This document shows positions 1-52,838 of a stretch of 52,838 nt of DNA, piece by piece. Both the position numbers and the translations under genes were made by a program. Below the pieces are notes generated by a model. That model did no database searches. It was not told the origin of the DNA and saw only the letters and a list, made by a program, of their open reading frames with translations. The stretch is from Rhodospirillales bacterium RIFCSPLOWO2_02_FULL_58_16 (GTDB lineage: Bacteria > Pseudomonadota > Alphaproteobacteria > Rhodospirillales > 2-02-FULL-58-16). Positions within the stretch are counted from its first letter, which is position 1. Every line of letters begins with the position of its first letter. The DNA is taken from positions 1 through 52,838 of the forward strand of contig MIAA01000032.1 in NCBI GenBank assembly GCA_001830425.1, in the 5' to 3' direction.

Positions 1-166
1 GATTCTTTTTGGAATGTGTGGCGCATGAGCGGCGCAAGAATCGGAATCGAAAATTGGCTTAAACTGAGATGTGTGAATACGATAGCCTTATGAAGGGGAG
101 GTTAGGAGGGGTTAAATTGTGGGAAACATCCGCCGGAGTCAGGCCGGTGGCGGCGGCTTTGAACAA
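1..166. other. Left edge, no gene recognised
   Basis: I see no convincing coding region, RNA gene or repeat here. Short open frames exist on both strands but none has a recognisable domain or a good ribosome binding site. The stretch leads into the decayed HigA-like fragment at 167-302. Confidence 0.4.
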
Positions 167-302
167 TTATGCGGCCAACCTGTCGAGCGGCCTGATATTC
201 GGACCCGGTTGTCGCTCCGGCTCTGCCGGCACTTTGGAAAGCGTGACGCGGGAAACACGCAATTCCTTTGCCACCTTCATTACCGTCAGGCCAACCGGAT
301 AG
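167..302 (-). pseudogene. HigA-like antitoxin remnant
   Basis: Directly after the stop codon of the outer-membrane protein gene, the minus strand reads YPVGLTVMKVAKELRVSRVT followed by LSKV. This is the helix-turn-helix core of HigA-type XRE antitoxins (family pattern GLTVxxxAKxLGVSRxTLSR). The family normally continues with a short loop and ISPEMALRLAK. Here the frame runs into unrelated residues, while a shifted frame gives GRAG, as expected of the loop. The usual HPGEILR-type N-terminus is missing. I read it as a fragment broken at its 5' end by the neighbouring AT-rich gene and frameshifted after the recognition helix. The call rests on about 25 residues. Confidence 0.45.
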
Positions 303-1358
303 TCATTGATCAAAGTAGTACCGCAAGCCGGCCATAAAGTTGTGAATCTTGATGATATCCGAACTGCCGCTCTTGTTTTCTCTTGTACCCGTAACATCCC
401 CGACCATCATGTATTTATACCCCAGATCAAAATCCAGATTTGTGTTTATGGGCATATTGATTCCCGCCATCAAAGCCCCGGACGGCACCCATGCGTGATT
501 GTTAAAAGTACGTTTTCCAGCGTCGCTCTTTTGGGGCACAGAAATATCGTTTGCTTTGACATACGCTCCCCCTAATCCTCCTCCCACATATGGCTTGAAG
601 GGCCATGCCACGGGCAATTCGTAATACCCATCAAGCGTCGCGTTATAGAAATCAACATTACCTGAAGGGTCAGCAGAGCCACGTTTTTTTCCCGTAACCG
701 TTCCTTCAATGCTTCCGGCGTCAAAATTCCTTCTTGCTAACTCAAATTCAAATTTGAAGGATGACCCGACATTTCGCCCCAAGGCCACCTCAAAACCGGT
801 ATTTTCAGAAAGTGTTGCTTTGCCGTGAGTGTCTTCCTTATTAAGCTCAACGTTTAGGTCTTCTGGAGCAGAATGGGCGACCCCCAGCCGTGCAAAATAT
901 CTCCTGTCAGATGAACCTATTTCTGACTTACTCGCTTTATTAATAACAATAGGCTCCTGAGGTTGTGGGATGGGCATAATCACAGGAGCAGAAGAAGCAA
1001 TTTGAGGAGCTTCAGTTTCTTTCTGTGAATGCCTGAAAGTTGTAATATTACTGATTAATTTTTTCTCAATTTCATTTCGGCTTATAGCTCCAATTTGCTG
1101 ATAAGAAGCTATTTTGACGGCCAAGTCAGTGCCTGGATATTTGGCTTCAATTTCTGCCAGCAACCTAAGCGCCTTAGTATAAAGCTCCGATGCTAAAACC
1201 GGATTATCCGAATTATCTGCCTGACGAACAAATATGGCAGCCTGCACAAATAATTTGTTCGACTCTGCAATATCATCTGCAACTGCCTGATAGGGCAAAA
1301 GAAAAATTGCCATGAAAATGGCAATGCACCAAGAGATTCGGTTCTGATATTGAAGCAT
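303..1358 (-). CDS. Outer-membrane beta-barrel protein
   Basis: The 351-residue product starts with a signal peptide (hydrophobic IAIFMAIFLLPYQAVA, cleavage probably before DDIAES). A helical, TPR-like segment follows (about residues 25-120), then a linker rich in Pro, Ile and Ala, then a C-terminal half of alternating strands typical of small OmpA/opacity-type barrels, with YVGGGLGGAYVKAN and the final strand FMAGLRYYFDQ. The start at 1358 is chosen because GGAGAAG lies just upstream on the minus strand; the longer frame to 1439 has no such site. The gene is visibly richer in A+T than its surroundings and sits among toxin-antitoxin genes, which suggests horizontal acquisition. The barrel class is inferred from pattern; its ligand or function is unknown. 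Confidence 0.65.
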   Translation of the reverse strand: MLQYQNRISWCIAIFMAIFLLPYQAVADDIAESNKLFVQAAIFVRQADNSDNPVLASELYTKALRLLAEIEAKYPGTDLAVKIASYQQIGAISRNEIEKKLISNITTFRHSQKETEAPQIASSAPVIMPIPQPQEPIVINKASKSEIGSSDRRYFARLGVAHSAPEDLNVELNKEDTHGKATLSENTGFEVALGRNVGSSFKFEFELARRNFDAGSIEGTVTGKKRGSADPSGNVDFYNATLDGYYELPVAWPFKPYVGGGLGGAYVKANDISVPQKSDAGKRTFNNHAWVPSGALMAGINMPINTNLDFDLGYKYMMVGDVTGTRENKSGSSDIIKIHNFMAGLRYYFDQ

Positions 1359-1389
1359 TATGTCTTCTCCCCAGAAAAGCTGACGCCCT

Positions 1390-1401
1390 GATGCATGCAT
1401 C
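1390..1401. promoter_or_regulatory. Perfect 12-bp palindrome, possible operator
   Basis: GATGCATGCATC is its own reverse complement. It lies in the 87-bp divergent gap between the outer-membrane protein gene (minus) and the XRE regulator gene (plus). That position fits an operator for the small regulator, but a 12-bp palindrome alone is weak evidence. Confidence 0.25.
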
Positions 1402-1445
1402 CGTATGCAGACAAGCCCGATGGCTTGAGCAAACCTCATCTACCC

Positions 1446-1694
1446 ATGAAAGACAAAAAATTACCAGCGACGATATTCGGCGAGGTGTTGCGGGAACTAC
1501 GCTTGCAGCAGGCGCTTACGCAAGACCAACTTGCCGAACGTGCGGAAACCGAGCGCAGTCATATCAGCGCCCTTGAGCGCGCCGAAAAAGGCCCGGCGCT
1601 CGCAACGATTTTTAGTCTCGCCGACGCACTGAACATTCCTGCGGGTGATTTGATTGGTCTCGTCGAACAACGGCTGAAAACACATCGACGCTGA
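1446..1694 (+). CDS. Small XRE-family HTH regulator
   Basis: This 82-residue protein is almost entirely a Cro/C1-type helix-turn-helix domain: LRLQQALTQDQLAERA (first helices), TERSHISALERAEKGP (recognition helix and the usual E-x-G turn), then IFSLADALNIPAGDLIG. Such proteins bind operator DNA as dimers and often control a neighbouring gene. It starts at the internal ATG at 1446 (MKDKK); the upstream ATG at 1395 would add 17 residues with no family similarity. It is divergent from the outer-membrane protein gene, with a short palindrome between them. No cognate toxin lies directly next to it on the same strand, so whether it is an antitoxin or a stand-alone repressor is open. Confidence 0.75.
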   Translation: MKDKKLPATIFGEVLRELRLQQALTQDQLAERAETERSHISALERAEKGPALATIFSLADALNIPAGDLIGLVEQRLKTHRR

Positions 1695-1738
1695 CAAGCT
1701 GACTCGCTGATCACAGGCCGTCCGGCAGAGGGGGGCGC

Positions 1739-2146
1739 TCATGGTTTCAAAGTCAGGTGAACCACCAATTCGGAGTATTGGCGCAACACGCCATCAGTGG
1801 TGAGTAAATAGGCAGGCAACGATTGCGCCTGTACGACCAGCAAACGATCAAACGGGTCGCGGTGACGCCAGGGTAAATTCACTAACGGGTAACAATCCTC
1901 CCCATTCACCCGCAACTCGGCAAAGCCCGTATCCCGCGCCAGCCGATGAATATCCTCGGGTGAAAAATCAAAATTCGCCCGATTCAGCGAACGCTTGATT
2001 GCAATCTCCCAGATGCTCGCGGCACTGAAATACACTGTATTGGACGCATCCGTTAAACCTGCCGCCACTTCCGGCGGCAAGCGTTCCGGCGCGAGCAATG
2101 CCGCCAGCAACACATTGGTATCCAGCAAATAAACATGCGCGGACAT
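1739..2146 (-). CDS. PIN-domain ribonuclease toxin, VapC-like
   Basis: A 135-residue PIN domain. The acidic metal-binding residues are visible: Asp9 in LLDTNVLL, Glu47 in SIWEIAIK, Asp97 and Asp100 in HRDPFDRLL, and Asp118 in LLTTDG. PIN toxins of type II modules cleave RNA, often tRNA or rRNA, when their antitoxin is degraded. The start codon follows the antitoxin stop codon with no gap (TAA then ATG), so the two are translated from one message. Length and motifs are normal for the PIN subfamily that pairs with Phd/YefM antitoxins. The gene looks intact. Its RNA target cannot be told from sequence. Confidence 0.88.
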   Translation of the reverse strand: MSAHVYLLDTNVLLAALLAPERLPPEVAAGLTDASNTVYFSAASIWEIAIKRSLNRANFDFSPEDIHRLARDTGFAELRVNGEDCYPLVNLPWRHRDPFDRLLVVQAQSLPAYLLTTDGVLRQYSELVVHLTLKP

Positions 2147-2389
2147 TTACTTGCCTTGCTCAAACATCTCGATCATTTCGCCGGCGTTCAAGCGGTCAAA
2201 TTGTTCAGGGAAGGTAAAGTGTTTCTTGCCCAGCCCCAGCTTGCGCGGCTTGCCGGCGAGTGTTTCCAACGCCACCAGACGCGCTACCGGCTTGCCTGCG
2301 CGGGCAATCACAATCTCCTCGCCCGCTTCGGCTTGATCGACAAAACGGGAGAATTGAGTCTTGGCTTCATGGATGTTGACAGTTTGCAT
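2147..2389 (-). CDS. Phd/YefM-family antitoxin
   Basis: An 80-residue antitoxin with the Phd/YefM signature: MQTVNIHEAKTQFSRF at the N-terminus (DNA-binding dimer half) and GEEIVIARAGKPVARL in the middle, followed by a toxin-binding tail. It should neutralise the PIN toxin encoded immediately downstream and repress the pair's promoter. A GAGGTG ribosome site precedes the ATG at 2389. The palindromic operator at 2412-2437 lies about 22 bp upstream, in the right place for autoregulation. Confidence 0.9.
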   Translation of the reverse strand: MQTVNIHEAKTQFSRFVDQAEAGEEIVIARAGKPVARLVALETLAGKPRKLGLGKKHFTFPEQFDRLNAGEMIEMFEQGK

Positions 2390-2411
2390 GGCGCACCTCG
2401 CTCTGATTAAG

Positions 2412-2437
2412 TGGACTAATGTTAGTCCAAATTGGAC
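2412..2437. promoter_or_regulatory. Operator of the Phd/PIN module: three half-sites
   Basis: On the plus strand TGGACTAA-TG-TTAGTCCA (2412-2429) is a perfect inverted repeat with 8-bp arms. It overlaps a second perfect one, GTCCAA-A-TTGGAC (2425-2437). Together they give three TGGAC half-sites in alternating orientation. Phd-type antitoxins bind such repeated half-sites cooperatively. The spot lies just upstream of the antitoxin start and would cover the promoter. Confidence 0.6.
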
Positions 2438-2533
2438 GGTTCAACAAGCGGCATCTCTATTTTCAATCACGCGCAAACCCCGCGAACGTCAATCTGGCCG
2501 GTGAGGGGGGGGCGATCCGACTTGCGCCCCTCG

Positions 2534-2983
2534 TCAGGCCGCCATGCGCCATCCGTCATCGGTTTCCTGAAATACTTGCCTAGCTTCTTCTTTCAGTTCT
2601 TGCCGGTCTGTGTCGTTCCACTGAGCAATCATTTTCGCCACCTTGGTTTTGCCGTCAGCATGTTCCAGATAAAGCAGGCGCAGCATCCTTTCTGCGGCCA
2701 CTGTCGGGCGGCGTTTGCTTCGTTCCCACAGAGAAATTGTCTGCTCATCAACGCCCAGGCAATCGGCCAGTCGTTTTTGTGACATGCCCATTTCCACCCG
2801 AAGAAAGCGGATTTCCGCGCCGGACAATCGCCGGCGGTAATTGACCAAATGGTGCGCAATGGAACGATGCAGCCCGTTTATGTCGGCTATCTCCAGGCAC
2901 TTGCCATGCCCTTTGATTGCCTTATATTGGTAGCCGTTTTTCAGCCAGATATTCCGCAGCCCGCAATCGTCATATTTCAGCAT
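2534..2983 (-). CDS. HTH regulator/antitoxin paired with DUF4258
   Basis: A 149-residue protein with an N-terminal region beginning MLKYDDCGLRNIWLKNGYQ and a C-terminal XRE-type helix-turn-helix (GAEIRFLRVEMGMSQKRLAD, then VDEQTISLWERSKRRPT). This architecture is common in proteobacterial regulators encoded next to DUF4258 or MqsR-like proteins and is usually interpreted as the antitoxin and autorepressor. The ATG at 2983 is preceded by GAGGGA; the longer frame would need a TTG. It begins 4 bp after the original end of the DUF4258 gene, so the two were a single operon. The N-terminus has one cysteine rather than the paired cysteines of zinc-binding MqsA. It appears intact although its partner is broken. 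Confidence 0.75.
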   Translation of the reverse strand: MLKYDDCGLRNIWLKNGYQYKAIKGHGKCLEIADINGLHRSIAHHLVNYRRRLSGAEIRFLRVEMGMSQKRLADCLGVDEQTISLWERSKRRPTVAAERMLRLLYLEHADGKTKVAKMIAQWNDTDRQELKEEARQVFQETDDGWRMAA

Positions 2984-2987
2984 TTCT

Positions 2988-3305
2988 TTATCCCTCAAAT
3001 ACCGTTGCGATGATTACCCATTCGCCATTTTCATGCAGCTTGAATACCGCTCCCACAGTAATGCGCAGCCCCGCATGTTACCAACTGATGTTGCAGCGCC
3101 AATCCCCATGTATATCCTGATGAAGCGGCTCGCTGACGGTTCCGCGCCCCAGCGTTTCCAACACCTGCCTGCGCCCGATCTTACGCTGGCGCATTCGCAA
3201 TTCGGCGTGTGGGGAAAAGAGCAAACGCCGTTTGCCTTGGGCAGCCTCCTTAAGCCGTTGCTTCGCCAATTTTTCGCTCGGCTTGAAAGGCTTAATGTTT
3301 TTCAT
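2988..3305 (-). pseudogene. DUF4258-family gene with an in-frame stop
   Basis: The reading frame starts at the ATG at 3305. It encodes a DUF4258-type protein (HAELRMRQRKIGRRQVLETL, then GDWRCNISW) but meets TAA at codon 76 (3078-3080). Without that codon the same frame continues for 29 more residues, including GLRITVGAVFKLHENGEWVI and then IATVFEG, which is the expected last strand pair of the fold, and ends at TAA 2988-2990, 4 bp before the HTH gene. The gene therefore carries a nonsense change and is not frameshifted. DUF4258 proteins are RelE-like putative toxins. The truncated 75-residue product would lack the C-terminal strands and is probably inactive. A sequencing error cannot be excluded. 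Confidence 0.75.
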
Positions 3306-3313
3306 AGCTATAC

Positions 3314-3342
3314 ATTGTATGGGTATGCCCGGAAGATTTCAA
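3314..3342 (-). promoter_or_regulatory. Sigma70-like promoter of the DUF4258/HTH pair
   Basis: On the minus strand TTGAAA (3337-3342) and TACAAT (3314-3319) are separated by exactly 17 bp. Transcription would start near 3307, almost at the ATG at 3305, so the message would be leaderless or nearly so. Confidence 0.5.
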
Positions 3343-3457
3343 TGCTATTATTTTGACAACATTAAAACTGTCGACGCTTGCCTCAGCGCGTAACTACTGC
3401 CAAGATTGCCTTTCTGGAACGACGCCTCAGCCGGCGTCAACCGGGCATCAAGGGGGC

Positions 3458-3811
3458 ATGGTGGACAGGATGGAAAAGAGAAAAGACGCCGACCTTGATA
3501 ATCCCATTGATCAAATCCTCGCTGCGGAGCGGGCGGCGGAAGCGCGCATTCTTGACTGCCGCGAGCGCAACGAGGCGCAAACGGACGAGGCGCGCCGGCT
3601 GGCCAGGCGTATCCTGGAGCGCGCCCACCGGCGGATCACCGCCATCCATATTCGCTGCAAAAACGCCGTAGAAGCCCGTTCCGCAGACTTGTGGCGGGAG
3701 GCGGCGTTTCCCGGAGGCGATATATCAGGCATGGCTCTGCGTCCCGATTGTCCGGAAGCAGCGGTGGAGCGTCTGGCGGCGCGCCTCACAAAGAGCGGCG
3801 ATCATGGCTGA
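3458..3811 (+). CDS. V/A-ATPase G/H-like peripheral stalk subunit
   Basis: This short, highly charged, mostly helical protein (117 residues from ATG 3458, or 113 from ATG 3470) begins the V/A-ATPase operon. Its core (ILAAERAAEARILDCRER, then ARRLARRILERAHRRI) is Ala/Arg/Glu-rich with coiled-coil periodicity, as expected for the G/H stalk subunit that pairs with subunit E. Archaeal and bacterial A/V operons usually start with this gene. It overlaps the next gene by 8 bp. The start is uncertain: GGGGG is very close to the ATG at 3458, and the site before 3470 is weak. The assignment rests on position and coiled-coil character more than on a specific motif. Confidence 0.6.
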   Translation: MVDRMEKRKDADLDNPIDQILAAERAAEARILDCRERNEAQTDEARRLARRILERAHRRITAIHIRCKNAVEARSADLWREAAFPGGDISGMALRPDCPEAAVERLAARLTKSGDHG

Positions 3812-4580
3812 CCGTGAGCGCTTCGCCTACGGTCAGGCCCGGTTGCTGGCCCGTCACGGGTTGCGCCCGAACGAAGCCGTTTGGCGGCGCATGGAGGCCA
3901 GCAAGGGTCTGGCCAACTATCTTGAAGTGGCGCGCACGACGGCGCTCGAATCGTGGGTAAGGCCGTTTGTCGCCGATTCCGGCAGCCACGATATCGAGCG
4001 GCGGCTCCGCTATGACTGGAAAGCCTATGTGAGGCGCGTTGCCGCGTGGCAGCCGCCGGCTTGGCGCCCGGCCGTTCTCTGGGTTTCCATGCTGGTGGAC
4101 CTGCCGGCTCTTTCCCATCTTTTGCGTGATCGCCCCGTGGCGGAATGGATGCAGGATGACCATGATCTCGCTCCGGCGGCCTTCAAGAGTTCAGCCGACC
4201 GCCGCAAGGCCTTCCAATTATCGCCGTTAGCCCCGATCGCCCGCGCCTTCGACGAGGGCCGTTCCCCCGCCGACGGCTGGCTCTGCCGCTGGGCTGATCT
4301 ATGGCCGGATCGAACGCCGACCCGACGGCACGCTCTTGATAATCTCGCTGCGCTCTTCACCCGCCATCTGAGCCGGCTTGCGGAGAGCGAAGAGGCGGGC
4401 AGCGAGTCGGCGCGCAATCAGTTGGCGAAGGATCTCGTTTACGTTTTACGCAGGGAATCGCAGCGCCCGCCGTCCGTTTTCGCTCACCTCGGGCTGGTAG
4501 CGCTCGACCTGGAGCGGCTGCGGGGGGGGCTTGTCCGCCGCAGCCTGTTCGGGCCTTCGTTTTCCGAAAAGGAGAAATGA
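3804..4580 (+). CDS. Putative V/A-ATPase subunit C (d)-like protein
   Basis: The 258-residue product is helical and soluble. Its N-terminus has the Y-x-x-A-R pattern of subunit C/AC39 (FAYGQARLLARHGLRPNEAV, then LANYLEVARTTALESW), the funnel that connects the rotor to the c-ring. Subunit C is the only core A/V subunit not otherwise found in this operon, so by elimination this gene is the best candidate. It is shorter than typical C subunits (about 330-350 residues) and strongly diverged. It sits second in the operon, overlaps the G/H-like gene by 8 bp, and its TGA is followed immediately by the start codon of subunit I. Direct recognition is weak and the identity is inferred mainly from context. 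Confidence 0.5.
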   Translation: MADRERFAYGQARLLARHGLRPNEAVWRRMEASKGLANYLEVARTTALESWVRPFVADSGSHDIERRLRYDWKAYVRRVAAWQPPAWRPAVLWVSMLVDLPALSHLLRDRPVAEWMQDDHDLAPAAFKSSADRRKAFQLSPLAPIARAFDEGRSPADGWLCRWADLWPDRTPTRRHALDNLAALFTRHLSRLAESEEAGSESARNQLAKDLVYVLRRESQRPPSVFAHLGLVALDLERLRGGLVRRSLFGPSFSEKEK

Positions 4581-6434
4581 GTGAGCATGTTACGGCCGCG
4601 TCCCGCTTTCTGGTTCAGCCTCTTGGCGCCCCGTGACGGGCTTGCCTATGTGCTGGAGCGCCTGTCGCGCACCGGATCGGTGGAGCTGGAAGCGGCGGCC
4701 ATGGATATGGCGAGGCTTGATCTTGCCTTTCTGCGCCGGGGTCTGGACGAGTTCGCCGAGACGGCGCGGCGGCATAGCGTCTTCTGGCCGGCGCCGGCGT
4801 TCGGCCCGCCGCATCTGGACGAGACCCCCGAGCAAATGATGGAACGGGTGCTTTCTTGTATTCGCGGCTGGGCGGCTGAAGCCGGTCCCGTGACCCGGTA
4901 TGCCGAATCATCAGGCCGTGAAGGGAGCGACCTCAGACATCTCCGCCATATCATTATGGAGGTCGGCGATCATCTCCCCGAATTGCATCATCTCGCCGCC
5001 TGCGGTCCCGTTCTCAGGAGCGCGCTTTACCTGCTGTCTAACGGCGTGATGCCGGAAAGGATTCCGGCCTCTCTCGTGACGCGGCGCCTGAAGGCGGGAG
5101 ATGACGCTTTTCTTTTGGTTCTGGGAGCGGCGGACGCAGTGGACGCGCTTGCGGGCGAGATGGCGATAATCGAGAGCCGCGTCATCGCCATCCCCGCATG
5201 GCTCCCGCCCGCCAACGCCGAGACTCTGACGACCATCGACACGAGCCTCGCCATGATCGACGCCTCCCGCCGAACAGCGGCGGATAAACTCCGGCGTCTC
5301 AACGAGAAGTATTCACTGTCTACCGCGTTGGGAGACATGGAGCGTCTGCATTGGTTCACCGATCACAGCCAGGAAACGCCCATCACCGGGCAGTTCGCCC
5401 GGATCACGGGATGGTCCGACGATTTCGCCGGCCGGCGCCTGGGCGCCTTCCTGAACCATTGCCGGTTGCCCGCCGTCCTGATGGCGACCCGCACTCCTCC
5501 GGCGGGAAAAGAGCCGCCGATAATTTTCTCCAATCCCGCATGGGTGCGGCCGTTTGAGGCTTTCGCCGGTCTTCTCGGGGCGCCCGGCGCCGACCATGCC
5601 GATCCCAGCCTTCTCGTGGCGTTTTTCGCGCCGCTCCTTTTCGGCTGCATGTTCGCCGACGTCGGCCAGGGAGCCGTTTTATTGGTTGCCGGCCTCGTTC
5701 TGCGCCGCCGCCTGCCTCTGCTTTCCCTGCTCGTTCCCGGAGGAGCATGCTCTATCCTTTTCGGATTGCTCTTCGGCAGCGTCTTTGCCCGTGATGACAT
5801 TCTTCCCGCCCTTTGGCTTGATCCTTTAAGCCGGCCGGCGGCCCTGCTGGCTTTCACGCTTCTTGCCGGCGCCGTCATTCTGATTGCCGGCATTCTTCTT
5901 GACCTCATGCAGGCGCGCTGGCGGGGCGAAGGGCTGGACTGGCTCACCACCTCCGGCGGATTGCTGGCGGCTTATCTCGGTCTGCTTGCGTCGCCGCTTG
6001 AGCCTTCCGCCATATGGATAGTCGTTTCGGGCGTGCTTTGGTTTCTGGCCGGACATGCCGTTGCGTCTCCACGGCGGCGGCTGGGGGAGGCATTGCTTTA
6101 TGGACTGGGCGAGGCGGCGGAGACACTTTTCCAGTTGGCGGTAAACACGCTTTCCTTCCTGCGCGTCGGCGCCTTCGCCATCGCCCATGCCGGGCTTTCC
6201 GCCGCCGTGCTGGCGCTTGCCGACGCCGCCGGGCCGGGAGCGGGCTTCTGGACGGTTCTTGTTCTCGGCAATATCTTCATCATCGTTCTTGAGGGGGTAG
6301 TGACGGGAATCCAGACTACCCGTCTTCTGCTTTTTGAGTTTTTTATCCGCTTTTTTCGCGCCGACGGGCGTCCCTTTCGCGCCCTGTCGCCGCCCACCCA
6401 CCGGCCCCAGCTTTATGGAGGGAGCGCCATATGA
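4581..6434 (+). CDS. ntpI: V/A-type ATPase membrane subunit I (a)
   Basis: The 617-residue stator subunit has a cytosolic N-terminal half (about 1-330) and a C-terminal membrane half with about seven helices. The ion-pathway segment NTLSFLRVGAFAIAHAGL carries the essential arginine (Arg528), and the tail LLLFEFFIRFF plus GRPFRAL matches the family signature. With the c-ring it forms the two ion half-channels. The GTG start at 4581 is preferred: AAGGAG lies 6 nt upstream, whereas the in-frame ATG at 4587 is 12 nt away. It abuts the C-like gene and overlaps subunit K by 4 bp (ATGA), so it is translationally coupled. It is somewhat shorter than many archaeal I subunits but complete. Confidence 0.93.
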   Translation: MSMLRPRPAFWFSLLAPRDGLAYVLERLSRTGSVELEAAAMDMARLDLAFLRRGLDEFAETARRHSVFWPAPAFGPPHLDETPEQMMERVLSCIRGWAAEAGPVTRYAESSGREGSDLRHLRHIIMEVGDHLPELHHLAACGPVLRSALYLLSNGVMPERIPASLVTRRLKAGDDAFLLVLGAADAVDALAGEMAIIESRVIAIPAWLPPANAETLTTIDTSLAMIDASRRTAADKLRRLNEKYSLSTALGDMERLHWFTDHSQETPITGQFARITGWSDDFAGRRLGAFLNHCRLPAVLMATRTPPAGKEPPIIFSNPAWVRPFEAFAGLLGAPGADHADPSLLVAFFAPLLFGCMFADVGQGAVLLVAGLVLRRRLPLLSLLVPGGACSILFGLLFGSVFARDDILPALWLDPLSRPAALLAFTLLAGAVILIAGILLDLMQARWRGEGLDWLTTSGGLLAAYLGLLASPLEPSAIWIVVSGVLWFLAGHAVASPRRRLGEALLYGLGEAAETLFQLAVNTLSFLRVGAFAIAHAGLSAAVLALADAAGPGAGFWTVLVLGNIFIIVLEGVVTGIQTTRLLLFEFFIRFFRADGRPFRALSPPTHRPQLYGGSAI

Positions 6435-6784
6435 ATGCTTCTAAATTATTTATTACCGGATCCATTGTCATCGGGATCGTTCTTTTTCTGCCCTTGTTCG
6501 TCCTGGTCGTGGCGCCGAAGGTGCTGGCCGCCGAAGCGGCGGTAGCCGGCGGCGCCATAGACCCCGGCATTGTGCAATGGGCTTTCCTGGGCGCGGCAGT
6601 TTCCTCCGGTCTCGCGGCGCTGGGCGCCGGGTACGCGGTGGCCATGGTGGGGAGCGCTGCGGTGGGCGCCATTGCCGAGAAACCGGAACTCCTCGGACGC
6701 TTGCTCATCTTCGTCGGCCTGGCGGAAGGCATCGCCATCTACGGTCTTGTCATCGCCATTCTCATCCTTGACCGGGCCGGTTGA
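6431..6784 (+). CDS. ntpK: V/A-type ATPase rotor subunit K (c)
   Basis: A 117-residue proteolipid. An N-terminal hydrophobic segment (residues about 6-28, possibly cleaved or an extra helix) precedes one hairpin: helix AAVSSGLAALGAGYAVAMVG, polar loop AIAEKPE, and helix LLIFVGLAEGIAIYGLVIA with the ion-binding Glu99. One carboxylate per hairpin means a single-hairpin c subunit, not the duplicated NtpK form. No glutamine is visible in the first helix, and Glu99 is followed by Gly rather than Ser or Thr, so the usual sodium ligands are not obvious and proton use is more likely (inference). It overlaps subunit I by 4 bp. Confidence 0.92.
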   Translation: MNASKLFITGSIVIGIVLFLPLFVLVVAPKVLAAEAAVAGGAIDPGIVQWAFLGAAVSSGLAALGAGYAVAMVGSAAVGAIAEKPELLGRLLIFVGLAEGIAIYGLVIAILILDRAG

Positions 6785-6785
6785 C

Positions 6786-7082
6786 GTGGCCGTGGTTGTG
6801 TTTATCGGCGACGAGGTGAGCGCGGCGGGCTTCCGTCTGGCCGGCGCCGAGGTTCTTGTGCCGGAGCCGGACGACGTCGAGGATAGCTTCCTTGCCCTGC
6901 GGAGCGAAACCGATCTTGTGCTGCTCACTGCGGATGCGGCGGGGCGCATCGGAAAAGCCCATCTGAAGGGGGCGCTGAGGGCGGGACGACCGCTGATCGC
7001 CATCGTCCCCGACTGCCGCAACCGCGTCGCGCCGCCCGATCTGGAACATGACCTGCGCCGGATTCTGGGTTTGGAATTATGA
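6786..7082 (+). CDS. V/A-type ATPase central-stalk subunit F
   Basis: The 98-residue protein matches subunit F: VVVFIGDEVSAAGFRLAGAE at the N-terminus (family pattern: hydrophobic strand, G-D-x-x-x-x-x-G-F-R-L-A-G), then DLVLLTADAAGRI and a final helix. F binds subunit D in the central shaft. The GTG at 6786 is chosen because homologues begin at this strand; it follows the subunit K stop by one base and no better start exists. It overlaps subunit E by 4 bp. Length is normal for the family (about 100). Confidence 0.88.
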   Translation: MAVVVFIGDEVSAAGFRLAGAEVLVPEPDDVEDSFLALRSETDLVLLTADAAGRIGKAHLKGALRAGRPLIAIVPDCRNRVAPPDLEHDLRRILGLEL

Positions 7083-7723
7083 ACATAACCCAAGATGATG
7101 ACGATGCCCGCGTCAACGCGCTCCTGGAGCGCGTGCGGAGCCACGAGGCGGCGAGTTGCCGGGATATCACGGAATCGGCAAAGAAGGAGGCTCTTTGCAT
7201 CGTCCGCCAGGCGCATCGCGAAGCGCGTCTTAATGTGCATCACGCCGTCGTTGACGAACGCCGTCGCGCCGAACGCGAGATTGAGGTCGTGCGGGCGAGA
7301 ATCGAGACTGCCCGCCGTCAGAAGCGGCAAGAGAATGAACTGGAAGCCCTTTCAGGGGCCTGGGAGCGGCTGGTGGAAGCTTTGCACCGCCGCTGGGCGG
7401 ACCAAAAGACGCGGCGGTTGTGGCTCGACTCGCTGGTGGAACACGCGCTTGACCATCTGCTTCCGGGCGTCTGGCGCATCGAGCACCCCGCAGACTGGGA
7501 TACGAACGAGTTATCCATTTACCTTCCCCGCATCACGGCGCATGCGGAAAGGTCGCCTCTCTTTGCCGTCGGTTCATCCATCAAGGCGGGACTTGTCATG
7601 ACAACCGAAGGCGCCCGCCTTGACGGCACCGTGAAGGGTCTGCTTGTAAACCGTTCCGGCATTGAGGGGTTGCTCCTCGGCGATATCCTGGCCGTCTCCC
7701 GTGAACGGGAAGGCGCCCCGTGA
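7079..7723 (+). CDS. V/A-type ATPase peripheral-stalk subunit E
   Basis: A 214-residue protein with a long charged N-terminal helix (residues about 8-95, rich in Arg, Glu and Ala) and a mixed C-terminal domain ending IEGLLLGDILAVSRE. This is the layout of subunit E, whose N-terminal helix forms the right-handed coiled coil with G/H and whose C-terminal head contacts A and B. The segment GLVMTTEGARLDGTVKGLL corresponds to the conserved G-G-hydrophobic-x-x-x-x-x-x-D pattern of the head. It overlaps F (ATGA) and A (GTGA) by 4 bp each. Sequence identity is low, as is usual for this subunit, and operon position supports the call. Confidence 0.8.
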   Translation: MNITQDDDDARVNALLERVRSHEAASCRDITESAKKEALCIVRQAHREARLNVHHAVVDERRRAEREIEVVRARIETARRQKRQENELEALSGAWERLVEALHRRWADQKTRRLWLDSLVEHALDHLLPGVWRIEHPADWDTNELSIYLPRITAHAERSPLFAVGSSIKAGLVMTTEGARLDGTVKGLLVNRSGIEGLLLGDILAVSREREGAP

Positions 7724-9472
7724 GCGACGCCGTCATAAGCTGGATCGGCGGTCCGGTGCTCCGTGCGCGCGTTAACGGCCCCTTTCATGTGCATGAGTCC
7801 CTCGCCGTGGGAGAGAAGGGCCTGCTCGGCGAGGTGATCCGCATCAAGGAAGGCGAGATCGTCGCCCAGGTTTACGAGGACACCACCGGACTCCGCCCCG
7901 GACATCCGGTGCGTGGAACGGGGAGGCCCCTTTCCGTGCGCCTGGGACCCGGACTTCTCGGGGGCATCTTTGACGGCCTTCTTCGTCCGCTCGATGTGAA
8001 GAATGCCGAAGCCTTCGTGCGGCCGGGCGGTTTTCCGGAGCCGTCGCGCCGCTTCTTTTTCCGTCCGTTGGTCAAGGAGGGCGACGAACTGGCGTCCGGC
8101 GCTCCCTTCGGCGAGGTTATGGACGCCGCCCGCCGGTTGCGCTGTCCGGCGCCGCCGGAGATGAAGGGCCTTGTTTCATGGATCGCCGCCGAGGGAGAAT
8201 ATGAGAAGACCGAAACCCTTTGTCGTCTGGCTCCCGCCGACGGCGGCAAAGAGCCGCTCGCGCTCGGCATGTCACACACTTGGCCGGTGCGGCGACCGCG
8301 CCCCGTTTCCCGCCGTTTGTCGCCTTCCTTGCCGTTCATCACCGGACAACGGATCATCGATACCCTCTTTCCCGTGGCGCGCGGCGGCCGCGCCATGCTG
8401 CCCGGCGGCTTCGGCACCGGCAAGACGGTGTTGCAGGAGACCCTGGCCAAATGGTCGGACGCCGATGTAATTATCTATGTCGGCTGCGGGGAGCGCGGCA
8501 ACGAGATGGCGGAGGTGCTCCGTGAGTTCGGAGAACTTGAAGACCCGCGCACAGGCCGCCGCCTCATGGAGCGCACCCTTATCATAGCCAACACATCCAA
8601 CATGCCGGTGGCGGCGCGTGAGGCGAGCATCTACACCGGCGTAACGGTGGGCGAATTTTTTCGCGATCAGGGACTGCATGTGGCTCTCATGGCGGACTCC
8701 ACCAGCCGCTGGGCGGAAGCGCTGCGCGAGGTGTCGGGGCGGTTGGGCGAGCTTCCCGGCGAAGGAGGACATCCGGCCTACCTGAGTTCAAGACTTGCCG
8801 AGTTCTACGAACGCGCAGGCCATGTGCAAACCCTCGCCGGCGACGAGGGATCGCTTACCATCATCGGCGCGGTAAGCCCTCCGGCCGGCGACTTTTCGGA
8901 GCCTGTCACCACTCATACCAAGCGCTATGTCCGCTGTTTCTGGGGATTGGATATCATCCGCGCTCAGGCCCGCTTCTATCCCGCCATCCACCCCTTGCAG
9001 TCTTATTCCGAGGATGCCGATACTCAGTCCGGATGGTGGCAGCGGCAAGGCAACCCCGATTGGAAGGAGCATCGCCGGCTACTGCTGGCGCTTCTTGATG
9101 AGGAGAACCGCATCGAACGTCTGGCCCGTATAGTCGGCAAGGACTCCCTGCCGCCCGAGCAGCAGCTCGTGTTGCTGTTTGCCGAATTGGTCAATGAGGG
9201 CTTTCTCCGCCAGATGGCCACCTCCGCGACCGACCGCTACTGCTCGCCCGCCCGCCAAACCGCCATGCTTCGGATCATCGTGCGCTACATGGAGCGGGCC
9301 AAGGAGGCTTTGACGACAGGCTCGTCACCGGCGGAACTTGCCGAAATGCCGATCTTCCGCGCCCTGCTGCGCATGGGAGAGGATATGGGGGAGGAGAGGC
9401 TTCCCGATTATCAGGCGCTCTGGAAGCGGCTGGACGACGCCTTTGCCCTGCTTCCGAAGACAGAGGCCGGTC

Positions 9473-9483
<11 letters not shown>
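7720..9483 (+). CDS. ntpA: V/A-type ATPase catalytic subunit A
   Basis: The 587-residue catalytic subunit has an intact Walker A loop, GGFGTGKT (residues 229-236), and the catalytic glutamate region YVGCGERGNEMAEVL. MADSTSRWAEALREVSGRLG and PGEGGHPAYL are near-invariant A-subunit segments. Between the N-terminal barrel and the P-loop lies the extra 'bulge' domain (about 110-200) that separates V/A-type A subunits from F-type beta. Three copies alternate with B in the head and hydrolyse or make ATP. The GTG start overlaps the subunit E stop by 4 bp. Nothing suggests loss of activity. Confidence 0.96.
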
Positions 9484-10864
<1,381 letters not shown>

Positions 10865-10865
10865 A

Positions 10866-11492
10866 ATGCGCTTCCAGGGACGGGAAATTTCGCCCAACCG
10901 CAGCACGGCGATAGACCTTCGGGATGAGCGCGCGCTTATCGAGGAAGGCTACGAATTACTGGACGAAAAGCGCATGCAGCTTGCGGGTGAGTTGCTGCGC
11001 CGGCTTGACCGTTACCGCAAGGCGCGAACCGACTACGGCGCAATTCATGACGAGGCGGGGCGGATGCTGGCGCACGCCGGCGGCCGGCACGGGCTGGAGG
11101 GTCTCTTTGTCTACCCTGCCCTTGATATGGCGGAAACCCGCCTTAATCTCAAAAAATACCGCTTTCTCGGAGTGGAGACCGTGGACGCCGGCCTTACCCC
11201 CGCCGCTCCGGTCGCGGCTTCCGACGACGCCGTCAACCCCTCCCCGGAGGCGCGTCATACGGCCCGTCTGTTTGCCGAGCTTATCGCCTCGGCGGCGGAA
11301 CTGGCCGGACTCCATCTCACGCTCAACCGTCTGGCCGAGGAATACCGCGAGACGGAGCGTCGCGCCCGGGCGCTGGAGAACGTGCTTCTGCCCGAGATTG
11401 CCGCCGCCATTAAAGAAATTGTCGAATACCTGGAGGAGACGGAACAGGAGGAAGCGGTCACTGTTCACCGCGCGGCAAATCGGATCGGATAA
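10866..11492 (+). CDS. ntpD: V/A-type ATPase central-shaft subunit D
   Basis: A 208-residue coiled-coil protein. The N-terminal helix contains RSTAIDLRDERALIEEGYEL and LLDEKRMQLAGELL, matching the L-x-x-x-G-x-x-L-L-x-x-K-R pattern of subunit D; the C-terminal helix contains ETERRARALENVLLPEI, matching the R-R-x-N-A-L-E signature. The middle holds a small Ala/Pro-rich insertion (about residues 113-130). Subunit D is the rotating axle inside the A3B3 head. It starts 1 bp after the stop of subunit B and is the last gene of the operon; tRNA-Val follows on the opposite strand. Confidence 0.93.
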   Translation: MRFQGREISPNRSTAIDLRDERALIEEGYELLDEKRMQLAGELLRRLDRYRKARTDYGAIHDEAGRMLAHAGGRHGLEGLFVYPALDMAETRLNLKKYRFLGVETVDAGLTPAAPVAASDDAVNPSPEARHTARLFAELIASAAELAGLHLTLNRLAEEYRETERRARALENVLLPEIAAAIKEIVEYLEETEQEEAVTVHRAANRIG

Positions 11493-11505
11493 TGTTCTGA
11501 TTAAA

Positions 11506-11580
11506 TGGTGGGCACGGCTGGGATTGAACCAGCGACCCCTCGCGTGTGAAGCGAGTGCTCTCCCGCTGAGCTACGCGCCC
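11506..11580 (-). tRNA. tRNA-Val (CAC)
   Basis: The minus strand folds as a complete cloverleaf: acceptor GGGCGCG/CGTGCCC, anticodon stem CTCGC/GCGAG with loop TTCACAC giving anticodon CAC (valine, GUG codons), T-loop GGTTCAATCC and encoded 3' CCA. Its 3' end faces the V/A-ATPase operon, the orientation in which islands often integrate. I found no second copy of the 3' end in this window. Confidence 0.95.
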
Positions 11581-11663
11581 TTTTGTGATTAAGGGAAGGC
11601 CATATATGACGCTGCGTCGCTTTCTGTCAAGAAAGCCTCTACTGTAAAACTCCGCAACAATCT

Positions 11664-11691
11664 TTGACTTGGCGGGGGGCGTCGCTATATG
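11664..11691 (+). promoter_or_regulatory. Sigma70-like promoter of glmU-glmS
   Basis: TTGACT (11664-11669) and TATATG (11686-11691) are separated by 16 bp and lie about 45 bp upstream of the glmU ATG. Both hexamers are close to consensus. Confidence 0.5.
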
Positions 11692-11736
11692 GCAAGTTCC
11701 GAGCCGTCTCCCCTTCTTCAGACGACAGCTTAAAAT

Positions 11737-13098
11737 ATGACCAATAGAAAAACCGCCGTCATCGTCCTCGCCGCCGGCATGGGAACGCGCATGAAGTCGG
11801 CGCGTCCCAAAGTCATGCATCCGTTGGCCGGGCAGCCGATGATCGCCCGCCTGACGGCGACTATCGCCGGGCTTAAGCCCGAAAAAACAGTGGTGGTGAT
11901 CGCTCCCGGTATGGATGAGGCGGTTAAGGCCGTCGCCCCCCATCTTACGGTGGTGCAAAAACAACGACTCGGCACCGGCCACGCCGTGAAGACGGCATTA
12001 ACGGCGCTGGGAAACTTCACGGGCGACGTGCTGATTCTCTACGGCGACACGCCGTTGCTGTCGGCGTCCGCCATGAAAAAACTGATTGCGAAGCGGCGTT
12101 CCCGGCATGATCCGGCGGCGGTGCTGCTGGGCTTTCGCCCCGACGATCCCGGCGCTTACGGGCGCATCATCGCCGGCGCCGACGGCGTTGAGGCTATTAT
12201 CGAGGCCGGCGACGCCTCCCCCGAACAGGCGAAAATAAATCTGTGCAACTCGGGCGCCATGGCCGTTGACGGCAAGCGGCTGGCCGGGCTGGTCAACAAG
12301 ATCGGCAAGGATAACGCCAAGGGCGAATACTACCTTACCGCCATAATCGCCCTGGCCCGCGCTCAAGGTTGGCGCTGCGGCATGGTGGAATTAAAGGGCG
12401 ACGGCGCCGAGGACGAACTGGTCGGCGTCAACTCACGCGCCGAGCTGGCCCAGGCCGAGGCCATCCTTCAGCGCAATCTCAGGGACGCGGCGATGACCGG
12501 CGGCGCTACCCTGATCGACCCTAAGACCGTCTATTTCAGCTATGACACCAGGATCGGACGCGACGTCACCATCGGCCCCAACGTATTTTTCGGCCCCGGC
12601 GTCACCATCGGCGACAATGTGGAAATTCGCTCCTTTTGCCATATCGAGGGAGCAACCGTCGGCAACGGCGCCGTCGTCGGCCCCTTCGCCCGCCTCCGGC
12701 CCGGCGCCCGCATTGCCGGGAACGCCCATATCGGCAACTTCGTCGAGATCAAGAACGCCGTCATCGAGTCCGGGGCCAAGGTCAACCATCTCAGCTATAT
12801 CGGCGATGCGCGGGTGGGAGAAAGCGCCAACGTCGGCGCCGGAACCATCACCTGCAATTACGACGGCTTCAGCAAACACCACACCGACATCGGCGCCGGC
12901 GCTTTTATCGGCTCCAACACCGCCCTGGTGGCTCCGGTCAAGGTGGGAGACGGCGCCGTCATCGGCGCGGGAAGCGTCATCGTCAGGGACGTGGCCGCCG
13001 ACTCGTTGGCGCTGACCCGCGCCGAACAAAAAAATATCAAGGACGGCGCCGGAAACTATCGCCGGCAAAAGACTTCTAAAAAAATGAAAAAAGGCTGA
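11737..13098 (+). CDS. glmU: Bifunctional GlmU (UDP-GlcNAc synthesis)
   Basis: The 453-residue enzyme acetylates glucosamine-1-phosphate and then joins it to UTP, giving UDP-GlcNAc for peptidoglycan and lipid A. The N-terminal uridyltransferase domain begins with the nucleotide loop VIVLAAGMGTRMKSARPKV and includes ILYGDTPLL. The C-terminal half is a left-handed beta helix of hexapeptide repeats (TIGPNVFFGPGVTIGDNVEI), with GNFVEIKNA and NVGAGTITCNYDG. Length is normal. It is six bases upstream of glmS, so both steps from fructose-6-phosphate are encoded together except GlmM. Confidence 0.97.
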   Translation: MTNRKTAVIVLAAGMGTRMKSARPKVMHPLAGQPMIARLTATIAGLKPEKTVVVIAPGMDEAVKAVAPHLTVVQKQRLGTGHAVKTALTALGNFTGDVLILYGDTPLLSASAMKKLIAKRRSRHDPAAVLLGFRPDDPGAYGRIIAGADGVEAIIEAGDASPEQAKINLCNSGAMAVDGKRLAGLVNKIGKDNAKGEYYLTAIIALARAQGWRCGMVELKGDGAEDELVGVNSRAELAQAEAILQRNLRDAAMTGGATLIDPKTVYFSYDTRIGRDVTIGPNVFFGPGVTIGDNVEIRSFCHIEGATVGNGAVVGPFARLRPGARIAGNAHIGNFVEIKNAVIESGAKVNHLSYIGDARVGESANVGAGTITCNYDGFSKHHTDIGAGAFIGSNTALVAPVKVGDGAVIGAGSVIVRDVAADSLALTRAEQKNIKDGAGNYRRQKTSKKMKKG

Positions 13099-13104
13099 TC
13101 GTCC

Positions 13105-14928
<1,824 letters not shown>

Positions 14929-14947
14929 CGGGGAATTTCCATTTCCC

Positions 14948-14976
14948 TTGACCTTTGGCGCTCCTTTGCCTACAAA
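14948..14976 (+). promoter_or_regulatory. Sigma70-like promoter of rpmB
   Basis: TTGACC (14948-14953) and TACAAA (14971-14976) with a 17-bp spacer lie 53 bp upstream of the rpmB ATG. Confidence 0.45.
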
Positions 14977-15029
14977 CCGCCCTCTACCGGGACCGTAGCC
15001 CCGGAATGTTGTTTAAAGGAAATGGTATC

Positions 15030-15335
15030 ATGGCCAGACGGTGCGATCTTAGCGGCAGGGGCGTACAAGCCGGCAATAAAGTGAGTCACGCCAACAACAA
15101 GACCCGGCGGCGCTATCTTCCCAACCTGCAACTCCACTCAATTCTCAGCGAAGCGCTGGGCGCGTCGGTAAATCTGCGCCTGTGCAATCACACGCTTCGT
15201 TCCATTGAGCACAAGGGAGGGCTGGACGCCTACCTGCTGGGCACCAGCAACCTCAAGTTGACGGAGGAAGCGCAACGCCTCAAGCGTCGCGTCAAGCGCC
15301 GCGTCAAGAAAGCAACAGCCGGGGCGACGGCCTGA
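15030..15335 (+). CDS. rpmB: Ribosomal protein L28
   Basis: The 101-residue protein begins MARRCDLSGRGVQAGNKVSH followed by ANNKTRRRYLPN, the signature of bacterial L28, with the alphaproteobacterial C-terminal part RSIEHKGGLDAYLL and a basic Lys/Arg-rich tail. It is a component of the large ribosomal subunit. The ATG at 15030 has AAAGGA upstream; the longer frame from 14955 is unlike L28. It is a single-gene unit with its own promoter. Confidence 0.96.
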   Translation: MARRCDLSGRGVQAGNKVSHANNKTRRRYLPNLQLHSILSEALGASVNLRLCNHTLRSIEHKGGLDAYLLGTSNLKLTEEAQRLKRRVKRRVKKATAGATA

Positions 15336-15362
15336 ATATTTTGTAAGGCGGGAGGCTGCGCT

Positions 15363-16574
15363 TTGGACCCTGGCCTTTTCGGTATTTCCATCGATTTTTA
15401 TCTGTTCGCCGTCACCCTGCTCGGCGTGGCGCTTTTTCACAGACACACGCTGCTTGTGGCCCTCGCCGGACTTGTCGCTATTTCCGGTTATAAAATTCTG
15501 TTCACCGGCTTTAAGACCGGCGTCGGGGTAAACGGCCTTATCAGTCATCTCGGACACGAATGGGTAACGATCGCCAACCTCTTTTGTCTGCTGATGGGGT
15601 TTGCGCTGCTCTCCCGCCATTTTGAGAAAAGCCACATACCGATAAAACTGCCGAAATTCCTGCCGGGCGACTGGAAAGGCGGCTTTGTCATGCTGGTGAT
15701 GGTGTTCGTGCTTTCCGGCTTTCTCGACAACATTGCCGCCGCCCTGATCGGCGGCGCCATGGCGCACCAGTTGTTTCGGGCCAAGGTGCATATCGGCTAC
15801 CTCGCCGCCATCGTCGCCGCCGCCAATGCCGGCGGAGCGGGGTCGGTGATCGGCGACACGACGACGACCATGATGTGGATTTCCGGAGTGTCGCCGCTGG
15901 AGGTGATCCCCGCCTATGTGGGAGCGGCGGCGGCGCTGCTTGTTGTCGGGGTGGTCGGCGCCAAACAGCAACACGCCTACTCGCCGATTCTGAAGCACAG
16001 CCATGAGCATGCCCATATCGACTGGACGCGGGTCGGCGTCATCGCGGTTATTCTGGCGTCGGCCATTATCACCAATATGGTTGTGAATATCGAGTTCAAG
16101 ACCATGGCGGATCATTTCCCCTTCATCGGGGTAGCGGTGTGGGTGGCGATTCTGGCGTCCGTATGGTGGCGGCGGCCTGACTGGGAAGTGATGCCGGAAA
16201 CGGCCAAAGGCACGATGTTCCTGCTATCTCTGGTTCTCAGCGCCTCGATGATGCCGGTGGAACAGTTGCCGTCGGCCTCGTCTGTGACGACGCTGGGGCT
16301 GGGCTTCGTTTCCGCCGTCTTTGACAACATCCCGCTGACGGCGCTGGCCATCAAGCAGGGCGGCTACGATTGGGGATTCCTTGCCTATGCGGTCGGTTTC
16401 GGCGGCTCGATGATCTGGTTCGGCTCCTCGGCCGGCGTGGCGCTCTCTAACATGTATCCCGAGGCGAAGTCGGTCGGTCTCTGGCTGCGCCACGGCTGGC
16501 ATGTGGCCGTGGCCTATGTGGTGGGCTTTGCCGTAATGGCCGCCGTGGTCGGCTGGCATCCTGATGCGTTCTAA
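15363..16574 (+). CDS. ArsB/NhaD/citrate-family membrane transporter
   Basis: A 403-residue polytopic membrane protein with about 10-11 helices. It belongs to the ion transporter superfamily (CitMHS/ArsB/NhaD type): LSGFLDNIAAALIGGAMAHQ and GFVSAVFDNIPLTALAIKQG are the two repeated re-entrant 'DN' motifs, and NAGGAGSVIGDTTTTMMW resembles the substrate-binding loop. A His-rich segment (KHSHEHAHIDW) lies in a central loop. The TTG start at 15363 is supported by GGGAGG seven bases upstream. The substrate cannot be fixed; Na+/H+ exchange or dicarboxylate transport are both possible. It overlaps the DUF192 gene by 11 bp. Confidence 0.8.
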   Translation: MDPGLFGISIDFYLFAVTLLGVALFHRHTLLVALAGLVAISGYKILFTGFKTGVGVNGLISHLGHEWVTIANLFCLLMGFALLSRHFEKSHIPIKLPKFLPGDWKGGFVMLVMVFVLSGFLDNIAAALIGGAMAHQLFRAKVHIGYLAAIVAAANAGGAGSVIGDTTTTMMWISGVSPLEVIPAYVGAAAALLVVGVVGAKQQHAYSPILKHSHEHAHIDWTRVGVIAVILASAIITNMVVNIEFKTMADHFPFIGVAVWVAILASVWWRRPDWEVMPETAKGTMFLLSLVLSASMMPVEQLPSASSVTTLGLGFVSAVFDNIPLTALAIKQGGYDWGFLAYAVGFGGSMIWFGSSAGVALSNMYPEAKSVGLWLRHGWHVAVAYVVGFAVMAAVVGWHPDAF

Positions 16575-17031
16575 GGCGCTTGTTATTTCCGGTCTGTTGC
16601 TGCTTTTCTGCGCCGTCCCTTCTTTCGGCAAAGACGGGGGGTTCGAAACTTCTCGTCTTGTCGTGGCAAGCGCCGGCGGACGCCATGTCTTCACCGTCGA
16701 GCTGGCGGTAAGCGCGGCGCAGAGGAGTCAAGGGCTACAAAACCGCCGCCGCTTGGCGTCCGACGCCGGAATGTTATTTGATTTTGAGGCTGCTCAACCG
16801 ATTTTCTTCTGGATGAAGAATACTTATTTGCCGCTGGATATTATGTTCATCGCCGACGACGGCAGAATTATCAATATTGCCCGCGACACGACGCCTTTGT
16901 CGCCGGCGAAAATTACCTCGTCCGGGCCGGCGCGCGCGGTGCTGGAGGTCAACGCCGGAACGGCGAAGCGGCTGGGGATTGAAGCAGGGGATAGCGTGGA
17001 ACACCCCATTTTTACATCGCAAGCAAAATAG
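16564..17031 (+). CDS. DUF192 exported protein
   Basis: A 155-residue protein with an N-terminal signal peptide (ALVISGLLLLFCAVPSFG) and a DUF192 domain: RSQGLQNRRRLASDAGMLF, then FFWMKNTYLPLDIMFIADDG, then VLEVNAGTAKRLGIEAGD. The family is widespread and small, and its biochemical role is not established. Its ATG overlaps the transporter gene by 11 bp, suggesting co-translation. Confidence 0.88.
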   Translation: MRSKALVISGLLLLFCAVPSFGKDGGFETSRLVVASAGGRHVFTVELAVSAAQRSQGLQNRRRLASDAGMLFDFEAAQPIFFWMKNTYLPLDIMFIADDGRIINIARDTTPLSPAKITSSGPARAVLEVNAGTAKRLGIEAGDSVEHPIFTSQAK

Positions 17032-17040
17032 ACTGATCGC

Positions 17041-17334
17041 TCAGGCCCCGTTTCTCTGGGCTATTTGCGGCCTCGATTCCCAATTTTCTCCGGAAGCCAG
17101 CAGGCAGCTTATGCCGTCGGGCGTAGTGACGATGATGGTCCATGAGCTTTCCGTCGTCGAGGAAAAGACTTCGACTACGCTTCCGTTGTCGGCAAGGCCG
17201 ATGGCGGTCGGGGCTTCCGAGTAGCGGCTGGACAGCTTGTCGATGATATCAAGGCGCGTGGCGCAGAGGGACTGCGCGTCAGCCGGTAATGACACGAAGG
17301 TCATGACGAACAGGACTATGACGAAGCGTGACAT
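17041..17334 (-). CDS. Small secreted protein of unknown function
   Basis: The 97-residue protein has a clear signal peptide (MSRFVIVLFVMTFVSLPADA, cleavage before QSLC). The mature part is about 77 residues with two cysteines (SLCATRLD and GISCLLA) that could pair in the periplasm. A strong site (GGAAGGAG) precedes the ATG at 17334, so the longer frame to 17379 is rejected. It is convergent with the DUF192 gene and divergent from tRNA-Pro. I do not recognise a named domain. Confidence 0.7.
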   Translation of the reverse strand: MSRFVIVLFVMTFVSLPADAQSLCATRLDIIDKLSSRYSEAPTAIGLADNGSVVEVFSSTTESSWTIIVTTPDGISCLLASGENWESRPQIAQRNGA

Positions 17335-17365
17335 ATTGTTTCTCCTTCCTTGATCGGCGGCGGAC

Positions 17366-17394
17366 TTGCGGAAAATCATCTATCGTCTTACTTT
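17366..17394 (+). promoter_or_regulatory. Possible promoter of tRNA-Pro
   Basis: TTGCGG (17366-17371) and TACTTT (17389-17394) are 17 bp apart and end 9 bp before the mature tRNA. The spacing is good and the hexamers moderate. Confidence 0.35.
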
Positions 17395-17403
17395 CTCACC
17401 CCA

Positions 17404-17480
17404 CGGGGAGTGGCGCAGTCTGGTAGCGCATCTGCTTTGGGAGCAGAGGGTCGCTGGTTCGAATCCAGTCTCCCCGACCA
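17404..17480 (+). tRNA. tRNA-Pro (TGG)
   Basis: A full cloverleaf with acceptor CGGGGAG/CTCCCCG, anticodon stem TCTGC/GCAGA and loop TTTGGGA giving anticodon TGG (proline, CCA codons). T-arm GGTTCGAATCC and encoded CCA are present. Confidence 0.96.
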
Positions 17481-17517
17481 ACGTTAACAAAGAGTTACGA
17501 CGGCTGGAGATTCGCCT

Positions 17518-17814
17518 ATGACTGAAGTACGCATTTATCAACCGGCGCCGTCCGCCATGCAGACCGGGCCGTCGCGCGCCCGCAAATGGGTCCTGGAGTA
17601 CGAACCCGCCGCCGCCGATTATATCGATCCTCTGATGGGATGGGTGGGATCGCCGGATACGCGCCGTCAGGTGCGCCTGAAGTTTGAAAGCAAGGATCAG
17701 GCCGTCGCCTTTGCCGAGCGGAATAACCTGTCCTATCAGGTGCGCGAATCTGCCGCCGGACGTTTCCTGATAAAGAATTACGCCGATAATTTCAGCTTCC
17801 ATCAGGTTAAATAA
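17518..17814 (+). CDS. Complex I accessory protein, NDUFS4-like
   Basis: The 98-residue protein matches the 'ETC complex I subunit conserved region' family, the bacterial homologue of mitochondrial NDUFS4 (18 kDa/AQDQ subunit). Key segments are VRIYQPAPSAMQTGPSRARK, WVLEYEP, DPLMGWVGSPDTRRQVRLKF and FADRAF-type AVAFAERNNLSYQV. In alphaproteobacteria and mitochondria it stabilises the NADH-oxidising arm of complex I. CTGGAGA precedes the ATG. The gene sits between tRNA-Pro (37 bp) and tRNA-Arg (10 bp), away from any nuo genes, which is the usual scattered location. Confidence 0.9.
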   Translation: MTEVRIYQPAPSAMQTGPSRARKWVLEYEPAAADYIDPLMGWVGSPDTRRQVRLKFESKDQAVAFAERNNLSYQVRESAAGRFLIKNYADNFSFHQVK

Positions 17815-17824
17815 TTTGCCGCCC

Positions 17825-17901
17825 GGCCCCGTAGCTCAACAGGATAGAGCACCAGCCTTCTAAGCTGGATGTTGCAGGTTCGAGCCCTGCCGGGGTCGCC
17901 A
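17825..17901 (+). tRNA. tRNA-Arg (TCT)
   Basis: A full cloverleaf with acceptor GGCCCCG/CGGGGTC, anticodon stem CCAGC/GCTGG and loop CTTCTAA giving anticodon TCT (arginine, AGA codons). T-arm GCAGG/CCTGC and encoded CCA are present. It begins 10 bp after the NDUFS4-like gene. Confidence 0.96.
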
Positions 17902-17911
17902 TTTCTATTAA

Positions 17912-18616
17912 TTATGCTTCGGCGGCGACGAATTTTTGCAGGTCGTTGAGCGAATGAATGGTGACCCGTCCCTTGTTCATCTCGATCCATCCCAGCTTGC
18001 GCCATTGTTGAAGCTGCCTGTTGACGGCCTCGCGGGAAGTTCCCATAAGCTGTCCGAGTTCCACCTGGGAAATCCGCAATTCCACCGGCTTATTGTCGGT
18101 TTCATGTTCACTGTGGAATTTGCACAGGCTTAATAAGCGTTTGGCCAGCCGCTCGGACAGTTCAAGGAAAACGTAGTCCTCGACGAACTCGTTGGATGAG
18201 CGGACGCGGGCGCAGACCATCTTCAGCAGGTGAGCGGCCAGACTGGGGTTGCCTCCCAAAAATTCAATGAATTCCCGACGGTGTATCTTGAACAGTTCGG
18301 TAGGCTGCATGGCGGAGGCGTTGGCCGTTCGCGGCATGCCGTCAAGCAGGGCTATTTCTCCGAAAACGCCGCCCGGTTCAAGGATGCTGAGGATGACTTC
18401 CTTGCCGTCGGGCGAGGATATGCTGACTTTGATTTCGCCCGACAATACGCCGTAGAGGGCGTCGCCGGGATCGCCTTTCAGAAACAACACCTCGTTGGCG
18501 GCCAGTTTGCGGGTGACGCCCAGCTTGGCAATGCGCTCGATTACCGCCGCATCCATATCGCGGAACAGGAAATGGGTAGACAGCAGTTCCTGTTTATTGA
18601 TGGAGGGCAAGGCCAT
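17912..18616 (-). CDS. Crp/Fnr-family transcription regulator
   Basis: The 234-residue regulator has an N-terminal cyclic-nucleotide-binding fold with an intact phosphate cassette (VFGEIALLDGMPRTANA, including the Glu and Arg that contact cAMP) and a C-terminal winged helix (SQVELGQLMGTSREAVNRQL, then GWIEMNKGRVTIHS). No Fnr-type cysteine cluster is visible, so a cAMP-like ligand is more likely than an Fe-S cluster. It is convergent with tRNA-Arg and has no operon partner, so its targets are unknown. Confidence 0.88.
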   Translation of the reverse strand: MALPSINKQELLSTHFLFRDMDAAVIERIAKLGVTRKLAANEVLFLKGDPGDALYGVLSGEIKVSISSPDGKEVILSILEPGGVFGEIALLDGMPRTANASAMQPTELFKIHRREFIEFLGGNPSLAAHLLKMVCARVRSSNEFVEDYVFLELSERLAKRLLSLCKFHSEHETDNKPVELRISQVELGQLMGTSREAVNRQLQQWRKLGWIEMNKGRVTIHSLNDLQKFVAAEA

Positions 18617-18681
18617 GGCCTGAACGACCCTAAAGTATAAAAAAACGGACTTTACAACCTATATTTTGAAAAAGCCATGAT

Positions 18682-18712
18682 AACCGGCGGAGCCGTTACC
18701 GCCCCGCCGGTT
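18682..18712 (-). terminator. Hairpin terminator of the Do protease gene
   Basis: AACCGGCGG and CCGCCGGTT form a perfect 9-bp stem with a 13-nt loop, about 25 bp past the protease stop on the minus strand. A short T-run (CTTTTTC) follows after some bases, so termination may be only partly intrinsic. Confidence 0.45.
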
Positions 18713-18737
18713 GATATCGTAATGAACGAAAGAAAGG

Positions 18738-20264
18738 TCAGCCCTTCCCAAGCTTCAACGCCACGAAGCGCAGACCGCCCTGGCTTTCAACGAGAAGCAA
18801 CACCGTCTTGCGCTTGGCGGTGACGGCTTCTTCTATCCTGGCGACGACTTCAGAGGGAGAAGTTACCTCCTGTTGACTGATTTCGACCACCAGATCGCCC
18901 GGCTGGATGCCTTTTTCGGCGGCGGGTCCGGCTTCGTCAACGGCGGTCACCACCACGCCCTTTGATTCTCCGCCGATGCCGAAACGCTCGCGCATGGCGC
19001 TGCTGACGGCGGACATAGTCATTCCCAGGGCGTCAATTTTGGTTTCCTTTTCGGCCTTAGGCTCGGGGCCGGCGTCCTTTGACGCCACCTTGGGTTCGGC
19101 GTCGTCAAGCTTGCCGATGTCTACTTCGACCACCATTTTCGCGCCGTTGCGCCACAAATCCACCTTCACCTTTTTATCAATGTCGGTTTCAGCGACAATG
19201 CGCGGCAACTTACGCATTTCCTTTATCCGTTTGCCGTCAAAGCCGGTGATGACATCGCCGGGCTTGATGTCGGATTTCTCGGCGGGGCCGTCCTTGATGA
19301 TGCTGGCGACCAGGGCGCCCTCGGCCTTTTCCAGATTGAGAGTTTCGGCAATCTCGGGAGTTACCGCCTGGATGTGGACGCCCAGCCAGCCGCGCCGCAC
19401 CTTGCCGTGCTTGATCAACTGCTTGATCACCGATTCGGCGGTGGCGCTGGGAATGGCGAAGCCGATGCCGACGCTTCCTCCCGACGGTGAGTAGATGGCC
19501 GAATTGATGCCGATGACCTTGCCTTCGATGTTGAACATGGGGCCGCCCGAATTGCCCCGGTTGATGGAGGCGTCGGTCTGGATGAAATCATCATAAGGGC
19601 CTGAATTAATGTCGCGATGGCGGGCCGAGATAATGCCGGCGGTCACCGTGCCGCCCAGGCCGAAGGGGTTGCCGATGGCGATTACCCAATCGCCGACCCT
19701 GGCGTCATCTGATTCGCCGAAGTCGGCATGGACCATGCCTTCTATCGGATCGACCTTAAGCACCGCGATGTCGGTCTTGGGATCGCGGCCGACAACCTCG
19801 GCCTTGAGCCGGGTGTTGTCCTGAAGAATGACGGTGATCTCGTCGGAGTCGGCGATCACATGATTGTTGGTGATCACATGGCCCTTGGCGTCAATGAAAA
19901 ACCCGGACCCCAGGGAAGTCGCCTTGCGTTGACGGTTGGGCTGTCCGCCCGGTCCGCCTTGCTCGCCCTGCGGACGGTTGCGCTCGAAGAAGTCCTTGAA
20001 GAACTCCTCGAACGGCGAGCCGGGGGGAAGCTGCGGCATCTCGGGGCCGACATGGCCCTCGACCACCTGGGTGGTGGAAATGTTGACCACCGCCGGCAAC
20101 AGCTTTTCGGCCATATCGGCAAAGCCGTCGGGCGTCGCCTTGGCCTGAGCCGCCGACGGCGCCATCGGCATGGCCAGAGCCATGACAACAGCGGCTACCT
20201 TAACTAAAGCCGAGCGACGGAGGGTGACAATGGCGCTTACCTGATTCACGGCGAAAGTCTCCAT
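18738..20264 (-). CDS. Periplasmic Do-family serine protease (DegP-like)
   Basis: The 508-residue trypsin-like protease has a signal peptide (VKVAAVVMALAMPMAPSAAQ), the catalytic triad His135 (NNHVIAD), Asp165 (KTDIAVLK) and Ser239 (RGNSGGP), and two PDZ domains (about 290-380 and 415-505). It degrades or refolds misfolded envelope proteins. The ATG at 20264 has GGAG upstream; the slightly longer frame would need TTG. An Asn/Gln/Gly-rich loop follows the N-terminus (GEQGGPGGQPNRQRK), as in other Do proteases. The family has several paralogues (DegP, DegQ, MucD), so the exact subtype is left open. Confidence 0.93.
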   Translation of the reverse strand: METFAVNQVSAIVTLRRSALVKVAAVVMALAMPMAPSAAQAKATPDGFADMAEKLLPAVVNISTTQVVEGHVGPEMPQLPPGSPFEEFFKDFFERNRPQGEQGGPGGQPNRQRKATSLGSGFFIDAKGHVITNNHVIADSDEITVILQDNTRLKAEVVGRDPKTDIAVLKVDPIEGMVHADFGESDDARVGDWVIAIGNPFGLGGTVTAGIISARHRDINSGPYDDFIQTDASINRGNSGGPMFNIEGKVIGINSAIYSPSGGSVGIGFAIPSATAESVIKQLIKHGKVRRGWLGVHIQAVTPEIAETLNLEKAEGALVASIIKDGPAEKSDIKPGDVITGFDGKRIKEMRKLPRIVAETDIDKKVKVDLWRNGAKMVVEVDIGKLDDAEPKVASKDAGPEPKAEKETKIDALGMTMSAVSSAMRERFGIGGESKGVVVTAVDEAGPAAEKGIQPGDLVVEISQQEVTSPSEVVARIEEAVTAKRKTVLLLVESQGGLRFVALKLGKG

Positions 20265-20380
20265 GGGACAATGATCTCCAATATACAACAAGTTTGTTCT
20301 CGGGTGTCATATAAGGAGTGAATGTGGCCGAAAAAGAAAAAGATTGTGTTCGTTCTTGGGCATCTTGCCTCTTGTGCGAA

Positions 20381-20758
20381 TTACTGAACCCTCAGCAGAT
20401 CGACTTGAAAAATCAGCGTCGAGGCGGGCGGGATGGAACCGGCGGCGCGGTCGCCATAGCCCATTGCGGGCGGAATGGTCAGACGGCGGGTTCCGCCCTC
20501 CTTCATGCCGGCGACGCCCTTGTCCCAGCCCTGGATCACCTCGCCGCTGCCGAGATTGAAAGTGAAGGGCTGACCGCGATCCAGGGAACTGTCGAACTTT
20601 TGGCCGTTGGTGAGCCAGCCGGTGTAATGGACGGTGACTTTATGTCCGGGAATGGCCTCCTTGCCGGCTCCGACCTTCATGTCTTCCACCTTCATTTCCG
20701 AGGCGAAAGCCGGAAAAGCGACGAGCAGAACGGCGACGGCGGCGAGTATCTTCTTCAT
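20381..20758 (-). CDS. Exported FKBP-type peptidyl-prolyl isomerase
   Basis: The 125-residue protein has a signal peptide (ILAAVAVLLVAFPAFA) and a complete FKBP domain: HKVTVHYTGWLTNGQKFDSS, GEVIQGWDKGVAGMKEG, TRRLTIPPAMGYGDR, STLIFQVDLL. The active-site aromatic residues are present. It speeds proline isomerisation in envelope proteins. Being next to the Do protease gene on the same strand suggests a shared role in periplasmic protein quality control (inference). Confidence 0.94.
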   Translation of the reverse strand: MKKILAAVAVLLVAFPAFASEMKVEDMKVGAGKEAIPGHKVTVHYTGWLTNGQKFDSSLDRGQPFTFNLGSGEVIQGWDKGVAGMKEGGTRRLTIPPAMGYGDRAAGSIPPASTLIFQVDLLRVQ

Positions 20759-20816
20759 GGGAGCATCCTTTTAGCGGGTTGTTGGATAGAGGTTCTAAAC
20801 AAAAGCGGATCGTTGT

Positions 20817-25372
<4,556 letters not shown>

Positions 25373-25412
25373 TTATCACGGGAAGCCGCCCATGTCATAG
25401 TGTCTGATCGGC

Positions 25413-26933
25413 TTAATAAGTAATGTCGAACTCGACGCCCTGGGCCAGGGGCAGATCGGCGGAGTAGTTGATGGTGTTGGTGGCTCGGCGCATGTAATTC
25501 TTCCAGGCGTCCGATCCCGATTCCCGTCCGCCGCCGGTTTCCTTCTCGCCGCCGAAAGCGCCGCCGATCTCGGCGCCGGAGGGGCCGATGTTGACGTTGG
25601 CGATGCCGCAGTCGCTGCCCTCGGCCGACATGAAAATCTCGGCCTCGCGCACATCGTTGGTGAAGATGGAAGACGACAGGCCTTGAGGCACGTCATTATT
25701 GAGAGCGATAGCCTGATCCATCTCCCGGTATTTCATAATATAGAGTATAGGAGCGAAAGTTTCCTCCTTCATCGCGCCGGTCTGTTTCGGCATTTCGACC
25801 AGGGCCGGTTTGACGTAGTAAGCGTTCGGGTAGCGGTCCTTCATCGCCCGCCCGCCGCCGAAGACCGCGCCGCCCTCGCTTGCCGCCTTGCCGAGCGCCG
25901 CCTCCATCGACTGAAAAGCCGAAGCGTTGATCAACGGACCGGCCAGTACGCCGCTCTCCAGCGGGTCGCCGATGCGGATGCCGTCATAAGCGGCCTTCAG
26001 CCGCGCCGTCAGGGCGGCGTAGATGTCCTCATGGACGATCAACCGCCTGAGCGTCGTGCAACGCTGGCCGGTGGCGCCGACGGCGGCGAACAGGATGGCC
26101 TTCACCGCCAGTTCGAGGTCGGCGGACGGCGCGACGATCATGGCGTTGTTGCCGCCCAGTTCAAGCAGCGAACGCCCGAAACGGGCCGCTATCCGGGGAG
26201 CGACGGCGCGTCCCATGGCGCAGCTTCCGGTGGCGCTGATCAATTTCAGGCGGCGGTCATCAATCAGCAGTTCACCGATGTCGCGCCCGCCGATCGTCAC
26301 TTCCAGGAGAGCGTCGGGGGCGGGGCCGCCGCAGTCCTCGGCGAAGCGGCAGAGGGCGCGTTTAAACAGCGCCTTGCAGGCCAAGGCCGAGACGGGAGTA
26401 AGTTCCGAAGGCTTCCACACCACCGAATCGCCGCAAACGACGGCAACGGCAAAATTCCACGCCCAAACGGCCACCGGAAAATTAAAGGCCGAAATCACCC
26501 CTATCGGCCCCAGCGGATGCCATGTCTCCATCATCCGATGACCGGGGCGCTCGGAGGCGATGGTCAGACCGTAAAGCTGGCGCGACAGGCCGACGGCAAA
26601 CTCGCAGATGTCGATCATTTCCTGCACTTCGCCGAGGCTTTCCTGGAGAATCTTGCCGCACTCCACGGTCACCAGCCTGCCCAGCGGCTCCTTGTGGGAC
26701 CGCAGTTCCTCGCCGAACAGGCGGATCAATTGCCCGCGCACCGGCGCCGGCGCGGAGCGCCATTCAAGAAAGGCAGTTTCGGCGCGGTTGACGGCGGCAT
26801 CCAGGTCCGCCGGGTCATGGCGCCTTACCCGCGCCATCTCGGCGCCGTCAACGGGAGAACGGACGACAAGATCGCCGCTCGTCAGGTCTTCCCCGTCAAG
26901 GCCGAGGGCGGCGTAGAGGCTGCTGTAATTCAT
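25413..26933 (-). CDS. amaB: ALDH7-type aminoadipate-semialdehyde dehydrogenase
   Basis: The 506-residue NAD-dependent aldehyde dehydrogenase has the ALDH7 (antiquitin/piperideine-6-carboxylate dehydrogenase) signature: ERPGHRMMETWHPLGPIGVI, FNFPVAVWAWNFAVAVVCGD and VVWKPSELTPVSALA. The catalytic Glu is in LLELGGNNA and the catalytic Cys in GATGQRCTTLRRL. In bacteria this enzyme oxidises alpha-aminoadipate semialdehyde in lysine degradation. The ATG at 26933 is chosen by alignment to the family N-terminus; a GTG at 26957 would add eight residues. The 5' leader carries two strong GC hairpins. No other lysine-catabolism gene lies nearby, so the substrate is inferred. Confidence 0.85.
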   Translation of the reverse strand: MNYSSLYAALGLDGEDLTSGDLVVRSPVDGAEMARVRRHDPADLDAAVNRAETAFLEWRSAPAPVRGQLIRLFGEELRSHKEPLGRLVTVECGKILQESLGEVQEMIDICEFAVGLSRQLYGLTIASERPGHRMMETWHPLGPIGVISAFNFPVAVWAWNFAVAVVCGDSVVWKPSELTPVSALACKALFKRALCRFAEDCGGPAPDALLEVTIGGRDIGELLIDDRRLKLISATGSCAMGRAVAPRIAARFGRSLLELGGNNAMIVAPSADLELAVKAILFAAVGATGQRCTTLRRLIVHEDIYAALTARLKAAYDGIRIGDPLESGVLAGPLINASAFQSMEAALGKAASEGGAVFGGGRAMKDRYPNAYYVKPALVEMPKQTGAMKEETFAPILYIMKYREMDQAIALNNDVPQGLSSSIFTNDVREAEIFMSAEGSDCGIANVNIGPSGAEIGGAFGGEKETGGGRESGSDAWKNYMRRATNTINYSADLPLAQGVEFDITY

Positions 26934-26963
26934 GAATCCCGGAAAATAAAAACACACCCCTTC

Positions 26964-27015
26964 CGGCGGCGCGACCGCCGCCGACCAACGCCGAAACGCC
27001 GCCGGCCCCGCCGGC
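26964..27015 (-). repeat. Two GC-rich hairpins in the ALDH leader
   Basis: CGGCGGC/GCCGCCG (26964-26983, 6-nt loop) and GCCGGC/GCCGGC (27001-27015, 3-nt loop) lie between the YdcH gene and the dehydrogenase gene, both on the minus strand. Downstream of the first hairpin the minus strand reads GTGTGTTTTTATTTT. They could terminate the YdcH transcript or attenuate the dehydrogenase gene. Confidence 0.4.
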
Positions 27016-27075
27016 GACTTTACGAACGGCGCCGACTATGCCGACCGGCGACTCCGACTTTGAGTCGTCAGCCGG

Positions 27076-27240
27076 CTATCCTATTAAAGACAACAATTCA
27101 TCCTTAATTCGAAGTTTTTGTTTTTTCAGCGTGAGAACTTCATCTTCATCAGGCTTCGGGCGACTGTGTTGTTCGTCAAGGGCTTCTTCGAGAACTTGGT
27201 GTTTTGCTTTCAGCGCCTCGATTCTCTCCGCCAGACTCAT
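27076..27240 (-). CDS. YdcH-family (DUF465) small protein
   Basis: This 54-residue gene is too short for most ORF callers and was read directly from the minus strand. The protein begins MSLAERIEALKAKHQVLEEA and ends LKKQKLRIKDELLSLIG, the heptad-rich pattern of the YdcH/DUF465 family. A strong site (GGGGAGG, six bases before the ATG at 27240) supports it. The protein should be a helical coiled coil; the family is common in proteobacteria but has no firm function. A second family member lies 151 bp away on the opposite strand. Confidence 0.85.
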   Translation of the reverse strand: MSLAERIEALKAKHQVLEEALDEQHSRPKPDEDEVLTLKKQKLRIKDELLSLIG

Positions 27241-27391
27241 GTCATTCCTCCCCAAAGTGGATACGCCGACTCGACCGTTGATTATACTGCATGCGGGGCC
27301 TTATATGAAACAAAAAATACCGTATAACGCCGTTACCTTTTTTGAAAAACATCTGGTATGATTTTACGAGGCTGGTCGGATATAAGAAACC

Positions 27392-27592
27392 ATGGAAGAC
27401 AAGAAATCACTGATGAAACGGCTTAAGGAATTGTCAGCCGAGCATCGCGCCCTTGATGATGAGATCGCCCGCGTCACCGAGGACGGCTCCTTCAGCCAAC
27501 TGGAAATGCAACGCCTTAAAAAGCGCAAGCTGGCGATCAAGGACAACATCCTTAAAATCGAGAACAGCCTGTTGCCCGACATTATCGCCTGA
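27392..27592 (+). CDS. YdcH-family (DUF465) small protein, second copy
   Basis: A 66-residue coiled-coil protein beginning MEDKKSLMKRLKELSAEHRA and containing LKKRKLAIKDNILKIEN. The core LKK-R/Q-KL-x-IKD is shared with the neighbouring divergent YdcH gene, so the two are paralogues. Its last 11 bp overlap the end of the degenerate GGDEF gene on the other strand. Function of the family is unknown. Confidence 0.85.
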   Translation: MEDKKSLMKRLKELSAEHRALDDEIARVTEDGSFSQLEMQRLKKRKLAIKDNILKIENSLLPDIIA

Positions 27593-28319
27593 TTTCGGCC
27601 CGCATGTCATGGTCGGCGGCATCGACGGCTGCTTCTCCGGTCTCTCCCGCCGGGAGGACGTGAACTCCACAGGCCGGTTTCAGGAAGATGACGTCGCCTT
27701 TATGAACGGCTCCGCTCTCCTCTATGGCGCGGGTCAGTTCCAGGGCTTTCATTTTAGCCTCCTCGCCGTTGACCACGGTAAGAATAACCCAGATGTCGTC
27801 TCCTCCCAGGCTGCCGATGATGTCGGTTGCGCGGAGTTTGCCGCTTATGACGTCAACGGCGTTCGTCAACGCCGATTTAACCGCCGCATAGCCGTGGTCG
27901 CGCCGTATATCCTCAATGTTCATAAAATGAACACAGAGCAGGCTGCTGACGGTTTCCATCCGTGCGGAGTGGGTGATAATCCGCGACAGCTCCCGCATAA
28001 AGCCGCGAGCATTCATAACAGGCAGGAAGGAATGTTCCTCGGACAGCCCCTCCAGCCAGGCAATATGGTCGTGGGCGTAATTCATTTGCCCGCGCATATG
28101 GTCAAGCTCGTTCATTATGATGGAGATGGCTTCCTGAACCTTGGGCGTCACTTCTGCGGCGGGAATGCCCATAATGAAGATGACATCGGAAACGCTCTCG
28201 CGCATGGGCGGACGCTTGGGCTTTTCCTTGGGGCCACGCTTCCTTTCCCCGTCCTGCCTTTGCTTATCGACGGTGGATCGGGCTGCGCTGATGGGAGATG
28301 ATTCGTTGATGCCGGCCAT
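27582..28319 (-). CDS. Degenerate GGDEF-domain protein
   Basis: The 245-residue protein has a basic, Pro-rich N-terminal part (GERKRGPKEKPKRPP), a central helix with coiled-coil character (about 65-95) and a C-terminal GGDEF-like domain (about 100-225). The signature loop reads GSLGGDDIWVIL instead of R-x-GG(D/E)EF, so the catalytic metal-binding motif is altered and cyclase activity is doubtful. It may be a c-di-GMP effector or a structural relic. No transmembrane or sensory domain is visible. It is convergent with the second YdcH gene. Confidence 0.75.
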   Translation of the reverse strand: MAGINESSPISAARSTVDKQRQDGERKRGPKEKPKRPPMRESVSDVIFIMGIPAAEVTPKVQEAISIIMNELDHMRGQMNYAHDHIAWLEGLSEEHSFLPVMNARGFMRELSRIITHSARMETVSSLLCVHFMNIEDIRRDHGYAAVKSALTNAVDVISGKLRATDIIGSLGGDDIWVILTVVNGEEAKMKALELTRAIEESGAVHKGDVIFLKPACGVHVLPAGETGEAAVDAADHDMRAEIRR

Positions 28320-28404
28320 TGCTATTCACCATAAGCCCCTCATTCAGGCTATCACCTAAAGGCCGTGAAACAAAGAAGTTCATGCGGCCTTGGAAACGCC
28401 CGGC

Positions 28405-28432
28405 TTGAGTTTTTCTCAAATTAGCATAACAT
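28405..28432 (+). promoter_or_regulatory. Possible promoter of the TPR/Crp/ExeA cluster
   Basis: TTGAGT (28405-28410) and TAACAT (28427-28432) are 16 bp apart, about 40 bp upstream of the TPR lipoprotein start. A short inverted repeat (TTGAG-TTTTT-CTCAA) overlaps the -35 region. Confidence 0.4.
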
Positions 28433-28475
28433 CCGCAGATGCGCCTTCCGGCTTGGAGCCTTTCCTTGTTTGATC

Positions 28476-29252
28476 ATGATTAATTTATTTCGTAAATCAG
28501 CGCCCCTCGCTCTTTTGCTTGTCTTTATCGGCGGCTGCGCCGAAGAACCGGAGAACGCGAAAGAGGCGGGAATTACCGAATCCGTGCATCAGGCGGCGAT
28601 GGCCTCCCAACAAAAACATGACTATGCCTCGGCGGCGAAACACTACCGGAACCTCCACGAGAAACATCCTGAGGACCTCGGCGTGCTGCTGGAGCTGGCC
28701 AAGTCCCTGCGTTACATAGGATCATCCGCCGAGGCTGCCGGAATTATGGAAGCCAAAATAAATACATTCGCCGAATTTGCTCCGTTTCTGATGGAACTGG
28801 GCAAGGCAAAACTGGCGGCGGGAGCGGCAGACGAAGCCGTCGGCTATCTGAAAATCGCCACGGAAAAAGATGCGGGAAACTGGGAAGCCTATTCCGCCAT
28901 GGGCATCGCTTATGATATGCTGCAATTATTCGACAAGGCCCTGGAATCTTATCGGAAAGCTGACGCGCTTTCTCCCGGCAACTCCGTCATTTTGAATAAC
29001 ATGGCCATCTCTTATGCCCAGGCAGGGGACGTAAAGACCGCGATCATCACCCTTAAACACGCCGCCAACGTCGGTCGCCGCAACCTGCAAATTCGCCAAA
29101 ATCTGGCCCTTTTTCACGGCATAGCCGGCAACATGGATGAAGCCGAAGCGATCGCCAGAATGGATTTGGGCGAAGATGATGTCCGAAACAATCTGGCCTT
29201 TTATTATTTGTTCCACAAAAATCAGAAACCGACAGCCCCGGCGACCCCATAG
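28476..29252 (+). CDS. TPR lipoprotein, TadD-like
   Basis: The 258-residue protein begins with a lipoprotein signal (LALLLVFIGG-C, lipobox at Cys21) and carries about four tetratricopeptide repeats (ASAAKHYRNLHEKHPEDLGV, AVGYLKIATEKDAGNWEAYS, ALESYRKADALSPGNSVILN and one more). This layout matches TadD-type and other pilus-assembly lipoproteins. A TTG six bases upstream is an alternative start. It is first in a run with a Crp/Fnr regulator and an ExeA-like ATPase, and an Flp-type pilin lies 3.6 kb away. The assembly role is inferred; TPR lipoproteins also serve in other envelope machines. Confidence 0.7.
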   Translation: MINLFRKSAPLALLLVFIGGCAEEPENAKEAGITESVHQAAMASQQKHDYASAAKHYRNLHEKHPEDLGVLLELAKSLRYIGSSAEAAGIMEAKINTFAEFAPFLMELGKAKLAAGAADEAVGYLKIATEKDAGNWEAYSAMGIAYDMLQLFDKALESYRKADALSPGNSVILNNMAISYAQAGDVKTAIITLKHAANVGRRNLQIRQNLALFHGIAGNMDEAEAIARMDLGEDDVRNNLAFYYLFHKNQKPTAPATP

Positions 29253-29267
29253 CAGGATATTCGCGCC

Positions 29268-29972
29268 TTGAACAAAAAAACCCCACCGCGCATCGACCCG
29301 GAAAGAAACCTCAACGGCGCATCCCTTCTGGTCGAGGTTCCTCCTGATATAATCGCCGATATCGAAAAAAAATGTGAGTGGTTTGAGTATGCTCCCAACG
29401 AAATCATCATTGATCTCGCCGACACCTCGACCTGCGTCTACTTCATCGTCAAGGGCAAGGTCAAGGCGATGGACTTCCTTGCTGAAAACAAGCAGGTCGC
29501 CCTGGCCGAGCTTGGCGAAGGAGACTCATTCGGCGAGTTGTCGGCCATAGATTCGAAAAAACGTTCGGCGCGGGTTACCGCCATCGAGCCTACACTTGTC
29601 GCCAAGTTGCCGAGCAAGGATTTCCGGCAGTTGATGTTGAATTGTCCGGAATCGGCTCTGGCCCTGCTGAAGAGATTCGCCGGCTTTATCCGCACCCTGA
29701 ACACCCGCCTTACCACCCTCAGCACCTTCACCCCCCACCAGCGGATTTATTATGAATTGCTGCGCATCTGCGCGCCCAACACTTCCGGCGACGGCTCCTG
29801 GGTTATTTCCAATATTCCCAATCACTCTGAAATAGCTTCCTGGGTAGGCACGGAAAAAGAAGTCGTCGCCGACGCCATCGGTAAACTGGCCCGCGACGGA
29901 GTGGTCGAACGGAAACATCGAAGCCTTATCATCAAGGATCACGCCCGCCTTTACCGGCTGGCCGAACAATAA
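29268..29972 (+). CDS. Crp/Fnr-family transcription regulator
   Basis: The 234-residue protein has a cNMP-binding fold with an apparently complete phosphate cassette (DSFGELSAIDSKKRSARV) and a C-terminal winged helix (NHSEIASWVGTEKEVVADAI, then GVVERKHRSLIIKD). The TTG start at 29268 is the only good in-frame start near the fold. It follows the TPR lipoprotein by 15 bp and lies 35 bp before the ExeA-like gene, suggesting a shared unit. It resembles the regulator at 17912-18616 only in family. It may control the surrounding envelope genes. Confidence 0.85.
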   Translation: MNKKTPPRIDPERNLNGASLLVEVPPDIIADIEKKCEWFEYAPNEIIIDLADTSTCVYFIVKGKVKAMDFLAENKQVALAELGEGDSFGELSAIDSKKRSARVTAIEPTLVAKLPSKDFRQLMLNCPESALALLKRFAGFIRTLNTRLTTLSTFTPHQRIYYELLRICAPNTSGDGSWVISNIPNHSEIASWVGTEKEVVADAIGKLARDGVVERKHRSLIIKDHARLYRLAEQ

Positions 29973-30007
29973 ATTCCGCTCCGTCATCATAACGAGCTGT
30001 TCAGCGT

Positions 30008-31663
30008 ATGTTTCGATCATTCTTCGGCATCAAGGAGAATCCGTTCTCCAATACGCCCGATCCGCGCTATGTGTTCATGAGCAGGCGCCATCAGGAGGCG
30101 TTGGCGCATCTGGTTTACGGCGTACAGGGCGGGAACGGTTTTGTTCTGCTGACCGGCGAAGTGGGAACAGGCAAGACGACAATAAGCCGCTGTCTGGTAG
30201 AGCAACTTCCCAAGAATGTGGATATGGCCCTTTGCATCAATCCCCGTCTGAACGAATTTGAATTGCTGGCCACCATCTGCGACGAGATGGGCGTCTTTTA
30301 CCCGATATTGACCAACAGCATCAAAACCCTGATGGACAAAATCAACAGGCATCTCATTGAGACCCATGCCCGAGGGCGCCGCGCCGTTCTGATCATCGAC
30401 GAGGCGCAGAATCTCGCCCCCCGGGTGCTTGAACAGGTGCGGCTGCTTACCAACCTGGAAACCGCCAGCGCCAAGCTTTTGCAGATCATTCTTATCGGTC
30501 AACCGGAGTTGAAAGAACTTCTCGGTCGGGTGGAGTTACGTCAGGTAAATCAGCGCATCACCGCACGTTATCACCTTGATCCGCTTAACATCGAAGAGGC
30601 GCGGGCCTACATACGGCATCGGCTCAAAATCGGCGGGCCGGCGGAGGATATATTCAGGCCCGGCGCCGTCACGGAAATATTCAAGCGGTCACACGGCGTC
30701 CCGCGCCTGATCAACAGCATTTGCGAACGTTGTCTGCTCGGCGCTTACGCCAAAAACGTCCGTTATATCGATGAAAAGCTGGCCCGCTCCGCCGCCGATG
30801 ACGTACTCGGCTTCCCTCGTCGGCGGTCAGTCTTCGGCAGGATCGCCGCAATAGCCGCCGTTATCGCCGCTTCGGCTCTTTTTGTCGGTCTTGATCCCCT
30901 GCATATGAGACTGAATTCCAAACTTTCCCCATCGCCGCCGGAAGCTCAACAACCGCCGGCTATCGAACGCCCGCCGGAAGTTCAACAACCGCCGGCAGAG
31001 CCGGCAATTGAACAAACGGCACAAAACGCGCCGGCGGAGATTTCCATCGAATATCTGTTCCGAAACCCGGAGTTAGCGGGAGACATAAGCACCGCCATGT
31101 CCAAACTATTCGCTATGTGGAAAGTGGAATACGTCGCTCCCGGCAAACCGGACCTGTGCGCCGGCGCCTCTTACGCCGGGATAAGATGCCTGCGATGGCA
31201 TGGAGACTGGCAAGCCCTGAACGATATCAACCGGCCCGCATTGATCTCCCTTGCCGCAGGGGAGGAAAAACGTATTTATGCGGTGGTTACGGCCCTTGAC
31301 GGCAACAACGTCACCATTGACGTCGGCGGCGGCAAAATACAAACCGATACCCGCAATCTCACCCCGTTCTGGTCGGGCGACTATATGATGCTGTGGAAGC
31401 CGCCGCCGGGTTATTGGCGAGTCATCAGGCCCGGCATGAAAGGCAAGGACGTGGCGTGGCTTAGGGATCGCCTGTCGGAAATCCAGGGCGAGCCTATAGA
31501 ATCTGATGACCGGGACAGCTTTGATGAGGCGCTTAAGATTCGACTTATTTCATTTCAGCGCAGCCGAAAACTGATCGACGACGGCGCCGCCGGCGCGCTG
31601 ACCCTGACCTATATCAACACCCTCATCAAAGACCCGGCAACTCCCGTCCTGCGGAATCAATAG
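30008..31663 (+). CDS. ExeA/GspA-like AAA ATPase with peptidoglycan-binding end
   Basis: The 551-residue protein begins MFRSFFGIKENPFSNTPDPR, the standard opening of ExeA/GspA/MshM proteins. The AAA domain shows Walker A GEVGTGKT (50-57) and Walker B LIIDEAQNL. A single transmembrane helix follows (about 275-295), then a Pro/Gln-rich periplasmic spacer, a C39-peptidase-like fold and a C-terminal peptidoglycan-binding domain (GMKGKDVAWLRDRL). In Aeromonas, ExeA with ExeB helps place the type II secretin in the cell wall; MshM works with pili. The next gene encodes the matching GspB-like protein. No secretin or other gsp gene is in the window. Confidence 0.9.
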   Translation: MFRSFFGIKENPFSNTPDPRYVFMSRRHQEALAHLVYGVQGGNGFVLLTGEVGTGKTTISRCLVEQLPKNVDMALCINPRLNEFELLATICDEMGVFYPILTNSIKTLMDKINRHLIETHARGRRAVLIIDEAQNLAPRVLEQVRLLTNLETASAKLLQIILIGQPELKELLGRVELRQVNQRITARYHLDPLNIEEARAYIRHRLKIGGPAEDIFRPGAVTEIFKRSHGVPRLINSICERCLLGAYAKNVRYIDEKLARSAADDVLGFPRRRSVFGRIAAIAAVIAASALFVGLDPLHMRLNSKLSPSPPEAQQPPAIERPPEVQQPPAEPAIEQTAQNAPAEISIEYLFRNPELAGDISTAMSKLFAMWKVEYVAPGKPDLCAGASYAGIRCLRWHGDWQALNDINRPALISLAAGEEKRIYAVVTALDGNNVTIDVGGGKIQTDTRNLTPFWSGDYMMLWKPPPGYWRVIRPGMKGKDVAWLRDRLSEIQGEPIESDDRDSFDEALKIRLISFQRSRKLIDDGAAGALTLTYINTLIKDPATPVLRNQ

Positions 31664-31670
31664 GAGCATC

Positions 31671-32894
31671 ATGTCCCTGATTCTCGACGCCCTGAAGAAA
31701 TCCGAAGAGGAGCGGAAAAGCGGAGCCGTCCCTGAGTCCGCCGCCGTCCTGAAAGACGCGCCGATGAACAAGCGCCGCCTGTGGCCGTCGGTCGCCGCCG
31801 GCGGTTTGGTCTTGTTCATCGTCGTCGTCGGCGTTTTCCTGTGGCGGTCAAGCATGGTTGAGACGCCTCCGCCGACGGCTGAACAAACGCCGGTAGCGCC
31901 GGTGGGGCCGGAGCCTCCCAAACTTACGATTAAAGCGCCACCCCCGGCAATCATCGAACCCGCGCCGGAACCGGCCAAGGTCGTTGTTGAACCCGCGCCC
32001 GCGCCCGAACCGAAACCCGCAACGGCTCCGCTCCTCCCCCCCGCCATTGACGTCAAGATTCCTGTCGTTTCCATTCCTCAGGCCGCCGTCGCCAAATCCC
32101 GCGCCGGCGAAGCCGGCGGGGCGGCGGCCCACAACAAGCGGGGCCAAGCGTTTGAACAGGAAGGACTTTATGATCGCGCCATCGAAGAATACACCAACGC
32201 CATTTTGCTGAAACCTGATTATGCGGAAGCCTATTTAGGTCGCGGCTGGACTCAGGAGGCAAAGGGAAACCATGAACAGGCCATCGACAATTTCAGCCGG
32301 GCCTTGCAGGCGTCTCCCTCTTATGGCGAGGCTTTTTTCGGACGCGGCTGGGTCCATGAGCAACTGGGGCGCTTCGATTCGGCGATTGAGGACTATACCC
32401 AGGCGATCCGTCATGCGCCGGATCTTTCCGACGCTTATTTCAGCAGAGGGTTCCTCAATTTTTACAACGAACAGCCGGACAAGGCGGCTGATGACTTTTC
32501 AAAATCTCTCCGCAAGGCGAATAAAAGCCTCGTCCCCTACGCCCTTCTTTGGCGCTATTTGAGCCGTGTCCGATCCGGCGGCGACGGCAAAAAGGAACTG
32601 GAGGAAAATGTCGGCGGCATAAACCTGAATGCATGGCCCGGCATTATTGTCGCTCTGTACATGGGAAAGGCTGATCCCTCGCAGGTGCTCGCCAAGACCA
32701 AGGATAACAATACGAAAAAACAGAGCGAAAACGAATGCGTCGCCTTCTTTTTCCTGGGGCAATACCACCTTGTGCAGGGCGACAAGGATAAAGCGGCGGC
32801 ATTTTTCCGTAAAACCCTGGACACGGGCGTCACCGGCTATCGGCAATACGAAGCCGCGAAAACAGAACTGCGGATTCTGGGAGCGCTTAAGTAA
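31671..32894 (+). CDS. GspB/MshN-like membrane protein with TPR repeats
   Basis: The 407-residue protein begins MSLILDALKKSEEERKSG, the conserved N-terminus of GspB/ExeB/MshN partners of ExeA-type ATPases. A transmembrane helix (about 43-62) is followed by a long Pro/Ala-rich spacer and then tetratricopeptide repeats (AYLGRGWTQEAKGNHEQAID, AFFGRGWVHEQLGRFDSAIE and others). It begins 7 bp after the ATPase gene, consistent with a two-protein complex across the inner membrane. GspB proper has a different C-terminal domain, so MshN-like TPR architecture is the closer match. Confidence 0.82.
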   Translation: MSLILDALKKSEEERKSGAVPESAAVLKDAPMNKRRLWPSVAAGGLVLFIVVVGVFLWRSSMVETPPPTAEQTPVAPVGPEPPKLTIKAPPPAIIEPAPEPAKVVVEPAPAPEPKPATAPLLPPAIDVKIPVVSIPQAAVAKSRAGEAGGAAAHNKRGQAFEQEGLYDRAIEEYTNAILLKPDYAEAYLGRGWTQEAKGNHEQAIDNFSRALQASPSYGEAFFGRGWVHEQLGRFDSAIEDYTQAIRHAPDLSDAYFSRGFLNFYNEQPDKAADDFSKSLRKANKSLVPYALLWRYLSRVRSGGDGKKELEENVGGINLNAWPGIIVALYMGKADPSQVLAKTKDNNTKKQSENECVAFFFLGQYHLVQGDKDKAAAFFRKTLDTGVTGYRQYEAAKTELRILGALK

Positions 32895-32897
32895 AAG

Positions 32898-33068
32898 TTA
32901 TAAATTATTAGAAACCGTATTTGAAATATCGTTATATAAATTGCCCATGCTGTCGGCATAAGTATTCAACGAAACAACAATCGCCAGAAATATAAGAGCG
33001 GCAATAAGTCCATATTCTATGGCTGTGGCGCCTGCTTCATTGTTGATCAGCCTTATTAATATTTTCAT
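32898..33068 (-). CDS. Flp/Fap-type pilin
   Basis: This 56-residue gene was read directly from the minus strand. The protein starts MKILIRLINNEAGATAIEYG and continues LIAALIFLAIVV, the signature of Flp/TadA-type prepilins: a basic leader, the GATAIEYGLIAALI motif with the conserved Glu and Tyr, and one hydrophobic helix. GAGAGAGAATC lies before the ATG at 33068. Prepilin peptidase would cleave near Gly13-Ala14. Its stop lies 3 bp from the stop of the GspB-like gene, so the two converge. No tad ATPase, platform, secretin or prepilin peptidase gene lies in the window. Confidence 0.88.
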   Translation of the reverse strand: MKILIRLINNEAGATAIEYGLIAALIFLAIVVSLNTYADSMGNLYNDISNTVSNNL

Positions 33069-33187
33069 ATGATTCTCTCTCGCCGCTCACCAAGGCCGGG
33101 CCGCATGCTACTCTTTTTTCTTCCCCGAATGAATGAAAAACCATATATCATTTGCATACATTTCCAGGATATCGAAGGTTTCTTTTC

Positions 33188-33865
33188 ATGCGCTTATTAC
33201 TTATTGAAGACAACTTGAGCCTTGCGGGCAGCGTAAAGAAAGGACTTGAGGGAGAGGGGTTCACGGTTGACGCCTTCACCACGGCGGGCGACGGCGAATC
33301 CGCGCTGGCTACCGTTAATTATGACGCGGTAATTCTGGACCTCGGTCTCCCCGATGGCGACGGCCTTGATCTTCTGCGCTCTTTGCGGGACAGGGGGGAC
33401 GGCACCCCGGTTCTTATCCTGACGGCGCGTGACGGCGTTGAAGAAAGAGTCAAGGGACTGGATAACGGAGGCGACGACTATCTGCTTAAGCCCTTTGCCA
33501 TGAACGAATTGCTTGCCCGCATTCGCGCCTTGCTGCGTCGTCCGGGCGGCATTCTGGGGATCATGCTTACCGCCGGCAACATCGGCTTTGAAACGACGTC
33601 CAGGGAAGTTTTTATCCGGGGCCGGCAAATAGCGGTTCCCCGGCGCGAACTGGAGGTTCTCGAACTGTTGATGAGGCGTTGCGGCAAAGTGGTTCCGAAG
33701 AACGTGATGGAGGAGAAAATATACGGATTCGGGGAAGAGGTTTCCTCCAACTCGGTGGAGGCGCTTATTTCCCGGCTCCGCAAGCGTCTCGCCAAATTGG
33801 GAGCATCAACGTCCATTCATACCCTGCGCGGCGTCGGATACCTGCTGGTCGCCGACGGCAATTGA
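33188..33865 (+). CDS. OmpR-family response regulator
   Basis: The 225-residue regulator has a receiver domain starting MRLLLIEDNLSLAGSVKKGL, with the phosphate-accepting Asp51 (VILDLGLPDGDGL) and Lys in YLLKPFAMNEL, and a C-terminal winged helix (VPRRELEVLELLMRRCGKVV, then SNSVEALISRLRKRL and IHTLRGVGYLL). The ATG at 33188 gives the canonical receiver start; the longer frame from 33152 is rejected. The histidine kinase gene follows by 13 bp. The pair resembles QseB/PmrA-type systems; the signal is unknown. Confidence 0.93.
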   Translation: MRLLLIEDNLSLAGSVKKGLEGEGFTVDAFTTAGDGESALATVNYDAVILDLGLPDGDGLDLLRSLRDRGDGTPVLILTARDGVEERVKGLDNGGDDYLLKPFAMNELLARIRALLRRPGGILGIMLTAGNIGFETTSREVFIRGRQIAVPRRELEVLELLMRRCGKVVPKNVMEEKIYGFGEEVSSNSVEALISRLRKRLAKLGASTSIHTLRGVGYLLVADGN

Positions 33866-33878
33866 GGGGACGGACGGC

Positions 33879-34760
33879 ATGACCTATCGAAACGTCGCTT
33901 TCGTGGCGGTCATGACGTTGCTGCTGGTCTTCTCTCTTTCCTTCATCTGGGAGTTTATGTTTGAGGATATCGTAAATGCGTTCCTCGACACCGGCCCCCC
34001 CGAGAGAGACGCCATCCGTTGGGAGTTTATCGTCACCTCAATGGTTTTTGCCGGCATCGCGGTGTTCATCTCATCCATGGCGACGATCAGGATCATATAC
34101 GAGCGCAAGCGCATAGAAGAAGACCTCCATAAGAGCGAAACCAAGTTCAGGGATTTCGCCGGCGACGTTGCCCATGAACTGCGCACTCCGTTGGCGGTGC
34201 TGAAGTTGCACCTTGATGAACTTGAAGAAGATGAAACGGCGCTGATCCTTCAAAAGGACGTGGCCGAGATGTCGCGGATGCTGGAGCAACTGCTGGCGAT
34301 AACGCGCCTGGATTCCCCGGAAAGCCTCGCCATGAATGACGTTGATCTTGGGAAAATATGCACGGACGTAGCCGAAAGACTGGCTCCTATCGCCGTCAGG
34401 GACGAGCGCCTGATCGAAGTTTGCGGCGCGGATAAGGCGGTGTTTATCAAGGGCAATGTCTACGCTTTGGAACATGCGGTGCGTAATCTGGTTGAAAACG
34501 CCATGAAATACTCCTCACGGCGAACTACGATCACCATTGAGGTCGGCGACAATTCGATCAGCGTCATTAATAACGGACAGGATATTCCACCGGAAAAGCG
34601 CGCCGCCATTTTCAAAAGATTCCAGCGCTCCGACCGCAGGAGCGACGGCGCCGGACTGGGGCTGTCCATTGTTCAGCGCGCGGTGGAAGCCCATAAAGGC
34701 AGCATCGAGATGACCGGCGTCCCCGGCGGCGGCGCAAAGTTCACGATCCGCCTGCCTTGA
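33879..34760 (+). CDS. Sensor histidine kinase
   Basis: The 293-residue kinase has two transmembrane helices (about 6-24 and 49-71) enclosing a short periplasmic loop of about 24 residues, then a HisKA domain with His99 (DVAHELRTPLAVL) and an ATPase domain with NLVENAMKYSS (N box) and SDGAGLGLSIVQRAVEAHKG (G boxes). There is no HAMP or PAS domain and the loop is too small for an ordinary sensor fold, so it may sense within the membrane or through a partner. It is cognate to the preceding OmpR-type regulator by position. Its end is 5 bp from the end of a convergent CheY-like gene. Confidence 0.92.
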   Translation: MTYRNVAFVAVMTLLLVFSLSFIWEFMFEDIVNAFLDTGPPERDAIRWEFIVTSMVFAGIAVFISSMATIRIIYERKRIEEDLHKSETKFRDFAGDVAHELRTPLAVLKLHLDELEEDETALILQKDVAEMSRMLEQLLAITRLDSPESLAMNDVDLGKICTDVAERLAPIAVRDERLIEVCGADKAVFIKGNVYALEHAVRNLVENAMKYSSRRTTITIEVGDNSISVINNGQDIPPEKRAAIFKRFQRSDRRSDGAGLGLSIVQRAVEAHKGSIEMTGVPGGGAKFTIRLP

Positions 34761-34765
34761 ATAAT

Positions 34766-35365
34766 TTAACAAGACGGGCGGGTTTGCCGGCCTTCAGTCT
34801 TGATGTATCCGGGAAAGTTGTGACGGCGCTCGTTGCCGCTATGGGAAACCTGACGCTCCCGCCGCTCCGATGCGCCGACGTTTTGGTGTCTCCGCCGTTC
34901 CATTCCATGAGAATCGAGACGGCGGCGGCGGCGATCAGGACCGAAAAATTTTGCCGAGCGCACAAACAGGCGCTGTCTTTCGATTATCGTGCGAATGCGT
35001 GAGTAAAGCAGCTTTGCCGATAGCGGCTTGGCCAGGAACTCGGTCATGCCGGCGTCCCTCGCCCTATAGACCCAATGAATATCCGTGTGCGCCGTCACCA
35101 CGATTATCGGGACGTAAGGGTTGGCCGACTCCGGGTCGCGGCGCACGCTGTTAAGAAGCCTGATGCCGTCGACTCCCGGCGACCAGTCGGTGAGTATCAG
35201 GTCAGGCTCCGCGTCCTTGAACAGTTTAAGGGCGCCATCTACACTGGAGGCATCATGAACCTTGGTTACGCCCAGCCGGTTCAGCACGCCGCACAACAGC
35301 TTGCGCATGTGACGGTGATCCTCGACTACGAGTACGCTCAAGCCGCTCAAGTTATAATCCGCCAT
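34766..35365 (-). CDS. CheY-like response regulator with a basic tail
   Basis: The 199-residue protein has one receiver domain (LSVLVVEDHRHMRKLLCGVL, phospho-acceptor Asp in LILTDWSPGVDGI, Lys in FLAKPLSAKLL). A C-terminal tail of about 60 residues follows, rich in Arg, His and Asn (FFGPDRRRRRLDSHGMERRR), with no DNA-binding domain. This receiver-plus-tail form is common in Rhodospirillales genomes. The tail repeats the pattern DRRRR/ERRR/NERR, as in proteins with an FGPDRR motif. It has no partner kinase adjacent on its strand. Function is unknown beyond phospho-signalling. Confidence 0.8.
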   Translation of the reverse strand: MADYNLSGLSVLVVEDHRHMRKLLCGVLNRLGVTKVHDASSVDGALKLFKDAEPDLILTDWSPGVDGIRLLNSVRRDPESANPYVPIIVVTAHTDIHWVYRARDAGMTEFLAKPLSAKLLYSRIRTIIERQRLFVRSAKFFGPDRRRRRLDSHGMERRRHQNVGASERRERQVSHSGNERRHNFPGYIKTEGRQTRPSC

Positions 35366-35487
35366 TGTCCCGCACTGTTTTGATGTTGAAACCTGCTAAC
35401 CATAATAAGCGTTAATGCTGACAACGGCGTGACGCGACCGTATTTTCCGAAGATATTTTTTATTAGTCTGATTTGAAAGACGGAGAG

Positions 35488-36168
35488 ATGGTTAAAACAA
35501 GACTCGCCGTTTTTGATTGCGACGGCACGCTGGTTGATTCCGAGGCCTCTATCGTTGCCGCCATGCAGGGGGCTTTTGCCGTTCACGGCCTTGCCGAGCC
35601 GACGGCGAAGGCGGTGCGGCGCGTTATCGGGCTGCCGCTGAAGGAGGCCGTCGCCGGACTGTTGCCCGATGCCGACGACATTGATCACGATAAACTGACC
35701 GCAGGCTACAAGGAGGTTTTTTCCGATTTGCGGCGACGGGGCCGAGTGCTTGATCCTCTGTATCCGGGAGCGCTGGAGGCAATCCTGGAGTTGGCGGCAA
35801 GTAACGTCTGGCTGCTCGGCGTCGCCACCGGCAAGTCGCGGCGGGGCTTGCTTGAAACCCTTGATCGGCACGGCATCAGGGAGCGGTTTGTTACCTTGCA
35901 GACCTCCGATATCGGCCCCGGTAAACCCCACCCGGACATGCTGCTTAGAGCCATAGCCGAAAGCGGCGCCGAGGCGGCGACAACGGTGATGATCGGCGAC
36001 ACTACCTTTGACATTGAAATGGCCCGCCGCGCCGGAGTCATGGCAATCGGCGTTTCCTGGGGCTATCATGACGGCAAGGAATTGCTGGCCGCCGGCGCCG
36101 ATGCGCTGATTGATGATTTCGGCGATTTGTTCAAGGCGGCGGAAACCCTGATGGAGGCGGCGTTATGA
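35488..36168 (+). CDS. HAD-superfamily phosphatase (Gph-like)
   Basis: The 226-residue hydrolase has the HAD nucleophile motif FDCDGTLVDSE near the N-terminus, motif II in GVATGKSRRGL, and the acidic motif IGDTTFDIEMARRAGV at the C-terminal end, with a helical cap between. It resembles phosphoglycolate phosphatases and beta-phosphoglucomutase-like enzymes. The ATG at 35488 gives a normal start; a TTG at 35473 is an alternative. It overlaps the AsmA gene by 4 bp (ATGA). The substrate is not determined. Confidence 0.88.
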   Translation: MVKTRLAVFDCDGTLVDSEASIVAAMQGAFAVHGLAEPTAKAVRRVIGLPLKEAVAGLLPDADDIDHDKLTAGYKEVFSDLRRRGRVLDPLYPGALEAILELAASNVWLLGVATGKSRRGLLETLDRHGIRERFVTLQTSDIGPGKPHPDMLLRAIAESGAEAATTVMIGDTTFDIEMARRAGVMAIGVSWGYHDGKELLAAGADALIDDFGDLFKAAETLMEAAL

Positions 36169-38513
36169 GCAAGGCGATAAAGATTTTCTCCGGGATCGTC
36201 GTTGTCCTGGTCGGCGTGGCGGTCGCCGGCGTAGCCATCCTCCGCTCGATGGACTTTAATCAATACCGGGGACTGATCGCCGAGAAAACCAAGGAGTTCA
36301 CCGGCCGCGATCTGGTCATCGCCGGCGATCTGAAACTGGAGATTTCCCTCAATCCGGCGCTCGCCGTCGAGGGGGTGACGTTCGCCAACGCGCCGTGGGG
36401 GTCGCGCCCCTCGATGGTCTCGATCAGGCGTCTGGCCGCTGAAGTGCAATTGCTGCCGCTGCTGTCCGACAAGCTGGTGGTTGATCGCCTCGTTCTCGAA
36501 GGCCTGGACCTGCTGGCCGAGACCGACGCCAAGGGCCACGGTAACTGGGTGTTCGGCGCCGCCAAGCCGGAGGAAGGCGGCAAAAAAGCCGCCGAGGCGG
36601 GGGCCGAAGGTTCCGGCATCCTGCCCGTGGTCAGGAAGGTGCATATCAGGAATGTCAATATCGCCTACAACGACGGTCAGACCGGCGCGACGACAAAGCT
36701 CGCCCTCGATAGCCTGGAACTGGACGCCGCCGGCGTCGATAGTCCGCTGCGGGTCAGCCTGAACGGAGCCTTTAACGGCGCCGCTTATAAGGTCTCCGGG
36801 CAAACGGGGTCAATCGCCTCGCTGATGGAGGGAGGAAAGAATTTTTCCGTTTCCCTGAAGGCGGAGGCGCTCGGCGCGATGCTCGGCATCGACGGCGTCG
36901 TCGCCGACCTGTTCCGGGTCAAGGGGCTGGATATTTCCGTTTCTATCAGGGGCAACGAGCTGGCCGATGCCGTTAAGGCCGTTCAGACCATCGTTGCCGT
37001 TCCCGCCATCAAAGACATCTTCCTGCCGGCGGTCGGCCCCTATGACGTTTCCTCGCGGATATCCGGGTCGTTGGACAAAATAGCGGCATCCGACATCAAG
37101 GTATCCGTCGGCAAGGCCGAGCAAGTGCTGGCTATAGTTGACGGCAAGGTTGCCGACCCTCTCAACGCCAAAGGAATCAGCCTCAACTTCGCGGTCGAGG
37201 GCAAAGACATCGCGCCCTTTGCCGAGACGGCGGGGGGGCGGTTGCCCGCTTTGCCGCCGTTCAGGATTTCCGGGCTGCTCAGCGACGGGGCAGGAGGGTA
37301 TGCCGTCGATGGTCTGAAGCTCGATATCGGCGGCAGCGACCTCTCCGGCAAGCTGGCGGTGGCCCTTGGCGGGGCGCGGCCCGGCATCAACGCCGATCTC
37401 GCCTCCAACCTGCTGGACCTGGACAAGCTGTTGCTTAAGAGCGGCGAACAACCGGCGCCGACGCCCAAGGCCGATAACGGCGACGGGCGCGTCTTCGCCG
37501 ATGATCCGCTGCCCCTGGAAGGCCTCAAGGCCGCCGACGTCGATATCAAATTCAAGGGCAAGCGCATCATCGTTCAGGGCATTGACGCCGCTGATGTCGC
37601 CGTCGCCATAAGCCTCGTCAACGGCCGGCTTGAGGTCAAGCCGTTCACCCTGACAGCCGGCGGCGGCAGGATCGGCGGCGATATGTTGCTGGACGCAGGC
37701 AAACCCGTCCCGCCGCTGGCGTTAAGGGTCGAGGCCAAACAGATCGACTACGGCGCTCTGCTGGAAAAGTCGGGACGCAACGACGTCGCCGCCGGCACCC
37801 TGGACCTGGATATCGACGTCAAGGGGGCCGGCGCTTCGGTGCGCGCCCTGATGGCGGGCCTTGGCGGCAAGACGCGGATCGTCGCCGAGGGCGGCAGGAT
37901 CAAAAGCGGCATGTTCAACATTGTGTCGGCGAACGTCCTGTCGGCGTTGCCCTTCATCGACAGTAAAGGCGACAAGGATATCAAGTGCGGCGTCATCGAC
38001 TTTCTCATAACTTCCGGGCAGGCCTCAGCCAGGACCATCGTCTTTGAGACCGGCGGTTTGTCGCTGATCGGCAAAGGCGGGGTCAATCTGGCCGGCGAGA
38101 CCCTTGATCTCCACTTCGATCCGCGAGCCAAGAAGGTGAGCCTTATGAAATTGGCGATGCTCCCCTTCGATGTCGGCGGCTCTATAGCCTCGCCCACCGT
38201 GCTGCCCAATGTCGGCGGCGCGGCGGTCGGCGTCGTTACCGGAGCCGTCTCGACAGCGACGGGCATCGTGTCAGGCGGGATCAAGGCCCTCGGCTCGGCG
38301 GTCGGCGCGTCATCTTCCCCGCAGGAAGATGATACCGATTACTGTCATCTCGCCCTGACCGGCAAGCCTCTGACCGCCAGGGAATCATCGGCTCCGCCTC
38401 CCCAACCGCAAAGGCAAAACATCGTCGAGGACGTCGCCAAGGGCGTGGCCGAAGGCGCCGGCGGCATCATCAAGGGCATCGGCGGATTTCTGAGCGGCGG
38501 ACAGGCGCCCTAA
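36165..38513 (+). CDS. AsmA-family protein
   Basis: The 782-residue protein has a single N-terminal membrane helix (about 7-27) followed by a long periplasmic region. The opening DFNQYRGLIAEKTKEFTGRD, then LVIAGDLKLEISLNPALAVE and GNWVFG, is the AsmA N-domain; the C-terminal part (GVIDFLITSGQASARTIVFE, then LSLIGKGGVNLAGETLDLHF) is the AsmA C-domain. AsmA-like proteins form bridge-like beta structures thought to move phospholipids between membranes. It is coupled to the HAD gene by a 4-bp overlap and its end overlaps mgtE by 4 bp. Confidence 0.92.
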   Translation: MSKAIKIFSGIVVVLVGVAVAGVAILRSMDFNQYRGLIAEKTKEFTGRDLVIAGDLKLEISLNPALAVEGVTFANAPWGSRPSMVSIRRLAAEVQLLPLLSDKLVVDRLVLEGLDLLAETDAKGHGNWVFGAAKPEEGGKKAAEAGAEGSGILPVVRKVHIRNVNIAYNDGQTGATTKLALDSLELDAAGVDSPLRVSLNGAFNGAAYKVSGQTGSIASLMEGGKNFSVSLKAEALGAMLGIDGVVADLFRVKGLDISVSIRGNELADAVKAVQTIVAVPAIKDIFLPAVGPYDVSSRISGSLDKIAASDIKVSVGKAEQVLAIVDGKVADPLNAKGISLNFAVEGKDIAPFAETAGGRLPALPPFRISGLLSDGAGGYAVDGLKLDIGGSDLSGKLAVALGGARPGINADLASNLLDLDKLLLKSGEQPAPTPKADNGDGRVFADDPLPLEGLKAADVDIKFKGKRIIVQGIDAADVAVAISLVNGRLEVKPFTLTAGGGRIGGDMLLDAGKPVPPLALRVEAKQIDYGALLEKSGRNDVAAGTLDLDIDVKGAGASVRALMAGLGGKTRIVAEGGRIKSGMFNIVSANVLSALPFIDSKGDKDIKCGVIDFLITSGQASARTIVFETGGLSLIGKGGVNLAGETLDLHFDPRAKKVSLMKLAMLPFDVGGSIASPTVLPNVGGAAVGVVTGAVSTATGIVSGGIKALGSAVGASSSPQEDDTDYCHLALTGKPLTARESSAPPPQPQRQNIVEDVAKGVAEGAGGIIKGIGGFLSGGQAP

Positions 38514-39925
38514 AGCAAAAATAATGTCGCCAGTCCCAGGAAGGCGAGGAAGCCGACCACATCGGTAAATGTCGTCAGGATGACGCTTGACGCCACCGCC
38601 GGGTCGATGCCGCTGCGTTTCAGCAACAGGGGAACGGTAGTTCCGGCCAGCGCCGCCGTCATCATATTGATCACCATCGCCATGGCGATGACGGCGCCGA
38701 TGGCGAGGCTGGAAAACCACAGCCAGGCGATCAGGCCGGTCAGGACGGCGAACATGACGCCGTTGATGCCGCCTACCAGCAGTTCCTTGACGATTACCCG
38801 CGTCGCGTTGGTCGCGGTCAATTCCTTCATCGCCAGGGCGCGCACCGTCACCGTCATTGTCTGGGTGCCGGCGTTGCCGCCCATCGAGGCGACGATGGGC
38901 ATAAGAATGGCCAGCGCCACGATCTGATCGATTGTGCCCTCGAACATGCCGATAACGGCGGCCGCCAGCACGGCGGTGCCGAGGTTGACCAGAAGCCATG
39001 TAAATCTGGCCTTGGTGGTGTCGACGGCGGCGTCGAAGAAGTCATCCTCGCTGACGCCGGCCATCAGCATGATGTCTTCTTCGTGTTCCTCGTGGATGAC
39101 GTCAACCACGTCGTCGATGGTAATGTCGCCGACGATGCGCCCGCCGCCGTCGATGACCGCCGCCGACACCAGATCGTGCCGGCTGAACAGAAAGGCCACT
39201 TCTTCCTGATCCATGGTTGCCGGGATCAACTTGATTTTGGCGTCCATTATGGCGCTGGCGAAAACCGGACGTTTGCTCCGCAGAAGACGGCTCAAGGGAA
39301 TCACTCCCAGCGGGCGGCGGTCGGCATTAATGACAAAGATATTGTAGAAAGCGTCAGGCAGGGAGTCGTCATCCGTATCGGCGCTCCTGCGTATGAAGTC
39401 GATGGTGTCGCCTACCGTCCAGTGTACGGGGACGCTGACAAACTCGCGGCGCATCAGGCGGGCGGCGCTTCCCTCCGGGTACGACAGACTCTCCTCGATC
39501 ATGGCGCGTTCGTCTACGGGAAGCGCTCTTAGGACCTGCCGGCGGGTTCCCTCGTCCAGATATTCGACCACGTCGACGGCGTCGTCGCTGTCCAGTTCGG
39601 TTACTGCGGCGGCCGCGTCCTTGATGCCCAGCGCGTCAACGACCTGATCAAGGATCGCGTCGTCCAGCTCGGAAAGGATTTCGGGATTGAAGTCGTCGCG
39701 AACGGCGTCGATCAGGGCGCTGCGTTCATCGGCGCTCAAGCGTTCAAGCAGGTCGGCGGCGTCGGCGTAGTGGAGAGGAGTGAACAGCTCTCTCAGGAGC
39801 GCCGCTTCACCGGCGGCCAGGGCCTTGACGACGGCGTCTACGACTTCGCTTTCCAAACCATGAACGGAATCGTCAGACGCCGGAACGGCCTCGTAGCATT
39901 CGTCCGGGCGAGTCGGGTCCATCAT
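38510..39925 (-). CDS. mgtE: MgtE magnesium transporter
   Basis: The 471-residue protein has the MgtE layout: N-terminal superhelical domain (HYADAADLLERLSADERSAL), two CBS domains (about 155-275, with VFASAIMDAKIKLIPATMDQ), a plug helix and five membrane helices (from about 300) including GNAGTQTMTVTVRALA, the pore signature. MgtE is a Mg2+-gated channel that closes when cytosolic Mg2+ is high. The start is taken at the ATG pair at 39925/39922, since homologues begin near here and a longer frame would run into tRNA-Leu. It is convergent with the AsmA gene. Confidence 0.95.
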   Translation of the reverse strand: MMDPTRPDECYEAVPASDDSVHGLESEVVDAVVKALAAGEAALLRELFTPLHYADAADLLERLSADERSALIDAVRDDFNPEILSELDDAILDQVVDALGIKDAAAAVTELDSDDAVDVVEYLDEGTRRQVLRALPVDERAMIEESLSYPEGSAARLMRREFVSVPVHWTVGDTIDFIRRSADTDDDSLPDAFYNIFVINADRRPLGVIPLSRLLRSKRPVFASAIMDAKIKLIPATMDQEEVAFLFSRHDLVSAAVIDGGGRIVGDITIDDVVDVIHEEHEEDIMLMAGVSEDDFFDAAVDTTKARFTWLLVNLGTAVLAAAVIGMFEGTIDQIVALAILMPIVASMGGNAGTQTMTVTVRALAMKELTATNATRVIVKELLVGGINGVMFAVLTGLIAWLWFSSLAIGAVIAMAMVINMMTAALAGTTVPLLLKRSGIDPAVASSVILTTFTDVVGFLAFLGLATLFLL

Positions 39926-39950
39926 CTCCGAAAAGGCCTTGTTAAAAAAA

Positions 39951-40037
39951 TGGTGCGGTCGAGAAGACTCGAACTTCCACGAGATTTCTCTCACAGCGAC
40001 CTCAACGCTGCGCGTCTACCACTTCCGCCACGACCGC
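39951..40037 (-). tRNA. tRNA-Leu (GAG)
   Basis: On the minus strand the sequence folds as a class II tRNA: acceptor GCGGTCG/CGACCGC, anticodon stem CAGCG/CGCTG with loop TTGAGGT giving anticodon GAG (leucine, CUC codons), a long variable arm (GAGAGAAATCTC region), T-arm GTTCGAGTC and encoded CCA. It lies 25 bp upstream of the mgtE start in the same orientation. Confidence 0.95.
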
Positions 40038-40103
40038 AATTAACATTCGATAACGGCGGAGGTTACCGTTACATTCGACCGTTATCAAGCGCCGGGAACG
40101 TGA

Positions 40104-40751
40104 ATGAATCATAATTCGGTGGAACTACGGGTAAGCGACGGTCTTACTCCCTATCCGGAAGCGGTAGCTTTCATGGAGCGCCGCGCCGGGGATATTCGTT
40201 CGGGCCGGGCGCCGCAAACCGTGTGGCTGGTCGAACATCCGCCCCTTTACACGGCGGGAACAAGCGCCGGGCCGGGCGAGTTGCTGGAGCCGGAGCGGTT
40301 CCCCGTGTTCAAGGCCGGACGCGGCGGACGCTACACCTATCACGGTCCAGGCCAGAGGGTGGCCTATGTGATGATCGACCTGAAGCGGCGCGGCGGCGAC
40401 GTGCGCGCTTTCGTCCGTTCCCTTGAGGAATGGGCGATCCTGACTCTCGCCCTTTTCGGCGTCCGTGGCGAAAGACGCGATGACAGAATCGGCGTCTGGG
40501 TTGAAAAGGAAAAGGGAGCGGAGGGAAAAATCGCGGCGGTCGGCGTGCGCGTCAGGCGATGGGTCACCTTCCACGGCCTCGCCGTCAATGTCGATCCGGA
40601 CCTGAGTCACTTTTCCGGCATTGTCCCTTGCGGCATTTCCGAATACGGCGTGACATCCCTCCGGCAACTCGGCGTCGATTGCTCGCTGGCCGATGTTGAC
40701 GATGCGCTGGCCGCCACCTTCGCCGAGGTTTTTGGAATGCCGATTGTCTAA
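40104..40751 (+). CDS. lipB: Octanoyltransferase LipB
   Basis: The 215-residue enzyme transfers octanoyl groups from acyl carrier protein to lipoyl domains, the first step of lipoate assembly. Visible motifs are [56 protein letters not shown] (catalytic Lys) and [15 protein letters not shown] (catalytic Cys). Length is standard. The lipoyl synthase gene is not in the window. Confidence 0.96.
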
Positions 40752-40757
40752 TGATGC

Positions 40758-40786
40758 TTGACAGATGTATATAGATGTTTTACAGT
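40758..40786 (+). promoter_or_regulatory. Sigma70-like promoter of the HigB/HigA pair
   Basis: TTGACA (40758-40763, perfect -35) and TACAGT (40781-40786) are 17 bp apart and end seven bases before the GTG start, so the transcript would have almost no leader. The spacer contains a direct repeat (AGATGT-ATAT-AGATGT), a possible regulator site. Confidence 0.5.
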
Positions 40787-40793
40787 TTTTGCC

Positions 40794-41069
40794 GTGATTG
40801 TCAGTTTTCGCAGCAAGGCGCTACGCGACTTCTTTCTCGATGACGATCCGGGCGGCATACGTCCTGATCTGGTTGAGCGTGTTCGGGGACGCATGCAGGC
40901 GTTGCATCGGGCCAAGGCGCCGGGCGATTTGCGTCTGCCCGGCTGGCGGTTTCATGCGTTGCATTCAAAGCCGAGGCGGTATGCGATTGCCGTTAATGGG
41001 CCGTGGCGGATCACATTTGAATGGGAAAACGGCGACGCTATGCGTGTTGATCTTGAGCAGTACCACTAG
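40794..41069 (+). CDS. higB: HigB/RelE-type toxin
   Basis: The 91-residue protein matches HigB/GraT toxins: IVSFRSKALRDFFLDDDPGG at the N-terminus, GWRFHALHSKPRRYAIAVNG, and WRITFEWENGDAMRVDLEQY at the C-terminus. HigB binds the ribosome and cleaves mRNA. The GTG at 40794 aligns with family starts (MIxSFRxKxL); an in-frame TTG at 40758 lies inside the promoter and is rejected. Normally the antitoxin follows within a few bases; here it is about 190 bp away because of an inserted palindromic repeat. Confidence 0.9.
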   Translation: MIVSFRSKALRDFFLDDDPGGIRPDLVERVRGRMQALHRAKAPGDLRLPGWRFHALHSKPRRYAIAVNGPWRITFEWENGDAMRVDLEQYH

Positions 41070-41127
41070 TGCGCTGACGCAAACAGAGGATTCACGATGT
41101 CACACAAAAACTGCTTTTATTCTTCGT

Positions 41128-41214
41128 CGTCATGGCCGGGCCTGTCCCGGCCATCCACGTCTTGTTTTCAGGCTGGGGTAGACGTGGATGCGCGGATCAA
41201 GTCCGTGCATGACG
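41128..41214. repeat. Extragenic palindromic repeat between higB and higA
   Basis: An imperfect inverted repeat with 35-bp arms: the left arm begins CGTCATGGCC and ends ATCCACGTCT, the right arm begins AGACGTGGAT and ends GCATGACG, around a 17-nt loop. The outer 7 bp and inner 10 bp pair perfectly and the middle pairs partly. The left arm also contains a nested palindrome GGCCGGG-CCTGT-CCCGGCC. This resembles the short mobile palindromic repeats scattered between genes in many alphaproteobacteria. In RNA it would form a long hairpin between the toxin and antitoxin coding parts. Confidence 0.75.
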
Positions 41215-41262
41215 AATACACAGTGTGCCTTCTGAATGCGTCAATGCGCCAGGAGACCGGCT

Positions 41263-41589
41263 ATGCCCCGCGAATATAAGGTCCGAACCAAGCCCGCGAT
41301 GCGCCCGCCGCACCCCGGCTCGATCCTGCGTCTTGATGTCGTGCCGGCGCTGGATATTTCAGTCGTTCAGGCGGCGCGGGAGCTTGGCATTTCACGTCAA
41401 CTGCTACACGGCATTCTTGCCGAGAAGCTGCCTGTCTCGGCTGAAATGGCCGTGCGGCTGGGCAAGTGGTGCGGCAACGGGGCGCATCTGTGGATCGCCC
41501 TGCAACGCGATTATGACCTTTGGCAAGCCGAGAGAAAGCTTGCCGACCGGATTTCAGGCATCCCGACTCATGAGGCTGCTTCTTATTGA
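41263..41589 (+). CDS. higA: HigA antitoxin (XRE family)
   Basis: The 108-residue protein has the HigA pattern: PPHPGSILRLDVVPALDISV (the HPG-x-I-L-R motif), VQAARELGISRQLLHGILAE (helix-turn-helix), then KLPVSAEMAVRLGKWCGNGA and HLWIALQRDYDLWQAE. It binds and inactivates HigB and represses the pair. AGGAG lies seven bases before the ATG at 41263. The order toxin-antitoxin is usual for HigBA. The long gap to higB means the antitoxin may be translated independently. Confidence 0.92.
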   Translation: MPREYKVRTKPAMRPPHPGSILRLDVVPALDISVVQAARELGISRQLLHGILAEKLPVSAEMAVRLGKWCGNGAHLWIALQRDYDLWQAERKLADRISGIPTHEAASY

Positions 41590-41608
41590 TTAAAGGGAAA
41601 CCAGGCCT

Positions 41609-42526
41609 TTGAATGATCGCGGCCCCATTTTCACCACCGTTTCCGTTCAGGAAATTCTGGACGAGATCGACCACGCCATCGGCGATCATATAAGCTGGCT
41701 GGCCGACTGGCATCGGGTGCTGGTCTGCCGCGAGGCGCCGTCGCCCAAAGACCTGGCCTATGACCCGCACCACCTGTGCCGCTTCGGAAGCTGGTATGTG
41801 AAAAACCAGCACATGGGTCTGGTCAATCAGCCGGCGCTTCGCAACCTGGCCAAGCTGCACCGCGATATGCACGACCGGGCCAAGGAACTGATGGAATCGG
41901 CCCGTGGCGGAGAGCCTCCGCCGCGTAGCGGATACGACGCCTTTATGGACCTGGCCAAGAACTTCATCGCCAGATCGCGGCGGCTTGAGAACGCCTTTGC
42001 CCAGGCGTCATCCGATCTCGACCCGCTGACCGGACTTAACAACCGCCAGGCCATGAACCGCGACCTGGACCGTGAGCATGAACGCCTGGGGCGGTCGGGG
42101 CGACCGAGTTGCATCGCCATCGGCGATATCGACTTCTTCAAGAAGGTCAACGATACCTACGGCCATGCCGCCGGCGACCGGGTGCTGACCTCCGCCGCCG
42201 ACTGCTTCCTTACTCATCTGCGCCCTTATGATTCCCTGTACCGCTACGGCGGCGAGGAGTTCCTGTTCTGCCTGCCCGACACCGGCATGGCCATGGCGTT
42301 GACCGTGCTTGACCGTCTGCGCGTAGAACTGGCGGCCCGCGTCATCCTGCCGGAGAGCGGAGAGGAATTGAAGGTCACATGTTCTTTCGGCGTCGCCGAG
42401 ATGTCTTCCGGCGCCGCCGTCAAACACACTATCGAGCGCGCCGACCAAGCCCTTTATTGCGCCAAGGACCAGGGCCGCAACCGGGTCTGCGGCTGGGACG
42501 GACCCGACGAAGTGGACGCGCTCTAA
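41609..42526 (+). CDS. Zinc-sensing diguanylate cyclase (DgcZ-like)
   Basis: The 305-residue enzyme joins an N-terminal CZB zinc-binding domain to a GGDEF domain. CZB ligands are His27, Cys57 (CRFGSWY), His84 and His88 (HRDMH). The spacing 27/57/84/88 equals that of E. coli DgcZ (22/52/79/83). The cyclase domain starts at DLDPLTGLNNRQAMNRDL and has the intact signature RYGGEEF (212-218), with DIDFFKKVNDTYGHAAGD. By analogy, zinc binding would inhibit c-di-GMP synthesis. The TTG start follows AAAGGG and CCAGG. No I-site (RxxD) is evident before GGEEF. It ends overlapping a convergent gene by 4 bp. Confidence 0.92.
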   Translation: MNDRGPIFTTVSVQEILDEIDHAIGDHISWLADWHRVLVCREAPSPKDLAYDPHHLCRFGSWYVKNQHMGLVNQPALRNLAKLHRDMHDRAKELMESARGGEPPPRSGYDAFMDLAKNFIARSRRLENAFAQASSDLDPLTGLNNRQAMNRDLDREHERLGRSGRPSCIAIGDIDFFKKVNDTYGHAAGDRVLTSAADCFLTHLRPYDSLYRYGGEEFLFCLPDTGMAMALTVLDRLRVELAARVILPESGEELKVTCSFGVAEMSSGAAVKHTIERADQALYCAKDQGRNRVCGWDGPDEVDAL

Positions 42527-44238
42527 TCCATTTTTTCCGACTCATCCGGGCGCTCATTGGGGGAGTGTTTCTCAAGCAGGCGCTCGACATGGGACAGATT
42601 TTTCTTGGCGGTGGCCGCCATTTTTTCGGCGCCGTAGGCTTTGTAGAAATCATAGGCCTTGCCGAAAGCCTCGGCGGATTCCCGCAACGGAATCAGGTCC
42701 TTCTTTAATTTGCCGAGCAGAAACAGCGCCGAACCGAGGTTGTTCTGGGTGGCCGCCCACAGCAGCGGCTGTTTCTCTTTTTTTCGCACTTCCAGCGCCG
42801 AGCGGCAGGCGTTGGCGGCCTTCTCCAGCACTTCCGGATTACGAAGCTGCTCGCCCAGCACCTGCGCCGCCTGGGCAAAGTTGTTCAGGGCTTCGGCCCA
42901 GAGCTGCGGCGTTTCGGAACGGGTGAAAACCTGCAGGGCCGATTGAAAAGCGGTCAACGCCAGCTTGATTCGCTCGGTGTCGCCGGCTATCAGGTCAAGC
43001 TTGTAAAACGTCAGGCCCAGACGGTTCTGGGTAGTCGCCCATTCACCGGGGTTATCTCCCTTGGTCAACACCTTCAAGGCCTCGCCGAAGGCGGCGGCGG
43101 CGGCATTGAGCGTTTCTTTGTCATTGGTGCGCTCACCCAGGGCCTGAAGGACTGAACCCAGGTGCTTATGGGCAATCGCCCAGTCAAAAGGCGACGCATT
43201 GTGGGATATTCCCTCCAGGGCCGCCCGGTAAGTTTGCGCCGCCATCTGATAGAGATCGAGAGAATTGCGCCTCGCCGCCTCGCCGGCCAGAACATTGCCG
43301 AAACACATTTTGACGGCGGAGCGTTCGCGTGTTGTCAGGCCCGGCGGCAGATGCTTGATGATCGGCATAATCGCCGCCAGGGATTCTGCCCGCTGCTCAT
43401 TAAGCCCGACGAGCTTTTTTTCGTTTTGCGTCACGACGGCGGCAAGACTGACGGCAAGAAGAATCTCGGCAAGCTCCGGCCCGAAATTTGCGGGCAGAAT
43501 GAGCGTAGCGGCAAGGCCGAAAAGCCCCGGCTTGTCCTCGCCCTCCGTTTCCGCCGGAATGAATCTCAGATATAAGGTCATGCCCGGTTCCGGGACTTCG
43601 CCCCAAATCAGAAGGTCCGCCCCGGATTGGGCCAGCCATTGGCGGGCAATAACGGCGGCGGACAGCAGTTTTTCCCGTGGAATCGCGGCGGTCGGCGATG
43701 TCCTGTCGCCGAGGTCCATGGCCGGAACCTTATTCAAGCGGCGCACCCTGACTCGCTTGCGGTTTCCCAGCGCGGCGACCAAATGATCGGTTTGATCCCC
43801 GGCGACTTCCCTGACTTCGCCGGCAAGAGCGGCAACCATGATTTCGATTCGTCCGGGATGCGCCCCGCCGTCTTCCTTTCCGAGAAGCCAGCGGAAGAAT
43901 CCTTTCTTCGGTAAAACATTCTTTTCGACAGCCTGAGCCGGAACTTCAAAGACGGCGGCGGCGGCGGACGCCGGTTCGGAAATCGCCTTTATCAATGTCC
44001 GCCCGACGGCGCGCGCGGTAGAGGCGCGCAAACCGTTCGCCGTACTGTTTCTGCCGCCGAACGCCTCCCCCGGCCTGACTACGGCCAGTATGCTTTTTCC
44101 CTTGTCGCCGGCCCTTGATATCTCCACCTTGCCCTTGACGACTTCATAGGCTTGGCCACCGGAGTCGTTCTCCAGATAGATGACGTCCCCGTCACGGTAA
44201 TCATGTTCAGGCTTGGTCAACCGGCGCCTCGAAATCAC
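42523..44238 (-). CDS. Degenerate cNMP-binding domain plus TPR repeats
   Basis: The 571-residue cytosolic protein has an N-terminal cyclic-nucleotide-binding fold (DYRDGDVIYLENDSGGQAYE, then VVKGKVEISRAGDKGKSI). The phosphate cassette reads FGGRNSTANGLRASTA and lacks the usual Glu of FGE, so nucleotide binding is doubtful. A middle region of unknown fold (about 100-290) is followed by at least four TPR/Sel1-like repeats with the recurring pattern W-A-x-x-(Q/H)-N-x-L-G (WATTQNRLGL, WAEALNNFAQ, WAATQNNLGS). It suggests a scaffold. The GTG start at 44238 is the only upstream start. It faces the cyclase gene tail to tail. Confidence 0.75.
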   Translation of the reverse strand: MISRRRLTKPEHDYRDGDVIYLENDSGGQAYEVVKGKVEISRAGDKGKSILAVVRPGEAFGGRNSTANGLRASTARAVGRTLIKAISEPASAAAAVFEVPAQAVEKNVLPKKGFFRWLLGKEDGGAHPGRIEIMVAALAGEVREVAGDQTDHLVAALGNRKRVRVRRLNKVPAMDLGDRTSPTAAIPREKLLSAAVIARQWLAQSGADLLIWGEVPEPGMTLYLRFIPAETEGEDKPGLFGLAATLILPANFGPELAEILLAVSLAAVVTQNEKKLVGLNEQRAESLAAIMPIIKHLPPGLTTRERSAVKMCFGNVLAGEAARRNSLDLYQMAAQTYRAALEGISHNASPFDWAIAHKHLGSVLQALGERTNDKETLNAAAAAFGEALKVLTKGDNPGEWATTQNRLGLTFYKLDLIAGDTERIKLALTAFQSALQVFTRSETPQLWAEALNNFAQAAQVLGEQLRNPEVLEKAANACRSALEVRKKEKQPLLWAATQNNLGSALFLLGKLKKDLIPLRESAEAFGKAYDFYKAYGAEKMAATAKKNLSHVERLLEKHSPNERPDESEKMD

Positions 44239-44460
44239 TCATGAGAAAAGTTCTCCGATCATGTTGCCCGTCATCGCCACGAGGGTCAACAACTCCCGAA
44301 AATCATTTTGTATTTCTGGACATAGGAGGCCGGTTGGGGGTAGATAGTAGGGAATTAATACGTCAGAGCGGGGTTAACCCGCCGTGTCCGCGTCTGGGAA
44401 TTTCCGCTTTGCCTGTCCGGCCATGGCGGAGATTGCGGTTTTTAGCAGGGGAAGAAGTTC
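44239..44460. other. Intergenic region upstream of the PagL-like gene
   Basis: This 222-bp divergent gap must hold promoters for the cNMP-TPR gene (minus) and the PagL-like gene (plus). I can point only to a 10-bp palindrome, GGGTTAACCC, about 95 bp before the PagL start. No small gene or strong promoter pair was found. Confidence 0.3.
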
Positions 44461-45237
44461 TTGAAAATTTTTCTTCAGGGATTGTTCGGCGCGTTTGCGC
44501 TGGGGACGGTTATGGGGGCGTTTGTGACGGGCGGCTATGAAGCCGAAGCCGCCAGTGGTCTTTATGATTTCAACGACGCCTTTCGCCGGCCCCATCCTTT
44601 CGCCGCGCCGAATGCGCCGGCGCAACAGCCCCAGGCGGCGCCTACTTCCGTCCTTCCCAAACCCGTCCTTTCCGAGGGCAAGGCTCCCGCGCCTCTCGAA
44701 CCCTTGCCCAAGTTCGAACCATTGCCGGTGTTCGACCCTACGGCGGAAGCCCGGCCCGCTATGAAAGGCTGGAATTACATTTCCGAGCTTCGCCTCGGCG
44801 CCAACGTTCATGACGAGGGGCCGTTCAGCCGCAACAAGGAAAGCGGTTTCGACACCGGCGTGCAGGTTCTATTCATGTCGCCGGACTTTATGAAAAAGGT
44901 CTGGTCGCCCCGGCCCCACCTCGGGTTGAGCGTAAATTCGGCGGGCAACACCTCCCAGGCTCATTTCGGCATCACCTGGGAGTGGGATTTCTGGAAGCAC
45001 TATTTCTTTGACTTCGGCTGGGGCGGTTCAGTGCATAACGGCGAGAAACGCACTTCCGAGCAGGACATGAAGGAACTGGGCTGCAAACTCCTGTTCCGCG
45101 AGGACTTTGACCTGGGATACCGCATGGCCGGTCATCATAAAGTGATGTTCCACTTCGACCATATCTCCAACGCCAAACTGTGCAGCACCAACGAGGGGCT
45201 GGAGAGCTTCGGCCTGCGCTACGGTTACGAGTTCTAG
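44461..45237 (+). CDS. Lipid A 3-O-deacylase, PagL family
   Basis: The 258-residue protein has an N-terminal signal region (GLFGAFALGTVMGAFVTGGY), then a Pro/Ala-rich segment of about 70 residues (to about 105), then an outer-membrane barrel. Catalytic residues in the last strands are His234 and Ser236 (DHISNAKLC) and Glu248; the His/Ser/Glu spacing (2 and 12 residues) equals that of Pseudomonas PagL (126/128/140). PagL removes the 3-linked acyl chain of lipid A, softening immune recognition. The TTG start follows GGGGAAG. The Pro-rich insertion before the barrel is unusual for PagL, which is normally about 170 residues. Confidence 0.88.
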   Translation: MKIFLQGLFGAFALGTVMGAFVTGGYEAEAASGLYDFNDAFRRPHPFAAPNAPAQQPQAAPTSVLPKPVLSEGKAPAPLEPLPKFEPLPVFDPTAEARPAMKGWNYISELRLGANVHDEGPFSRNKESGFDTGVQVLFMSPDFMKKVWSPRPHLGLSVNSAGNTSQAHFGITWEWDFWKHYFFDFGWGGSVHNGEKRTSEQDMKELGCKLLFREDFDLGYRMAGHHKVMFHFDHISNAKLCSTNEGLESFGLRYGYEF

Positions 45238-46718
45238 CCGCCCAGCAATTTCGTCAGCGCTTTTTCCACATCGGCAAAAACGTCTTCCCAGCGGCCGGGC
45301 CGACTCTGGCGGAACAGCCTGTCGCCGGGATACCACGGGCTTTCGTCACATTCCCCCAACCAGCGCCAACCGGCGGAAAACGGCAGCAGAACCCATACCG
45401 GGTGGCCCATCGCTCCCGCCAGATGAGCCGCCGCCGTATCGACGGTAATAATCAGATCAAGTTGAGAGATTATCGCCGCCGTGTCGGCGAAATCATGGAT
45501 GCTGCCTCCCAGGTCGGCAACGAGAGGACCGTGGGCGCTTTCGGCAAGCTGCCCGGCAGCCTCGCCCTTTTGCAGGCTGTAAACGGCGATGCCCGCCCGG
45601 CTCAACAATCGCAGCAACCCGTCAAGCGGACACGAGCGATGGCGGTCATAGGCATTGGCGGGGCTTCCGCTCCAGGCGATTCCCACCATCAGCCGCACGC
45701 CCTTGGGAACGGGGATATGAATATCGTGATTTACCGGCCGGCTTAAATAGGGGATATCGGCGGGAATCGTCGCCATAGTGGTCTTGAGTATTCTGGGCAG
45801 CGAGAGCATCGGCGCATAGACGTCAAAATCAGGCAATGCGTCGCCTGTGGAAACCACTTTGTCCACGCCCGGCGCCGTCAGGAACAGGCGCGCAAGTTCC
45901 GGTTGACACTCAACCACGACCGCGCCGCCTTTTTTCTTTACCGGCAAGGCGTAACGAATGAACTGAATCATGTCGCCGAAAGTCTGCTCCTGATGCAAAA
46001 GAATGGTGCGCCCGGTCAGGTCGGAGCCGTCCCAGAGAGGCTGCTTGTACCGGCGCGGTCGGTTGCCGGGCAGTTTCCACCGCCATTCAAACTCGACGAA
46101 TCCCTTTTTATACTCCCCGATGCGAAGCAGGCTGAGGGCGTGGGCGTAGCGGCAATCCACGAAGTCCGGCTTCATCAGCAGCGCCTTTTCAAAGCAGGAA
46201 ACGGCGCTGGTCGCCTGACCGAGATCCCTCAGCGCCAGACCCATTCGGTAAATCGCCTCCGGCAACAGAGGCTTCATTTTCACCGCCCGCTGATGAGCGA
46301 TCAGGGAGGGGCCGAGATGGCCCGCCTCCCTTAGCACGTCGCCGAGACATGACTGAGCGCTCGGATCATTGGGCTGAATGACCAATGACTGCTTGTAACA
46401 GGCGATGGCGGCGTCAAGCTTTCCCTGTTGGCGAAGCGCCGCCGCCATGCAGTTATGCGACCCGACATGCCTGGGATTAATCGCCAAGGCCCGACCGTAC
46501 CCCTGCACGGCGTCCTCAAGCTTTCCCTTATAGTGTTGATCCAGGGCCGCCTTGAAGATTTCCTCGGCGCCGCCTTTCGGCGGCTCCTTCGCCGTTCCCT
46601 TCGCCGCCGCCTTGACCGCCGCCTCATGAGCCTTCCTGGCGGCGACAACCATGGCCGGCGTTATTCTAAGAAGGCCTTGCCGGTTTGCCGCATCCATGGA
46701 TGATTTGTCCGCTGTCAT
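45234..46718 (-). CDS. TPR-domain glycosyltransferase-like protein (copy 1)
   Basis: The 494-residue protein has an N-terminal TPR array (about 45-250: AVQGYGRALAINPRHVGSHN, AIACYKQSLVIQPNDPSAQS, AVSCFEKALLMKPDFVDCRY) and a C-terminal GT-B-like domain similar to family 9 glycosyltransferases, with VDTAAAHLAGAMGHPVWVLL and SPWYPGDRLFRQ. The Ala/Lys-rich N-terminal segment (AAKGTAKEPPKGGAEE) is an insertion. Such proteins are frequent in motile Rhodospirillales and may glycosylate flagellin or surface proteins (inference). It is paralogous to the protein at 48661-50010, on the other side of the MCP gene. GGGAG precedes the ATG. Confidence 0.82.
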   Translation of the reverse strand: MTADKSSMDAANRQGLLRITPAMVVAARKAHEAAVKAAAKGTAKEPPKGGAEEIFKAALDQHYKGKLEDAVQGYGRALAINPRHVGSHNCMAAALRQQGKLDAAIACYKQSLVIQPNDPSAQSCLGDVLREAGHLGPSLIAHQRAVKMKPLLPEAIYRMGLALRDLGQATSAVSCFEKALLMKPDFVDCRYAHALSLLRIGEYKKGFVEFEWRWKLPGNRPRRYKQPLWDGSDLTGRTILLHQEQTFGDMIQFIRYALPVKKKGGAVVVECQPELARLFLTAPGVDKVVSTGDALPDFDVYAPMLSLPRILKTTMATIPADIPYLSRPVNHDIHIPVPKGVRLMVGIAWSGSPANAYDRHRSCPLDGLLRLLSRAGIAVYSLQKGEAAGQLAESAHGPLVADLGGSIHDFADTAAIISQLDLIITVDTAAAHLAGAMGHPVWVLLPFSAGWRWLGECDESPWYPGDRLFRQSRPGRWEDVFADVEKALTKLLGG

Positions 46719-46961
46719 GCCGTCTCCCGATTGTCAGCTTCTTGGTAGACTTCTTTATCGCAAATGCGTAGGCATCTTCAATCACGATCACTCTACGCCC
46801 CGGATATTTATAACGAATTATCGAAATCTTTCACATAATCATTGCGTTATGTGTATAAGAATCGTGTATGCTTCCGGATAATAAAAATAATCGGCGACGG
46901 CGTTAATTGAATTCGGGAGACATATCGTCATTCCGTGTTTATAAGGGGGGGAGCGCTTCTT
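46719..46961. other. Intergenic region upstream of the MCP gene
   Basis: This 243-bp divergent gap is AT-rich compared with its neighbours. It contains the inverted repeat at 46832-46853 and several TATAAT-like stretches (for example GGATAATAAAAATAAT around 46880). I could not settle on one promoter. Confidence 0.35.
46832..46853. promoter_or_regulatory. Inverted repeat upstream of the MCP gene
   Basis: CACATAA-TCATTGCG-TTATGTG is a perfect repeat with 7-bp arms and an 8-bp spacer, about 110 bp before the MCP start. Length and symmetry suit a dimeric regulator. Confidence 0.4.
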
Positions 46962-48686
46962 ATGACTGTAAAAACTAAACTTATTGTTATTCTATCATTG
47001 CTGCTGATTGTCATTGTCGGAACGTCTTTTCTGACATATGTGCAGTTGAGCGCGCAAATTCCGCAGCTTGAGGCGATGCAAAAACAGACCAACACCGTCG
47101 CCACGGCCAACGTTCCCCTTCTCAGCACCGTCAAGCAGGTCAAGTTCCATGTAGTTCAGGTGCAGCAATGGCTGACCGACATTTCCGCCACTCGCGGCCT
47201 GGACGGCTTGAATGACGGCATCGACGTGGCCGCCGAGCAGGCCGGCTTGTTCAAGGAACAACTGGCCAAGGCGCAATCCCTGGCGGTTGAATTGAAACTC
47301 GCCGAAGTCACCACCCTGCTCAAGCAGGCCGAGACTGATTTCCCGCCCTATCATGAGACCGGCATACGCATGGCCAAATCCTACATTGCCGAAGGACCGG
47401 CAGGCGGCAACAAGCTGATGGAGGAGTTCGACGGAGTCGCCTCGCAGATCGGCGAAACCACCGACAAGGTCACCGAAATAGTCGGCGGCATTACCGACAA
47501 GACAATGACCAAACTACAGGGTCAGGCGCAGGAAGTGGCGGCGGCCAACGCCGCCTTGATCAGTTCAGTCATGGTCATCACCATCATCGGCGTAGTCATC
47601 GCCTTGGGAGGGGCCGTTTATCTCTTTACGGTGATCGGTTCCAGTCTTGACGGCCTTGAGGCCGACATCAAGGCGGTTGCCGCCAAGGATTCCGGCGCGG
47701 TGATGAGGCTGGACTCTTTGCGCAGTGATGAATTCGGCGTAGTGGCGCGCGCCCTCGCCGATTTCAAGGAAAAACTTGCCGAAGCGGACACGATGAAGCG
47801 GCAACAGGAAGAAAACCAAAAGCGCGAGGTGGAAGAACGGCGCAGAATGAGGTACGCCATGGCCGACAACTTCGAGGCCAGCATCAAGGGCGTAGTTCAG
47901 GTGGTTTCCTCATCGGCCACCGAGTTGCAGGCCTCGGCGCAATCCCTGTCCGCCATATCGAGCCAGGTTAAATCCCAATCGGCAACGGCTTCTTCCGCTA
48001 TCAGTCAGGCCTCCACCAACGTTCAAACCGTGGCTTCGGCAGCCGAAGAACTGACCAGCTCCATCAGTGAAATCAGCCGTCAGGTGACCCAGGCTTCGGA
48101 AAGCACAGGCAGGGCGGTCAATGAAGCCACCGTCGCCGACGCAAAAATTCAGGGGCTGGCCACCGCCGTCCAGAAGATCGGCGAGGTAGTGGAACTGATC
48201 ACCGATATCGCCGAGCAGACCAACCTGCTGGCGCTGAACGCCACTATCGAAGCGGCGCGGGCCGGCGACGCCGGCAAGGGCTTTGCCGTTGTCGCTTCCG
48301 AAGTCAAGAATCTGGCCAGTCAGACGGCCAAGGCGACCGAGGAGATAGGCAATCAGATCAGCGGCGTTCAAGGGGCGACCGTCGAAGCGGTTACCGCTAT
48401 CCAGGGCATCAGGAAAATCATCGACGAGATCAATGAGGTGGCCGCCGGCATCGCCAGCGCCGTCGAGCAACAAGGCGCCGCCACTCATGAAATCTCCCGC
48501 AATGTCCAGGAAGCGGCAACCGGCACCCAGGACGTATCCTCCAATATTACCTCCGTCAATATGGCGGCCGGAGAGGCGGAGAGAGGCTCCAATGAAGTGC
48601 TGGAGGCGGCGAACAACCTGGCTCAGCAGTCGGAAACGTTAAGCGTCGATGTGGACAAGTTCATCTCCCATATCCGGGCGGGGTAA
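46962..48686 (+). CDS. Methyl-accepting chemotaxis protein
   Basis: The 574-residue receptor has a first membrane helix ([20 protein letters not shown]), a periplasmic helical-bundle sensor of about 155 residues, a second membrane helix ([20 protein letters not shown]), a HAMP linker and a signalling domain with the hairpin tip [20 protein letters not shown] and [20 protein letters not shown]. It passes a ligand signal to CheA. The ATG at 46962 follows GGGGGAG; the upstream GTG is rejected. The ligand is unknown. No che genes are near. Its end overlaps a convergent TPR-glycosyltransferase gene by 26 bp. Confidence 0.94.
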
Positions 48687-50010
48687 CCGCATTTAGGGCG
48701 TGGGCGATTTCCCTGAACACTTGTTCCCAATCGCCGGCGGAGTCTTGGCGGAACAGGCGCATGGAGGGGTACCAGGGACTGTCCCGGCGGTCCATCAGCC
48801 ATCGCCAGTCGGGGCAGCGCATCAGCGCCACCCATGCGGGGCGTCCGAGGGCGCCCGCCAGATGGGCGACGGCGGTGTCCGAGGCGATCACCAAATCCAG
48901 GTTCTCCATGACGGCGGCGGTATCCTCGAAGTCGTGACAACGTGAGCCGATATCTTCTATCACCGAACCCTCCAGTTGCTCCGACCCATATCCTTTTTGC
49001 AGACTCAGCAACCGCACTCCCCGCAACGTCTGAAAGTGCGTCAGCGGGATCGAGCGTCCCCGGTCGGCGGCGCCCCTGGAAGTTCCCTGCCAGGCGATGC
49101 CGACCCGCAACCCCGGCTTATCGGATAATTCCCGGCGCCAATAATCAATCTTGTCGGGGGAGACCTTCAGATATCGCGTCGGCGCGGGAATAGTTTCCAA
49201 AACAGTCGCCAGCAGATGAGGAAGGCTGAGCAATGGGACATGCAGATCGAACGGCGGCAGGGTCTCGCCGCCGGCCGCCGCCTGATCGACGCCGTCCAGA
49301 CTGCGGCACAAACTCTTCAGCGCTCCCTGCACGGCAAGGATAACGCGGGGGCCGAAAGGTTTGAGAAGCGACGCATAGCGGCAAAACTGGATGGTGTCGC
49401 CGAAGCCCTGCTCGCCGATGACCAGCAACGTCTTGCCGGCGATGGGGCCGCCGTCCCATCGGGGCTGTTCAAGGCGGCTGCCCGGCATTTCGATCTCGGG
49501 GAGGCGGGACCGCCATTCGTACTCGGCGAAGCCTTCTTTCATCTCGCCGTTCAGCAGCAGACATTCCGCCAGATGGACATGGCCCTTGATGTAATCAGGG
49601 TCAATAGCGACGGCCCGGCGGCAGGCGGCGACGGCCTCGCCGACGCGCCCCTGTTCCTTCAGCGCCAGGGCCAGATCGTTATAACCGCCGGCGTTGCCGG
49701 GAGTGAGTCCCAGCGCCCGCCTGAACATGACCTCGGCGTCAAGCGGGCGATTGACCATCCTCAAGGCGTGGCCGAGGCTGACGGCGGCGGAAGCGTCGCC
49801 GGGGTCGGCGTCCACGGCCAAGGTGAATAAGGCGACGGCGGAAGGGAAGTCCCGGCAGCGGAAAGCATCGTCGCCGATCATGCGGCGGACTTCGCCCAGA
49901 GCCGGGTTGTCGCCGAGAATCTGCCGGTAAAGTTCCTCCGCCTCGATAAAGCGGCGCTCATCCTGCAACGTCTTGGCGCGGGCCGACCGTTGTTGCCGGT
50001 CTTCCGTCAT
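48661..50010 (-). CDS. TPR-domain glycosyltransferase-like protein (copy 2)
   Basis: The 449-residue protein has N-terminal TPR repeats (about 15-170: [60 protein letters not shown]) and a C-terminal GT-B-like domain ([20 protein letters not shown], then [12 protein letters not shown]). The last motif is nearly the same as in copy 1. It starts within the stop codon of recX (ATGA overlap), so the two are translationally coupled. Its 3' end overlaps the MCP gene on the other strand. Function is inferred as protein or polysaccharide glycosylation. Confidence 0.82.
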
Positions 50011-50585
50011 ATTTGCCCGGTCTCTACTTCTTCTTCCAGCTCCAGCGCCGTTTCGGCGTCGATTACTTTAACAACCATGTCGTAGCCGAAACCGGCGCGG
50101 GCCAGCGCCGCCATATCCTTGTCGCGCAAAGAGGCGCGTTGGTTATTCGGTCGGAAAGGGCCGAGGCGCCGGCGACGGGCCAGGATCACCGCCGCCGCCA
50201 GTTCCGGTTCATCCGTTTCATCCGCCAGGGCATCCACCGCCGCCCTGATGATTTCATCATCCAGCCCCTTTTGCTTCAACTTGACGAAAACAGTGCGCCG
50301 CGAGGCGCCGCGACGGTGTCGGCTTCCGGCCAGCGCCTCGGCATAGGCGAGGTCGTTCAACAGGCCGTTATCGATAAAGCGCCGGATCAGGCCGTCCACC
50401 ATTTTTGCGCCTTCATCCCTGTCGGTTCCGTGGAAGCGGGCCGAACGATCCACCCGGCGCATCATTACCCGGCGAAAGTTGGCCGATGACGAGGCGAACC
50501 GCTGAAGGTAATAGACGGCGGCGTTCTCCAGCGACTTGGCCGTCACCTTCCTCGGTTTGTGCTTTTTTCGCGGACTCTTTTCCAT
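50007..50585 (-). CDS. recX: RecX recombination regulator
   Basis: The 192-residue protein matches RecX: NAAVYYLQRFASSSANFRRV, FIDNGLLNDLAYAEALAGSR and RRGASRRTVFVKLKQKGLDD, with three-helix repeats. RecX limits RecA filaments. It is encoded away from recA, as in many alphaproteobacteria, and is coupled to the following TPR-glycosyltransferase gene. A basic N-terminus (MEKSPRKKHKPRKV) precedes the conserved part. Confidence 0.9.
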   Translation of the reverse strand: MEKSPRKKHKPRKVTAKSLENAAVYYLQRFASSSANFRRVMMRRVDRSARFHGTDRDEGAKMVDGLIRRFIDNGLLNDLAYAEALAGSRHRRGASRRTVFVKLKQKGLDDEIIRAAVDALADETDEPELAAAVILARRRRLGPFRPNNQRASLRDKDMAALARAGFGYDMVVKVIDAETALELEEEVETGQI

Positions 50586-50600
50586 GGCGGCATTATATAG

Positions 50601-50614
50601 TAGGCGGACGCCTA
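50601..50614. promoter_or_regulatory. Short palindrome between recX and ABC permease
   Basis: TAGGCG-GA-CGCCTA is a perfect inverted repeat in the 54-bp divergent gap between recX and the ABC permease gene. The position suits a repressor site (for example SOS-type control of recX), but it does not match a LexA box I know. Confidence 0.3.
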
Positions 50615-50639
50615 ATTAACTAAAACGTAGACAGAACTT

Positions 50640-51419
50640 ATGAACGGTCTCAGATATTCAAATTGGATCGGGCTGTGGACGCTTTATGTGCGCGAGGTAA
50701 GGCGCTTCATGAAGGTCCATACCCAGACCATTCTAGCCCCCATCGTGACGACGCTGCTGTTTCTGGCCGTCTTTATTCTGGCGTTGGGACGAGACGAACA
50801 AACCGTAGTCGGCGTCCCCTTCGTCGAGTTTCTGGCGCCGGGGCTGGTGATGATGGCGATTATCCAGAACGCCTTCGCCAATACTTCTTCGTCCATCGTC
50901 ATCGCCAAGATACAGGGCAATATCGTCGATACCCTGATGCCGCCGCTGACCGCTCACGAGTTGACGCTGGCCATCGCTTTCGGCGGGGTGACGCGCGGCA
51001 TTATCGTCGGCGTCGCCGTCGCCGCCGTCATGAGCCTGTTCGTGCCGATGCATGTTCACAGTTTCGCCTTCGTCCTGTTTCACGGCATGGCGGCGTCGTT
51101 GATGCTGTCGCTGCTGGGGCTGATCGGCGGCATATGGGCCGATAAGTTTGACCACATCGCCGCCGTCACCAACTTTATCGTCATGCCCCTGTCGTTCCTC
51201 TCCGGCACCTTCTATTCCATCGAAAAGCTGAGCGGCGTTTTCCATGCCGCCGCCTTTTTTAATCCGTTTTTCTATCTGATCGACGGTTTCCGTTACGGGT
51301 TCATCGGCCATGCCGACGCCTCGCTGACGGTCGGGATAACCGTTATGTGCGGCGTCAATCTCGGCCTGTGGATACTGTGCCGTCGGATGTTCGCAACCGG
51401 CTATAAATTGAAGGCTTAG
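50640..51419 (+). CDS. ABC-2 type transporter permease
   Basis: The 259-residue protein has six membrane helices and the ABC-2 layout: cytosolic N-terminus (LYVREVRRFMKVHTQTILAP), LAPGLVMMAIIQNAFANTSS, FIVMPLSFLSGTFYSIEKLS and FNPFFYLIDGFRYGFIGHAD, the last two being the conserved family motifs. It resembles YadH/NodJ-type exporters. The ATP-binding partner is not adjacent in the window, so it must be encoded elsewhere. The substrate is unknown. Confidence 0.9.
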   Translation: MNGLRYSNWIGLWTLYVREVRRFMKVHTQTILAPIVTTLLFLAVFILALGRDEQTVVGVPFVEFLAPGLVMMAIIQNAFANTSSSIVIAKIQGNIVDTLMPPLTAHELTLAIAFGGVTRGIIVGVAVAAVMSLFVPMHVHSFAFVLFHGMAASLMLSLLGLIGGIWADKFDHIAAVTNFIVMPLSFLSGTFYSIEKLSGVFHAAAFFNPFFYLIDGFRYGFIGHADASLTVGITVMCGVNLGLWILCRRMFATGYKLKA

Positions 51420-51540
51420 ATTTGACAAAGTATCGTGACGAAAGTTCCGGGAATTGAACGGGTCTGGACTATACAGGTAAATTATAGTATACGGTTACGT
51501 TGATTTTTCCTTTTCAAATGTGATCATTCCAGCGGATTCA

Positions 51541-52527
51541 ATGTTGTTTCGTTTCCTCTCCTTTATTATTTTGACTGTTATATCGCTTGTTTTCGGCGAC
51601 CGGTTTATTTCCGCCGTTGCCGCCGAAATTGAGTGCAACGCTCTGCTGGGAAAAACCTTGAAAAAAGGGGAAAAACCCAAGGTCACCTATGATAAATCAT
51701 GGGGGATCGCTTATGTGGAGTCTTCGGAAGGAACCTGCAAGGAGCCGATAGAGGTTTGGCGGGGCCGCCGTCTTGCCGACATCCCGGTCAAGACGGTGGA
51801 TGAAATGCCGCCGTCGGAAGGCGGGGCGCATGAGGCCGGCAAGGCGCCGGTAAAACTTGCCCCGACCGCCAAATCATCTTCCGCCGCCGTTCCCGCCCCG
51901 CTCAAATCCAAACCCAAGCCCCCGCCCTGCGACAAGGAACTGGAGGACTTTTGGAAGGAAGGGAGCCATATCATCAATGGCGTCGGCTACTGGCTGTTCA
52001 AGGTCCATACCGTTGACATTGATAACGACGGGGTGATTGACGACATAGGATTCAGACTCAAGGCCCAGGGCAAGGAAGACCTGGTGATGAATTATTTCGG
52101 CGGCGCCGACAACGTTCCGGCCAAATCCTTTCCGTCGCTGAAGCTGGCCGATGAAAGCATGATATCAAGGATTTGCTTCGGCTTCGCCAATTTCAACGAT
52201 CCGACGCCGCCGCAGCAGCCGCAGCAGACGCAATCGGCGGAACAAGCGCCGCAAAATCCCTTTCAGGTTCCCGATCTGGCCGCAGAAATGAAAAAAAAGG
52301 AAGGGGGGGACAAGAAGGAAGAAGGCAAGCCCGAAGCGCCGTCTGAAACATCAGGCTCCGGTTTCGGACTCGCGCTTTGGATCATAATCGGCGTTGTTCT
52401 TGCCGGCGGCGTCGGCGGTGGCGGCTGGTATTTTGTTACCCACGCTCACGGCAAGCGCAAGAAGCATAAACGGATCAATAAAAGGTTCGAGGAATCCTCC
52501 GACAACGGCGATAACAAGGACAGTTGA
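51541..52527 (+). CDS. Exported protein with C-terminal membrane anchor
   Basis: The 328-residue protein has a signal peptide (FLSFIILTVISLVFGDRFIS), a short domain (IECNALLGKTLKKGEKPKV, then WGIAYVESSEGTC), a Pro/Ala-rich linker, a second domain with the calcium-loop-like run VDIDNDGVIDDIGF, then a Gln/Pro-rich and Lys/Glu-rich stretch, a C-terminal membrane helix (LALWIIIGVVLAGGVGGGGW) and a basic tail (HGKRKKHKRINKRF). The two cysteine pairs could form disulfides. The D-x-D-x-D-G pattern suits EF-hand or dockerin-type Ca2+ loops. I do not recognise the family. The start at 51541 (ATG) is preferred over GTG 51520. Confidence 0.65.
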   Translation: MLFRFLSFIILTVISLVFGDRFISAVAAEIECNALLGKTLKKGEKPKVTYDKSWGIAYVESSEGTCKEPIEVWRGRRLADIPVKTVDEMPPSEGGAHEAGKAPVKLAPTAKSSSAAVPAPLKSKPKPPPCDKELEDFWKEGSHIINGVGYWLFKVHTVDIDNDGVIDDIGFRLKAQGKEDLVMNYFGGADNVPAKSFPSLKLADESMISRICFGFANFNDPTPPQQPQQTQSAEQAPQNPFQVPDLAAEMKKKEGGDKKEEGKPEAPSETSGSGFGLALWIIIGVVLAGGVGGGGWYFVTHAHGKRKKHKRINKRFEESSDNGDNKDS

Positions 52528-52537
52528 CGCGACGGCG

Positions 52538-52838
52538 CTACCGGCCCAGCCGCCTGCGGATTTCCGCCGCCACTTCATCCGCCGGGTTAAGAGGAGGATG
52601 GGTCCAGTCTTCCAGGGCATCGCCCAGCGGGCGGGCATAGCCGCCGTTAAACAAGGCCTGATGGAGTCGGGCGTGCTTGCCGGTTATCAGCGCTGCGGGC
52701 GCGTAGAGGTAGACGGGGACCGGGGCGGCGCAGGCTTCGCTGCACATGGAGACCGAGTCGCCGGTGACGATGACGGCGTCGGCGGTGGCCAAGTAGCCGA
52801 CATAGGGATTCTTGCCTTCATCGCCCCACCGATAGACA
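52538..52838 (-). CDS. ELM1-family protein, C-terminal part
   Basis: This frame continues past the right edge of the window, so only the C-terminal end (about 99 residues) is seen. It reads YRWGDEGKNPYVGYLATADA, VIVTGDSVSMCSEACA and KHARLHQALFNGGYARPL, the conserved end of the mitochondrial-fission ELM1 family, which resembles GT-B glycosyltransferases. The role in bacteria is not established; some members lie near lipopolysaccharide genes. The N-terminal part is outside the window. Confidence 0.8.
   Translation of the reverse strand, partial: VYRWGDEGKNPYVGYLATADAVIVTGDSVSMCSEACAAPVPVYLYAPAALITGKHARLHQALFNGGYARPLGDALEDWTHPPLNPADEVAAEIRRRLGR

Follow-up and report, generated by a model that had tools for sequence, protein, structure and literature searches.

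A GspA/GspB-type gene pair with an NlpI-like domain linked to a Tad pilus subtype in Rhodospirillales

Introduction

The closest described relatives of the locus reported here are the GspA-GspB (ExeA-ExeB) pair of type II secretion systems, the MshM-MshN pair of MSHA pili, the pilotin TadD of Tad pili and the E. coli protein NlpI. According to the ExeAB/GspAB work as it is cited in PMC9239104, GspAB inserts secretins through peptidoglycan. In Pseudomonas aeruginosa, TadD serves as the pilotin of the secretin RcpA and resembles PilF (PMC10499894), while MshN is the only TadD homologue reported among type IV filaments (PMC6668835, PMC10499894). The homology of TadD and MshN was also noted by Denise et al., who left open whether Tad acquired its secretin together with TadD/MshN (PMC6668835). 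NlpI acts as a hydrolase adaptor and recruits cell-wall hydrolases in E. coli (PMC7049810).

How the Tad secretin passes through peptidoglycan is not settled, which is the reason for our interest in a module that combines relatives of these proteins. In the open-access literature searched, we found no description of GspA/GspB in a Tad locus, of NlpI together with GspB, or of a Crp protein with tad genes.

Gene content and order of the locus

The window analysed is the whole stretch of 52,838 nucleotides from the genome of Rhodospirillales bacterium RIFCSPLOWO2_02_FULL_58_16. It contains an apparent operon of four genes on the + strand (28476-32894), which are separated by intergenic gaps of 15, 35 and 7 bases. 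The first gene (28476..29252) codes for a TadD-like TPR lipoprotein of 258 aa with a lipobox of IGG followed by the cysteine, a candidate pilotin, and the second (29268..29972) for a Crp/Fnr regulator of 234 aa with cNMP_binding and HTH_Crp_2 domain matches. They are followed by the genes for a GspA/ExeA-type ATPase of 551 aa with AAA, C39-like and PG-binding domains (30008..31663) and for a GspB/MshN-like protein of 407 aa with the N-terminal motif MSLILDALKKSEEERK, a TM helix and TPRs (31671..32894). A gene for a Flp/Fap pilin of 56 aa (45 bits) lies on the - strand at the operon end (32898..33068) and converges with it. The initial annotation had named these five genes from the letters alone, and all of them are present at 28476-33068; its description of genes running together with Flp converging on them likewise agrees with the gaps and strands given above. 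The operon is flanked by genes for GGDEF, response regulator/histidine kinase and CheY-like proteins, which are outside of the conserved set.

Conservation with a Tad subtype

The order of lipoprotein, CRP, ATPase and GspB-like genes recurs in at least seven other loci; the arrangement thus exceeds chance, and the genes are indeed conserved together. The four-gene operon adjoins Tad genes in genomes G005, G011, G022, G043 and G088 and in the Rhodospirillales MAG with locus L086, and it adjoins TadE genes in G004. The convergent arrangement of Flp is repeated in G004 (L064), and in G043 (L076) the Flp gene is located between those for CRP and the ATPase. As read from their loci, the Magnetovibrionaceae (family f21, including Magnetovibrio blakemorei) carry the lipoprotein, CRP and Flp genes in the Tad locus, and the GspA/GspB-like pair is present but away from Tad.

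Two further gene associations were observed in these loci. Beside the TadE genes, the Tad loci of relatives repeatedly code for a protein of about 365 aa (L066:7224-8321, L067:1065-2162, L075:4904-6028, L086:624-1712), which is also encoded at C51:17368-18507 in the window's own genome. Moreover, a divergent response-regulator gene adjoins the GspA-like gene in nine Magnetovibrionaceae loci (L069, L079, L080, L081, L083, L084, L179, L180, L185); the two regulators that were read include an HD-GYP-like part, and a small gene for about 145 aa lies between both genes in L069 and L080.

We then counted the carriers of three markers among 120 genomes of the order, using cut-offs set at gaps in the score lists (E<1e-85 for the ATPase, E<1e-100 for TadZ of the Tad subtype and E<1e-60 for the CRP). 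The GspA-type ATPase was found in 20 genomes, the subtype TadZ in 18 and the CRP in 19. ATPase and TadZ occurred together in 17 genomes, the ATPase only in three, TadZ only in one and neither in 99, which means that the ATPase is present in 17/18 genomes with the Tad subtype vs. 3/102 others. The corresponding counts for CRP and TadZ were 17 with both, two with CRP only, one with TadZ only and 100 with neither. Fisher's test gave p ~1e-16 for co-occurrence if shared ancestry is ignored, and the pattern repeats across the families f1, f3, f14, f21 and f27. Where a genome of the order has Tad subtypes other than this one only, it is devoid of this ATPase, with the exception of family f31, and the same applies within families f1 and f27 to genomes with another or no Tad subtype. 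In 13 genomes, the genes for the CRP and TadZ share a contig and are no more than about 10 kb apart, and the CRP orthologues have at least 50% identity. Because G041 contains the Tad subtype, the regulator and the lipoprotein with no GspA detected, the subtype does not strictly depend on the GspA/GspB-like pair. Gene content, operon and conservation with Tad can be read directly from sequence and context, and the link of the module to Tad is strong.

A census of T2SSE and secretin genes in 22 genomes revealed ten GspA carriers in which RcpA was the sole secretin and TadA the sole full T2SSE motor found, with no partner type II machine detected (G001, G005, G011, G043, G049, G075, G086, G096, G103 and G117; all drafts except G075, which consists of one contig). 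Because the Tad secretin is the only one found there, neither a type II nor an MSHA machine is available to the pair in these ten carriers. Genome G022 encodes a second GspE and secretin on contig C125, and its GspA/GspB-like pair lies with Tad on C118.

Tad core genes and a second filament system in the same genome

The initial annotation had stated that no core secretion gene is present. This is correct for the locus but not for the genome, which encodes two such systems. Contig C51 carries a Tad cluster with genes for TadC, TadB, TadA, TadZ, CpaD, RcpA and CpaB, two TadE-like genes and one TadG-like gene, and contig C30 codes for Flp and for a peptidase of the TadV type. Among the genes of the C51 Tad cluster, a TadD was not observed. 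A different system is encoded on contig C3, consisting of a GspE with an FHA domain, GspF, a secretin with a Secretin_N domain, pilins, a PilD-like peptidase and PilMN/PilO-like proteins. With the Tad core on C51 and the module inside the tad loci of relatives, the earlier suggestion of an accessory set for a pilus made elsewhere is supported.

In principle, the GspA/GspB-like pair might mainly serve the C3 GspE-secretin filament, which is MSHA/type II-like, instead of Tad in this genome. In favour of this, the C3 filament cluster has no GspA/MshM of its own, and the 2.73-Mb genome encodes no GspA-type ATPase besides that of the window. We nevertheless regard it as unlikely: an orthologue of the C3 secretin is missing from the 119 other genomes of the order tested (next best match, 73 bits), whereas the module is shared among them, its genes are kept in the tad loci of relatives, and ten relatives carry its ATPase with RcpA as the sole secretin. 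Because its secretin is without orthologues in the order sample, the C3 system was rejected as a general partner of the module, and we continue with Tad as the preferred one. As a separate observation, the C3 cluster (C3:1-18600 of the window's genome, G000; L004, L007) is rich in phospho-signalling parts, namely the FHA domain on GspE, a kinase-FGE-sulfatase fusion, a PP2C-like gene recognised by eye and a cyclase-FHA protein.

An NlpI-like domain in the GspB-like partner

The partner protein consists of the MSLILDALKKSEEERK motif, a predicted TM helix at residues ~41-59, a Pro-rich linker and an NlpI-fold TPR domain at ~150-407. A GspB is recognised by the N-terminal motif MSxILDALxKSE and a TM helix in a protein encoded beside GspA, and the partner shows all of these features. 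The module therefore resembles GspA-GspB (ExeA-ExeB) in both components, an AAA ATPase with C39-like and PG-binding domains and a partner starting with MSxILDALxKSExER plus a TM helix, but it is found with Tad instead of a T2SS and differs in the C-terminal part of the partner. The T2SSB/HR domain (PF16537) is absent from the window partner and from 4/4 Tad-type partners scanned, which contain TPRs instead, while it is present in 6/6 scanned partners of other GspAs.

The AF2 model of the partner has a pLDDT of 81, with values above 90 in the domain. The top seven VIA matches of this model were all NlpI chains (Z 22.2-22.8, rmsd 3.6-4.0, 24-26% identity over ~242 residues), and the next fold followed at Z 18.3. 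The similarity to E. coli NlpI includes the C-terminal cap, and the C-terminal 123 residues match NlpI and no other NCBIfam family, so the match goes beyond generic TPRs. The NlpI equivalog score of 105 bits stays below the cut-off of 250, and the partner is TM-anchored instead of having a lipobox; it is NlpI-like in fold only. Unlike NlpI, which is an outer-membrane lipoprotein, the domain is attached to an inner-membrane anchor that resembles GspB. As judged by sequence and context, the HR domain of GspB is replaced by an NlpI-like TPR domain in the Tad-type partner. The shared fold does not prove a hydrolase-adaptor function, and a docking of hydrolases to this domain is suggested by analogy to NlpI. 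Relatives of the NlpI-like domain that are devoid of the GspB N-terminus were observed at L077:686-1876 and L078:1693-2853 in genomes without a GspA-type ATPase (G009 and G007, respectively).

The combination of an ATPase with a TPR partner is also reminiscent of MshM-MshN. In contrast to that pair, the ATPase of the module has a PG-binding end, a TadD-like lipoprotein is encoded separately, and most carriers have no MSHA core. MshN is defined as a TPR protein occurring with MshM in an MSHA locus; the TPRs are present in the partner, and its locus is Tad-linked. Downstream of the MshM-type loci of the order, no MshN was seen, and PilD or EPS genes are located there instead.

The NlpI fold of the partner, the general role of NlpI as hydrolase adaptor in E. 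coli (PMC7049810) and the unlinked position of the pair in Magnetovibrionaceae would all be consistent with a general NlpI-like wall-remodelling scaffold, which would be connected to Tad only by shared regulation or history. This appears improbable to us in view of the near-perfect co-occurrence with one Tad subtype, which extends to the comparisons within families f1 and f27, and because ATPases with the architecture of GspA are associated with secretin assembly wherever they have been studied. We therefore prefer to regard the pair as an accessory of the Tad subtype.

The GspA-type ATPase

The ATPase shows the full GspA/ExeA layout, with the AAA domain at residues 42-172, the C39-like domain at 366-463 and the PG-binding domain at 479-534. 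The matches to AAA_22 (E 3e-25) and GspA_C39-like (PF21327, E 4e-8, above cut-off) were accompanied by a match of 20.5 bits to PG_binding_1 (PF01471), which is slightly below the 23-bit cut-off. The Walker motifs are conserved (GEVGTGKTT and VLIIDEAQ). A profile made from the ATPase and six relatives matched the solved periplasmic part of GspA (4g54) at E 2.5e-20, as well as PG-binding structures. In a quick tree of the AAA domains, all Tad-type GspAs of the order were joined (SH-aLRT 93), while those of family f31 were placed among type II GspAs; the f31 genomes (G068, G079) encode a GspE with an MshEN domain, and their GspA partner keeps the HR domain. Outside of the order, a GspB-type gene adjoins the GspA relatives examined.

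An identity as XrtA/PEP-CTERM exopolysaccharide-locus ATPase (TIGR03015) was rejected on domain content and context as extremely improbable, because the AAA domain reaches 267 bits vs. a curated cut-off of 324.5, the C39-like and PG-binding part of the window protein is missing from the short EPS ATPases, and no polysaccharide genes lie beside the window ATPase, even though distant relatives of 35-40% identity within the order occur in loci recognised by eye as such polysaccharide loci (L187, L189, L190, L193).

The TPR lipoprotein as a candidate pilotin

The lipobox cysteine is residue 21 of the lipoprotein and is invariant in 17 orthologues. Its AF2 model (pLDDT 90) resembles many TPR proteins, and the closest solved folds include two pilotins, PilW (Z 20.5 over 211 residues) and PilF (Z 19.1 over 215 residues), both of which align along almost the whole chain. 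No TadD was present among the matches to solved structures listed, either by sequence or by fold, and the protein could not be matched directly in sequence to any known TadD. TadD proteins are recognised as TPR lipoproteins encoded in Tad loci, and the Tad loci of relatives carry this lipoprotein. It thus resembles TadD of the RcpA-TadD pair of P. aeruginosa as a small TPR lipoprotein encoded with Tad genes and with a fold near PilW/PilF, but it is divergent in sequence, and its RcpA binding is putative. Based on its position in Tad loci, its lipobox and its modelled fold, it is likely a TadD-type pilotin. The genome paper on Varunaivibrio reported no pilotin (PMC10305379), and the module offers a candidate for Magnetovibrio-type Tad systems.

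The Crp/Fnr regulator and a recurrent upstream site

The regulator contains a cNMP-binding domain at residues 40-124 (E 8e-19) and an HTH_Crp_2 domain at 158-230 (E 3e-9). For 19 loci, we searched the 350 bp that precede the lipoprotein gene for dyads. With 5-base arms, the initial search yielded only 3/19 loci, and the 4-base arm with N6 was noticed there and was therefore not a blind choice; the motif was then ranked against all other 4-base-arm dyads. GTGA-N6-TCAC came first of 2560 dyads, being present in 8/19 loci, with the next independent dyad in 2/19. The site also precedes the genes for CpaB, TadE/TadG and Flp in several relatives' loci, and locus L167 contains five copies vs. 0.26 expected. 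In the genome of the window, one exact copy occurs in 40 kb of C51, where it forms a predicted Crp-type site about 65 bases before tadG (C51:20743, GTGACCGGCATCAC); no exact copy is present in the window, including the region upstream of the operon. The recurrence of the site is apparent from the loci themselves, and the regulator may be linked through it to the tad locus in trans, as a prediction only.

Proposed role of the module

The locus probably represents a Tad accessory module, which would support secretin assembly through peptidoglycan and regulate tad genes. The lipoprotein would act as TadD-type pilotin and assist the secretin RcpA/CpaC in reaching the outer membrane and assembling there. 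The ATPase would bind peptidoglycan through its periplasmic end and, together with its membrane-anchored GspB-like partner, may allow the RcpA secretin to enter or cross the wall, in analogy to the action of ExeA/ExeB on the secretin of type II systems. The NlpI-like TPR domain could make a new contact with the secretin or, alternatively, dock enzymes that cut the wall, and the Crp/Fnr protein may control tad promoters via GTGA-N6-TCAC, probably in response to cyclic nucleotides. The term "hybrid" in the initial annotation should be refined: the module is no mix of pilus systems, but one Tad subtype has taken over a secretin-assembly pair of the GspA/GspB type.

A more specific version, which we consider possible but would not yet favour, is that this Tad subtype crosses the wall by an ATP-driven GspA/GspB-type machine with an NlpI-type adaptor recruiting endopeptidases and a dedicated cyclic-nucleotide regulator. 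If true, a pilus machine would bring wall-cutting endopeptidases to the site of its own assembly; the NlpI-like swap suggests that pilus assembly and hydrolysis of the wall are concretely linked. Because a TadD-like pilotin and a GspA/MshN-like pair are found in Tad loci with RcpA as the sole secretin, the acquisition question left open by Denise et al. becomes cleanly testable.

Other features of the window

The left end of the window (1-2000) has a GC content of 0.49, compared to ~0.6 elsewhere. A tRNA-Ser predicted by ARAGORN at 26083-26157 is located inside an aldehyde-dehydrogenase-like frame on the opposite strand and is probably a false call. Finally, two side-by-side divergent genes (27076-27255 and 27392-27592) code for small proteins of 59 and 66 aa with charged helices, which are similar to each other and DUF465/YdcH-like by eye.

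Follow-up and report, generated by a model that had tools for sequence, protein, structure and literature searches.

A stand-alone Flp prepilin gene beside TadD- and GspA/GspB-like genes in a Rhodospirillales bacterium: a probable second pilin of the Tad pilus

Descriptions of Tad pili usually feature a major Flp pilin encoded beside tadV; additional flp genes, being tiny and far away, easily escape notice. A small prepilin gene of the latter kind, here called flp2, was predicted in a stretch of 52,838 nucleotides (the window) representing contig MIAA01000032.1, positions 1 to 52,838, of Rhodospirillales bacterium RIFCSPLOWO2_02_FULL_58_16. The locus raises the questions whether flp2 encodes a genuine prepilin, and whether its product serves the Tad pilus of this organism. 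The features discussed are as follows (basis of the assignment in parentheses):

28470..29252, plus strand: TadD-type TPR lipoprotein, lipobox IGGC recognized by eye (Pfam TPR, similarity, synteny)
29268..29972, plus strand: CRP/FNR-like regulator of the TadD block (Pfam; conserved block position)
30008..31663, plus strand: GspA/ExeA-like protein with AAA ATPase, GspA C39-like and, below cut-off, PG_binding_1 domains (Pfam, NCBIfam, synteny)
31671..32894, plus strand: GspB-like TPR protein, convergent with flp2 (Pfam, synteny)
32895..32897, no strand: 3-bp gap between the stop codons of the convergent gspB-like and flp2 genes (ORF coordinates)
32898..33068, minus strand: flp2, stand-alone Flp (Tad/type IVc) prepilin, 56 aa (Pfam, six-frame search, PDB match, tree, alignment)
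33069..33187, no strand: divergent intergenic region of 119 bp between flp2 and the response regulator gene (coordinates, promoter scan)
33188..33865, plus strand: OmpR/PhoB-type response regulator, divergent from flp2 (Pfam, NCBIfam)
33879..34760, plus strand: sensor histidine kinase, which presumably pairs with the response regulator (Pfam, NCBIfam)

Translation of the 56 codons of flp2 (MKILIRLINNEAGATAIEYGLIAALIFLAIVVSLNTYADSMGNLYNDISNTVSNNL) reads MKILIRLINNEAG/ATAIEYGLIAALI around the processing site (the slash marks cleavage). This is the G/XXXXEY site which, followed by a hydrophobic stretch (G/ATAIEYGLIAALIFLAIVVSL), characterizes the Flp/Fap family (PF04964). Cleavage between G13 and A14 is predicted to yield a mature pilin of 43 residues. 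The Flp_Fap model of Pfam scored 45.2 bits (E 8.2e-12) against a gathering cut-off of 32.2, placing the protein in PF04964, and a six-frame search of the organism's own genome also recovered the gene above the cut-off (44.3 bits, E 5.3e-11). There was no NCBIfam match at 0.01. Up to E 10 only two PDB entries matched, the Flp/Tad pilins 8u1k and 8u2b, both weakly (E ~0.003); their alignment to Flp2 begins at the predicted cleavage site. The frame is present in the open-reading-frame listing of the window, and a purine-rich GAGAGA stretch was noticed by eye in front of its ATG. A chance ORF was ruled out by the Pfam match and the existence of orthologues, and a TadE-type pseudopilin by the location of all PF07811 matches of the genome on another contig (C51).

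The GC content of flp2 is 34.5%, compared with 59.3% for the window and 52.9-58.4% for the TadD, CRP, GspA and GspB-like genes to its left; sampled every 10 bp, the window contains no other 171-bp stretch of such low GC. The original prediction had described a 56-residue Flp prepilin with the full motif, AT-rich relative to its neighbours, and it was correct on both counts. The orthologue in the nearest relative (G004) is also AT-rich (44.8% versus 59.4% for its locus). Because it occupies the same place, recent horizontal arrival was rejected as the sole cause of the AT-richness.

The genome to which the window belongs (G000; the window is contig C32) consists of 53 contigs and is given as 100% complete. 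It contains four Flp_Fap matches, of which two are above the cut-off: flp2 and a second gene, flp1 (at about C30:12459-12483), which scores above flp2 and is followed by a TadV-type peptidase gene (C30:12698). The Tad core, with CpaB-C-D-E, TadA-B-C and TadE/F-type genes, is on C51. The search for other flp genes and a tad locus, suggested as a check of the original prediction, has thus turned up both, and the tad system appears spread over three contigs, with flp2 and a TadD arm on C32, flp1-tadV on C30 and the core on C51. The TadA-type motor, the TadV-type peptidase and flp1 are each present once. Apart from the motor, a strong T2SSE ATPase match occurs at a single place, next to a GspD/PilD-type locus on C3; the same contig encodes the one further A24-family peptidase, beside a GspD-like secretin. 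The major pilin gene of a tad locus is directly upstream of tadV/cpaA; flp2 is not, being on C32 when tadV is on C30.

Among the genes to the left of flp2, the GspA-like gene encodes a protein that scored 89.4 bits with AAA_22 and 34.1 bits with GspA_C39-like, both over the cut-off, and 20.5 bits with PG_binding_1 (cut-off 23); its ATPase also scored on the XrtA/PEP-CTERM ATPase model, below the cut-off of that model. The 31671-32894 product is presumably GspB-like, judging from its N-terminal motif, and in a search against the genome contigs it gave two distant loci only. For the 28470-29252 product no dedicated TadD model matched, and its PDB matches up to 1e-5 were generic TPR proteins with no TadD structure among them. 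Its matches among 150 relatives were informative: 82 genomes had both such a match and CpaE, and in 57 of them no more than 15 kb separated CpaE from the best lipoprotein match; in the other 25, the window's genome included, this was not the case. Many of these genomes are fragmented, therefore "not linked" often means another contig.

Six relatives (G005, G011, G022, G043, G088 and G146), spanning families f1, f3, f14 and f27, have the four-gene block with its gene order unchanged, either next to tad genes or divergent from them. The tad genes at the block were TadA-C and CpaC-E in five of the six, and CpaB with TadE/F at a contig end in G011; the block regions of G088, G146 and G043 consisted of two adjoining stretches each. 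In G004 the block adjoins TadE/F, and in G003 only its first part is present, broken at the contig end. Because of the linkage to CpaE and the tad genes adjoining the block in relatives, the 28470-29252 product can be named TadD, by similarity and synteny; TadD is the pilotin of the Tad secretin according to passages of PMC10499894. These comparisons suggest that flp2 adjoins a detached arm of a Tad superlocus. For this reason the earlier statement that the pilin gene had no tad genes around it must be abandoned: a TadD-type gene is present at 28470-29252, and the block to which it belongs has tad genes next to it in relatives. The designation orphan is appropriate in so far as neither tadV nor the motor genes are near flp2, but not in the sense of isolation, as the TadD arm adjoins flp2 and the genome has a Tad machine.

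In type II secretion systems GspA and GspB help the secretin through the peptidoglycan; as an alternative, GspB can work together with a pilotin (passages of PMC9239104). Two secretins are encoded in G000, CpaC on C51 and the GspD-like protein on C3, and if the GspA/GspB-like genes served the latter, the position of flp2 would say little about Tad. Such an assignment would fit the classical role of GspA/GspB as T2SS factors (passages of PMC9239104), the score of the ATPase on the XrtA/PEP-CTERM model, and the distance of the GspA-like gene from TadD in families f21 and f31. The distribution of the gene points the other way. A high-scoring GspA-like gene (250-bit line, set after seeing the gap between 293.8 and 207.5 bits) was present in 22 genomes, and CpaE was found in 21 of these as opposed to 87 of 150 overall (Fisher p 4e-5, ignoring relatedness); in 8 of the 22 the gene was at most 5 kb from a TadD match. 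When the window's genome was excluded, the other 21 GspA genomes had a single secretin in 11 cases, more in 8 and none in 2 fragmented ones, and all 11 single secretins adjoined a CpaE match. Because GspA co-occurs with CpaE and the sole secretin of 11 genomes adjoins CpaE, the pair probably serves the Tad secretin, and a function with the C3 secretin appears unlikely.

To place flp2 among Flp pilins, a tree was built from 71 sequences on ~56 columns, after 6 of 77 motif finds had been removed by eye as non-pilins. Flp2 belongs to a clade of eleven (support 100/97), separate from the tadV-linked pilins, whose members (the window, G004, G010, G025, G045, G043, G049, G029, G063, G096 and G110) represent five families (f1, f2, f14, f17 and f21). 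When 11 long-branch rows were left out of the tree, the clade, now of ten sequences, was recovered again (100/98). In the stretches retrieved, none of the eleven immediately precedes tadV; tadV is ~5 kb away in G010 and on the same contig in G043, where the clade Flp is located inside the block, between CRP and GspA. The f21 members are near rarD-like genes and not tad genes, and the f17 members are beside ilvC-like genes (all named by eye). The C-terminal half is distinctive, with F or C at mature position 14 in 9 of 11 sequences and an SMGN(M/L)(F/Y)N-like stretch. A profile of the clade was run against 385 genomes of the class but did not tell its members apart from ordinary Flp pilins: it found 29 loci outside the window's genome, 27 of which gave a pilin by motif, 21 of these with a TadV match nearby, and only one (L177, in G311) resembles the clade by eye. 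The closest pair of clade sequences (G025/G045) had a pN/pS of 0.08; in the seven other reported pairs the value was 0.11-0.36, with synonymous sites near saturation. In G025 the clade member is the sole Flp match, and no CpaE match reached 1e-15 in G025 or G045, so some of the clade may have no function in Tad pili, or these assemblies may be incomplete.

These data bear on the possibility that flp2 arose by duplication of flp1, was left behind when the tad locus split, and is now decaying, drifting toward AT and not expressed. Its low GC content, with a GC3 of 0.36 compared with 0.70 for flp1, its lower Pfam score and the precedent of a silent orphan Flp, flp3 of Bdellovibrio (passages of PMC5430801), would be compatible with decay. 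However, motif and frame are intact, flp2 groups with pilins of other families and not with flp1, pN/pS is well below 1 across the clade, and the G004 orthologue shares both the AT-richness and the place. Since the clade unites eleven sequences from five families with pN/pS values of 0.08-0.36, flp2 is, judging from these comparisons, an old stand-alone Flp lineage and not a decayed flp1 copy; decay is quite improbable. That Flp2 is a pseudopilin of the secretin-assembly arm, acting with GspA/GspB/TadD and not as a filament subunit, is very improbable: flp2 adjoins the arm in G000 and G004 and the G043 member is inside it, but clade members are apart from the arm in f2, f17 and f21, and Flp2, which is without a globular domain, aligns with filament-forming Flp pilins.

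We consider it likely that Flp2 is a second Flp pilin, alternative or minor, of the organism's Tad pilus. The TadV-type peptidase would cut the prepilin after Gly13, and the 43-residue product would be inserted in the inner membrane, polymerised by TadA/B/C, the single machine encoded on C51, and exported through the CpaC secretin, in whose assembly TadD and the GspA/GspB-like pair would help. In the pilus, Flp2 would accompany Flp1 as a subunit that is minor or used under particular conditions. The separation of flp2 from the rest of the locus could have arisen by splitting of an ancestral superlocus. Finally, a promoter of its own, shared with the divergent two-component system, may time flp2 separately; this is the weakest step.

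Between flp2 and the response regulator gene (33069-33187) no sigma-70-type promoter match was found, and tblastn gave no match for the response regulator and the histidine kinase in the G004 stretch beside flp2. Control of flp2 by the two-component system is a guess. On the other side, the GspB-like gene stops at 32894 and flp2, in tail-to-tail orientation, at 32898, which confirms the predicted 3-bp gap. The gap leaves no room for a terminator, and the same convergent order is found in G004, with a 17-bp gap. For these reasons interference between the flp2 and gspB transcripts is possible. A terminator scan gave two minus-strand sites against 1.0 expected. Just 3' of the histidine kinase gene, an ORF on the minus strand (34766-35365) looks receiver-domain-like by eye, so that up to three signalling genes adjoin flp2.

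Flp2 shares with the major pilins of PF04964 (Caulobacter PilA, Aggregatibacter Flp1; Flp/Tad, type IVc) the short leader, the G/XXXXEY site and the mature length of ~43 residues. It differs from them in that it is not encoded beside tadV, forms its own clade, has a different C-terminal half and is much more AT-rich at the DNA level. Orphan Flp pilins are already known, also from Bdellovibrio, a member of a different phylum. There, predation depends on one of the non-TAD flp genes, and another is silent; like flp2, flp3 and flp4 are outside the TAD locus, and a motif search gave an unannotated ORF in that case too, but the passages of this study (PMC5430801) mention no TadD/GspA/GspB block. 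In Sinorhizobium meliloti the orphan Flp SMc02446 (57 aa) is encoded outside the tad cluster, and its use in pili is raised by the authors; Agrobacterium fabrum has a second Flp, and its two pilins are stated to be interchangeable (passages of PMC10934763). Judged by their description, both resemble flp2 as Flps outside the tad cluster of a genome that has one. According to the same passages, SMc02446 shares an operon with the gene of a hypothetical membrane protein, whereas flp2 is alone and convergent with the gspB-like gene.

The GspA/GspB (ExeA/ExeB) pair of T2SS, as described in passages of PMC9239104, has in common with the pair found here an AAA ATPase with a GspA C39-like domain next to a protein with a GspB-like N-terminus. 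Unlike the T2SS pair, the genes in the window are encoded with TadD, and beside tad genes in relatives, and the GspB-like protein carries TPR repeats. MshM/MshN of MSHA pili is a comparable pair. Homology between TadD and MshN has been noted (passages of PMC6668835). A literature search (titles and abstracts; passages of PMC6668835, PMC10499894, PMC10305379 and PMC9239104) found no description of a Tad-linked GspA/ExeA arm; likewise, the search found none of a conserved stand-alone Flp clade beside a GspA/GspB-bearing Tad arm. Of the two, we regard the arm as more interesting than the orphan pilin. Placed beside TadD, the pair would make it testable whether Tad secretins require a peptidoglycan-dependent assembly step as in T2SS, and the conserved clade offers a defined target for the role of second Flp pilins. 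Tentatively, and with less confidence than in the role of Flp2 itself, we propose that Tad loci in this order ancestrally had a TadD-CRP-GspA-GspB/TPR arm, the Tad secretin being assembled by a T2SS-like peptidoglycan-binding GspA/GspB pair plus pilotin, and that the distinct stand-alone Flp clade, with or apart from the arm, would be a dedicated second pilin (e.g. one that initiates the pilus, forms its tip or is used under particular conditions); in the window's genome this system would be split over three contigs.

Several minor observations were made in the course of the searches. Three stand-alone Flps (L091, L092 and L093 in G075, G138 and G124) have the same rarD-like neighbours as the f21 clade members; they are strongly diverged, with long branches outside the clade, and are possibly the same gene evolving fast. 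At six f21 loci (L162, L163, L164, L165, L166 and L169), each in a different genome, the GspA-like gene is distant from TadD and has a different response-regulator receiver-domain gene divergent from it, within ~1 kb. Two Flp-like prepilins of G000, under the Pfam cut-off with 26.9 and 24.4 bits (L003, C29:47050-47163, and L004, C42:17904-18023), combine a pair of cysteines with a long tail rich in Asp/Glu and are apart from tad genes; one adjoins secDF/yajC-like genes (named by eye), and a third acidic-tailed prepilin of this type is in G103 (L095). On C51, the gene of a protein of ~379 aa (L016, C51:17368-18507), which we take to be DUF2336-like, separates the CpaB side from the TadE/F genes; it is kept in the Tad loci of G004, G005, G011 and G088, and is inverted beside TadD in G003.
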